From a virus: a DNA stretch of 39,311 bases. The translations under genes were made by a program, and so were the position numbers. The notes under the pieces are model-generated. The model did no database searches. It was not told the origin of the DNA and was given only the letters and a program-made list of their open reading frames with translations. Where the stretch lies: the IMG/VR virus record IMGVR_UViG_3300030389_002547, positions 1 through 39,311 of that record. One strand, written 5' to 3'. Within the stretch, counting starts at the first letter, position 1, and every line of letters starts with the position of its first letter. Positions 1 through 39,311 of the stretch are shown here, piece by piece.

Positions 1-318
1 AAGGACAATAATGTAGTTGTCCATAGATCCCGACTTAGTAAAACAGATGAGTCAATACCAGAATATGAAGAAAGTAAAGCAAGAACAGAACATTTAAAAG
101 CAGAATTATTAGAACTAGATCGAAAAGTAAAAGAGAATGAGTTAGTAGCTATGGAAGAAGTAGAAAATAAATGGTGCAATATTATTACAAACGCAAGAAA
201 CAAATTATTAGGCATTCCAGCTAAAGCAAAACAAAGAATACCTGATTTAGATGCAAATGCGGTTGCTTGTTTAGATGATATTGTTCGTGAAGCACTAGAA
301 GAACTATCAGCAGCATGA
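1..318 (+). CDS. Terminase small subunit, Nu1-like (C-terminal part)
   Basis: The frame is open from base 1 to the TGA at 316-318, so about 105 C-terminal residues are present and the N-terminus lies outside the window. The visible part is a charged helix (SKARTEHLKAELLELDRK) followed by a segment with NARNKLLGIPAKAKQRIP, the pattern I know from Nu1-type small terminase subunits. In that family the missing N-terminus is a winged-helix DNA-binding domain that recognises the packaging site, and the C-terminal part binds the large subunit. The stop overlaps the start of the GpA-type large terminase by 4 bases (ATGA), which supports both identity and translational coupling. Confidence 0.8.
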   Translation, partial: KDNNVVVHRSRLSKTDESIPEYEESKARTEHLKAELLELDRKVKENELVAMEEVENKWCNIITNARNKLLGIPAKAKQRIPDLDANAVACLDDIVREALEELSAA

Positions 319-2183
319 ATAATCTCTTAAAACTCGAAAAAAAGGCTTATTTGTCCTTTAAACCGCCTAAAAAGCTTAGTTTGAGCCAATGGGCAGATAA
401 TTACGCTTATTTATCAGCAGAAAGTTCAGCAGAAGGTGGTCGATGGAGAACACTTCCATATCAAAAAGGCATCATGGATGCCATTACCAACCCAAATGTT
501 GAACAAGTAACTCTAATGAAGAGTGCTAGGGTCGGATATTCTAAAATTCTGAACCATTTGATTGCATACCACATACACCAAGATCCCTGTCCTATCATGG
601 TATGTCAGCCGACTCTAGATGATTGTCAGTCTTACTCTAAAGAAGAAATACAACCTATGTTAAGGGATACTCCATGTTTACATGGATTAGTAAGTGATCC
701 TAAATCGAAAGATGGAAACAATACTTTGTTGCAGAAAAATTTTCCTGGAGGAACATTATCTTTAGTTGGTGCTAATTCCGCTCGTGGATTTAGAAGGGTA
801 TCTAGAAGAGTTGTTTTGTTTGATGAGGTTGATGGTTATCCAGCATCAGCAGGTACAGAAGGAGATCAGATAAAACTTGGTATTAGAAGAACAGAATATT
901 ATTGGAACAGAAAAATAGTAGCTGGGTCTACGCCAACAATAAAAGATTTCAGTCGTATTGAAAGATTGTTTGAGCAAACTAATCAACAGAGATATTATGT
1001 TCCCTGCCCAGAATGCAATCATATGCAATATTTGAAATGGTCAAACATGAAATGGCGAGATAATGATCCCGATACAGTTGCATATGCTTGTGAGGATTGT
1101 GGTTGTTTAATTCCGCATAGTAAAAAAAGATGGATGGTAGAAAGAGGAGAGTGGCGAGCTACAGCACCAGGTAATCCAAAACACGTTGGGTTTCATATAT
1201 GGGCTGCATATTCTTATTCACCTAATGCTAGTTGGTCTAATCTTGTTGAAGAATTTTTGCAAAGTAAGAATGATCCAGAACAGTTAAAAACGTGGATCAA
1301 TACCATTCTTGGGGAGTGCTGGGAAGATACATATGCGAGCAAGGTTGGTGCAGAAGGTCTTATGGAAAGAGCATCACTTGAGACTTACAAACAAGGTATA
1401 CCACCTAGTAGCGTTCTCAGTTTGTGTCTCGGATGTGACGTACAAGATGACAGGCTTTCTATGAGTCTCTGGGGCATAGGACGTAATGAGGAAATGTATT
1501 TAATAGATAGAAAAGTTATATATGGTAGCCCTGCAAGAGCAGATTTATGGAAACAGATGGATGAAGTGTTAATGAGTGAATATACAAATGAAGATGGTAA
1601 GAAAATGAAAATAGATAGTGCTGCGATTGATACAGGTGGTCATTTTACGCAAGAAGTTTATCAATATGTAAGAGAAAGAACTCAGCTCGGACTAATTGGA
1701 GTTAAAGGTATGGGACAGAAAGGAAAACCTCCTATTGGCAAACCTAGTAAGGTAGATATTAATTTTTCTGGTAAAGCTTTAAAAAGAGGTGTGCAGTTAT
1801 TTCCTGTAGGAGTAGATGTTATAAAATCAACACTTCATAATAAATTAAAAGATGCAGAACCTGGAGAAGGATATATTCATTTTTATCCAACAATTACACA
1901 TGATTATTTTGAAGAATTAACGGCAGAGAGACAGGTGCTTAGATATAAGCATGGATATCAAGAACGCATTTGGGTCAAAAAAAGTAATGCAAGAAATGAA
2001 GCTCTTGATGAAATGGTATACGCATATGCTGCTTGGCAAAGATTATTGCAAAAATATGACAGAAGAACAATCTTTGATCAATTTGAAAAAAGATTAAATC
2101 CTCCCGAACCTAAAAAGGATAGTAAGCTATCATTAAATCGTACTAATTCGACTAAAAACTCGAATTTTGTCTCTAATTGGTAA
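315..2183 (+). CDS. Terminase large subunit, lambda GpA family
   Basis: This is the ATP-driven packaging motor and cutting nuclease that moves phage DNA into the prohead. At 622 residues it is close to lambda gpA (641). The Walker A variant KSARVGYSK at about residues 69-77 matches the one in lambda gpA. Walker B is VVLFDEVD (166-173), and STP at 205-207 fits the coupling motif. A CPEC (231-234) and CEDC (259-262) pair forms the zinc-knuckle insertion seen in GpA proteins. The nuclease half carries GCDVQDDRLS, AIDTGG and NEALDEMVYAYAA, the usual acidic positions. It starts 4 bases inside the small subunit gene and ends 3 bases before the next gene. Confidence is high. Confidence 0.97.
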   Translation: MNNLLKLEKKAYLSFKPPKKLSLSQWADNYAYLSAESSAEGGRWRTLPYQKGIMDAITNPNVEQVTLMKSARVGYSKILNHLIAYHIHQDPCPIMVCQPTLDDCQSYSKEEIQPMLRDTPCLHGLVSDPKSKDGNNTLLQKNFPGGTLSLVGANSARGFRRVSRRVVLFDEVDGYPASAGTEGDQIKLGIRRTEYYWNRKIVAGSTPTIKDFSRIERLFEQTNQQRYYVPCPECNHMQYLKWSNMKWRDNDPDTVAYACEDCGCLIPHSKKRWMVERGEWRATAPGNPKHVGFHIWAAYSYSPNASWSNLVEEFLQSKNDPEQLKTWINTILGECWEDTYASKVGAEGLMERASLETYKQGIPPSSVLSLCLGCDVQDDRLSMSLWGIGRNEEMYLIDRKVIYGSPARADLWKQMDEVLMSEYTNEDGKKMKIDSAAIDTGGHFTQEVYQYVRERTQLGLIGVKGMGQKGKPPIGKPSKVDINFSGKALKRGVQLFPVGVDVIKSTLHNKLKDAEPGEGYIHFYPTITHDYFEELTAERQVLRYKHGYQERIWVKKSNARNEALDEMVYAYAAWQRLLQKYDRRTIFDQFEKRLNPPEPKKDSKLSLNRTNSTKNSNFVSNW

Positions 2184-2186
2184 AAA

Positions 2187-2771
2187 ATGACCTTTCCTAA
2201 AACTATAAGAGCAGGAGATTATATTCAATGGAATATACCAGCATCACAAGATTATTACGGAAACAGTATAAGCAGTCCAGATTGGTCGGTTGTTTATTAT
2301 CTCAGAACAAAAGTAGGTGCAATAGGTGCAACTGTTAATAGTTCAGCTTATATAGATGGTTTTAAATTTACAATTCCAAGTAATGTTTCAGCTACTTTTT
2401 TAGCAGGTGATTGGTTTTATCAGGCTATTGCAAATAAATCAGGAGCAGAAAAACAAACTATAGCTTCTGGACAATTTGAAGTTTTAAAATCTTTAGAATT
2501 TTCTGGTACTGCTAGTAGTTATGACGGTAGATCACAAGTAGAAAAAGATTTAGAGACAATCGAAACTGCGATAAGGAATTTAATTAGTGGTGGTCTTATT
2601 AAGGAATATAAAATTGGTACTAGAAATGCAAAGAAATATGAATTAGCAGAATTATTAACTCTTAAGAGTCAATATAAAGTAGAACTTGTAAGAGAAAAAC
2701 AAGCAGAAACAATGGCAAATGGTCTGGGCAATCCAAGAGCAACATTTGTTCGTTTTGATGGAGCATACTAA
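2187..2771 (+). CDS. gpW-like head-tail joining protein with an N-terminal beta domain
   Basis: The position between large terminase and portal is where lambda encodes gpW. Residues of about 115-185 contain a helical stretch with ETAIRNLISGGLIKEYKIG and KKYELAELLTLKSQY. This resembles gpW in pattern: helix, short basic beta hairpin, helix. Lambda gpW is only 68 residues, whereas this protein has 194. The first 110 residues look like an all-beta, Ser/Thr-rich domain (IRAGDYIQWNIPAS, GDWFYQAIANKSG) that I do not recognise. The stop overlaps the portal start by one base (TAATG). The gpW role, completing the head after packaging and docking the tail, is inferred from place and the C-terminal pattern. 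The N-terminal domain has no assigned function. Confidence 0.6.
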   Translation: MTFPKTIRAGDYIQWNIPASQDYYGNSISSPDWSVVYYLRTKVGAIGATVNSSAYIDGFKFTIPSNVSATFLAGDWFYQAIANKSGAEKQTIASGQFEVLKSLEFSGTASSYDGRSQVEKDLETIETAIRNLISGGLIKEYKIGTRNAKKYELAELLTLKSQYKVELVREKQAETMANGLGNPRATFVRFDGAY

Positions 2772-4327
2772 TGGGAATAAGATCTAACATCGCAAGTGCA
2801 GTAAAAAGAGTTTTAGGTTTTGGTGGCAATGCAAAACCACTTAGAGGTCTAAGGGCATATCAAGGTGCATTAGTCTCTAGACTTACACAGGATTGGATGA
2901 GTAGTCAGTTAAGTGCTGATGCTGAGATTAGGAATAGTTTGCGTAAATTAAGAGATAGATCCAGAGAACTTGTAAGAAATAATCCATATGCAAGACAAGC
3001 TAAAAGAACAACACAAATTAATATTGTCGGAACAGGAATGAAATTTCAATCTCTTGTTTTACAACAACGAGGTGGGAAAAGAGATCAAAGAGTAAATACT
3101 TTAATAGAAGAAAAATGGGCAGAATGGTCAGAGGCTAATAGTTGCGATTGTGCAGGTAAATATAGTTTCCATCAATTTGAATGGTTAGCAGCAGGTGCAT
3201 TATGCGAATCAGGTGAAGCTATTTTTAGGATCGTCAGAAAACCATTTGGTGATTCAAATGTTCCTATTGCTCTTCAAATGATTGAAAGTGATTTGTTAGA
3301 TGAAGAATATGATGACAAATTACTTAATAAAAATAATGAGTGGAGAAATGGAGTTGAAGTAGATGAGTGGGGTAGACCTGTCAGATATGCGATTCTAACC
3401 AAACATCCAGGAGATGCATATTATTTAGATTATTCTGCAAATCGTAAATTACATATATTTATAGATGCAAAAGATATCATTCATTTATTTTTACCCGAAA
3501 GACCTGGGCAAAACAGAGGAGTACCTTGGTTTCATAGCGTGATGGCTGATATGCATCAGCTACAGGGATATGAAGAAGCTGCTGTTATAAGAGCTAGAGC
3601 AGGTGCAAGTATTATGGGCTTTATTCAAAACGATCAAGGAGAGTTGATTGGGGATGAAGTTCAGAATAATCAGAGAATACAAACTTTTTCACCTGGAGAG
3701 TTTAGATATCTAGCACCAAATGAGTCAGTACAGATACCTGACATTGATTACCCATCTCAACAATATGAGATGTTTGTAAAAAACAAAATTAGACGTTTCG
3801 CCACAGGTATAGGGTGCAGTTTTGAAACAATATCAAAGGACTTTAGCGAAACTAACTATTCAAGCTCAAGACTTAGTTTGTTAGAAGACAGAGAACATTG
3901 GAAGTTTTGTCAAAAATATATGATTGATAATTTTCACTACAGAATATTTAAAGAGTGGCTTGCATTGTCAGTTTTATCAGGTGATTTAGATTTTCCTGAT
4001 TATGCAGCAAATTCAAAACGATATTGCAAGCCAAGATGGACACCCCCAGCACAACATTATGTAGATCCATTAAAGGAAATAAAAGCATATCGTGAGGCAG
4101 AACAAGCTGGCTACATGACTAAGTCACAAGTCATTGCACAGACTAATGGCGGTGATTATGACGATATTGTTTCTGAGATTGCAAGAGAACAAGATGTCGC
4201 TGATAGTTTAGGCGTTACATTAGATAAGGATCTAGACTTAGAAGTAGAGATTGGATCTGAGGGTAATGTAAATATTACTCCTCCTCCACCTAATAGATCT
4301 AAAAAAACACGCAAAAAGGCTGAGTAA
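2771..4327 (+). CDS. Portal protein, lambda gpB family
   Basis: The protein forms the dodecameric portal ring at the head vertex through which DNA enters and leaves. At 518 residues it is near lambda gpB (533). Family-like stretches are RELVRNNPYARQAKRTTQINIVGTG near residue 70-95, FEWLAAGALCESGEAIFR near 140, a conserved acidic strand IESDLLDEEY, and FATGIGCSFETISKDFSETNYSSSRLSLLEDR around residues 342-373, typical of the PF05136 portal clan. The C-terminus is basic (RSKKTRKKAE). It lies between the gpW-like gene and the protease-capsid gene, separated by 1-2 bases. In lambda gpB is trimmed proteolytically, but whether that happens here cannot be seen. Confidence 0.95.
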   Translation: MGIRSNIASAVKRVLGFGGNAKPLRGLRAYQGALVSRLTQDWMSSQLSADAEIRNSLRKLRDRSRELVRNNPYARQAKRTTQINIVGTGMKFQSLVLQQRGGKRDQRVNTLIEEKWAEWSEANSCDCAGKYSFHQFEWLAAGALCESGEAIFRIVRKPFGDSNVPIALQMIESDLLDEEYDDKLLNKNNEWRNGVEVDEWGRPVRYAILTKHPGDAYYLDYSANRKLHIFIDAKDIIHLFLPERPGQNRGVPWFHSVMADMHQLQGYEEAAVIRARAGASIMGFIQNDQGELIGDEVQNNQRIQTFSPGEFRYLAPNESVQIPDIDYPSQQYEMFVKNKIRRFATGIGCSFETISKDFSETNYSSSRLSLLEDREHWKFCQKYMIDNFHYRIFKEWLALSVLSGDLDFPDYAANSKRYCKPRWTPPAQHYVDPLKEIKAYREAEQAGYMTKSQVIAQTNGGDYDDIVSEIAREQDVADSLGVTLDKDLDLEVEIGSEGNVNITPPPPNRSKKTRKKAE

Positions 4328-4329
4328 TT

Positions 4330-7080
4330 ATGGCAAATGTAAGTGGCACAGAGATTAACTTAAAACCCACTGATGGGATGAAGGCAGAAGCTAGACGATA
4401 TAAAGAATGGAAAAAAGAAGGTAGAAAAGGCGGTACACAGGTTGCAGCAGTAAGAGCCACACAAATATTAAGTGGTAATGAATTATCTCCAGACGTTGTG
4501 GTGAGAATGTTTAGTTTTTTCAGCAGACATGAAGTTGATAAAAAAGCAGAAGGTTTTAGTCCTGGAGAAAAAGGATACCCTAGTCCTGGACGCACAGCCT
4601 GGGCAGCCTGGGGAGGGGACGCTGGTTTTAGTTGGAGTCGAGGAAAAGCTGCTGCTATTAAAAAAGCAAGAGAAAGAGCAGAACCTGTAGAACTTGGAAG
4701 ACCATATCCAAATGAACACGCAGCAACTATTACAAATTCAGAACAATATGATACATTTAGGCGGTCTAACAATGAAGCCTCTCAAGGCATAGACTTTATA
4801 TTTGGTATAAAGGATAATGAGGAGGGTGCTGAACTTCAATCAATTAGGTTCAGACTTTCTGAATATTCTGCTTCTGAAGCAGAAGCATGGCTTGAGAGAA
4901 ACGAGTTTGAACCTATTAAGTTTGAACCTGCTACTAACGAAAAAACTATGGCTGAAACAACTAAAGTTGAAAAAAGAGCAGAACCTGATGCTTTAAAAAC
5001 AGGAGATTTTGTATCTTGGAATGCTAGTGGAGGTCGAGCTAGAGGTAAGATCACAAAGATTGTAAGAGATGGACAAATTGATGTCCCTAGCAGTTCTTTT
5101 GTTATTAATGGAACGGCAGATGATCCAGCAGCTTTAATTCAAGTATATAGAGATGGCGAATCCACCGACATATATGCAGGTCATCGATTTTCGGCACTTA
5201 CAAAAATTGCCAGTATTAGAGCGATTGAGAATGGAGATAAGTTTGAGCGTAAAGAGGTTACGGACTTCAAAAATGTAAAAGCAAGAACATTCGAGTTTCC
5301 ATTTTCGTCAGAGTATCCAGTAAAGCGTTATTTCGGTAACGAAATATTAAGTCATGAGGAAGGAGCAGCAGATTTAGCACGATTAAATGATGGTGGTGCT
5401 GTTCTCTTTAATCACGATATGAATAAGCCTATTGGTGTAGTAGAGTCAGCTCGAATCGATCCAGAAACCAAACGAGGTTATGCCAAGATTCGTTTCTCTC
5501 GCAACAAGTTTGCATCTGAAATATTACAAGATGTACAGGATGGAATATTAAGAGGTATTTCTTTTGGATATCAAATTAATGATATGGAAGAAGCAGAAGA
5601 TGGTATGAGAGCTACCAACTGGTCAGTACACGAACTATCAGTTGTAACTGTTCCAGCTGATCCAACTATTGGTTTTGGAAGAAGTTTGATAGAACCCTCT
5701 CAAGGTAATAGTATTAGTATGGTACAAGAATCTCCTATCGAGGAGATTAATTCTGCGGTTGAACCCGCATCAACAACAGTCCGTAACATGGAAGAATCAA
5801 CTAAAGACACTGCGGTTGATACGGCTCCAGCCGTTGAAATCGACATCAAAGCCGAAGTACAACGTGCTATTGATGAAAACAATGCTCGTACAGCATCAAT
5901 CACTTCGTTATGTCGTGAGTTTGGAAAGTATGGAGCAGAAGAGCTTGCTGAATCACTTATAAAGGGAAATAAAACTCCCGAAGAAGCAAAAGCAGCTATC
6001 CTCGATCTTGTTAAAAACAAGGCAGAGGTTCGTAATACACCCATTCGTTCTACTGACATGACAACAAACGAAGTTGGCTTAGACCAAAAAGAAATTAAAA
6101 GATTCTCTTTCTTAAGAGCATTAAATGCACTAGCAAACCCAACAGATCGTCAAGCTCAAGAAGCAGCAGCTTTTGAGAGAGAGGTATCTGATGCAGCTTC
6201 TAAAAAGTATGAGAAGCCAGCAAACGGAATCTTAGTTCCTAACGAAGTCTTAAAAAGAGACTTAACTGTTGGTACTGCAACTGCTGGTGGTAACTTAGTT
6301 CCTACAGAGTTACTTGCTGGATCATTCATCGACATTCTTAGAAAGAGAATGGCTGTGATGGCTGCCAACCCAACAATGTTGACTGGACTTAGTGGAAACG
6401 TATCAATTCCTAGAATGACCTCTAGTAGTTCGGCTTATTTTGTTGGTGAGTCTGGATCTCCTACAGAAAGTCAGCAAGCTTTTGATCAAGTCAACATGAC
6501 ACCTAAGACAGTTGGTGCATTTGTTGATTATTCAAGAAGATTATTACTTCAATCATCAATTGATGTTGAGTCAATGATCAGAGATGACATTGCAAAGGTT
6601 ATTGCTACTAAGCTTGATAACGCAGCAATCTATGGTTCTGGTAGTTCTAATGAGCCTCTTGGAATTAAAGATACAACTGGTGTAGGTACACAGACAATTA
6701 CTACATTCGGTACATTTGCTGAGTACATCGGAATGGAGACAGACGTTGCAGCAGCTAATGCTGATGTAGCTAATATGTTCTACCTAATAAATGCTTCTGC
6801 AAGAGGTGCTTTGAAGTCAACAGAAAAGGCTACAAACACAGCGCAGTTCGTATTCGAGAACAATGAAATTAATGGCTATCCAGCTATTGTTTCTAACCAG
6901 TTAGCAAATAACGATGTACTCTTCGGAGACTTCTCACAGTTTGTGATTGGTATGTGGTCTGGTTTAGATCTAACTGTAGATCCATATGCAAACGCAACAA
7001 ATGGTAGTGTAAGAATCATTGCATTACAGGATGTTGACTTTGCTGTTAAGCAGCCAGGTGCATTCTGCTTCGGAACATAA
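4330..7080 (+). CDS. Fused prohead protease (S78) and HK97-fold major capsid protein with extra N-terminal domains
   Basis: One 916-residue frame holds the functions that HK97 splits over two genes. Residues 10-118 are a basic Gly/Trp-rich region (GYPSPGRTAWAAWGGDAGFS). Residues 137-205 form a small module ending FEPIKFEPATNEK. Residues 222-292 look like a TUDOR-type SH3 barrel (GDFVSWNASGGRARGKITKI), as in Hva1_TUDOR (DUF2945) proteins. Residues 310-455 are the S78 protease, with candidate triad H362 (VLFNHD), S411 (RGISFGY) and E435 (SVHELSVV). Residues 480-580 are a helical delta-like scaffold segment, and residues 585-916 are the PF05065 capsid (TAGGNLVPTE, SSNEPLGIKD, C-terminal DVDFAVKQPGAF). 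Self-cleavage should release mature capsid. An internal ATG at codon 207 is a possible alternative start. Confidence 0.93.
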   Translation: MANVSGTEINLKPTDGMKAEARRYKEWKKEGRKGGTQVAAVRATQILSGNELSPDVVVRMFSFFSRHEVDKKAEGFSPGEKGYPSPGRTAWAAWGGDAGFSWSRGKAAAIKKARERAEPVELGRPYPNEHAATITNSEQYDTFRRSNNEASQGIDFIFGIKDNEEGAELQSIRFRLSEYSASEAEAWLERNEFEPIKFEPATNEKTMAETTKVEKRAEPDALKTGDFVSWNASGGRARGKITKIVRDGQIDVPSSSFVINGTADDPAALIQVYRDGESTDIYAGHRFSALTKIASIRAIENGDKFERKEVTDFKNVKARTFEFPFSSEYPVKRYFGNEILSHEEGAADLARLNDGGAVLFNHDMNKPIGVVESARIDPETKRGYAKIRFSRNKFASEILQDVQDGILRGISFGYQINDMEEAEDGMRATNWSVHELSVVTVPADPTIGFGRSLIEPSQGNSISMVQESPIEEINSAVEPASTTVRNMEESTKDTAVDTAPAVEIDIKAEVQRAIDENNARTASITSLCREFGKYGAEELAESLIKGNKTPEEAKAAILDLVKNKAEVRNTPIRSTDMTTNEVGLDQKEIKRFSFLRALNALANPTDRQAQEAAAFEREVSDAASKKYEKPANGILVPNEVLKRDLTVGTATAGGNLVPTELLAGSFIDILRKRMAVMAANPTMLTGLSGNVSIPRMTSSSSAYFVGESGSPTESQQAFDQVNMTPKTVGAFVDYSRRLLLQSSIDVESMIRDDIAKVIATKLDNAAIYGSGSSNEPLGIKDTTGVGTQTITTFGTFAEYIGMETDVAAANADVANMFYLINASARGALKSTEKATNTAQFVFENNEINGYPAIVSNQLANNDVLFGDFSQFVIGMWSGLDLTVDPYANATNGSVRIIALQDVDFAVKQPGAFCFGT

Positions 7081-7081
7081 T

Positions 7082-7414
7082 ATGAAGGTTAAATTGCTAA
7101 GAGCAACAATGATAGCTGGAGTCCCAACGGACTCTGGCTCTATTGTTAATCTCGATGAGCAAAATGGTAATTATCTGTTAGCTATTGGGAAAGCAGAATT
7201 AGCTGTTGAAGCTTGTGAAGCACCTACTCCCAGTACAGAAACAGTTGTCGAGCCAGAACCTACCAATAGTGACAAAGTTGACTTTTCTCAAATGACAAAA
7301 GCACAATTAGAAACTTATGGTCGTGATCTTGGAATAGAACTCGATAAAAGACAAACTAAAACTGATCTAATTGTTAAATTAGAAGAATTTATTCTTACAC
7401 AGGAGGAATCTTAA
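7082..7414 (+). CDS. Small head-region protein with a C-terminal HeH/SAP-like motif
   Basis: I place the start at the ATG 7082-7084, just after the capsid stop, giving 110 residues. An upstream in-frame ATG at 7019 would overlap the capsid gene by over 60 bases. The N-terminus (MKVKLLRATMIAGVPTDSGS) is a short beta motif common in phage proteins encoded next to capsid genes. After an acidic Pro/Thr linker, residues about 70-105 (MTKAQLETYGRDLGIELDKR) form a two-helix unit like HeH/LEM/SAP domains. This may be a structural or connector protein. The function is not known, and the annotation rests on position and the C-terminal motif. Confidence 0.75.
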   Translation: MKVKLLRATMIAGVPTDSGSIVNLDEQNGNYLLAIGKAELAVEACEAPTPSTETVVEPEPTNSDKVDFSQMTKAQLETYGRDLGIELDKRQTKTDLIVKLEEFILTQEES

Positions 7415-7415
7415 A

Positions 7416-7799
7416 ATGTCTGTTTTACAGCAAAACTTAGACAAATTAACTATTACTGCTGGTGTTGCGACTGCTGCTGTTACCTCTACAGCTACATCTA
7501 GTGCTATAGATCTTCTCGAATTTGATGGAGATGTATTGCTTATTTTAGATTCTGCTGCTGGTGGTGGTTCTAGTCCAACATTAGACGTTAAGTTAACTGA
7601 ATCTGATGCAAGTGGTGGCACTTACACAGATCTCTCAGGAGCTACTTTTACACAAGTTACTGGTTCTGCATCAATGCAAACACTTGTAATTAACAAAGAT
7701 ACTTCTAAGCGTTATATCAAGATTGTACAAACAATCGGTGGTTCATCACCAACATTTACTTTCAGCATCAACCTAGTTGGCGTTAAAAAGTATAGCTAA
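7416..7799 (+). CDS. Candidate capsid decoration or minor structural protein
   Basis: A strong Shine-Dalgarno AGGAGG at 7401-7406, nine bases before the ATG, suggests high expression, as expected for a virion protein. The 127 residues are Ser/Thr/Gly/Ala-rich and predicted all-beta, with no cysteine (SAAGGGSSPTLDVKLTESDA; IKIVQTIGGSSPTFTFSINL). The size, placement after the capsid gene and the terminator directly downstream all suit a head decoration protein in the place of lambda gpD, but I see no specific gpD motif. It is followed at 7806 by an intrinsic terminator, so it is the last gene of the capsid transcript. Confidence 0.65.
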   Translation: MSVLQQNLDKLTITAGVATAAVTSTATSSAIDLLEFDGDVLLILDSAAGGGSSPTLDVKLTESDASGGTYTDLSGATFTQVTGSASMQTLVINKDTSKRYIKIVQTIGGSSPTFTFSINLVGVKKYS

Positions 7800-7805
7800 A
7801 TTTGT

Positions 7806-7828
7806 AGCCCTATTTTTAGGGCTTTTTT
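7806..7828 (+). terminator. Rho-independent terminator after the capsid block
   Basis: A perfect 6-bp inverted repeat, AGCCCT (7806-7811) and AGGGCT (7818-7823), encloses a 6-base loop of A and T. The last T of the stem starts a run of six T (7823-7828). It lies between the decoration-like gene stop at 7799 and the next ATG at 7832, so it would trim transcripts after the abundant capsid genes. Read-through must feed the connector and tail genes unless another promoter is present. Confidence 0.8.
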
Positions 7829-7831
7829 ATT

Positions 7832-8110
7832 ATGGCATTTACTGAAAACTTAGATACTTTTTTAGCTGATTTTGGAAATTTAGTTGTCAGTAAAGGTGCA
7901 AGATATAAAGGTATTTTAGATCAACCAGATGAAATAGTTGCTGATGGTTTAGTAATGACTACTGATTATGAGCTTACAGGTCTAACAAGTCAGTTGGGGT
8001 CATTAATTTTCGATGATATTATTTCTGTTGATGGCGAAAATTATAAGGTCAGACAAACAAGAAAGATAGATGACGGTAAATTCTGTATAGTATCTCTAAG
8101 TAAGGAATAA
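7832..8110 (+). CDS. Head-tail connector, lambda gpFII-like
   Basis: The 92-residue product has a pattern like lambda gpFII (117 residues): a short N-terminal helix (TENLDTFLADFGNLVV), a strand with ILDQPDEIV, then IISVDGENYKVRQTRKIDDGKFCIVSL, equivalent to the DTLTIGEENFWVDRV stretch in gpFII. Gene order (capsid, FII, tail terminator, tail tube) agrees. gpFII attaches to the portal-gpW connector and forms the docking surface for the tail. The gene starts immediately after the terminator and is followed after 2 bases by the tail terminator gene. Confidence 0.7.
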   Translation: MAFTENLDTFLADFGNLVVSKGARYKGILDQPDEIVADGLVMTTDYELTGLTSQLGSLIFDDIISVDGENYKVRQTRKIDDGKFCIVSLSKE

Positions 8111-8112
8111 AA

Positions 8113-8541
8113 ATGGCAAGTAAAAGAGAGCAAATATTATCAGCATTACAAACGACATTAGCAGGTACTACAGGTGTATCTACTAGGATTTATAGATCAA
8201 GAATAGAACCTATAACGAATGGAGAATCACCTGCAATTGTTATAGAACCTGTTACTGATGAGCCATCTATAAATAGTACAAGTTATTTAAAAATAGATTG
8301 GACACTTAGAGTAAGAATTATTGTTATTGCAAGAGGAACTATTCCTGATAAGGTTGGCGATCCAACTGTTGAAAGTTTATTTTCAAAAGTTTTAAATGAT
8401 CCAACTGTTGGCGGTCTTGCAAAAGACATAAGACCAGCAAGTCAGACTTTTGAAGTACTAGAGGCAGATCAACCAGCAGGTTTTATAACCTGTGAGTTTG
8501 AAATCGATTACAGAACTTCATATAACAGTTTGAGTACATGA
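8113..8541 (+). CDS. Tail terminator protein, lambda gpU-like
   Basis: The 142-residue protein begins with a helix (REQILSALQTTLAGTTGVST), then IEPITNGESPAIVIEPVTDE, LRVRIIVIARGTIPDK and a closing CEFEIDYRTSY. This matches the alpha-beta pattern of lambda gpU (131 residues) and related minor tail proteins, where a ring of this protein stops tube polymerisation and joins the head. Its place directly before the tail tube gene is the same as in lambda. It could also be closer to the gpZ family, since both lie here in lambda, but only one such gene is present. Confidence 0.72.
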   Translation: MASKREQILSALQTTLAGTTGVSTRIYRSRIEPITNGESPAIVIEPVTDEPSINSTSYLKIDWTLRVRIIVIARGTIPDKVGDPTVESLFSKVLNDPTVGGLAKDIRPASQTFEVLEADQPAGFITCEFEIDYRTSYNSLST

Positions 8542-8582
8542 TTTATAATTAGGTCATACCCTAACAACCCCAAGCGTTTAAT

Positions 8583-8735
8583 ATGGAGTATGAAATCCCA
8601 AATGAGGGTGGAACTTACATCCTTAATCCAAAAACTGGCAAGGCAAAGCTAGTTCAACAAACAAAACAAGCTGAACCACCTAAAGAGGTAACAACTGATG
8701 GCACTACTGACAAGAAAGAGAGTAATTCTGATTGA
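8583..8735 (+). CDS. Small protein (50 aa) overlapping the tail tube gene
   Basis: The ATG at 8583 opens a 50-residue frame ending at the TGA 8733-8735. It begins EYEIPNEGGTYILNPKTGKA and continues with a polar Lys/Gln/Pro-rich stretch. The GGTYILNPKTGKAKLV pattern looks like a designed beta hairpin and not chance translation, and the frame fills the otherwise empty 156-base gap after the gpU-like gene. The last 38 bases overlap the tail tube gene in another frame. The function is unknown. The tail tube start at 8698 could be translationally coupled to this frame. Confidence 0.5.
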   Translation: MEYEIPNEGGTYILNPKTGKAKLVQQTKQAEPPKEVTTDGTTDKKESNSD

Positions 8736-9630
8736 AACAGAAAGTTCTTATGGAACTGACCCTACTCCATCAGCTACTGATGTAGTTTTAGTAACTGATC
8801 TGAGTATTACACCACAATCTAGTGATGTTGTTAATAGAGATGTTGTAAGACCTTATCTAGGATCTTCAGAGCAGCTTTTAGCAAACACTAGAGTTGAATG
8901 TACTTTCAGCGTGGAACTTGCAGGGTCTGGAACCGCTGGGACGGCTCCTAGATATGGAAGTGCCTTGAAAGCCACTGGACTTTCGGAGACAGTTTCAAGC
9001 GGAACTTCTGTCACTTACGCTCCTGTTTCAAGTAGTTTCTCATCAGTAACTATCCATTACAATATTGATGGTGTAAGACATAAAGTCACTGGCTGTCGAG
9101 GTACTTTTACGATCTCAGCGGAGGTTGGTTCAATTCCAACAATTGATTTCACTTTTACTGGAATCTATAATGCCCCTACTGATACTGCTCTACCTACTGT
9201 TACTTATGGTAATCAAGCGACACCTCTAATATTTAAGAATGGAAATACAAGTGGTTTTTCTCTTCTTTCTTATTCTGGTGCATTACAATCCTTAACCATG
9301 GATTTAGGTGTATCAACAGTTTATAGAGAACTTGTTGGAGGTACTAAAGAAGTAATAATTACTGATAGAGCATCTAACGGATCAGTAACTATAGAAGCAC
9401 CAACAATTGCACAGAAAGATTATTTTACTGCTGCATTATCAGATTCATCATTAGGTAACTTAGCATTCTTACATGGAACTACAGCAGGTAATAAAGTACA
9501 ACTAACAAGTTCTAAAGTTGATATAGGAGATGTAAATTATGGCGAAATGGATGGAGTAGCAATGCTTGAAATTCCATATACACTTGTTCCAAGTTCAGCT
9601 AATAACGAATTTAGCTTAATATATACATAA
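8698..9630 (+). CDS. Major tail (tube) protein
   Basis: The 310-residue protein starts MALLTRKRVILIETESSYGT, the pattern of siphophage tail tube proteins of the Phage_tube_2 type, and continues with long Ser/Thr-rich beta segments (RVECTFSVELAGSG, GTFTISAEVGSIPTIDFTFTGIY). Hexameric rings of this protein stack around the tape measure to make the tail tube. It is longer than lambda gpV (246) but ends in SSANNEFSLIYT with no clear Ig-like domain. The start follows GAGG by a short spacer. It sits between the tail terminator and the gpG/GT chaperone genes as expected. Confidence 0.88.
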   Translation: MALLTRKRVILIETESSYGTDPTPSATDVVLVTDLSITPQSSDVVNRDVVRPYLGSSEQLLANTRVECTFSVELAGSGTAGTAPRYGSALKATGLSETVSSGTSVTYAPVSSSFSSVTIHYNIDGVRHKVTGCRGTFTISAEVGSIPTIDFTFTGIYNAPTDTALPTVTYGNQATPLIFKNGNTSGFSLLSYSGALQSLTMDLGVSTVYRELVGGTKEVIITDRASNGSVTIEAPTIAQKDYFTAALSDSSLGNLAFLHGTTAGNKVQLTSSKVDIGDVNYGEMDGVAMLEIPYTLVPSSANNEFSLIYT

Positions 9631-9633
9631 CTA

Positions 9634-9668
9634 TTGACTTCCTAGCTAAAGTATAGAAGTATATATAT
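9634..9668 (+). promoter_or_regulatory. Possible promoter before the tail chaperone gene
   Basis: The 51-base gap between tail tube and gpG-like genes is unusually long for this compact block. It contains TTGACT (9634-9639), a fair -35 box, and AT-rich TATATA-like sequences at 9660-9668. The spacing is about 20 bases to the best TATATA and 12 to TATAGA, so neither fits the 16-18 optimum. I record it only as a candidate. Confidence 0.22.
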
Positions 9669-9681
9669 TATTTAGTTTTTT

Positions 9682-10014
9682 ATGGCATTTGTTCGTAAAA
9701 AGACCAAGGTTTATCCTTGGCCTGTGGAAGTAAAACGTCCTTCTGAAAAAAAACCAGGCGAATTTGAAAAATATGAATTTAAGGGAAAATTTGTAAGACT
9801 TTCTAGAACAGAACTTGATAAGTTTGAGGACGAGGATGAATTTTCTGCTTTAGAGAAGATATTAGTAGGTTGGGAGGATGTTAATGAAGAAGATGGCACA
9901 CCTATAACTTTTAGTAAAACTGCATTAAAAGAATTTTCTGAGGATGTTGATTTTGTTAAGGGAGTATTAGAAGCATTCAGAGGTTTTTATGGAAATGCTC
10001 AATCGGGAAACTAA
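9682..10014 (+). CDS. Tail assembly chaperone, gpG-like
   Basis: The 110-residue acidic protein (KFEDEDEFSALEKILVGWED; TALKEFSEDVDFVKGVLEAF) has the size and position of lambda gpG, between the tube and tape measure genes. gpG-type proteins coat the tape measure and prevent its aggregation during tail assembly. The gene ends at TAA 10012-10014, directly after the heptamer G GGA AAC at 10005-10011, so most ribosomes should make this short form and a minority the fused form listed separately. The start is the first ATG after the tail tube gene. Confidence 0.85.
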   Translation: MAFVRKKTKVYPWPVEVKRPSEKKPGEFEKYEFKGKFVRLSRTELDKFEDEDEFSALEKILVGWEDVNEEDGTPITFSKTALKEFSEDVDFVKGVLEAFRGFYGNAQSGN

Positions 10015-10358
10015 CTGATGCTGCCATATACTGGGCTTCGGGTGGCAGAAAAACGATAGATAGTACTCAAGAAGATGCAAAAGCTTTTGGGATACAAATC
10101 GAGAAGCAACCAGAGATAGATGATGATTTTGAAGTGATGGATGATAATTGGGAAATTGTTATGATGTTTTTAAGAATACAAACACAATGGAATATGTCCT
10201 TTGGAGGTGTAGTAGGATTAAAATATGAAGTCCTATTGCTTGCTGGAGGACTATTTGACCTTTACAATGTAACTAACCGCAAAGAAATGCTAGAGGGCTT
10301 ACAACTTATGGAATCTGTAGCTCTAAGAGAGGTTAATAAGGAGAAGAAGAGTGGCTAA
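9682..10358 (+). CDS. Frameshifted tail assembly chaperone, gpGT-like
   Basis: A -1 shift at G GGA AAC (10005-10011) would join the 110-residue G part to the frame beginning CTA at 10011. That gives about 225 residues ending at 10358. The frame entered is open from 9960 on. It encodes LTDAAIYWASGGRK, then DDNWEIVMMFLRIQTQWNMS and LKYEVLLLAGGLFDLYN, the W..F...QW....G...L pattern of T domains. It has no good start codon of its own until an ATG at 10134, in the middle of the domain. Known biology: lambda makes gpGT by the same -1 shift at G GGA AAG, and the T domain binds tail tube subunits. Use of the site here is inferred. Confidence 0.88.
10005..10011 (+). promoter_or_regulatory. Programmed -1 frameshift slippery site (G GGA AAC)
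   Basis: Read in the gpG frame the bases fall as TC-G GGA AAC TAA. This is an exact X XXY YYZ heptamer placed one codon before the stop. It differs only in the last base from the lambda G/T site. The -1 frame is the one that encodes the T domain. I did not identify a convincing pseudoknot or stem just downstream, so the stop codon next to the A site may be the main stimulator. Confidence 0.88.
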
Positions 10359-12624
10359 AAAAGTAGGTAAGTTTGTCTTAACAATTGATGTTGAGGGTTT
10401 AAAAGATCTCTCTGGATTGCAAAGGCAACTTAAAGGACTTGAAAAATCTGCTAATCCTACAGCTAGACAGCTTAAATCATTAGGACAAAGTGTAAGACAA
10501 ATAACTAAGTTTACACCTAAAACAATAAGTCAGTTTAAACAAAAAGAAAGAATATTAAAAAAGTTAAGACAGGAAGTAAATGTTAACTCAAGACAGTTCC
10601 AAATATTAGGTAGAGCAATTGATTCTAATAGGGTAAAACTCCAAAAATTCAATAATACAGCTAAAAAAGGAACAGGTTTTAGCAAGCTTGGTACTGGCTT
10701 TGGAAGTATTCTTGCTTCTCAAGTTTTACCAGGTAATACATCTCAACTCGCATTGGCAGGTGCAAATATAGCTGGGCCAAAAGGAGCAGCTATTGGAGCA
10801 GTTATAGGTGCAGGGATGGACTTTTCTAGTCTAGCAAAAGACGCTGCTATATTTTCTGGAGAAATTAAAAGACTAGAGGTCGCATTAAAGGGTGTTACAA
10901 AAACTGAGAAAGAATTTGCAAAAGCACAAAAAGTTATTGCTTCAGTATCAAATGAATTAAATGTTCCTATCAAAAATGCTACTAAGCAATTTACAACTTT
11001 ATCTGCATCTGTAATTGGTGCTGGAGGAAGTGTTGATGATGCAGAACTTGTATTTAGAGGTGTTTCAGAAGCTATTAAAGCAACAGGTGGAGATGCTGAA
11101 GATGTGCAATCTGCGATTCGAGCGATGTCGCAGATCTTCGGTAAAGGTAAGGTGTCGGCCGAAGAGCTCCAGGGCCAACTGGGAGAACGCCTTCCAGGGG
11201 CTGTGGTTAAATTTGCCGATGCTACAGGACGAACATTGCCTCAGTTACAGAAAGACTTGAGAGATGGAACTGTAGGTCTTAACGATGTAATGAAATTTGT
11301 TGTGAAGTTAAGCGATGATCATGCACAGGCAGCAAAAAATATGGCAAATTCTACTGCTGATGCAGGTGCAAGAATGCAAGTAGCTCTTGATAAGTTAAAG
11401 AAAAGTTTTGGAGACTTCTTCCAACCTCTTGGTGCTATGTTCCAAGACTTGATAACAAATTTTGCAAATATGCTTAACGCAGCATTAGAGACAAGAAATA
11501 TTATCAAAACAATTGAATTAGAAAAAGGTAAAAATGTATCTGGAACAGTATCTAATAAAGCATTAAGAGATGCGGAAAAACAAGCATTGAAAATTGCAAG
11601 ATTACGAGCAGGTGTATTTACGGAAGAAGATTATAAAGCAGGTAATGTGCATCAATTAAGTATTGGTAGACAGAAACCAATAGATGAAAATGAATTTAGA
11701 AGATTAAGAGATCAAATTTTTAAGGATAATTTACGACAATATGGATACGAACAAGGAATATTAAAAGGACCTGTAAGTGTTAGAGATCTGACAACATTCC
11801 AAGGGGTTACTCCAGAGGGAGATAAAGGAAAAGAAGCAGCTACTTTAGATAAATATAAATTAGATTTAGGAATAATAAATCAGAAAGAATTTGAAGCTAG
11901 AGAAATAAGAAGAGAAGCTAGCGTAATTCTTGAAAAGATGAAATTAGATAATAAAGAGTTTGATATGGATTTAGGGCAGATTATTGCCAAATTAACAGAG
12001 GCTAGAAGTGGTGCATTTAATTTTAAAGAAGAAATGAAAAAAGTTGCAGAATCTGCATTGGATTTAAGAACAAAAATTGGAGAACTCGCTGTTAGTTCTG
12101 TTAATAAACTAGCTGATGGATTTGCAGAACTTGCTGTATCAGGTAAAGCTAGTTTTGGAGACTTAGCACGATCAATATTACAAGATTTACAAAGAATGAT
12201 TGTTAAAGCATTATTCTTTAAAGCAATATTTGGGTTATTCCCAGGTTTACAAAAATTTTTAGGATTTGAAAAAGGTGGTGTTGTTGAGAAAAGTGCTAAA
12301 GGTAATGTATTTGCTAAAAATAAAATTGTGCCATATGCATCAGGGGGTGTAATTGATAAGCCAGTAATTTTTCCAATGGCAAAAGGAATGGGTTTAGCAG
12401 GGGAAGCTGGGCCAGAAGCTATACTTCCATTGAAGAGAGGTAAAGGAGGAAGACTTGGGGTTGAAGCTTCTGGTGGTGTTGGTAATATAGTTGTTAATGT
12501 AGATGCATCAGGTTCTAATGTTGAAGGTGATGAAGAGCAAGGTAGACAGCTTGGATTAGTTATTTCAGCAGCAATACAATCTGAATTAATACAACAAAAA
12601 AGACCTGGAGGATTATTAGCATGA
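10351..12624 (+). CDS. Tail tape measure protein, lambda gpH-like
   Basis: The gene starts with GTG at 10351, after AAGGAGAAG, and overlaps the gpGT frame by 8 bases. The 757-residue protein sets tail length; by the usual 0.15 nm per residue the tube would be about 110 nm (inference). Residues of about 205-330 carry the TIGR02675-type domain, including KVSAEELQGQLGERLPGA near residue 268. The C-terminal third has FGDLARSILQDLQRMIVKAL near 600 and a closing LAGEAGPEAILPLKRGKGG, as in lambda-type tape measures. Hydrophobic Gly/Ala-rich stretches near 125-160 may be membrane-active during DNA entry. A short segment at 11110-11209 is much richer in G+C than its surroundings. Confidence 0.95.
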   Translation: MAKKVGKFVLTIDVEGLKDLSGLQRQLKGLEKSANPTARQLKSLGQSVRQITKFTPKTISQFKQKERILKKLRQEVNVNSRQFQILGRAIDSNRVKLQKFNNTAKKGTGFSKLGTGFGSILASQVLPGNTSQLALAGANIAGPKGAAIGAVIGAGMDFSSLAKDAAIFSGEIKRLEVALKGVTKTEKEFAKAQKVIASVSNELNVPIKNATKQFTTLSASVIGAGGSVDDAELVFRGVSEAIKATGGDAEDVQSAIRAMSQIFGKGKVSAEELQGQLGERLPGAVVKFADATGRTLPQLQKDLRDGTVGLNDVMKFVVKLSDDHAQAAKNMANSTADAGARMQVALDKLKKSFGDFFQPLGAMFQDLITNFANMLNAALETRNIIKTIELEKGKNVSGTVSNKALRDAEKQALKIARLRAGVFTEEDYKAGNVHQLSIGRQKPIDENEFRRLRDQIFKDNLRQYGYEQGILKGPVSVRDLTTFQGVTPEGDKGKEAATLDKYKLDLGIINQKEFEAREIRREASVILEKMKLDNKEFDMDLGQIIAKLTEARSGAFNFKEEMKKVAESALDLRTKIGELAVSSVNKLADGFAELAVSGKASFGDLARSILQDLQRMIVKALFFKAIFGLFPGLQKFLGFEKGGVVEKSAKGNVFAKNKIVPYASGGVIDKPVIFPMAKGMGLAGEAGPEAILPLKRGKGGRLGVEASGGVGNIVVNVDASGSNVEGDEEQGRQLGLVISAAIQSELIQQKRPGGLLA

Positions 12625-12986
12625 CACTTCAAGCATTTCCAAGTACTCCTCAACCTAGTTTTCCTGTCAAAAAAAGTTCAAATCCAAAAACTAAAACAAT
12701 ACGTTTTGCTGATGGTTATGAACATCGTATTCACTTTGGAGTAGCTGCACATCAAAACCCCAAAACATTTAGTTTTACTTGGAAAAATATTACAGAAACA
12801 GAATCAGATTCTATAGAAAATTTTCTTGATGATCGTGCTGAAGACAACAAGGCGTTTACATATCAGCCACATAACGAACCATCTTCTATGACTTTTGTAT
12901 GTGAACAATGGAGTAAAGATATGAGTGTTCCTAATAGAGCAACTATACAAGCAACTTTTAGACAAGTTTTTGAACCTACAACCTAA
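12621..12986 (+). CDS. Minor tail protein, lambda gpM-like
   Basis: The 121-residue product has the PF05939 pattern: FPVKKSSNPKTKTIRFADGYEHRI followed by FSFTWKNITETESDSIENFLDD, then FTYQPHNEPSSMTFVCEQW and a final TIQATFRQVFE. Lambda gpM is 109 residues. In lambda gpM sits at the tail tip and is needed for the tip complex to start tube growth. It overlaps the tape measure stop by 4 bases (ATGA) and the next start by one base, so the tip genes form a coupled block. Confidence 0.9.
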   Translation: MTLQAFPSTPQPSFPVKKSSNPKTKTIRFADGYEHRIHFGVAAHQNPKTFSFTWKNITETESDSIENFLDDRAEDNKAFTYQPHNEPSSMTFVCEQWSKDMSVPNRATIQATFRQVFEPTT

Positions 12987-13756
12987 TGACAACTGTTTGG
13001 TCTGCTAATGCTACTTTAAGTCTTAATCAAGTTGTAGCTCCAACTGATTCAAGAAGAACTGATGGTTTGTTTTTTAAAGTAACTCAAGCAGGTACGACAG
13101 GATCATCTGAGCCAAATTGGGGTAAAACAATTGGACAAACAATTTATGATAATAATGTTCAGTACGTTTCTTTTAGTAGTACATTTAGCGATGTTCAGTC
13201 TTTAAACCCATCAGCAATTATTGAATTATTTATATTAACCCTTAAAGAAGGTATTCATTATCCACAAAGCAATCCAAGTAATGAAACAGAAAAATATTAT
13301 TTTCATGCTGGAAGTAGTCTAAATGCAAACGGTAAAATCGAATGGCAAGGACAAGAATATCTTAGGTTCCCTGTTGAGGCTACAGGATTTGCTTTTAAAA
13401 GAGGACAACTACCAAGACCAAAACTTGTTGTCAGCAATGCTACTGGTTTAATATCTGCAATTTTATTGACTGTTAATGAAACGACAACAGGAAATGATCT
13501 TACAGGTGCAACAGTAACTAGAATAAGAACTTTAGCAAAATTTCTTGATGCTGCAAATTTTGCTGATAATCAGAATTCAACTGCTGATCCAACGGCAGAA
13601 TTTCCAAGAGAAATATATGGTATAGATCGTAAAGCTTCAGAAAATAGAAATGCTGTTGAGTTTGAATTAGCTGCACCAACAGATTTAATGGGAATAAAAA
13701 TCCCTAAACGTACAGCGACTCGTGATGAGTTCCCAGCTATTGGTACTTTTTCTTAA
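12986..13756 (+). CDS. Minor tail protein, lambda gpL-like, lacking the Fe-S cysteines
   Basis: Residues about 70-256 match the gpL family (PF05100): SAIIELFILTLKEGIHYP, EWQGQEYLRFPVEATGFAF, GQLPRPKLVVSN, LAKFLDAANF and REIYGIDRKASENRNAVEFE. The first 65 residues are an added small module (VWSANATLSLNQVVAPT, TGSSEPNWGKTIGQTIYDNN), like the short W/Y-rich modules often found in phage tail and fibre proteins. Lambda gpL ends in a cysteine-containing domain that holds an iron-sulfur cluster. This protein has no cysteine and stops after TRDEFPAIGTFS, so the cluster cannot form. It is 256 residues against 232 in lambda. It should be part of the tail tip ring next to gpM and gpI. Confidence 0.88.
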   Translation: MTTVWSANATLSLNQVVAPTDSRRTDGLFFKVTQAGTTGSSEPNWGKTIGQTIYDNNVQYVSFSSTFSDVQSLNPSAIIELFILTLKEGIHYPQSNPSNETEKYYFHAGSSLNANGKIEWQGQEYLRFPVEATGFAFKRGQLPRPKLVVSNATGLISAILLTVNETTTGNDLTGATVTRIRTLAKFLDAANFADNQNSTADPTAEFPREIYGIDRKASENRNAVEFELAAPTDLMGIKIPKRTATRDEFPAIGTFS

Positions 13757-14457
13757 TGACTTGGCAAAAAGAAGCATTAGTTCATGCTAAAAAACAACTG
13801 CCTAAAGAAGCAGTAGGTCTTGTTTTAAATATTAGAGGAAAATTAAAATATCATCCCTGTAACAATCTTGCGATAACTGATCATCAATGTTTTATTTTAG
13901 ATCCCGAAGATTATGTAAAAGCAGACAATAGAGGTGATATTGTAGGCATATTTCATAGTCACCCTGTGAATCCTCCAACTCCTAGTCAAGCAGATAAGGT
14001 TAGTTGTGAGGCTAGTAATCTGCCTTGGTATATAGTAAATCCGACCTCTGAAGAATGGGCATATCTTGAGCCATGTGGTTATAAACCACCTTTACTTGGC
14101 CGTCAGTGGGTATGGGGAGTTACAGATTGTTGGAGTCTAGTAAGAGATTGGTATAAAGAAAAAAAGAATATATCTTTGAGAGATTGGGACAGACCACTTA
14201 CACCACAAGAATTTAATGACAACCCATTGTTTGAGCAATGTGCAAACGATACAAATTTTAGAGAATTAACATCTAGTGAAAGACTCGAAAATGGTGATGT
14301 TTTATTAATGAGTATTATGTGGCCGACACTGAATCATGTCGCATTATTTTTTGAAGGAGATGTTATTCATCATTTAACCGATAGACTATCTTGTAGAGAG
14401 CCTTATTCTGAATGGCTGTTAAAATGTACAGGAAAGAGGTATCGTTATGTCTCGTAA
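13756..14457 (+). CDS. Tail tip peptidase, lambda gpK-like (JAB plus NlpC/P60)
   Basis: Two domains are visible in 233 residues. The N-terminal JAB/MPN metallopeptidase has the acid E18 (KEAVGL) and the metal motif H67-S-H69-P with S77 and D80 (GIFHSHPVNPPTPSQADK). The C-terminal NlpC/P60 cysteine peptidase has C125 in GVTDCWSLVRDWY and H194 in LNHVALFFEG, with H205/H206 close behind. In lambda gpK the same pair is found, and the enzyme is thought to act in tail tip assembly and cell wall penetration. All candidate catalytic residues are present. The start overlaps the gpL-like stop by one base and its end overlaps the gpI-like start by 11 bases. Confidence 0.93.
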   Translation: MTWQKEALVHAKKQLPKEAVGLVLNIRGKLKYHPCNNLAITDHQCFILDPEDYVKADNRGDIVGIFHSHPVNPPTPSQADKVSCEASNLPWYIVNPTSEEWAYLEPCGYKPPLLGRQWVWGVTDCWSLVRDWYKEKKNISLRDWDRPLTPQEFNDNPLFEQCANDTNFRELTSSERLENGDVLLMSIMWPTLNHVALFFEGDVIHHLTDRLSCREPYSEWLLKCTGKRYRYVS

Positions 14458-15055
14458 AATAAAGCTGTATGGGCAATTAGCAGAATTTGTTGGTCATAAG
14501 GATTTTGACGTACAAGTAAAAAGTGTTGGGCAAGCTGTAAGTTTTTTAATAAATAACTTTCCACAGTTAGAAAGTTATATGTCACCAAAATATTATCAAG
14601 TTAAAGTTGGAAATTACGATATAAATGAAGAGGAAGTTAATTACCCTACTGGCAAAGAAGATATACATTTTATTCCTGTAATCTCTGGTGCAGGTAGAGG
14701 TTTTGGAAAGATATTATTAGGTGCTGCATTAGTAGGTTTGGCGTTTGTAGTTCCTGGAGGATTATCTTTTGCTGGTTTAAAGGCTGGAGGAATAAAAGGT
14801 GCGTTGGCTGGTGCTACTACTTTGAGTAAAATTATGGCTGGGACTGGTGCTTTTTTAGTATTAGGTGGAGTAAGTGATATGTTATTCCCAATGCCACAAG
14901 ATGATTTTTCAGAAGATCCACGTTTATCTTTTAATTTTAGTGGATTGCAAAATACAAGCAGGGCTGGGACTAGTATTCCATTAGTATATGGTGAGATTTT
15001 GACAGGTAGTATTGCTATAAGTGCAGCAATTGACACTAACCAAGTTGAGGCTTAA
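14447..15055 (+). CDS. Tail assembly protein, lambda gpI-like
   Basis: The N-terminal 80 residues (KIKLYGQLAEFVGHKDFDVQ, VSFLINNFPQLESYM, DIHFIPVISGAGRGFGK) have the ubiquitin-like pattern of lambda tail protein I (PF06805). A Gly/Ala-rich hydrophobic region at residues of about 85-145 follows, then DDFSEDPRLSFNFSGLQNTSRAGTSIPLVYGEI, the segment known at the gpI-gpJ junction. The 202 residues compare with 223 in lambda. gpI is needed for tip assembly and is not clearly kept in the mature virion. The gene starts inside the gpK-like gene and stops 2 bases before the gpJ-like start. Confidence 0.92.
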   Translation: MSRKIKLYGQLAEFVGHKDFDVQVKSVGQAVSFLINNFPQLESYMSPKYYQVKVGNYDINEEEVNYPTGKEDIHFIPVISGAGRGFGKILLGAALVGLAFVVPGGLSFAGLKAGGIKGALAGATTLSKIMAGTGAFLVLGGVSDMLFPMPQDDFSEDPRLSFNFSGLQNTSRAGTSIPLVYGEILTGSIAISAAIDTNQVEA

Positions 15056-15057
15056 AT

Positions 15058-18000
15058 ATGACTATGAATCGTAAAATCATAAGAGGTGCTGGAGGTGGTG
15101 GAGGCAGTAAACCTCATGTTGACCCAGATACCTTACATAGTCGGCAGTTTGCTACTATTCAAGATCTAATATCTGAGGGCGAAATAGAAGGTTTTTCTAC
15201 TCCATCGAAAGCTGGAATTACAAATAAAGCGTCTGCCGAATATATCAATGCTTCTTTAAAAGATGTATTTCTAAATGATACTCAAATACTTTCATCAACT
15301 GCTAATAATGCTAGTCCAGCAGCAGCAGATTTTAATTTTAAAGATGTCACTTTTAAATTTAAAGAAGGTACAAGTAATCAAACTGCTGTTACTGGTATGC
15401 CTATTACAATTGCAAGTCCTTTAGCAGTTTCAAGTGCTGTTGTTACAAAATCATCAGGAGTTGGGATAACTAAAACTATAAGTCAATCTTGTGATGCTGT
15501 AATTGTTACTTTGACTTGGGCAGAATTACAATTTCAAGATGACAAGGGAAATATTCATGGTTCTACGGTTCAATACAAAATTTCTCATAAATACAGTGGT
15601 CAATCATCTTTTACAGAAAGAATTAATACATCAGTAACTGGTAGATCTGCTGACCCTTACTCAAGAGAACACAGAATAGATTTAGCTGGAGCTAGTTTTC
15701 CTGTAGATATAAGAGTAGAGAGAATTACAGATGATGCTGATGTAAGTGGTTTTATGAGAGATACTTTTACATTTTCTTTCATACAAAGAGTAATTGATAG
15801 TACAGAAACATATCCAAACAGTGCTTATACAGCATTAAGATTCGACAGTAAAGTATTTAGTTCTATACCGAAAAGAGTATACAAAATAAGAGGAATTAAG
15901 GTAAGAATACCAGGCGCAGGTGCTAATAATTCTGGAACGCCATCAGTTGATATACAAACAGGAAGAATAGTTTATCCAAACAACTATATATTTAATGGGA
16001 CAATGCAAGCTGCAAAATGGACAACTTGCCCTGCAATGATACTTCTAGATCTTTTAACAAACCAAAGATATGGGCTAGGTAATCATTTAGCACCCGATTA
16101 TAATTCTGCAAGTCCAAGCGATTCTGATCTATTTGCAAACCTTGATTTGTTTAGTTTTTATGGTGCTTCAAAATTTGCAAATGAACTAGTAAAAGACGGA
16201 TCAGCAGCAGGTACAGAAGAAGCAAGATTTGCTTGCAATGTAAATATTCAAAGTCCTAAAGAAGCCTTTGCAGCAATAAATGAATTAGCTGGTGTCATGA
16301 GATGTATGCCTATATGGTCTGCTGGAAGTATAAGTCTTGCTAGAGATGAAGCAGCACTTCCAACTTATCTTTTTAATCTTGCCAATGTTGGAGAAGAAGG
16401 ATTTAACTATCAAGGAAGTAGTTTTAAACAACGTCATTCTGTAATTATTGTTAGCTATTTCAATATGGAATCACAAGAGATTGATTCTGAAGTTGTAGAG
16501 AGTTCAACGGCTAAAGCAAAGTTTGGAACTTCTGTAAAAAAAGTACAAGCATTTGCGTGTACTTCTCGTAATCAAGCTGCTAGATTAGGCCGTGCAATAC
16601 TTTTTGCGGAGGAACATGAGACAGAAACAGTTTCATTTACAACTTCTATTGATTCTGGATTAGTCGTTAGACCAGGTGCGGTTATTGAAGTTAATGATCC
16701 AGTAAGGGCAGGGGCAAGAAGAGGAGGTCGTGTTGTAGCTGCAACGACAACAACTATAACAATAGACGCAAAAGCTTCAACTTTACTAGTACATACATCA
16801 GATGGCGTAACAACAGGCCCTGGTATGACAGACATTTTAAAAATCTTAGTTACCATGCCTGACGGTACTGTTGAAACTAGAAATGTACAAAGTGAAAATT
16901 TAGGTGTATTAACATTAAATTCTGCTTTACCAGCAGTTCCAAATGTTGGAACTCCTTATCTTCTTACAAGTACAACATTACAAACACAGCTTTTTAGGGT
17001 TGTTGAGGTACAAGAACAGGATGGGATTAATTATGCGATTACTGCATTGAAATATGTTGAAGGAAAATATCCATACATAGAATCGAATGTTCCTTTACCA
17101 GTAAGAAATATTTCTCTTTTAAATACAAAACTGTCGCCTCCATCTAGTTTAGTGGGAGAAGAAACAACCATTGTTATAAACGGTATTGCAAGAGCTAGAT
17201 TAATTGTAAGTTGGCAAGAACCATCAAAGTCATTTTTTGCAGACAATGGAACAACATATGAAAAACCACAAGGTCCATCAGGTTATCAAGTAAATTACAG
17301 GATTACATCTGAGGCTGGTAATACAAGTAATTTTATAACTATTGATGTTGTAAGTAATGATTTCGAGATCATGGATACAACAAAAGGTTTTATTGAATTT
17401 GAAATATATTCAATTAGTGCAAGCGGTAAATTATCATCACAACCTTTAACAGGTACGATCAACACAGTTGGAAAATCAAGCGTACCTGATAATGTAATTA
17501 ATCTAGCTGTTGAGGCGATTGATGAGAAATTAGCAAGACTTACATTTAATCAATCAACTGCTCTAGACGTTTTATATGGTGGATCAGTATTTGTAAGACA
17601 TACAGCAGAGACAGGTAATGCAGCTACATTTGCATCAGGGCAAAATATTGTAGAAGCAGCACCTGGTAATGCTACTGAAGTGATTGTTCCAGCTTTACCA
17701 GGCACTTATCTCGTTAAATTCCAAGATGATACAGGTAACTTTAGTTCCGCAGCAGCAAGAGTTGAATTAACACTTGTTGATATATTTGATTCAATTTTAG
17801 TAAAACTAGATGAGGAGCATAATGATTCACCAGCGTTTAATAATTCTAATTCTAGTCTGTTTAGCAATACAGAGTACAGCAATACAAGAGGTGGTCTTAT
17901 AATCTCAAACCCAGCACTTGTAATAAATGGTACTTATACACAGTCAGGTACAACTATTACTTGCAATATTAATAGTCATGGATTGGTAGTAGGTCAAACA

Positions 18001-18798
18001 AAACAATTTACTTTTTCTGTTAATGGTGCAACAAGTGGTCCTTATGTAATTACTACTGTAAATAATGCAAATCAATTTTTGGTTACATCTACAACGTCTG
18101 GTAATTTCTCAGGCACTGTTTCTGTGGCTAAAGGTAAAAATGGTACTTATGATTTCCCTGCAACTTTAGATTTAGAAGGTACATATTCATTAGTTTTAAA
18201 AAGACTTATAAGAGGTGCTGGTTTCTTTCCGTCAGCCTTATGGGATGACAGAGTTGGTCTTGTTAATGACTTCCCTGATTGGGATGGTGTTTTAGCTGAA
18301 AACGCAATAGGTAAAGTTTTTGTTAAAACAACAACTGATAATCCAAATAGTGGATCACCTACATATACACCTTTTACTGAATTTTCAAACGGTACATTTA
18401 AAGGCAGAGGTTTTAAATTTCAAACACGTTTAGAGACAACAGATACTGCTCAAAATGTTGTTATTCAAGAAGTTGGCTATAGGGCTGAGATGCCAGTAAG
18501 AACTGAGCAGTCTGTTGAATTAGAATCAAAAGATCCTCAGAATCCAACTGTTCCAATCCCTGTAAATGTAACCTTTCAGTTCCCATTCTTTACAGGAACT
18601 ACAGCTTTACAAGCACAAGGTTTTACTTGTCCAAAACCTATAATTAATATTTCTGCACAAAATATGCAAACTGGAGACTTTTTTGAATTAACAAATATAT
18701 CAGGAACTGGTTTTACCATTGAATTTAAAAATGCAGCAGGTGCAACACAAATTAGAAAATTTAATTACTTAGCTGTTGGTTATGGCAAAGGCGTGTAG
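15058..18798 (+). CDS. Central tail tip / host specificity protein, lambda gpJ-like
   Basis: At 1246 residues it is close to lambda gpJ (1132). The N-terminal part has HSRQFATIQDLISEGEIEGF, YPNNYIFNGTMQAAKWTTCP, LLDLLTNQRYGLGNHL and GVMRCMPIWSAGSISLARD, all strong family segments. The middle has fibronectin-III-like stretches (residues about 700-850, NLAVEAIDEKLARLTFNQ). The last 300 residues (LDLEGTYSLVLKRLIRGAG; VPIPVNVTFQFPFFTGTTAL) are not lambda-like and may carry the host-range part. It forms the central tip spike that opens the hub and can contact the receptor. The ATG at 15064 (MNRK) is an equally possible start, two codons downstream. Confidence 0.94.
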   Translation: MTMNRKIIRGAGGGGGSKPHVDPDTLHSRQFATIQDLISEGEIEGFSTPSKAGITNKASAEYINASLKDVFLNDTQILSSTANNASPAAADFNFKDVTFKFKEGTSNQTAVTGMPITIASPLAVSSAVVTKSSGVGITKTISQSCDAVIVTLTWAELQFQDDKGNIHGSTVQYKISHKYSGQSSFTERINTSVTGRSADPYSREHRIDLAGASFPVDIRVERITDDADVSGFMRDTFTFSFIQRVIDSTETYPNSAYTALRFDSKVFSSIPKRVYKIRGIKVRIPGAGANNSGTPSVDIQTGRIVYPNNYIFNGTMQAAKWTTCPAMILLDLLTNQRYGLGNHLAPDYNSASPSDSDLFANLDLFSFYGASKFANELVKDGSAAGTEEARFACNVNIQSPKEAFAAINELAGVMRCMPIWSAGSISLARDEAALPTYLFNLANVGEEGFNYQGSSFKQRHSVIIVSYFNMESQEIDSEVVESSTAKAKFGTSVKKVQAFACTSRNQAARLGRAILFAEEHETETVSFTTSIDSGLVVRPGAVIEVNDPVRAGARRGGRVVAATTTTITIDAKASTLLVHTSDGVTTGPGMTDILKILVTMPDGTVETRNVQSENLGVLTLNSALPAVPNVGTPYLLTSTTLQTQLFRVVEVQEQDGINYAITALKYVEGKYPYIESNVPLPVRNISLLNTKLSPPSSLVGEETTIVINGIARARLIVSWQEPSKSFFADNGTTYEKPQGPSGYQVNYRITSEAGNTSNFITIDVVSNDFEIMDTTKGFIEFEIYSISASGKLSSQPLTGTINTVGKSSVPDNVINLAVEAIDEKLARLTFNQSTALDVLYGGSVFVRHTAETGNAATFASGQNIVEAAPGNATEVIVPALPGTYLVKFQDDTGNFSSAAARVELTLVDIFDSILVKLDEEHNDSPAFNNSNSSLFSNTEYSNTRGGLIISNPALVINGTYTQSGTTITCNINSHGLVVGQTKQFTFSVNGATSGPYVITTVNNANQFLVTSTTSGNFSGTVSVAKGKNGTYDFPATLDLEGTYSLVLKRLIRGAGFFPSALWDDRVGLVNDFPDWDGVLAENAIGKVFVKTTTDNPNSGSPTYTPFTEFSNGTFKGRGFKFQTRLETTDTAQNVVIQEVGYRAEMPVRTEQSVELESKDPQNPTVPIPVNVTFQFPFFTGTTALQAQGFTCPKPIINISAQNMQTGDFFELTNISGTGFTIEFKNAAGATQIRKFNYLAVGYGKGV

Positions 18799-18824
18799 AA
18801 TATGATTAAAATTTTCTAGTTTTT

Positions 18825-19919
18825 ATGTCTAGTTTATCAGTTACTAATTTTAATATTGAAAATGCGTCAGGCCAAGCAGTAAGACAAGATATAGAAGCCT
18901 GTTTGTTAGCTTTGCAAGGTCATAGCAGAGAAGCCCAAGATACTGATATAGCTTCAAGTCAATGTGTTAAAGGTATGTTTTTTTTAAATGATACAAGTAA
19001 TGTTTTAAAAGTTAGAAATTCAGTTAATAATGATTTTACAGACATAGGAAATATAGATCAAGCAAATTTAGGTTTACTTCCACGATCAGGCGGTAGTACT
19101 GCTCCAATGACAGGACAATTTTTAGCTGATGATTCCAATAGTGCTTCTGCTCCAGCTATATCATTTGATACAGATCAAGATTTAGGTTTATTTAGAAAAG
19201 ATGCTAACCAAATGGGTTTTAGTGCTTCTGGTCAAGAGCAAATGCAATTTGATGCAAATGGAATAACACTACATAATGCTAATGAATTAAGAATGCACGA
19301 TGGTAATAGTGCTGGTGCTGCTGGATCTACATATATGGCTTTAAAACCAGCAACTAATATAGCAAGTAATTTTACTCTTACTTTCCCTGCTAATGCTGGT
19401 ACAAATGGTCAGATCTTAAAAACTGATGGAAATGGTAACTTATCATGGGGTGATTCTGGTGGTGGTACTCCTACTTTTACAAGTGTTACAGCGACAAACT
19501 TTGTTGCAAACTCAGCTTTAATAGGTCCACAAAATACAACTAGACCACCATACTTTGCTAGTGGTGCAGGTGAATTTGCTGGTACTCTTGTAAAAATACA
19601 TTGCAGATTTACTGGTACAGGTACTGTTCATGTAAATCACTCTGATGCAGTTTCATCAGTAACTGATAATGGAGTAGGTGATTATTCAGTTAATTTTAGT
19701 TATCAGTTGAAAGCTTCATCTACTGGTAATGTAACTAATAATTTTTCTGTATCTTTTTCAATATCAGGAACAACATTTAATCAACCTGGTCAATTAGCAC
19801 ACACTCATGCTTTTATAGTTAGTCAAAATAATGCTCATGTTAGATTTGTTTGTCATAAAACTGAAAACTCAGGTCAAAAAGCTGATCAAGCATTTGCAAG
19901 TGTAATTGTGGCTAACTGA
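18825..19919 (+). CDS. Tail fibre protein with an FDxDxDxGLFR-type motif
   Basis: The 364-residue protein has the motif LLPRSGGSTAPMTGQFLADD followed by APAISFDTDQDLGLFRKDAN and GFSASGQEQMQFDANGI. I know this string from fibres of many marine and cyanobacterial phages, where it forms part of a beta-rich shaft. LTFPANAGTNGQILKTDGNG is another common fibre motif. The C-terminal 150 residues are beta-rich, with HVNHSDAVSSVTDNGVGDYS and a His-containing end, probably the outer domain. It follows gpJ after 26 bases, so it is likely a side or tip fibre attached near gpJ. The receptor is unknown. Confidence 0.85.
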   Translation: MSSLSVTNFNIENASGQAVRQDIEACLLALQGHSREAQDTDIASSQCVKGMFFLNDTSNVLKVRNSVNNDFTDIGNIDQANLGLLPRSGGSTAPMTGQFLADDSNSASAPAISFDTDQDLGLFRKDANQMGFSASGQEQMQFDANGITLHNANELRMHDGNSAGAAGSTYMALKPATNIASNFTLTFPANAGTNGQILKTDGNGNLSWGDSGGGTPTFTSVTATNFVANSALIGPQNTTRPPYFASGAGEFAGTLVKIHCRFTGTGTVHVNHSDAVSSVTDNGVGDYSVNFSYQLKASSTGNVTNNFSVSFSISGTTFNQPGQLAHTHAFIVSQNNAHVRFVCHKTENSGQKADQAFASVIVAN

Positions 19920-19931
19920 AAAATAAGGATG

Positions 19932-19937
19932 TATAAT
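19932..19937 (+). promoter_or_regulatory. Possible -10 box before the fibre accessory genes
   Basis: The 31-base gap after the first fibre gene contains an exact TATAAT at 19932-19937, with AAGGAT before it. The only -35-like sequence is TTGTGG at 19906-19911, about 20 bases away, so the match is poor. It lies 14 bases before the ATG of the next gene, which would leave a very short leader. Confidence 0.22.
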
Positions 19938-19950
19938 GTAAGAAAAAATT

Positions 19951-20157
19951 ATGGCAAATTCAGACAAAAGATTTGTTTATACAGATGATGACGGTAGTTT
20001 AAGAATTGTTGTTCCAGTAGATGAGGATATTTGTGGCTTTACTTTAGAACAAATTAAAACTAAAGATTGTCCTAGTGGTAAAACAGTTTATACTGTAGAT
20101 AAATCTGCAATTCCTACTGATAGGAGTTTTAGAAATGCTTGGACTTATACGAATTAA
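19951..20157 (+). CDS. Small fibre-cluster protein, family known only by context
   Basis: The 68-residue product (KRFVYTDDDGSLRIVVPVDE; ending IPTDRSFRNAWTYTN) has a pattern I recall from short proteins next to fibre genes in marine phages. These have a W/Y-D-D-G-S start and a D-R-S/T-F-R-N-A-W end. It pairs with the next gene, 3 bases downstream, which is also the usual arrangement. A role as a fibre-associated structural or assembly protein is likely from context, but no activity is known. Two cysteines (DICGF, KDCPSG) are present without a metal motif. Confidence 0.7.
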   Translation: MANSDKRFVYTDDDGSLRIVVPVDEDICGFTLEQIKTKDCPSGKTVYTVDKSAIPTDRSFRNAWTYTN

Positions 20158-20160
20158 ATT

Positions 20161-20427
20161 ATGGGATTTGGAGTTGATATGGCAAAAGCCAAAGAAATAC
20201 ATAAGCAAAATATTCGTAACGCAAGGGAACGAATATTTAAAGAATTAGATATAGAGTTTCAACGTGCAATAGAAACAAAAGATGAAACAAAACAAGCAGA
20301 AATAGCTACAAAAAAACAGGCGTTAAGAGATGCACCTGCGGACACAGATATTACTAATGCTACTGATACAGATGCTTTGAAAGCACAATGGAAAACTGAT
20401 ATATTAGGATCATCTCCATATAGCTAA
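20161..20427 (+). CDS. Small helical protein of the fibre cluster
   Basis: The 88-residue protein is almost wholly alpha-helical and charged. It starts MGFGVDMAKAKEIHKQNIRNAR, and continues KELDIEFQRAIETKDETKQA and KKQALRDAPADTDITNATDTD. A very similar layout (AKEIW..KLR.AR....LD..YQRA......A.KQ.LRD) occurs in proteins encoded beside phage fibre genes, often with the short partner found just upstream here. The stop overlaps the next ATG by one base (TAATG). It could be a fibre assembly factor. The ATG at 20179 (MAKAK) is an alternative start. Confidence 0.7.
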   Translation: MGFGVDMAKAKEIHKQNIRNARERIFKELDIEFQRAIETKDETKQAEIATKKQALRDAPADTDITNATDTDALKAQWKTDILGSSPYS

Positions 20428-20771
20428 TGGCAATACAACCAGCTACTTACAATTTTGTAGTACAGAGAAGAGCAGATCATAGTATCACTCTTGTTTTTAA
20501 AGATTCAAATAATAATGCAATAAACTTAACAGGATTTACAGTCGCAGCACAAGTTTGGGAGGAAACAAGAACTACAAAATATGCTGATTTTAATGTTGTT
20601 TATACAAATAGATCTACAGGAACAGTAGAAATATCCTTGACCGATGATCAGACAGCTACATTCGCACCTAATACCTTGTCTTATGACGTATTGTTAATTA
20701 ACGGATCTGGTCTAAAAGAATATTATTTGGAAGGTATAATAACGGTAAGCGAGGGTTACACAACAGTATGA
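20427..20771 (+). CDS. Beta-rich structural protein, BppU-like N-terminal fold
   Basis: The 114 residues begin with YNFVVQRRADHSITLVFKD and continue AINLTGFTVAAQVWEETRTT, GTVEISLTDDQTATFAP and a closing YYLEGIITVSEGYTTV. This is the pattern of a small Ig-like domain seen at the N-terminus of baseplate or fibre proteins, which binds to the tail tip. The position among fibre genes fits an adaptor. Its stop overlaps the start of the following gene by 4 bases (ATGA). Confidence 0.7.
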   Translation: MAIQPATYNFVVQRRADHSITLVFKDSNNNAINLTGFTVAAQVWEETRTTKYADFNVVYTNRSTGTVEISLTDDQTATFAPNTLSYDVLLINGSGLKEYYLEGIITVSEGYTTV

Positions 20772-21028
20772 ACTCTATTCAAGTTACAGAAACTAAAAAT
20801 ACAGTATCAGTTAGCCAAACGACTAATACTGTTACTATTACAGAAGGAGTCGCTGCTACTGTTGAACTGACCCATGTAGGACCTCAAGGACCTGCTCCTT
20901 TTGGATTTATATTTGATGGTTCGGATAAAGTAAATGATTCTGTCGTTTACTACCACAGTTCATCTGGTACATTTAAAGCAGATTCAACAACTACGAAACT
21001 TACACTCGTCAATGGGGGAAATTTTTAG
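20768..21028 (+). CDS. Short beta-repeat structural protein
   Basis: This 86-residue protein starts with a self-similar strand repeat (IQVTETKNTVSVSQTTNTVT), then VELTHVGPQGPAPFGFIFD and a Ser/Thr-rich end. One GPQGP motif resembles the entry to a collagen-like segment, of which there are long examples in the genes at 22,895-26,896. It is coupled to the upstream gene by an ATGA overlap and followed by the next fibre gene after 3 bases. A minor fibre or adaptor is likely. The exact function is unknown. Confidence 0.62.
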   Translation: MNSIQVTETKNTVSVSQTTNTVTITEGVAATVELTHVGPQGPAPFGFIFDGSDKVNDSVVYYHSSSGTFKADSTTTKLTLVNGGNF

Positions 21029-21031
21029 GCC

Positions 21032-22864
21032 ATGTCTAACATAATTCGATTAAAGAAAAGATCAGCATCTGGTAGTGCTGGCGCACCTTCTAGTTTATCT
21101 CCTTCAGAAGTAGCTTTTAATGAAAATGATTTAAAATTATATTATGGTTTTGGTGATGATGGTCAATCTCCACCTGCTGCAAGTTCAATAATTGCTATTG
21201 GTGGTGCAGGTGCTTTTTTCAATAAAACAGATGTAAGAAATGCGAATAAAGTTTTAGCAGGGCCAGTATCTGGAAGTGATGCTGCACCAGTATTTAGAGC
21301 TTTAGTTGCTGCTGATATTCCTTCTATTCTTCATACAAAAATCAGTGATTTTGATGCAGGGGTTCAAACAAATAAACTCAACGAACTAACAGCACCAGAT
21401 GGCGCAGTTAGTATGTCAAGTCAAAAAATTACAAACTTAGCTGATCCTACTGCTGATAATGATGCTGCAAATAAAGCGTATGTTGACGGTGTTGCACAGG
21501 GATTAGACGTTAAAGATTCTTGTAAAGTTGCAACAACACAGGCACAAACACTTGCTAGTGATTTTACAAACGGAGATACAATTGACGGAATAACTCTTGT
21601 TACTAATGACAGAATACTTATTAAAGATCAGTCAAGTGCATCAGAAAATGGTATTTATAAAGTCAATGCTTCGGGCGCACCCACAAGAACTGATGATTTA
21701 GCTGCTGGTGCTGACGCTGCTGGATTTTTTACGTTCATTGAGAAAGGAACGGTTAACGCAGAAAATGGTTTTGTTTGTACATCTGATAAAGGATCTGCTG
21801 TAGTAGGCACAAATGATCTTGCAATTTCTCAATTTTCTGGTGCTGGTCAAGTTATTGCTGGTAGTGGAATTGATAAGTCTGGTAATACTCTTTCTGTTGA
21901 TTTAAAAGCAAATGGTGGACTTGTTATTGAATCTACTGAAATTGCTGTTGATCTTGGTGCTAGTTCTATAACAGGAACTCTTGCAGTTAGTGATGGTGGT
22001 ACAGGATCTACAACAGCTAGTGGTGCGAGAACAAATCTAGGAGTTGTTATTGGTACAGATGTAGAGCCTCATTCCGATAAGTTGACAGAACTTGCAACTA
22101 TGGCACAAGCAACTGCTGATGCTTTAGCTGATTTATCTGCTACAGAAGTACAAATACTTGACGGAGCAACAGTTACAACTGCTCAGTTAAACAGAGTAGA
22201 TGCTACATCTAGTATTCAAACTCAATTAGATAACAAACAACCACTTGATGCTGAACTTACAGAACTCGCAACAATGTCTAGCGGTACAGCTTCAGCACTT
22301 GCAGATCTTACAGGTACTGAAGTAGGAATACTTGACGGAGCTACATTAACAACTTCTGAATTAAATATCCTTGACGGTGTTACTGCAACTGCTGCTGAAT
22401 TAAATATTTTAGATGGAGCTACATTATCAGTTAATGAATTGAATATTCTTGATGGTGTTACTGCTACAGCAAATGAAATCAATTTACTTGATGGTGTTAC
22501 TGCAACTACAGCAGAATTAAATTTTGTTGATGGTGTTACTTCTGCAATTCAAACTCAATTAAATAACAAGCAAGGACTTAACGCAAAACTAACTGAGTTA
22601 GCAACAATGTCTACTGGTACTGCAAGTGCTATAGCAGATTTAACAGGAACTGAAGTTGCTATTCTTGACGGTGCGACTGTTACAACTACTGAGCTAAATA
22701 TTATTGATGGTGGTACTTCTGCGACATCTACAACTTTAGCAGCAGCAGATCGTATGGTGGTCAATGACGCTGGCACTATGGTTCAAGTTGCTTTTAGTGA
22801 TCTAGTAACTTTTCTTGAGGATGGAACTACAAGTGGATTTGAAATTGATGGGGGTACATATTAG
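21032..22864 (+). CDS. Large tail fibre with repeated LDG-T-ELN units
   Basis: The 610-residue protein starts with a short anchor (NIIRLKKRSASGSAGAPSSL). It continues through common phage fibre motifs (KITNLADPTADNDAANKAYV at about 135-155, DRILIKDQSSASENGIYKVN, AVSDGGTGSTTASGARTNLG). From about residue 350 to 565 it has repeats of a 14-residue unit (ILDGVTATAAELN) and a longer unit starting TELATMSSGTASALADLTGTE. Such repeats form a long trimeric beta or mixed shaft. There is no S74 chaperone at the C-terminus; it ends ASDG-like in FLEDGTTSGFEIDGGTY. It probably forms the stiff part of a side fibre, possibly joined to one of the collagen-like proteins downstream. Confidence 0.88.
   Translation: MSNIIRLKKRSASGSAGAPSSLSPSEVAFNENDLKLYYGFGDDGQSPPAASSIIAIGGAGAFFNKTDVRNANKVLAGPVSGSDAAPVFRALVAADIPSILHTKISDFDAGVQTNKLNELTAPDGAVSMSSQKITNLADPTADNDAANKAYVDGVAQGLDVKDSCKVATTQAQTLASDFTNGDTIDGITLVTNDRILIKDQSSASENGIYKVNASGAPTRTDDLAAGADAAGFFTFIEKGTVNAENGFVCTSDKGSAVVGTNDLAISQFSGAGQVIAGSGIDKSGNTLSVDLKANGGLVIESTEIAVDLGASSITGTLAVSDGGTGSTTASGARTNLGVVIGTDVEPHSDKLTELATMAQATADALADLSATEVQILDGATVTTAQLNRVDATSSIQTQLDNKQPLDAELTELATMSSGTASALADLTGTEVGILDGATLTTSELNILDGVTATAAELNILDGATLSVNELNILDGVTATANEINLLDGVTATTAELNFVDGVTSAIQTQLNNKQGLNAKLTELATMSTGTASAIADLTGTEVAILDGATVTTTELNIIDGGTSATSTTLAAADRMVVNDAGTMVQVAFSDLVTFLEDGTTSGFEIDGGTY
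22077..22720 (+). repeat. Intragenic repeats coding TELATM and LDG-T-ELN units
   Basis: Three copies of a unit coding T-E-L-A-T-M-x-x-x-T-A-x-A-x-A-D-L begin near 22078, 22256 and 22592. Between them are tandem 42-base units coding ILDG-[AV]-T-[LA]-T-x-x-E-L-N at about 22325-22520. DNA identity between copies is high, although synonymous changes occur (GACGG and GATGG for the DG codons). Such tracts change length by recombination. Confidence 0.85.
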
Positions 22865-22894
22865 AAACAATATAAGAGCTAGGAGGTATCACAA

Positions 22895-24883
22895 ATGGCA
22901 ATTCAGATAAAACTCAAAAATGCAAGTGGTAGCGATCCAAGTGCTAGCGATTTAGTTGTTGGTGAAGTTGCGATAAGAACTGATAATGGTAAATTATTTA
23001 CAAAAAAAGATGATGGAAGCGTTGCTGAAATAAGCGGTAGCGGTGGTGGTGGTGGTGGTTCTAATAATATTGATATTAATACTCTATCCTCTTCATCTGG
23101 CACAGGTGGTGGTAGTGCAACATTTAACGGAACAGCTTATAGATTTACATTAAGCAGTCCACCAACTACAGCACAAGAAGCTTTAGTTTCAATTAGTGGT
23201 GTTGTTCAAAAACCTAATTCTGGTACTAGTCAGCCATCTGAAGGTTATGCTATTGATGGTAATGATATTATTTTTTCTGCTGCTCCTCCTTCTGGAGCAA
23301 GTTTTTTCATTGTTACTTATGGTCGTTTAGGTGTTGGTACACCATCAAACAATACTGTTACGTCTGACAAAATAGTAGACGGAACCATTGTTAATGCTGA
23401 TATAAATGCAAGTGCAGCAATAGCAGCTTCAAAGATTGCTGGTTTAGCGACTTCAGCTACAACAGATACTACAAACGCATCAAACATTTCTTCTGGAACA
23501 CTTGCAGCAGCTAGAGTTGCGACTCTTAATCAAGATACTACTGGCAATGCTGCTACAGCTACAACTTTAGAAACTGCTAGAACTATTGCTGGTACAAGTT
23601 TCAATGGTTCTGCAAATATTGATATTGACTACAATAATTTAACTAATAAACCAACATTGACCACAGGTCCGACAGGCCCCACTGGCCCCACTGGCCCTAC
23701 GGGTCCAACTGGCCCAACTGGCCCAGCTGGTAATGATGGAGCAGATGGTGCAACAGGACCTACTGGGCCAGAAGGCCCTACAGGTGCAACAGGACCTACT
23801 GGACCTCAAGGACCCGCAGGTAATGATGGTGCGGATGGCGCAGATGGCGCAGATGGTCAAGATGGTGCGACAGGTCCAACTGGCCCTACAGGTCCTCAAG
23901 GTAGTACAGGATCTGCTGGATCTGCTGCGACTATAGCTGTAGGAAGTACTACTACAGGCCCTGCTGGATCTAATGCTTCTGTATCAAATTCTGGATCATC
24001 AAGTTCTGCAACTTTTAATTTCACAATACCTAGAGGAGCAACAGGTCCGACTGGACCTACAGGCCCCACAGGGCCTACAGGAAGTACAGGATCGTCTGGA
24101 TCTGCTGCAACCGTTGGAGTTCACAGTACACTCACAGGATCGGCTGGTACAAATGCCTCTGTTGTTAATTTAGGAACATCTACTAATGCTAGTTTTCGTT
24201 TCACAATACCTAGAGGACCTACTGGTTTTACTGGCGGTACAGGACCTACAGGTCCTCCAGGACCTACAGGAGCTACAGGGTCTCCAGGAGGACCTGGACC
24301 TGCTGGACCTGCTGGTTCTACATCTTACAATGCTGGTCAATTAAGTGGTCTAGGTATTTCTCTTTCTGGTAATCGTTACGGAGTAATATTGCATACCTCT
24401 AATGCTGGTGTATGTGAACTAGGTCGTTATTTAGATTTTCATACTTCTGATGGTAGCACTGGTGATTTTGAAGGTGGAAGAATAAGCGGTGGTTCTAGTT
24501 TTATTGATTTTTCAAAAGGTGTTCGTGCGCCAAGTTATACGACAAGTTCTGATCGTGATATTAAAAATACAATTGTAGATTCTGATTTAGGTCTTGATTT
24601 TATTAATAAGCTAACTCCTAAATCGTTTAAATATAACCAAGACATAGATGAATTAGGATTTGATTCAAAGACTCATTATGGTCTTATTGCACAAGACGTT
24701 GAGGATGTAATTACTGGATTAGGAAGAACACTTGATGATATTTCTATTGCTGTTAAAACTGAAGATAAATTCCAAAATGGTAATATTATGCCAATGTCTG
24801 TTGATTATATTCAATTAGTTAGTGTTTTAATAAAAGCTGTACAAGAGTTGTCCGCTAAGATAGACGTATTGGAGGCTAAGTAA
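22895..24883 (+). CDS. Collagen-like tail fibre with C-terminal S74 chaperone (first copy)
   Basis: An AGGAGG at 22881-22886 precedes the ATG. The 662 residues comprise a phage-binding N-terminus ([20 protein letters not shown]), a Gly/Ser linker, a beta region, and from about residue 257 to 472 Gly-X-Y triplets, mostly GPT, GPA and GAD. Two non-collagen beta modules interrupt them: one reads [20 protein letters not shown], the other [20 protein letters not shown], and both close with FTIPRG. The C-terminal 110 residues are an S74 intramolecular chaperone, with S552-D-R-D-I-K557 as Ser/Lys pair and a final coiled coil ([18 protein letters not shown]). The chaperone should trimerise the fibre and then cut itself off. 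Confidence 0.93.
23663..24310 (+). repeat. Gly-X-Y (GPT) collagen-like repeat tract, first fibre
   Basis: The tract consists of 9-base units coding Gly-Pro-Thr and variants (GGTCCGACA, GGCCCCACT, GGACCTACA). It is split by two modules at about 23920-24035 and 24100-24215. The DNA is visibly richer in G+C than the rest of the window. Codon variation among repeats (GGT, GGC, GGA for Gly; CCT, CCA, CCC, CCG for Pro) limits perfect repeats. Confidence 0.92.
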
Positions 24884-26896
24884 ATGGGTCTAACAAAAGT
24901 ATCATCTGACGGTATAGAAGATGGAAGTATTGTTAATGCTGATTTGCATAATGCTGCTGCAATAGATAAAAGTAAATTAAATATTTCTAATGCAACAACT
25001 TCTGCTGCTGGTTATCAGTCCGCAGCAGATAAAACAAAATTAGACGGCATAGAGAGTAATGCAACTGCCGATCAAACAGCTAGTGAGATAAGAACTCTTG
25101 TAGAAGCAGCTACAGATTCCAATGTATTTACTGATGCTGATCATACAAAACTAAATGGTATTGAAACTGGAGCCACTGCGGATCAAACAAACGCAGAAAT
25201 AAAAACAGCTTATGAAGCAAACTCAGACACAAATGCTTTTACTGATGCTGAAAAAACCAAGCTCTCAGGTGTTGAGAGTAATGCAACTGCTGATCAATCA
25301 GCTAGTGAGATAAAAACTCTTTTACAGTCAGATAAATTAACTGTTAATGAGATAGCTGATGATGCTGTTACTAGGGATAAGGTAAATTTTGTTTCTACAT
25401 CTTCTGAACCAGCTATTGAAGCAAAAGGTGATGGAAGTATGCAAGATGGCTATTTACAACTTAATTGCTCACAAAACAGTCACGGTGTAAAAATAAAATC
25501 TCCTCCTCATAGTGCCAATGCAAGTTATACATTAACCCTTCCAGATGATACAGGTTCGGCCAATCAAGTTTTAAAAACTGATGGATCGGGTGGACTCGAT
25601 TGGGTTGATAATACGGCAGGTCCTACTGGGCCTACTGGGCCTACTGGACCCACAGGACCTGCGGGTAGTAACGGAACTAATGGAGCAGACGGAGCAGACG
25701 GAGCAGACGGAGCTACAGGGCCAACTGGACCTGTGGGGCCAACTGGACCGACAGGACCTGCTGGTAGTAATGGCTCTGATGGAAATGATGGAGCAACAGG
25801 ACCAACAGGACCAACAGGACCTGCGGGAACTTCTGCAACTATCGCAATTGGTACGGTGTCTACTGGGCCTGCTGGTAGTAATGCAACCGTCACAAACTCT
25901 GGCTCCTCTACTGCTGCTACATTTGATTTTTCAATCCCAAAAGGAGACACAGGCCCAACGGGTCCAACAGGTCCCCAAGGAGCTACAGGACCGACAGGCC
26001 CTGCGGGTGGTTCTGGAGATTCTGGAGGAGATGGCCCACCTGGACCGACAGGCCCCACTGGCCCAACAGGACCCACAGGACCCACTGGGCCTTCGGGTAC
26101 AGGCCCAACAGGACCAACAGGACCAACAGGACCTACTGGTTCAGCAGCTACTATTAGCGTTCACAGTACAGTCACAGGATCTGCTGGATCTAATGCTTTA
26201 GTACAAAATTTCGGTTCATCATCTAATGCTAGCTTTAGATTTACAATTCCTAGAGGAAATACAGGCAGTACAGGACCGACAGGACCGACAGGGCCAACAG
26301 GGCCAACAGGACCGTCAGGAGGAACTGGACCTACTGGTCAAACAGGAAATACAGGGCCACAAGGACCTGCTGGGCCAACAGGTCCTACTGGACCGTCAGG
26401 CCCACCTGGGCCTACTGGTGGACCTGGGCCTACAGGACCACAAGGACCTGGAATATATTCAAGCAACGTAACGAGTATTATTGGTATTGGAACTGCATAT
26501 TTACAAATTGGTACAACTTACGGAGCTTGGGGTGTTAGCTGGTGGCCATCAGATGTAAACAAAAAAGAAAATATAGTTGATACTTCTTATGATGCAATCG
26601 CAGCAATCAAAGCTTTAAAATTTAGAGACTTTGATTGGAAAGCTGGCGAGCCAGAAACTGGAAGCGTTCAATGTGGAGTTATTTCTCAAGAGGTTGAGGC
26701 TGTTGATAGTAGTTTTGTAATTGACGTTGCAGACGTAGAATATACTGATAGCGATGGCAATACACAAACTGCAAAAGGATCTAAAGGTGTTAATCCAAAC
26801 AGGATAATTACTGTTTCCGCTAGGGCAATACAAGAATTAATTACAAAAGTAGAGATTCTTGAAGCAGAAGTAGCCGCATTAAAAGCAGGTAGTTAA
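24884..26896 (+). CDS. Collagen-like tail fibre with C-terminal S74 chaperone (second copy)
   Basis: The ATG follows the preceding stop directly. The 670 residues begin [20 protein letters not shown], followed by three spaced repeats of [18 protein letters not shown] type (residues about 50-145), a fibre motif [20 protein letters not shown], then Gly-X-Y triplets at about 245-524. Two interrupting modules ([40 protein letters not shown]) match, in the same order, the two in the gene before. The C-terminus is a second S74-type domain, more divergent, with S556-D-V-N-K-K561 in place of SDRDIK and a final helix ([16 protein letters not shown]). Its stop overlaps the stop of the facing oxygenase gene. 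Confidence 0.92.
25618..26455 (+). repeat. Gly-X-Y (GPT) collagen-like repeat tract, second fibre
   Basis: This is the longer of the two collagen-like tracts. It is interrupted by the modules at about 25828-25945 and 26140-26255. It contains runs of GPT, with GAD triplets near 25,680-25,715 and GPP or GPS triplets near the end ([17 protein letters not shown]). Its G+C is clearly above the neighbours. Confidence 0.92.
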
Positions 26897-27501
26897 ATAA
26901 CGGTTTGATCTTGACAGTAGTACCAAGTCACTGCGACTCTTTTCTTGCCTGATATTACAGGTGTTGAACAATGTGTAAAACACCAATTAGATGGAAAAAA
27001 TAATGCCCTTCCAGCTTTAGGTCTAAAGTCTTTTTTCGGAAGCATTTTAAATTTTGTAGCTCCTCCTTCAAAATCATCTTTTAAATAAAGAACAATAGAA
27101 GTACTACGGTAGTAAAAAGAACTTCTTGGGTCAGTACAGGTATCAAAATGCCAGTTATATCTTTGTTCTGATGTGTATTCTAAAACTTGTATTTCCTCCC
27201 TGTTTGAACTTGTACCATTACCACCAATTAGAGGCCAATTATTTAAAACAAGATCTTTTTTTAAAAGATTATCTCTATACAACAATAAAGCGTTATTAAG
27301 TTTTTCATGTAGTAAAGCTGTAGCTGCAACATCTTCCCGCATCCAACTGCCAGTACTTGATCTTACACTTGGTACAACTCTTGTACTTTGTTCTTGTCCA
27401 AAAACAGTATTAGGATTAAAATCTAAAGTATCAACATATTTATTGATTATTTTTAATTCAGTAGCATTAAGAACAGGTAGGTTTTGGATAAATTCTTTCA
27501 T
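26893..27501 (-). CDS. Prolyl-4-hydroxylase-type 2-oxoglutarate/Fe(II) oxygenase
   Basis: The 202-residue protein has the full P4Hc iron site: H118-x-D120 in [11 protein letters not shown] and distal H177 in [10 protein letters not shown] basic residue for 2-oxoglutarate follows (K187 in [12 protein letters not shown]). Other family features are [19 protein letters not shown] and [13 protein letters not shown]. Such enzymes hydroxylate a target, often proline, using O2 and 2-oxoglutarate. It lies on the minus strand, convergent with the second collagen-like fibre, and the two stop codons share TTAA at 26893-26896. The target is not shown by sequence. The Gly-Pro-Thr fibres are the obvious candidates, but oxygenases of this type with unknown targets are also common in marine phages. 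Confidence 0.9.
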
Positions 27502-27561
27502 TAAAATTATTATTTACTTTTATATTACCTGATGTTACATTGAGTGAAACTCATTATTAAC

Positions 27562-27732
27562 ATGGCTCGTAAAACAGACGAAGAATTAAAACAGCATATT
27601 CAATTTTTACAAACTAAACAAGAGCAAGCGGTTCAGTTAGCTAATAATTGTCGTGATGAAATTATGTGTCTTAAACACGTTTTAGCAGATAGAGCAGAGG
27701 CAGAAAACGAAAAAAAGTCTTCTGCGAAATAA
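27562..27732 (+). CDS. Small coiled-coil protein, possible frameshift donor
   Basis: The ATG at 27562 gives 56 residues. An in-frame GTG at 27544 would add six poor residues, so ATG is preferred, although neither has a clear ribosome-binding site. The sequence is a charged amphipathic helix (DEELKQHIQFLQTKQEQAVQ; DEIMCLKHVLADRAEAENEK). Near its end, at 27711-27717, the frame reads A AAA AAG, a strong -1 slippery heptamer. The -1 frame just there is open and encodes a zinc ribbon (next entry). The function is unknown. The gene is the first on the plus strand after the divergent oxygenase. Confidence 0.7.
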   Translation: MARKTDEELKQHIQFLQTKQEQAVQLANNCRDEIMCLKHVLADRAEAENEKKSSAK

Positions 27733-27845
27733 TAGAAAAGGAGTGTAGATGCTGCGGTAAAATGTTCTCTACCACAGAACAAAGAAGAAAATATTGTTCT
27801 AACGCTTGTAAAACTAGATTTTATCGAAGAAAAAAAGCTACTTAG
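27693..27845 (+). CDS. Zinc-ribbon coding frame without its own start codon
   Basis: The frame is open from 27693 to the TAG 27843-27845. It encodes CEIIEKECRCCGKMFSTTEQ followed by RRKYCSNACKTRFYRRKKAT. The cysteine pattern C-x2-CGK-x-F and YCSNAC plus the basic tail is that of small phage and bacterial zinc ribbons. The first possible ATG (27762) comes after the first cysteine pair, so a product starting there would be half a ribbon. A ribosome slipping by -1 at 27711-27717 in the coiled-coil gene would enter this frame at GTC 27717 and make a fusion of about 94 residues. A GGAG at 27740-27743 instead precedes an out-of-frame three-codon ORF whose stop is next to ATG 27762. Which route is used is unresolved. 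Confidence 0.6.
   Translation, partial: SRGRKRKKVFCEIIEKECRCCGKMFSTTEQRRKYCSNACKTRFYRRKKAT
27711..27717 (+). promoter_or_regulatory. Candidate -1 frameshift heptamer (A AAA AAG)
   Basis: In the coiled-coil gene frame the bases read GA-A AAA AAG TCT, an exact X XXY YYZ heptamer and the same sequence as the well-known dnaX site of E. coli. The -1 frame then runs into a conserved-looking zinc ribbon with no usable start of its own. The heptamer also occurs by chance in A-rich DNA, so the support comes from the open frame behind it. Confidence 0.5.
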
Positions 27846-27880
27846 TTTCTGTTGTCATTTGCCTTGTCATTAAACTCATA

Positions 27881-28198
27881 GTGACGTATAAAGGTGACAG
27901 AGCTACAATTAGTAGTAACACAAGCACACTTGTAAATGAAAGTGCTTTAAGTATCGCAAATTTAATCATGTTTCAAAAGATCGCTAATGTTTTAAGTATT
28001 GTCTCTTTTATCATGGTAGCCTCCATGAGTGGTGGAGCGTACTTCGGTTACAAGTATGTAACGAGTGAAAATTTTAAATCCCAGGTAATGAAGGAGATTA
28101 TGGGTAACGTATCTGGGCTGATGCCAAAGGTATTAGATAAAGGTCTACCTGATGTTACAGGACCATCTATACCTACTAAATCTCTTCCTAAACTCTAA
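27881..28198 (+). CDS. Small membrane protein (cyanophage-like)
   Basis: The frame begins with GTG 27881 (105 residues); the first ATG is at 27968 (76 residues). No clear Shine-Dalgarno sequence supports either. From the ATG it reads MFQKIANVLSIVSFIMVASM then SGGAYFGYKYV, a single strong transmembrane helix near the N-terminus. An acidic-polar segment and LMPKVLDKGLPDVTGPSIPT follow, with a Pro/Lys end. I recall similar short proteins in marine cyanophages, always uncharacterised. It is followed after 6 bases by another membrane protein gene. Confidence 0.65.
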   Translation: MTYKGDRATISSNTSTLVNESALSIANLIMFQKIANVLSIVSFIMVASMSGGAYFGYKYVTSENFKSQVMKEIMGNVSGLMPKVLDKGLPDVTGPSIPTKSLPKL

Positions 28199-28204
28199 GC
28201 CTAC

Positions 28205-28747
28205 ATGAATAGCAATATCATAAAAGGAGTATCAATAGGACTTGGAACTGTCTTTGTTGCTTCCAACTTTTATACAATTAACCTTTTAAGTAAGAAACCA
28301 AATTTACCAATTTTTGATTTACCTGTAAGCAAATACTCTACATATGAAATTGAAGCTGATAAAGATAGCTATAAGATAAGACACCGTATGCACGACCCAA
28401 GGATTATTGCTTCCATTGAAAATACAAGAAAGCCAGCAGGGTTCTTAGGTGCAAGCAAGTCTTATGTCATAAAAGAAACTCAAAGGATAGCTGGTGAAAA
28501 GGATGTAACTATTGTTAATAATGGTGAGCTTACAGCAAAGCAAATAGCTTGTATAAAAGAAAGAGCGAAAGGGGAATCTACAGGAGAACTTATTGGAACA
28601 TCAGTAGCTACAGGAACAGGACTTGCATCTACACTGTCTAATGTACCTATTGTCGGATGGTTCTTATCTGGATTTGCAACTAACACAGCAAGAAGAGAAG
28701 GCGGTAAGATAGGAGGTAATATGGCCTCTGATTTCAACGATTGTTAA
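28205..28747 (+). CDS. Membrane-associated hypothetical protein with glycine-zipper-like C-terminus
   Basis: The 180-residue protein starts MNSNIIKGVSIGLGTVFVAS, a hydrophobic N-terminal anchor. A polar central domain follows (YEIEADKDSYKIRHRMHDPR, FLGASKSYVIKETQRIAGEK). A Gly/Ala-rich stretch at residues about 126-175 (GELIGTSVATGTGLASTLSN, WFLSGFATNTARREGGKIGG) could be a membrane hairpin. I recognise no enzyme motif. Neighbours on both sides are also membrane or zinc-ribbon proteins of the kind found in cyanophages. The role is unknown, possibly envelope-related. Confidence 0.65.
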   Translation: MNSNIIKGVSIGLGTVFVASNFYTINLLSKKPNLPIFDLPVSKYSTYEIEADKDSYKIRHRMHDPRIIASIENTRKPAGFLGASKSYVIKETQRIAGEKDVTIVNNGELTAKQIACIKERAKGESTGELIGTSVATGTGLASTLSNVPIVGWFLSGFATNTARREGGKIGGNMASDFNDC

Positions 28748-28749
28748 TT

Positions 28750-28914
28750 GTGAATTGTTTTTGGTGTGATACAGAACTTGTATTAGGTGGTGATATTGAT
28801 ATTGATGAATCTATGGGTAATTTATATCCTGAGTATTCTGTAAGAACTAATTTAAGTTGTCCTACTTGTTTTTCAGAAGTAGAAGTATTAAAAAAAAGAG
28901 ATGCCTACGATTAA
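28750..28914 (+). CDS. Small zinc-ribbon protein (54 aa, GTG start)
   Basis: GTG at 28750 opens a frame of 54 residues ending at TAA 28912-28914. The protein starts MNCFWCDTELVLGGDIDIDE and ends with LSCPTCFSEVEVLKKRDAYD, so it has two C-x2-C knuckles separated by about 30 residues. I recall a close pattern (C-W-C-x-T-E-L-x-x-G-G-D...T-N-L-S-C-P-x-C) in cyanophage proteins of unknown function. The gene starts two bases after the upstream stop and its end overlaps the next gene by 14 bases. Confidence 0.68.
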   Translation: MNCFWCDTELVLGGDIDIDESMGNLYPEYSVRTNLSCPTCFSEVEVLKKRDAYD

Positions 28915-29554
28915 GATACCTGAGATAAAAATTCCAAAAGTAAATATTCCAGAAACACCTTTTGTACCTGAGACTGTATTAGTAGGGGAAAACCCTGCTT
29001 GTAGTTTTATAGATAGGGATTTAAAAATATCACAAAACCCAACTATTATTTTTCATGGCAGAAAGGCATATGCTACTTGTCCTAATGGACAGGTAGTCAG
29101 TGGTAATACACAACCAATTCAATCTCAGCCAAAAGCTAAAACATTTAGACCTATTGTTTACGATGCACAGGATACTATAGAGACAGAAGGTACATATAAT
29201 TTTCAACCAAAAGCAAGTGGAGTAAATATTAATTTAGGGCAAAAAGAAGAAGAGGAAGAAATCGAATTAGCACCTTGTCCTCCAAAAAACGCACCATATA
29301 GACCTGGGGATTGGCGTAATGAGCTTAGATTAGAAAGGCTGGTAAAATATGAACGTGGGCTATTGGAGGGTTCCTGTGATGCAATCTGGGAAGAAGTACC
29401 GTTTGTTGACCAGTACATACCGACAGCTAGTGTTGTTGTATCTACTGCTGTTATTGCTTCTGTTGCTGCCACTACTCCATTACTACTTAATATTGTCAAA
29501 CCCCTAGTAAAAAATATTATAAAGAAGCTGACAAAGAAGAAAAAAGAAAGATGA
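28901..29554 (+). CDS. Protein with C-terminal membrane anchor and lysine-rich tail
   Basis: The 217 residues begin with a periodic K-I-P segment (MPTIKIPEIKIPKVNIPETP), then a short domain with two cysteines (ENPACSFIDRDLKI; KAYATCPNGQVVSG), an acidic linker with EEEEEIE, and LAPCPPKNAPYRPGDWRNEL. A transmembrane helix at about 172-196 (PTASVVVSTAVIASVAATTP) is followed by VKNIIKKLTKKKKER. The C-terminal half has a pattern I associate with uncharacterised cyanophage proteins. It may be an envelope or virion-associated protein. Its stop overlaps the next start by 4 bases (ATGA). Confidence 0.7.
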   Translation: MPTIKIPEIKIPKVNIPETPFVPETVLVGENPACSFIDRDLKISQNPTIIFHGRKAYATCPNGQVVSGNTQPIQSQPKAKTFRPIVYDAQDTIETEGTYNFQPKASGVNINLGQKEEEEEIELAPCPPKNAPYRPGDWRNELRLERLVKYERGLLEGSCDAIWEEVPFVDQYIPTASVVVSTAVIASVAATTPLLLNIVKPLVKNIIKKLTKKKKER

Positions 29555-30138
29555 GACTAATAACTGATGGATATTTAAAACTAAATAATATTATTAGTGT
29601 TGATGATGCAGAATTATTAGCACAAAAAACTTTAGATTTAATAAAAAACGATAAACCTATTCTTAATAAAGAAAGAGGTTTATGTTGGGCTTTATATAAA
29701 CCAGTTTTTATGAAGAATCTTATGAAGGAAGTAAAAATAATAATTGAGGGTACATCAAAAGTAAAATTACTGCCGACATATTGGTTTACAACAATCTACA
29801 CTAATAACTCATTTTTGAAACCGCATATTGATAGACCTAGTTGTGAGTATAGTGTTTCTTTAAATTTAAAATCTAGTATTGATTGGCCTTTGTTTTTTAA
29901 AGATAAAAACAACAACACTAAAGGATTTATAACAACAGTTGGAGATGGTGTTGCATATCTTGGCTGTGAAAGACCACACTGGAGATTTCCTTTAGTATCA
30001 AAAAACAGAGAATTATTTATACAATCTTTTTTTCATTATGTAGACGCTAATGGTCCTTATAAATCGTTTGCTAATGATAATGGTAAAAAATACAAAAACT
30101 TAAGTAAAGTTGGAAAAATAACAGAACTACATATTTAG
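29551..30138 (+). CDS. Second 2OG-Fe(II) oxygenase-like protein (different family)
   Basis: The 195-residue protein has an H92-x-D94 motif in FLKPHIDRPSCEYSVSLNL, then WPLFFKD, GDGVAYLGCERPHWRFPL with distal H143, and FIQSFFHYVDANGPYKSF. The H-x-D...H facial triad and the GD..Y.G....H pattern are those of 2OG-Fe(II) oxygenases, and the C-E-x-S-V and HYVDxxGP strings recall a phage and algal family. It is clearly not a copy of the P4H-type enzyme at 26,893. The substrate is unknown: a protein, sugar or nucleic acid target is all possible. It is coupled by an ATGA overlap to the anchored protein upstream and faces the minus-strand operon after 7 bases. Confidence 0.78.
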   Translation: MRLITDGYLKLNNIISVDDAELLAQKTLDLIKNDKPILNKERGLCWALYKPVFMKNLMKEVKIIIEGTSKVKLLPTYWFTTIYTNNSFLKPHIDRPSCEYSVSLNLKSSIDWPLFFKDKNNNTKGFITTVGDGVAYLGCERPHWRFPLVSKNRELFIQSFFHYVDANGPYKSFANDNGKKYKNLSKVGKITELHI

Positions 30139-30145
30139 TCGAGGG

Positions 30146-30919
30146 TTATTTTTTTGGAATTTGGTGCGTATGAGGTAAAACTTGATTTGGAATCGTAGTT
30201 AAAACAATATTGCGACAAGAAACTGCATCTTCACCTACAAATTTTATACCCTCCTTTAGCATAGTCGAGCAAAGCTTGGCACGATTGAGATTGACCTCTA
30301 AACGCTTGGCATCTAATAGGAACTCTTGATACTTTCTATATGTTTGGGCTGCTTTTAAGCACTCATCATTAAATCGTTTTCCAAGTGGTACTTGAAAACT
30401 TAAAGTAGCTCCATAAGAAAAATTATGATTTATTTGATCTAACCTTTCCTGTTCTTCAACATAAAGTATTTGCCCTGGATTAGTTAGCTGTCCTGTTTCT
30501 GTATCTTTAGCTTGATTATATATGTTTGTTTTTGAAACAGTACTTCTTGGCGTATTGTAATATTCTCCTTTTGTAATGAAAGGATTAAAACTTACTGTTG
30601 GAGTTTGGCATTGAATGCCATTGCTATACCTATGAGTTGGGAAAGATCCGCTTATACTCTGGAATCCTTGATTGACCACTGTGGACTGAGTACTGCTGCT
30701 AGGCGAGGAGATGGTGGTCGAGGCATAAACAGGACTAGCAAATAGTAATCCTATTGAAATAAGGTTATAGAGTTTTGCGTAGTTTCTATTGTTTGTGTGC
30801 GATTTATAATTGAAACTGCGTCTAAACCAGGAGCCATGAAATTTTCGGTCAGGCTGAAAGCTTCTCCTTCGTTTACTATGACCCATTCTGGTTTGGTTGT
30901 TAGTTGTGGTGTTATCCAT
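30146..30919 (-). CDS. Secreted or envelope protein, start codon uncertain
   Basis: The frame is open from 30919 (ATG), also ATG 30886, to the stop at 30146, but its first 169 bases overlap the gene upstream. Translation in the overlap is basic and low in hydrophobics, as expected of a shadow. A sequence KLYNLISIGLLFASPVYAST then follows, which looks like a signal peptide, but the codon before K is GCA and no ATG, GTG or TTG lies there. After the signal are a Ser-rich stretch, CQTPTVSFNPFITKGEYYNT and a helical C-terminal part with spaced cysteines (DECLKAAQTY, AKLCSTMLKEG, AVSCRNIVL). I recall similar proteins in cyanophages. The real start may be non-standard, or translation may enter by a shift from the upstream gene. 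Confidence 0.6.
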   Translation of the reverse strand: MDNTTTNNQTRMGHSKRRRSFQPDRKFHGSWFRRSFNYKSHTNNRNYAKLYNLISIGLLFASPVYASTTISSPSSSTQSTVVNQGFQSISGSFPTHRYSNGIQCQTPTVSFNPFITKGEYYNTPRSTVSKTNIYNQAKDTETGQLTNPGQILYVEEQERLDQINHNFSYGATLSFQVPLGKRFNDECLKAAQTYRKYQEFLLDAKRLEVNLNRAKLCSTMLKEGIKFVGEDAVSCRNIVLTTIPNQVLPHTHQIPKK

Positions 30920-31185
30920 TGAAAGTTAACTACCCCTGCATTACCTGTATTTTGACTTGTTGTATAGGTTGCATTGGGAGATATAATTGTGCCTTCTTTG
31001 ATCTTGATATTATTACCTGTAACTGAGTACGCATAACCTGAGTTATAGTTTTCAGTAATAATAACTTCATCTATTTTACTAATACTTTTAGAATTGCTTT
31101 GCAATTGATTTGCAGAAAACTGTGGAGTATTAGCTTTGGCATATGAACTAAAAAAGACAACGGATAAAAATAACAACCATTTCAT
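30751..31185 (-). CDS. Secreted protein with signal peptide
   Basis: The 144-residue product starts with MKWLLFLSVVFFSSYAKA, a good signal peptide with likely cleavage after A-K-A. A beta-rich domain follows (DEVIITENYNSGYAYSVTGN, EWVIVNEGEAFSLTENFMAP). NEGEAFSLTENFMAPGLDAVS resembles AGDAFSASETYIQADAVPS of the neighbouring gene (residues about 110-130 there), so the two products are probably paralogues. It begins one base inside the upstream gene's stop (TAATG). The location would be the periplasm or envelope. The function is unknown. Confidence 0.72.
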   Translation of the reverse strand: MKWLLFLSVVFFSSYAKANTPQFSANQLQSNSKSISKIDEVIITENYNSGYAYSVTGNNIKIKEGTIISPNATYTTSQNTGNAGVVNFQWITPQLTTKPEWVIVNEGEAFSLTENFMAPGLDAVSIINRTQTIETTQNSITLFQ

Positions 31186-31712
31186 TAATCAAGGCCAAGA
31201 GTAATAGTTGATTGCAATGTAGCTGTAGTACCAGCACCCATATCAGCAAGGTTAACTGTTAGTGCTTGTCCGCTATCCATTGTGATTGCTACAGAACCAG
31301 GATCGCCACCTGACACTACCGTATTCTTGCCCAAAAGAGGCAAGGATGGAACCACACCCGAAGTGACTGTCGCTGACAATAAGCTTGGCACGGCATCAGC
31401 TTGGATATATGTTTCACTTGCCGAAAACGCATCTCCAGTGTTTACAACATTGAAGCTAGTATCGTAGTCAACAGTAGGAACACCATTAGTAATACCAGCA
31501 TCAGCCAAATCAAGAGAACCTATCTGACCAGCTACAGTGTTTGCTTTTGGTGTTACGTTTGTACCTGCGACACTTATTGAAGCCCCAATACGTTCAGATG
31601 TAGCACTAGCTGGAACTGTTGTGACGCTTGCCACTGATTGAATAGAATGAGAAATATCCGCAAAACTAGCTGTTGGAAGTGCTAGTAAAATCAAAGGTAG
31701 AAATTTTTTCAT
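31185..31712 (-). CDS. Secreted beta-rich protein with signal peptide
   Basis: The 175 residues start MKKFLPLILLALPTASFADI, a classical signal peptide cleaved after S-F-A. The mature part is Ser/Thr/Val/Gly-rich (SIQSVASVTTVPASATSERI, DTSFNVVNTGDAFSASETYI, SGQALTVNLADMGAGTTATL) with no cysteine and ends ITLGLD. I recall similar ones among uncharacterised cyanophage proteins. It could be an outer-surface or virion-associated protein. It overlaps the upstream stop by 4 bases (ATGA) and the downstream start by one, so it is in the middle of a coupled operon. Confidence 0.75.
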   Translation of the reverse strand: MKKFLPLILLALPTASFADISHSIQSVASVTTVPASATSERIGASISVAGTNVTPKANTVAGQIGSLDLADAGITNGVPTVDYDTSFNVVNTGDAFSASETYIQADAVPSLLSATVTSGVVPSLPLLGKNTVVSGGDPGSVAITMDSGQALTVNLADMGAGTTATLQSTITLGLD

Positions 31713-32161
31713 TTTTTTGAAGAATTAGGGTCAACTTTAATAACGTCAGGTTTTGATGTGACGATCTCAAGAGGCTGTCTTATTATTATAGTACTAACGC
31801 TACCAGAGGAGTTACCATTATTACCGTTTCCTTCTTCTTTCTTTTTCTTCTTAGCTCCTTGTGCTGCGTTAACCGAAATGCCTAGACCGCCCAGAATGTT
31901 CCCAAGCAAACCTGCTGCAAAGGTCGAATCGACACGAGGCTGATCTGGTATATCTATACCAAACAGTCTATTTGGCAATTTAATATATCCAAGAGATAAC
32001 ACTAATAAACACCAAGCAAGAATAAATGCTTGTGCAACAGTAGAAATTAAAAAGGTGATTTTCTCCTGATAGTCAGGCTTTTCATCTTCTAATTGTTTTT
32101 CTTTTTCTGATATATCTTTAGGTTTTTCTTTTTCCATAGGGTTTTTCTGTATAATAGACAT
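31709..32161 (-). CDS. Membrane protein heading the minus-strand secreted-protein operon
   Basis: The frame starts at ATG 32161 (150 residues), with an alternative ATG at 32137 (MEKEKPKD). A highly charged N-terminus with many Lys and Glu precedes one transmembrane helix near residues 35-60 (FLISTVAQAFILAWCLLVLS). A Gly-rich amphipathic segment (STFAAGLLGNILGGLGISVN), a lysine cluster (GAKKKKKEEGNGN) and a polar tail follow. Holin-like size and topology are conceivable, but I see no family proof. It is followed by three signal-peptide proteins on the same strand. Confidence 0.65.
   Translation of the reverse strand: MSIIQKNPMEKEKPKDISEKEKQLEDEKPDYQEKITFLISTVAQAFILAWCLLVLSLGYIKLPNRLFGIDIPDQPRVDSTFAAGLLGNILGGLGISVNAAQGAKKKKKEEGNGNNGNSSGSVSTIIIRQPLEIVTSKPDVIKVDPNSSKK
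32150..32155 (+). promoter_or_regulatory. Possible -10 box in a divergent gap
   Basis: An exact TATAAT at 32150-32155 lies in the short region between the minus-strand operon start (32161) and the plus-strand gene at 32180. It is inside the N-terminal codons of the former if ATG 32161 is used. The best -35 is poor (TTCTTT at 32126-32131, 18-base spacing). It would start plus-strand transcripts about 18 bases before the GTG at 32180. Confidence 0.3.
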
Positions 32162-32179
32162 AGATCGAGGACTCGTAAA

Positions 32180-32410
32180 GTGGTAGAGGTAGTTGCAGCA
32201 GTAGGTGGGGCGTTAATGACAGCTTGTTTTGTATCTGTAGGATCTATTTCTTATCGTGGTAGGCAATCAAGAGATGATCTTGTCCGTAACACTACAGCTA
32301 TAGAATTATTGAGTACAAAAATTGATGATATGCATGACGATATGAAAGAAGTGTTTCATCGACTAAAGGAAGTAGAGCTGGCAGTTGTAGAAATTAAGCC
32401 AAGAAGATAG
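32180..32410 (+). CDS. Small membrane-anchored coiled-coil protein
   Basis: GTG at 32180 gives 76 residues. An N-terminal hydrophobic segment (VVAAVGGALMTACFVSVGSI) is followed by SYRGRQSRDDLVRNTT and a heptad-like helix ending in LKEVELAVVEIKPRR. This N-out or N-in anchored coiled coil resembles XhlA- or holin-partner-like proteins of lysis cassettes, but no endolysin is visible nearby. The GTG has no strong ribosome-binding site, so the start is uncertain by a few codons. Two hairpins follow directly after the stop. Confidence 0.6.
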   Translation: MVEVVAAVGGALMTACFVSVGSISYRGRQSRDDLVRNTTAIELLSTKIDDMHDDMKEVFHRLKEVELAVVEIKPRR

Positions 32411-32468
32411 CCTCTTCCTTTATGACCAGGAGAAGAGGCTATAGCTCTTATTGTGAGGTAGGAGCTAT
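32409..32468 (+). terminator. Two tandem hairpins, possible terminator
   Basis: A perfect 9-bp inverted repeat, AGCCTCTTC (32409-32417) with GAAGAGGCT (32432-32440), starts in the stop codon of the upstream gene. Immediately after it ATAGCTC (32441-32447) pairs with GAGCTAT (32462-32468). The second stem is followed by the A/T-rich TATAAATTTAGC, not a clean T run. It may terminate transcription in either direction or protect the 3' end. Confidence 0.5.
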
Positions 32469-32495
32469 TATAAATTTAGCAATTTAAAAAAAACA

Positions 32496-32657
32496 ATGCT
32501 TAAAATTATTGAACCGATCTTATTTGCTTTTCTTCGTGGAAAAGCAATAAAAAAACTCGCACTTGATATAGTACGAGCTATGGTTAATAAAACCGATAAT
32601 ACTGTTGATAACCGACTTTGTGATGCGTTAGAAAAAGCTTTGTTTCCAGGTAGGTAA
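32496..32657 (+). CDS. Small hypothetical protein (53 aa)
   Basis: The ATG at 32496 opens a 53-residue frame. It begins MLKIIEPILFAFLRGKAIKK, continues LALDIVRAMVNKTDNTVDNR and ends with CDALEKALFPGR. The N-terminus is an amphipathic hydrophobic helix and the C-terminal half a second helix with T-D-N-T-V-D-N. Short proteins with this K-T-x-N-x-[VI]-D-[DN] pattern are found in marine phages. The stop abuts the stop of a lysine-rich gene on the other strand. The function is unknown. Confidence 0.6.
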   Translation: MLKIIEPILFAFLRGKAIKKLALDIVRAMVNKTDNTVDNRLCDALEKALFPGR

Positions 32658-32723
32658 TTACTTTTTACCGCCTTTCTTTTTCTTCTTTTTCTTACCCATT
32701 CCTGTTCCGTAATGTCCAGGCAT
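32658..32723 (-). CDS. Very small lysine-rich protein (21 aa)
   Basis: The ATG at 32723 on the minus strand gives MPGHYGTGMG followed by seven lysines, GG and KK, then TAA at 32658. Small proteins beginning MPGH or MPYG with a lysine-rich tail recur in marine phages and cyanophages, where they are usually near structural or lysis genes, so I consider this real in spite of its length. Its stop lies directly beside the stop of the convergent 53-residue gene. It could bind nucleic acid or be a virion peptide. Nothing else can be said. Confidence 0.55.
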   Translation of the reverse strand: MPGHYGTGMGKKKKKKKGGKK

Positions 32724-32778
32724 AATTGTTGTTAATAGCTATTTATATAGTAAGATAAAAAACCATACAAATCTACAG

Positions 32779-32976
32779 ATGCATCGATTAAATTTTGTAA
32801 ATTGTCCAAAGTGCAATAGTTTAACAAGACAAAAAGTTATTCAATCTGATAGAAACTCGGAACATATCATAATCAGAAGAAGATTATGTTTTACTTGTGA
32901 ACACGTTTGGCATACAATTCAATATCCAGAACAAACAATAGAAGATAGAAAAGCACAGTATATAAGGAATAACTAG
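32779..32976 (+). CDS. Zinc-ribbon protein (65 aa)
   Basis: The product starts MHRLNFVNCPKCNSLTRQKV and continues with a basic strand (SEHIIIRRRLCFTCEHVWHT). C9-x2-C12 and C37-x2-C40 make a four-cysteine zinc ribbon, with the layout of the N-terminal domain of NrdR and of transcription-type ribbons (CPxC...R.R.C..C...W.T). The C-terminus is short and helical (QTIEDRKAQYIRNN). It lacks an ATP-cone, so it is not NrdR itself. DNA binding or a regulatory role is likely from the fold, but unproven. Confidence 0.7.
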   Translation: MHRLNFVNCPKCNSLTRQKVIQSDRNSEHIIIRRRLCFTCEHVWHTIQYPEQTIEDRKAQYIRNN

Positions 32977-33020
32977 ACTTTTAAGAATATTTAGTTATTG
33001 TTAGGTTGGAGGACACTCTA

Positions 33021-33323
33021 ATGAAAATTGAAATGCCTTGGTCAGGTTGGTTTAACAAACAAGCTAAAAAAAGACGTAAAATTGAACCTTGGGTAATGGC
33101 AAATATTTCTATGGAGGAAGAATTTGAAGTAGAAAGAATATTAAGAGAAGTGTTTAATTATATCGATCCTGATGATATACCTGACTTAATAAGTGCTTTT
33201 GCTATGGAAAATTTTAGATTAACAAAAATTATAAATCAAGCTGGAGATCATATTGATAAATTAAATGCTAAATCTTGTTCTCCCAAAAATAAGCACAATC
33301 CTTTGCCCACACCCCCCCAGTAG
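33021..33323 (+). CDS. Small helical hypothetical protein
   Basis: I choose the ATG at 33021 since GGAGG at 33008-33012 stands at the right distance; a TTG at 33006 would add five residues and put this site in the coding region. The 100-residue protein begins MKIEMPWSGWFNKQAKKRRK and continues with helices (MEEEFEVERILREVFNYIDP; ISAFAMENFRLTKIINQAGD). The C-terminus (SPKNKHNPLPTPPQ) is translated from the antisense of a minus-strand gene end, with which it overlaps for 56 bases. No family is recognised. Confidence 0.6.
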   Translation: MKIEMPWSGWFNKQAKKRRKIEPWVMANISMEEEFEVERILREVFNYIDPDDIPDLISAFAMENFRLTKIINQAGDHIDKLNAKSCSPKNKHNPLPTPPQ

Positions 33324-33582
33324 CTTTCCCCTCTGGCATTCCCAAACCACATTCAGATTTTACAACTAACCAATGTATACATTCAATACATATTGGATGA
33401 TTTCTACTTAAACATCTTGCATCTGCATATAAATATTCAGCTTCGATAAGTGCAGGTTCCAACTCTTTTGCCTTTAACGGTAAATTTATTTTTCCTTGTT
33501 TCGTTTTTATTTTTACTCGCCAAACACTTGGCTCTTCTTCATATAGAACCATGCGACCTGCATGATATCTAAGAGAAGCCAT
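33268..33582 (-). CDS. Hypothetical protein with cysteine cluster
   Basis: The 104-residue product starts MASLRYHAGRMVLYEEEPSV, has a basic beta part (WRVKIKTKQGKINLPLKAKE), and then cysteines in CLSRNHPICIECIHWLV, SECGLGMPEG and WAKDCAYF. The last two motifs, C-x-L/G-G-x-P-E and A-x-x-C-x-x-F, look like a small metal-binding domain of phage proteins (C-C-C-C spaced). The start overlaps the stop of a 49-residue gene by one base (TAATG), and its end overlaps a convergent gene. The function is unknown. Confidence 0.62.
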   Translation of the reverse strand: MASLRYHAGRMVLYEEEPSVWRVKIKTKQGKINLPLKAKELEPALIEAEYLYADARCLSRNHPICIECIHWLVVKSECGLGMPEGKATGGVWAKDCAYFWENKI

Positions 33583-33731
33583 TATCTAACCCAAATTTTA
33601 TCCTCGTAACCATTAGGAGGTGTGCTGATCCAATATCTTCTACCATTTATAACTCTAAAAACATGATTACCGCAACAAACAATTTGTCCTAAGTCTTGCT
33701 GCTGCGTCTTCTGCTTCTGATTTTGTCTCAT
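33582..33731 (-). CDS. Small hypothetical protein (49 aa) inside a coupled chain
   Basis: The ATG at 33731 opens a frame ending in TAA at 33582-33584. The first 16 residues are Gln/Lys-rich and overlap the C-terminus of the next gene upstream. The rest, QIVCCGNHVFRVINGRRYWI then STPPNGYEDKIWVR, is a compact beta pattern typical of short phage proteins (V-x-R-V-I-N-G-R-R-Y-W-I). The stop shares one base with the ATG of the next gene (TAATG), which is strong support in this tightly coupled operon. The start codon may be further down if the basic start is not used. Confidence 0.55.
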   Translation of the reverse strand: MRQNQKQKTQQQDLGQIVCCGNHVFRVINGRRYWISTPPNGYEDKIWVR

Positions 33732-33852
33732 ATAATCTACCGACATAAACTTTTTTTCCATCGTAAAACCAAGGTCTGAATTTTGCTGTTAGTCCATAAT
33801 ATATCGGGTTAACTCCGATTTGTCCTTTGCAGACTAAATGTGTGATATACAA
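33667..33852 (-). CDS. Small hypothetical protein (61 aa)
   Basis: The protein starts MYITHLVCKGQIGVNPIYYG and continues LTAKFRPWFYDGKKVYVGRL, ending in YETKSEAEDAAARLRTNCLL. The W/Y-rich strand-turn-strand pattern followed by a T-x-x-E-A-E-x-A helix resembles AP2-like or integrase Arm-type small DNA-binding domains (strand, strand, strand, helix), but the match is loose and no basic recognition surface is obvious. It is overlapped by the 49-residue gene at its 3' end. Confidence 0.55.
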   Translation of the reverse strand: MYITHLVCKGQIGVNPIYYGLTAKFRPWFYDGKKVYVGRLYETKSEAEDAAARLRTNCLLR

Positions 33853-33877
33853 GATTTTTACAAATTACTTATGAAGA

Positions 33878-34039
33878 TTAAGGTTTTTTTATAAGCCAAT
33901 TAATTTTAAGATTAGCTTTCTTGCATTTCACGCAAGATAATGCACACCAACTTAAATGATAAACACGAGCTATATGGTTGCACTCAGGGCATTTAATTAA
34001 TGACCCTTCGTATTTTTTACATTTTGTGTATGAGGTCAT
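33878..34039 (-). CDS. Zinc-ribbon protein (53 aa)
   Basis: The ATG at 34039 gives MTSYTKCKKYEGSLIKCPEC and continues NHIARVYHLSWCALSCVKCK with a W-L-I-K-K-P end. C-P-E-C and C-V-K-C form a zinc ribbon with W/H residues between them. A longer form from ATG 34066 (62 residues) exists, but the shorter start lies two bases after the stop of the 30-residue gene, as usual in this operon. Similar ribbons are known to me from cyanophage genomes, without function. Confidence 0.62.
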   Translation of the reverse strand: MTSYTKCKKYEGSLIKCPECNHIARVYHLSWCALSCVKCKKANLKINWLIKKP

Positions 34040-34041
34040 TT

Positions 34042-34134
34042 TTACAAACTTTTCCTGTTTTTCCATAATTTAATAAGTGTTTCTAATTCTTTAATGCGAG
34101 CAGTGGCTGCTGCGATTTTTTGCTCTGTTGTCAT
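34042..34134 (-). CDS. Very small helical protein (30 aa)
   Basis: The ATG at 34134 overlaps the stop of the upstream gene as ATGA, and the stop at 34042 lies two bases before the ATG of the zinc-ribbon gene. The peptide is MTTEQKIAAATARIKELETL followed by IKLWKNRKSL, a single amphipathic helix with leucine spacing that suits a small coiled coil. The clean coupling on both sides is the main evidence for a gene. The function is unknown. Confidence 0.55.
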   Translation of the reverse strand: MTTEQKIAAATARIKELETLIKLWKNRKSL

Positions 34135-34394
34135 GCGTTAATTAAATCTTTTATCTGTTGGTCTGTCCAACCAAAAAAATCAATAAGTTTGTTATATGCA
34201 AAATATTTATTTTTGCCTTTTTGAGAAAACAAACCTGCAACACATTCTTGTTGAAAATCTAGTGCCATCCATTTTGCTTTGACTTCTACAGGTGCATCGT
34301 CATCTGGTATCCAATATTCAAAAATAATTTTAGTTTTCATGTCCCAATATATTTGTCCTCTATATGGGTCTTTTGGGAAAATAATTTTATTCAT
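34131..34394 (-). CDS. Hypothetical protein (87 aa)
   Basis: The product (MNKIIFPKDPYRGQIYWDMK; FEYWIPDDDAPVEVKAKWMA; FFGWTDQQIKDLINA) is aromatic-rich with a beta-type N-terminus and a C-terminal helix. I do not recognise the family. It overlaps both its neighbours by 4 bases (ATGA at each end), so it is part of one polycistronic minus-strand unit from 34,877 to at least 33,878. Its single cysteine excludes a zinc ribbon. Confidence 0.6.
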   Translation of the reverse strand: MNKIIFPKDPYRGQIYWDMKTKIIFEYWIPDDDAPVEVKAKWMALDFQQECVAGLFSQKGKNKYFAYNKLIDFFGWTDQQIKDLINA

Positions 34395-34621
34395 TTGACT
34401 ATCCTATAGTTACAATCTCCCCACCTAGCTTTAATATATTTTGCTGCTTTCGCCTCAGTTTCTGCATAGGTAGTAAGTTTCATAGGTGCATTACCAACTC
34501 CATTTACAATAAATGTAAATTTCTTAGTTTTCTTATCTTTTTCAGGTCTTGTAACACCTTCCATATCTGGTGGCATATCAAGCAATTCTTTATCAGGAAA
34601 GTTATTTGATTTCATTGTCAA
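34391..34621 (-). CDS. Hypothetical protein (76 aa)
   Basis: The protein begins MTMKSNNFPDKELLDMPPDM, with a second ATG at 34615 as alternative start. It has a basic middle (RPEKDKKTKKFTFIVNGVGN) and a C-terminal beta-alpha unit (MKLTTYAETEAKAAKYIKAR then WGDCNYRIVK). The unit with T-Y-A-E-T-E-A-K-A-A looks like a small DNA- or RNA-binding fold with an 'x-T-E-x-E-A' helix, but the assignment is open. It overlaps the genes on either side by 20 and 4 bases. Confidence 0.58.
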   Translation of the reverse strand: MTMKSNNFPDKELLDMPPDMEGVTRPEKDKKTKKFTFIVNGVGNAPMKLTTYAETEAKAAKYIKARWGDCNYRIVK

Positions 34622-34877
34622 CGTCCTCTCTTTCCCATTTTTTAAAGTCTTTAATTTTCATGTTTCTTACTTTGTTTACCTCGTAATTATGTTTAATAAT
34701 AATAATTTGTATATTTTCATCAACCCAATCAGACTTTAAATAAGCAGTATGGTTATCTCGATATTGAACAATGTGATCATAACCACGAATATCTCTATCA
34801 AGTTTTTCTTCAAGCCATAAAAGTCTTTTTTCTCGAAGTCTTCGTAGTTTAATTACTGATTTAGGTGTTTCTGCCAT
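34602..34877 (-). CDS. Hypothetical basic protein (91 aa), first of the small-gene operon
   Basis: This highly charged protein (KSVIKLRRLREKRLLWLEEK; DIRGYDHIVQYRDNHTAYLK; MKIKDFKKWEREDVDNEIK) is helical at both ends, with a beta centre (DENIQIIIIKHNYEVN). No family is recognised. It is the first gene after the 222-base gap at 34,878-35,099, so its leader on the minus strand contains the hairpin described separately. No Shine-Dalgarno sequence is visible before ATG 34877, only an A/T-rich stretch. Confidence 0.58.
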   Translation of the reverse strand: MAETPKSVIKLRRLREKRLLWLEEKLDRDIRGYDHIVQYRDNHTAYLKSDWVDENIQIIIIKHNYEVNKVRNMKIKDFKKWEREDVDNEIK

Positions 34878-34913
34878 AATAAAAAATTGAGGACTTACAG
34901 ATCATGTCAGCTT

Positions 34914-34972
34914 ATTTAGTGGCTTAATACTCGGAGGCAACCAAGAAGAACCCCCTAGACCCACCACTAAAT
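34914..34972 (-). ncRNA. Structured leader or non-coding element
   Basis: ATTTAGTGG (34914-34922) and CCACTAAAT (34964-34972) form a perfect 9-bp stem that closes a 41-base interior. On the minus strand the interior holds GGGGG and CCTCC, which can make a second 5-bp stem (one G-U pair) around TTCTTCTTGGTTG. The region is richer in G+C than its flanks and lies in the leader of the small-gene operon that begins at 34877. I know no matching riboswitch or tRNA. It may be a leader, attenuator or small RNA. Confidence 0.4.
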
Positions 34973-35029
34973 CTTCGATGAGAACTTTTAATATCATTTG
35001 TAAAATTGTTTACTAGGAGTATGAGGGTC

Positions 35030-35242
35030 ATGGCTCCCAAGATTACAAAAAAGCAGCGAGACAACCTGGAAAACTGGCAGGTGGATCTTGCCCCATATGC
35101 TAAAAATCGATTTCGTCTGAGCCGAGAGGTGCATCAACAGGACTTGCTGATGGTGTACCAGACTCATAAATCTCCTTTTGTTTTTTATAGTCTGTCTCAA
35201 TCTTCAATGCAAGGAATTTTTTACCATTTGGATTATTCTTAG
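35030..35242 (+). CDS. Possible small plus-strand gene overlapping the minus operon
   Basis: The ATG at 35030 opens 70 codons (MAPKITKKQRDNLENWQVDL, then APYAKNRFRLSREVHQQ). AGGAG at 35015-35019 lies ten bases ahead, and another in-frame ATG is at 35021. The first part reads like a real basic helical protein and sits in the gene-free gap. The last 143 bases are antisense to the well supported gene at 35100-35474 and there look like a shadow. I list it with low confidence. Confidence 0.25.
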   Translation: MAPKITKKQRDNLENWQVDLAPYAKNRFRLSREVHQQDLLMVYQTHKSPFVFYSLSQSSMQGIFYHLDYS

Positions 35243-35474
35243 GTGTATTTGTGTAACCTGATGCTCTTAATGGTATGAAGTCTCCTACATAACCATCATT
35301 ATCGGGTTTTGCATTTTTAAGGTAAGAAATTAGTTCTGGGATTTGTCCTACAGGTACTTTTACAGTTCCTTTGTAATCAGGATAGTTTTTAGATTGATCA
35401 AACTTTTCTTTGTAGAAGTTTTGATTATCAGCATCTGTTTGTCTAAAAACAGCTAATTGTAATTCGAGTGTCAT
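35100..35474 (-). CDS. Recombination-cluster protein with SSB-like acidic tip
   Basis: The 124-residue product (MTLELQLAVFRQTDADNQNF; YKGTVKVPVGQIPELISYLK; GDFIPLRASGYTNTPKNNPN) is a beta-rich, charged small domain with a disordered, Ser/Pro-rich C-terminus ending GSDEIDF. E. coli SSB ends in DDDIPF, and such acidic-hydrophobic tips bind partner proteins. Together with the RecT-like and nuclease genes upstream this suggests an ssDNA-binding protein of the annealing system. No OB-fold motif can be shown by eye, so the function is inference. It overlaps the HTH gene stop by 4 bases (ATGA). Confidence 0.55.
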   Translation of the reverse strand: MTLELQLAVFRQTDADNQNFYKEKFDQSKNYPDYKGTVKVPVGQIPELISYLKNAKPDNDGYVGDFIPLRASGYTNTPKNNPNGKKFLALKIETDYKKQKEIYESGTPSASPVDAPLGSDEIDF

Positions 35475-35680
35475 GTTTTTAAATTAGAATTTTGACGTTT
35501 GGCTAGTTCAAGCTCCTCTATCTCAGCCACCTTATAGAGGATCTTTCCATTAATCGAATAGAAAGAAGGGGGTTTGCCCTGCCTTCGCCATCGTTCAACA
35601 GTATCTGCATGGACTCGCCATCGTTCAGCAAGTTCCACGCTTGTGATAAATTCGTCTTTAGAAATCGAGGTCATTGTCAT
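35471..35680 (-). CDS. Small helix-turn-helix protein, MerR/excisionase-like
   Basis: The 69-residue protein has SVELAERWRVHADTVERWRR then QGKPPSFYSINGKILYKVAE, the winged HTH pattern of the PF12728 family (T/S-x-x-x-A-E-x-[WL]-x-V-x-x-x-T-[VI]-x-x-W-[RI]-x-x-G, wing G-x-x-x-[YR]). Such proteins serve as excisionases or small regulators. A second ATG two codons in (35674) is possible. Its position between the RecT-like and SSB-like genes points to a role in early regulation or recombination. No integrase is present in the window, so excision is not shown. Confidence 0.8.
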   Translation of the reverse strand: MTMTSISKDEFITSVELAERWRVHADTVERWRRQGKPPSFYSINGKILYKVAEIEELELAKRQNSNLKT

Positions 35681-36293
35681 CCTCCTGTATTTTTTCTACC
35701 TGCACCTGGGACTCGGATACATTGATAGGTTCTGACTCTATATCTACCACTTCCTCAGATGTTTGCACACCTAATAACAAGTCGGGAATATATTGTCTAC
35801 CAAAAAAAGTTGCAGCTCGGTTGCGAAGCATTAATTCTGGCATTGAGGCATATTTTGAGTTTCTTGCAGCCCACCCTTCTTGTCTTGCCATACGCATAGA
35901 AACTGTTGTGCCTTTAACTTGTTTTTTATCTTCAAGCCTTGTAGCAATACATTGTACTTCTAATGTTTCGCCCTCACCTTTTACTAAATAATCAAAGTTA
36001 GAAAATCTTCCGCACGACATGATGGTACTAGCAATAAATTGTGCGCTCCAATAAGGTTTGCCGTGTATAACATTTAAATTTTGCATTACAGTAAGTGGAC
36101 TAAGGTGCATTCTTTTACTCATCTCAAGTGCTACTAAACAATTTGGTAAACCTTGTTGGCCTTGATATTGTTTTGGTACAAGTTGTGAATCTGCTAAACT
36201 TTTTGCTTGTCTTTGTGCAAACTCAAAACTATCAGCATTGTGATAAATAGAAGACTCGCTCTCTATAGATGTTTTTGTGATTTCAGATGTCAT
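35658..36293 (-). CDS. RecT-like single-strand annealing protein
   Basis: The 211-residue protein has LPNCLVALEMSKRMHLSPLT then VMQNLNVIHGKPYWSAQFIA, the pattern of RecT-related phage annealing proteins (CL.AL..A..L..NPL.VMQNL..I.GK..WSAQF). It goes on with CGRFSNFDYLVKGEGETLEV and MPELMLRNRAATFFGRQYIP then DLLLGVQTSEEVVDI. It should coat ssDNA and anneal it with complementary strands during replication or recombination. The C-terminus ends NDLDF, an acidic-hydrophobic tip like SSB. It shares an ATGA with the 46-residue gene upstream and the nuclease gene is next, the usual RecE/RecT pairing. Confidence 0.78.
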   Translation of the reverse strand: MTSEITKTSIESESSIYHNADSFEFAQRQAKSLADSQLVPKQYQGQQGLPNCLVALEMSKRMHLSPLTVMQNLNVIHGKPYWSAQFIASTIMSCGRFSNFDYLVKGEGETLEVQCIATRLEDKKQVKGTTVSMRMARQEGWAARNSKYASMPELMLRNRAATFFGRQYIPDLLLGVQTSEEVVDIESEPINVSESQVQVEKIQEDDNDLDF

Positions 36294-36430
36294 TTAGTAG
36301 ACCTCAATCTGGTTTTTGTATTTACCTTTTTTACAAAATCTTGAACAAGTTCTGATTTGTGAAGGTATGGGAAAAGATACGCTTTTAGTTGTATCCACTC
36401 TCCTTGTTTGTAATCGAATTCGATTTTCAT
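36290..36430 (-). CDS. Small protein (46 aa) between nuclease and annealing protein
   Basis: The ATG at 36430 shares one base with the stop of the nuclease gene (TAATG) and the TGA at 36290 overlaps the start of the RecT-like gene (ATGA). The peptide starts MKIEFDYKQGEWIQLKAYLF and continues PYLHKSELVQDFVKKVNTKT to a basic end. Coupling at both ends is strong evidence for a gene. The family is not recognised. It may help pair the nuclease and the annealing protein. Confidence 0.65.
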   Translation of the reverse strand: MKIEFDYKQGEWIQLKAYLFPYLHKSELVQDFVKKVNTKTRLRSTK

Positions 36431-37257
36431 TAGTAAAGTTCAATCTCCTGATAGTTTTGTGGTGTGACCTTTTTATTAGTCATCCAGGGAGGAAGACTAA
36501 TATCTTGGATGGTCGGTGTGTAGTCAGGGTATAATTTTGTTTCTTGGCATATTCTTAAAAGTTCTAATGATTTTTCTACTTCACTCATCCCTGCATTAAT
36601 CATGTCCTCATCCGCTCGATAAACTCCAATACAATATGGTGCTGTTTTTTCTATTGCAATAAAAATAAATTCTTTTGCAGGTACATCTAGCTTTCTTAAT
36701 CCTCTTAAGTACCAGGCACATTGAATGTGATAACCAAAATTTGCTATAGATTTTTGAAAACCTTTAGGACTCGCATCTTGTGTCGTTTTAAGGTCAACAA
36801 CTGTATTTCCATCGTTAGATAGCCAATCAGGTCTACATTTACCCTTTATTTTGTATAAATCTTCCCAAAAATAGCTTAATTCTGCTAATCCATCGTTATC
36901 GTATATAAATTTTGCAGGGCTGTTTAAAAAGTTGTGATTCATCTGTATGAGATTTTCTTCCCATTCAGCAGACAATATATTTAGATGACCATGTTCTTGC
37001 ATCCATTCTTTGCCTTCTTTTGTTCTGCCGTTAAATGCTTTTGGCTTAAATACATAATTTTTCTTAAATAAATCATTTTCTAAGAAATATGTATGCACAG
37101 CAGTTCCTTCTTCCATTGCTTTTGTAGGAACAGTTTCATGCGTTTTACGGAATATATATTTCTTAGGATTTGATAATGCATCACGAATACTACTAGAAGA
37201 CTCGTAGTCTTTCTTTGCGTGATATTCTGCATTGCTCATTACAAGGGGTTTATACAT
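36430..37257 (-). CDS. PDDEXK exonuclease, RecE/DUF3799-like
   Basis: The 275-residue protein begins YKPLVMSNAEYHAKKDYESS and has H55 (GTAVHTYFLE), E126 (GLAELSYFW), D144 in KCRPDWL and D155-L-K157 in VVDLKTTQDA, then SIANFGYHIQCAWYL. This is the pattern of RecE-type nucleases (PF12684: H...E...RPD...D-x-K...QAA-Y), which degrade one strand of dsDNA and load the RecT partner. All expected catalytic residues are present. It starts with ATG 37257; ATG at 37239 is an alternative. It overlaps the gene upstream by 8 bases and the 46-residue gene by one. Confidence 0.85.
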   Translation of the reverse strand: MYKPLVMSNAEYHAKKDYESSSSIRDALSNPKKYIFRKTHETVPTKAMEEGTAVHTYFLENDLFKKNYVFKPKAFNGRTKEGKEWMQEHGHLNILSAEWEENLIQMNHNFLNSPAKFIYDNDGLAELSYFWEDLYKIKGKCRPDWLSNDGNTVVDLKTTQDASPKGFQKSIANFGYHIQCAWYLRGLRKLDVPAKEFIFIAIEKTAPYCIGVYRADEDMINAGMSEVEKSLELLRICQETKLYPDYTPTIQDISLPPWMTNKKVTPQNYQEIELY

Positions 37258-37498
37258 CTTTTTCTATCCTGTCCTTCCAATTATCAAAGCCATCATTGTA
37301 AAGCTTGTCTCCCCATCCAAGAAAAGTATCAAGCTCATTACAATCACAGATATGTTTAAGTAAATCACTAGTCATTATCTTGTAAAGTTCTTTTTCTCCA
37401 AATTTTAGAAAGCCACTATCAACAGCAGAACAAAAACCTTTATAATTGTCTGTTCTTACATGAAGTAATAAACGATCTACTAATTCTTTTTTGTCCAT
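37250..37498 (-). CDS. Hypothetical protein (82 aa), first gene of the recombination operon
   Basis: The product (MDKKELVDRLLLHVRTDNYK; KFGEKELYKIMTSDLLKHIC; LDTFLGWGDKLYNDGFDNWK) is helical, with aromatic residues near the C-terminus. I do not recognise a family. Its ATG at 37498 lies about 30 bases after the promoter-like sequence at 37,531-37,559, so it should be the first gene of the early minus-strand operon. The overlap with the nuclease gene start is 8 bases. Confidence 0.65.
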   Translation of the reverse strand: MDKKELVDRLLLHVRTDNYKGFCSAVDSGFLKFGEKELYKIMTSDLLKHICDCNELDTFLGWGDKLYNDGFDNWKDRIEKDV

Positions 37499-37512
37499 TT
37501 ATAAATAAAAGA

Positions 37513-37530
37513 CTTGTCGTTTCTTGTCGT
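37513..37530. promoter_or_regulatory. Direct repeats, possible operator
   Basis: CTTGTCGT occurs twice, at 37513-37520 and 37523-37530, with the two copies in phase at a 10-base period (one helical turn). They lie just downstream of the -10 box of the minus-strand promoter, around its predicted start site. A repressor binding there would block transcription. The two starts differ only in flanking bases. Confidence 0.45.
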
Positions 37531-37559
37531 ATCATATACCCTTAAAACATCTCGTGCAA
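37531..37559 (-). promoter_or_regulatory. Sigma70-like promoter for the recombination operon
   Basis: Read on the minus strand, TTGCAC (37559-37554) and TATGAT (37536-37531) are separated by exactly 17 bases. The match is 4 of 6 to TTGACA and 5 of 6 to TATAAT. The start would be near 37,524, about 25 bases before the first ATG of the operon. It lies in the 65-base gap between divergent genes, where a promoter is expected. Confidence 0.6.
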
Positions 37560-37563
37560 CCTC

Positions 37564-39311
37564 ATGCAGTTAAGAAGTTATCAAATCAAAGCAATAGATA
37601 GTTTGAGATATTCCTTCAACACAAAAGGAAAAAAATCCCCTTTATTAGTAATGCCAACTGGAGCTGGTAAGACAGTTGTTTTTGCTGCAATATCAAAAGC
37701 TATTTCTGATAATGAAAAGAATGTTCTTATACTTGTTCATCGAAGAGAACTTATAGATCAAGCTTCAAAAAAATTAAAAGCTATTGGAGTAAATCATGGA
37801 GTTATTGCTGCAAAATATAAAGAGTCAACTAACAATATACAAATTGCATCGGTTCAAACTTTAGTAAGAAGACTTGTTAAAAATACATTTAATCCTAACT
37901 ATATAATTATTGATGAAGCACATCATGCAGCAGCAGGTAGTTGGAAAAAAATAATAGAGCATTTTAAGGAGGCGTATAAAATAGGTTGTACTGCTACACC
38001 AATAAGACTTGATGGCAGGGGACTAGCTGATTATTTTGATGACTTAGTTAAGGGTCCAGGTGTAGCAAAATTAATTAAGGATAAATATCTAGCTCCATAT
38101 AAAGTATTTGCACCACCTCTAAAAATTAACTTAGATAAAGTAAAAACTTTAGGTGGAGATTATCAGAAAAAAGAATTAGAAAAACAAATTGATACTGTAG
38201 ATATTATTGGCGATGCAGTTCAACAATATAAGAAACACGCTGATGGTTTACCTGCAATTGCTTTTTGTATTTCTATAAAACACGCAACTGAAGTTTGTAA
38301 TAAATTTAAAGATGCAGGTTATAAAGCTGCTATAGTTCATGGCGAGATGAAGGTTGATGATCGTGATAAAGCAATTAAAGGACTTGGAAATGGAAAAATA
38401 CAAATTCTTACATCTGTTGATGTCATATCAGAAGGTACAGATGTTCCAGATGTATCAGCAGCAATTCTCCTTAGACCAACAAAATCTGAAGGGTTATATT
38501 TACAACAAGTAGGAAGAGTTCTTAGACCAAAAGAAGGTAAAACAGCCATAATTCTAGATCATGTCAATAGCACCAGAACACATGGTTTTGTTGATGATAT
38601 AAGAGAATGGTCATTACATTCGCAAAAAAAGAAAAAGAAAAAAGGAGAAGTTGCACCTCATGTAGAAACTTGCAAGAAATGTTTTGCTACATACAAACCA
38701 ACACCAGTTTGTCCTGTTTGTGGTTATGAAGCAGAAAACAGAGAAAGGTTTATTAAGCAAGAAGAAGGCGAATTAGAGGAACTTAAGCGAAAAGAACAGG
38801 CAGAAACAGAAAAACAACAACAAAGAGTACTTATTGGATCAGCAAAAACTTTAGAAGAATTAATAATGGTTGCGAAAATATTAGGTTATAAAAAGGGGTG
38901 GGCTTATAGAGTTTTTGAATCAAGAAAACAAAAAACTGTTCCTAGATATAAAGCATCACAATTTAGTAAAGGTATTAGAAAAGCATCAAATTTAAATTTA
39001 AATGAAAAAGAGGTTATTGCAAAAATATTTTGCTTGCCTAATAGTCATGAATGCTACAAGATGATTCAACAATATGAAAATGGTGATTTGCATTATCAAC
39101 CAGGTACTGAACGTGTATTAAAAGAAGGAGAACAAAAAGTAAAAATTGGAAAAGAAATTTGGGAAAAAACTATACAGAAAAATTATTCACAATCATTTAT
39201 ATGGGAAAGCGGTATAAAAGCTAAGTTTTTGCAGATGTTTGCACATTCTTGGGATAGAGCTTTTATTTGTAATTATGTGAAAACTGTCAAAGCTAGAAAT
39301 ATTTTTATAGA
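37564..39311 (+). CDS. SF2 DEAD/DEAH-box helicase (SSL2-like), 3' end outside the window
   Basis: ATG 37564 opens a frame without stop to the window end, 582 codons. Motif I is PTGAGKT (31-37), motif Ia VHRRELIDQ, II DEAH (117-120), III TATP (143-146), V DVISEGTDVP and VI Q315-VGRVLRP. A zinc finger follows at C370, C373, C383 and C386 (CKKCFATYKPTPVCPVCG), then an acidic helix and LEELIMVAKILGYKKGWAYR, as in phage SSL2-like helicases. About 110 further residues (EKEVIAKIFCLPNSHECYKM; WDRAFICNYVKT) form an unrecognised extra domain. It unwinds DNA for replication or recombination. It is divergent from the nuclease operon, with no strong ribosome-binding site. Confidence 0.9.
   Translation, partial: MQLRSYQIKAIDSLRYSFNTKGKKSPLLVMPTGAGKTVVFAAISKAISDNEKNVLILVHRRELIDQASKKLKAIGVNHGVIAAKYKESTNNIQIASVQTLVRRLVKNTFNPNYIIIDEAHHAAAGSWKKIIEHFKEAYKIGCTATPIRLDGRGLADYFDDLVKGPGVAKLIKDKYLAPYKVFAPPLKINLDKVKTLGGDYQKKELEKQIDTVDIIGDAVQQYKKHADGLPAIAFCISIKHATEVCNKFKDAGYKAAIVHGEMKVDDRDKAIKGLGNGKIQILTSVDVISEGTDVPDVSAAILLRPTKSEGLYLQQVGRVLRPKEGKTAIILDHVNSTRTHGFVDDIREWSLHSQKKKKKKGEVAPHVETCKKCFATYKPTPVCPVCGYEAENRERFIKQEEGELEELKRKEQAETEKQQQRVLIGSAKTLEELIMVAKILGYKKGWAYRVFESRKQKTVPRYKASQFSKGIRKASNLNLNEKEVIAKIFCLPNSHECYKMIQQYENGDLHYQPGTERVLKEGEQKVKIGKEIWEKTIQKNYSQSFIWESGIKAKFLQMFAHSWDRAFICNYVKTVKARNIFI

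What the first reader, a model, noticed from the sequence alone, without database searches (positions are those of the whole stretch)
27562..27845. Candidate second -1 frameshift joining a coiled coil to a zinc ribbon
The coiled-coil gene has the heptamer A AAA AAG at 27711-27717 in the right phase. The -1 frame then encodes a conserved-looking zinc ribbon (C-x2-CGK...YCSNAC) that lacks ATG, GTG or TTG before its first cysteine pair. Slipping would give about 94 residues. Such a gene would be missed by ordinary annotation. The same window already has one clear -1 site, so this phage's translation may use the trick twice. A competing possibility is re-initiation at 27762 from a three-codon ORF preceded by GGAG, giving only half of the ribbon.
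Basis: partly seen in the sequence, partly recalled or inferred. Interest (0 to 1): 0.62.

Follow-up and report, generated by a model that had tools for sequence, protein, structure and literature searches.

The report
Conserved frameshift adds phage zinc finger
In a family of marine phages, probably infecting cyanobacteria, a short coiled-coil gene carries a conserved slip signal that should let some ribosomes shift back one base and add a zinc-binding domain, so one gene makes two proteins and ordinary annotation misses the second.

Summary
A AAA AAG (27711-27717) lies in phase near the 3' end of a 56-codon coiled-coil ORF (27562-27732). The -1 frame encodes a CxxC...YCSxxC ribbon, giving a 94-residue fusion. 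Taken alone the heptamer is weak evidence: it arises by chance in about 57% of codon-shuffled versions.

Comparative evidence carries the case. Of 59 distinct coiled-coil genes with a -1-frame ribbon from IMG/VR contigs, all keep an in-phase A AAA AAG/A. All 17 coiled-coil genes without a ribbon lack it. The ribbon is under strong purifying selection in the -1 frame only (ratio 0.07 versus 3.5 and 1.1). None of the 59 has ATG/GTG/TTG/CTG in the -1 frame before the first cysteine. A Shine-Dalgarno-like GAGG sits 10 nt upstream in most, kept by an anomalous GAG codon (56/60 versus 6/15 in ribbon-less genes). One locus is a natural in-frame fusion. Re-initiation and RNA-polymerase slippage are disfavoured.

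This is a new family in a known class (phage frameshifts that append an optional C-terminal domain), with dnaX-like signals but no detected hairpin. The protein's role is unknown; nucleic-acid or assembly-partner binding is inferred.

The parts
27562..27732 (+). Zero-frame ORF: 56-aa predicted coiled-coil protein (PHROG phrog_20003); ATG start, TAA stop followed by TAG
27697..27700 (+). Internal Shine-Dalgarno-like GAGG, 10 nt upstream of the heptamer; GAG at codon 46 in 56/60 frameshift-type genes versus 6/15 ribbon-less genes
27711..27717 (+). Slippery heptamer A_AAA_AAG in zero-frame phase
27717..27845 (+). -1-frame coding region after the slip (42 codons plus TAG stop)
27744..27809 (+). 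Zinc ribbon core: Cys codons at 27744, 27753, 27795 and 27807 (CxxC...YCSxxC), invariant across homologues; basic tail follows
27762..27764 (+). ATG proposed for re-initiation; replaced by non-start codons in 29/59 homologues

Best explanation
The locus is one gene that makes two proteins by programmed -1 ribosomal frameshifting. Most ribosomes read the zero frame and release a 56-residue coiled-coil protein. At A_AAA_AAG, helped by an internal Shine-Dalgarno-like GAGG 10 nt upstream, a fraction of ribosomes slip back one base and continue for 42 codons, making a 94-residue coiled-coil plus four-cysteine zinc ribbon with a basic tail. Supported by comparative sequence evidence: the coding status of the -1 frame, the slip site, the covariation of heptamer and ribbon, and the absence of another start. 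Inferred: the slip happening in the host, its efficiency, zinc binding and function. The most likely role is a small oligomer of coiled-coil subunits in which a minority carry a zinc-ribbon tail that binds nucleic acid or an assembly partner, with the frameshift setting the ratio. That role is a guess of roughly 30-40%; the confidence given here is for the frameshift.
For: 59/59 distinct coiled-coil plus -1-ribbon genes carry an in-phase A AAA AAG (or AAAAAAA), against 0/17 coiled-coil genes without a ribbon. The X base is kept through codon changes E/A/V/T/S/K. The nonsynonymous/synonymous ratio of the ribbon is 0.07 in the -1 frame, 3.5 in frame 0 and 1.13 in +1; the upstream part is 0.23 in frame 0 versus 1.78 and 1.03 in the others. 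There is no start codon before the first Cys in any of 59. SD-like motif sits 10-11 nt upstream in 54/60; codon 46 is GAG 56:4, against 6:9 in ribbon-less genes (Fisher p = 2e-5), while most other Glu positions favour GAA. L003 is an in-frame fusion lacking part of the coiled coil. More divergent lineages (L169, L175, L194, L196, L202) keep slip site and ribbon. A_AAA_AAG is the E. coli dnaX shift site (PMC5009743), and an SD-like element with the heptamer 10 nt downstream is the dnaX arrangement (PMC11162774).
Against: There is no ribosome profiling, peptide or reporter evidence. The 59 sequences are related and not independent. No conserved downstream RNA structure was found (alignment z = +0.2; single-sequence z about 0), so efficiency may be modest. 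Six of 60 lack an SD-like motif. The host's lysine tRNA set is unknown, and it affects slipping on AAG. L003 is a single case and could be an assembly artefact.
Confidence: 0.94

Rival explanations
1. Re-initiation: ribosomes end the three-codon ORF at 27749-27760 and restart at ATG 27762, giving a 27-residue half ribbon.
For: GGAG (27740-27743), the mini-ORF and the ATG all exist in the window. 30/59 homologues have ATG or GTG at the equivalent codon.
Against: 29/59 have a non-start codon there, and 29/59 lack the mini-ORF ATG. The product would lack the first invariant CxxC. Codons upstream of 27762 are themselves conserved in the -1 frame back to the heptamer.
Confidence: 0.03
2. RNA-polymerase slippage on the A-run makes mRNAs with an altered number of A, which give the fusion by normal decoding.
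For: A-run of 7 in most genes, 8-9 in three.
Against: Seven of 59 have only six A, too short for efficient slippage by general knowledge, yet keep the heptamer phase. The conserved SD-like element would not be needed.
Confidence: 0.03
3. The ribbon starts on its own at a rare codon such as the conserved AUA, or by coupling to the TAATAG stop.
For: ATA occurs in the -1 frame just before the ribbon in most homologues.
Against: AUA is an extremely poor start (general knowledge). L068 has no ATA there. This does not explain heptamer-ribbon covariation or the in-frame fusion L003.
Confidence: 0.02
4. Decayed or sequencing-error frameshift: the gene is really one frame, and the shift is an indel error or pseudogene.
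For: Homopolymer A7 is error-prone.
Against: Same frame relation in 59 distinct sequences from many metagenomes, with strong purifying selection on both parts.
Confidence: 0.005

Closest known systems
E. coli dnaX -1 frameshift
   Same: Same heptamer A_AAA_AAG, and an SD-like element 10 nt upstream (PMC11162774)
   Different: No downstream hairpin detected here. In dnaX the shift truncates the product (own knowledge); here it extends it with a new domain
Frameshift-appended Ig-like domains in phage capsid and tail proteins (T3, A2, A118 and others)
   Same: An optional C-terminal domain reached by -1 shift in some phages and by in-frame decoding in others (PMC5009743)
   Different: The domain is a four-Cys zinc ribbon, and the carrier is a tiny coiled-coil protein rather than a major virion protein
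Lambda G/GT tail assembly chaperone
   Same: One gene, two products sharing the N-terminal part, made in a ratio by -1 slipping in a tailed phage
   Different: Different genes and location. This window also has a plausible G/GT-type site (G_GGA_AAC, 10005-10011)
PHROG phrog_20003 coiled coil (Prochlorococcus phages MED4-117 and P-SSP3)
   Same: Same coiled-coil family; in MED4-117 it also precedes the same small membrane-protein gene
   Different: The isolates have the coiled coil only, without ribbon or in-phase heptamer

Membership tests
Programmed -1 ribosomal frameshift (tandem slippage) | X_XXY_YYZ heptamer in zero-frame phase | tested here: met
   A_AAA_AAG at 27711-27717; conserved in 59/59
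Programmed -1 ribosomal frameshift (tandem slippage) | -1 frame downstream is protein-coding | tested here: met
   Ratio 0.07 in the -1 frame against 3.5 and 1.13 in the other frames
Programmed -1 ribosomal frameshift (tandem slippage) | No independent start for the -1 frame | tested here: met
   0/59 with ATG/GTG/TTG/CTG before the first Cys
Programmed -1 ribosomal frameshift (tandem slippage) | Stimulator: upstream SD-like element | tested here: met
   SD-like motif 10-11 nt upstream in 54/60, with anomalous GAG codon conservation; effect on slipping not tested
Programmed -1 ribosomal frameshift (tandem slippage) | Stimulator: downstream hairpin or pseudoknot | tested here: not met
   Alignment fold z about +0.2; single fold z about 0. 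Pseudoknots not tested; this stimulator is not obligatory in bacteria
Programmed -1 ribosomal frameshift (tandem slippage) | Fusion protein produced in vivo | not testable with these tools
   Needs peptides, profiling or a reporter
phrog_20003 | Profile match of the zero-frame protein | tested here: met
   E = 2e-8 for the fusion and 9e-10 for a homologue's zero-frame product
Named Pfam zinc-ribbon or treble-clef families (DUF2116, YacG, zf-FCS) | Score above the curated cut-off | tested here: not met
   For the window's ribbon the only hit is DUF2116, 13.4 bits against a cut-off of 26.8
Four-cysteine zinc-binding domain | Invariant ligand set | tested here: met
   C12, C15, C29, C33 invariant in alignment A4; zinc binding itself not tested

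The most novel reading that the evidence does not exclude
The frameshift ratio is itself a control device: the zinc-ribbon isoform is a dosage-set regulator or assembly factor of a tail-fibre-proximal module, and slip efficiency responds to the state of the host (lysine tRNA, ribosome load), with phages exchanging ribbon and non-ribbon tails by recombination inside the coiled coil.
Probability: 0.12. Interest if true: 0.8.

Novelty: new member of a known kind. Interest (0 to 1): 0.6.

Why it matters
Well-supported phage frameshifts are few outside tail chaperones and capsid or tail Ig-like extensions. This is a small, widespread marine family in which ribbon-less relatives provide a built-in control: ribbon and heptamer are present or absent together, and the codon that makes the SD-like element is more constrained in ribbon-bearing genes. 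It shows that PHROG-style catalogues miss a conserved domain, and it gives a compact natural system for measuring slipping with an SD-like element and no obvious hairpin.

Tried and rejected
Downstream RNA hairpin: no signal by single-sequence or alignment folding. Cultured-phage homologues with the ribbon: none found by tblastn; only ribbon-less coiled coils in P-SSP2/3, P-RSP2 and MED4-117. Bacterial genome collection: only one remote ribbon, in a Lachnospiraceae contig. Ribbon function from Pfam, PDB sequence search or Foldseek: weak generic zinc-finger matches only. AlphaFold of the in-frame fusion L003: a helix, then a strand/helix zinc-finger-like unit, mean pLDDT 79.5 but pTM 0.38 and a low-confidence linker, so not informative on function. 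A first mixed alignment (A3) misaligned coiled coils with ribbons and was discarded. A first scripting attempt failed and was redone. No paper describing this frameshift was found in the held library.

Full report
WHAT IS THERE. The window is a 39,311-base uncultivated virus record. At 27562 an ATG opens a 56-codon ORF that ends TAA TAG (27730-27735). Seven A and a G at 27710-27717 contain A_AAA_AAG in phase (27711-27717). A one-base back-slip opens 42 more codons ending TAG 27843-27845, with cysteine codons at 27744, 27753, 27795 and 27807.

IS THE HEPTAMER ALONE IMPRESSIVE? No. Re-drawing codons for the same protein with the family's usage gives an in-phase A6N heptamer in 57% of trials, because EKK in an AT-rich genome makes it. 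The case has to rest on comparison.

COMPARISON. A scan of IMG/VR with the fusion found 77 loci, most matching both halves over 281 nt, the length a -1 shift predicts. Two further scans with alignments added divergent members and ribbon-less members. Among 78 distinct coiled-coil genes, 59 have the ribbon in the -1 frame and all 59 have an in-phase A AAA AAG/A; 17 have no ribbon and none has the heptamer; one (L168) has the slip but is cut by the contig end before the ribbon motif is complete; one (L003) has the ribbon in frame 0. The 17 comprise the EKESQ...ESTSI tail form from IMG/VR plus the cyanophage isolates P-SSP2 and P-SSP3. MED4-117, read separately, is also ribbon-less. L003 lacks a stretch of the coiled coil, and this puts the ribbon in frame.

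SELECTION. Over 45 sequences of the main class, pairwise single-difference codons give a nonsynonymous/synonymous ratio of 0.07 for the ribbon read in the -1 frame, against 3.5 and 1.13 in the other frames. The coiled coil gives 0.23 in frame 0 against 1.78 and 1.03. Both halves are real coding sequence in the frames proposed. Pairs are not phylogenetically independent, so the ratios are descriptive.

SIGNALS. The X base of the heptamer stays A while its codon is GAA (52), GCA (4), GTA, ACA, TCA or AAA. Two genes have A_AAA_AAA followed by C. GAGG, AGGA or GGAG lies 10 nt (50) or 11 nt (4) upstream, and is missing in six. Codon 46, which makes the GAG of GAGG, is GAG in 56 of 60, although Glu is GAA in most other positions; in ribbon-less genes it is 6 GAG to 9 GAA (p = 2e-5; related sequences, so the p-value is only indicative). 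This is the dnaX arrangement: an internal SD-like element with A AAA AAG 10 nt downstream (PMC11162774), at the heptamer reported as the most shift-prone of several tested in E. coli (PMC5009743). No conserved hairpin follows.

ALTERNATIVES. No ATG, GTG, TTG or CTG precedes the first cysteine in the -1 frame in any of 59. The re-initiation codon is ATG or GTG in 30 and a non-start codon in 29; the mini-ORF ATG is absent in 29. A-runs of six in seven genes argue against polymerase slippage. Error or decay is excluded by conservation.

SURROUNDINGS. The gene lies after two collagen-like fibre genes (22895-24883 and 24884-26896; the second has Collagen and Peptidase_S74 matches) and after a 2OG-Fe(II) oxygenase on the other strand. 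It precedes a small predicted membrane protein (phrog_568, named 'plasmid stability'). The same coiled-coil/membrane-protein order, with a ribbon-less coiled coil, occurs in Prochlorococcus phage MED4-117, so a picocyanobacterial host is likely but not shown. Tails with and without ribbon sit on similar coiled coils (L162, L139), which suggests recombination inside the coiled coil.

STAND-ALONE RIBBONS. L147-L151, L153 and L154 carry ATG-started ribbons of about 43-46 aa in contigs where no coiled-coil gene was detected by pattern in the fetched flanks (a divergent coiled coil could be missed). The ribbon can therefore be an independent gene elsewhere, and this family has attached it by frameshift.

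MECHANISM AND ROLE. Two products sharing the coiled coil are expected. The ribbon has four invariant cysteines and a basic tail, and weak similarity to the zinc parts of phage HNH endonucleases (phrog_1271, E = 3e-5) and to treble-clef models below cut-off. Nucleic-acid or partner binding is inference. Known parallels are phage Ig-like domains reached by frameshift in some phages and in frame in others (PMC5009743).

VERDICT. A real, conserved, apparently unannotated -1 frameshift family; new member of a known kind. Confidence 0.94 in the frameshift from sequence evidence, low in function, and no protein-level proof.

Noticed in passing
window 10005-10011: G_GGA_AAC heptamer at the end of ORF 9682-10014, with an open -1 frame running towards the tape-measure-like gene: plausible lambda G/GT-type tail chaperone frameshift.
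   Followed up: partly
window 22895-26896 and 26893-27501: Two collagen-like GPT-repeat fibre genes (Pfam Collagen and a Peptidase_S74 chaperone in the second) next to a 2OG-Fe(II) oxygenase on the opposite strand; possibly a phage prolyl hydroxylase acting on its own fibres.
   Followed up: partly
L162, L167, L171-L173, L176, L178-L186, L188, L191 (coiled-coil genes): Ribbon-less coiled coils end in a different conserved tail (EKESQFETCTPKLEKALESTSI); in the loci where the flank was read, a signal-peptide-like ORF (MLKKVLTLSAASVALSVPAYAG...) follows.
   Followed up: partly
L138:958-1280: A coiled coil with a different N-terminal part, not matched by phrog_20003, has the same slip site and ribbon: the slip-plus-ribbon cassette appears to move between carriers.
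   Followed up: partly
L147-L151, L153, L154: Stand-alone ATG-started ribbon genes; in L147 the ribbon overlaps the end of the upstream gene.
   Followed up: partly
window 27968-28198: Small predicted membrane protein matching phrog_568 'plasmid stability', about 73% DNA identity to Prochlorococcus phage MED4-117; conserved just downstream of the coiled-coil gene.
   Followed up: partly
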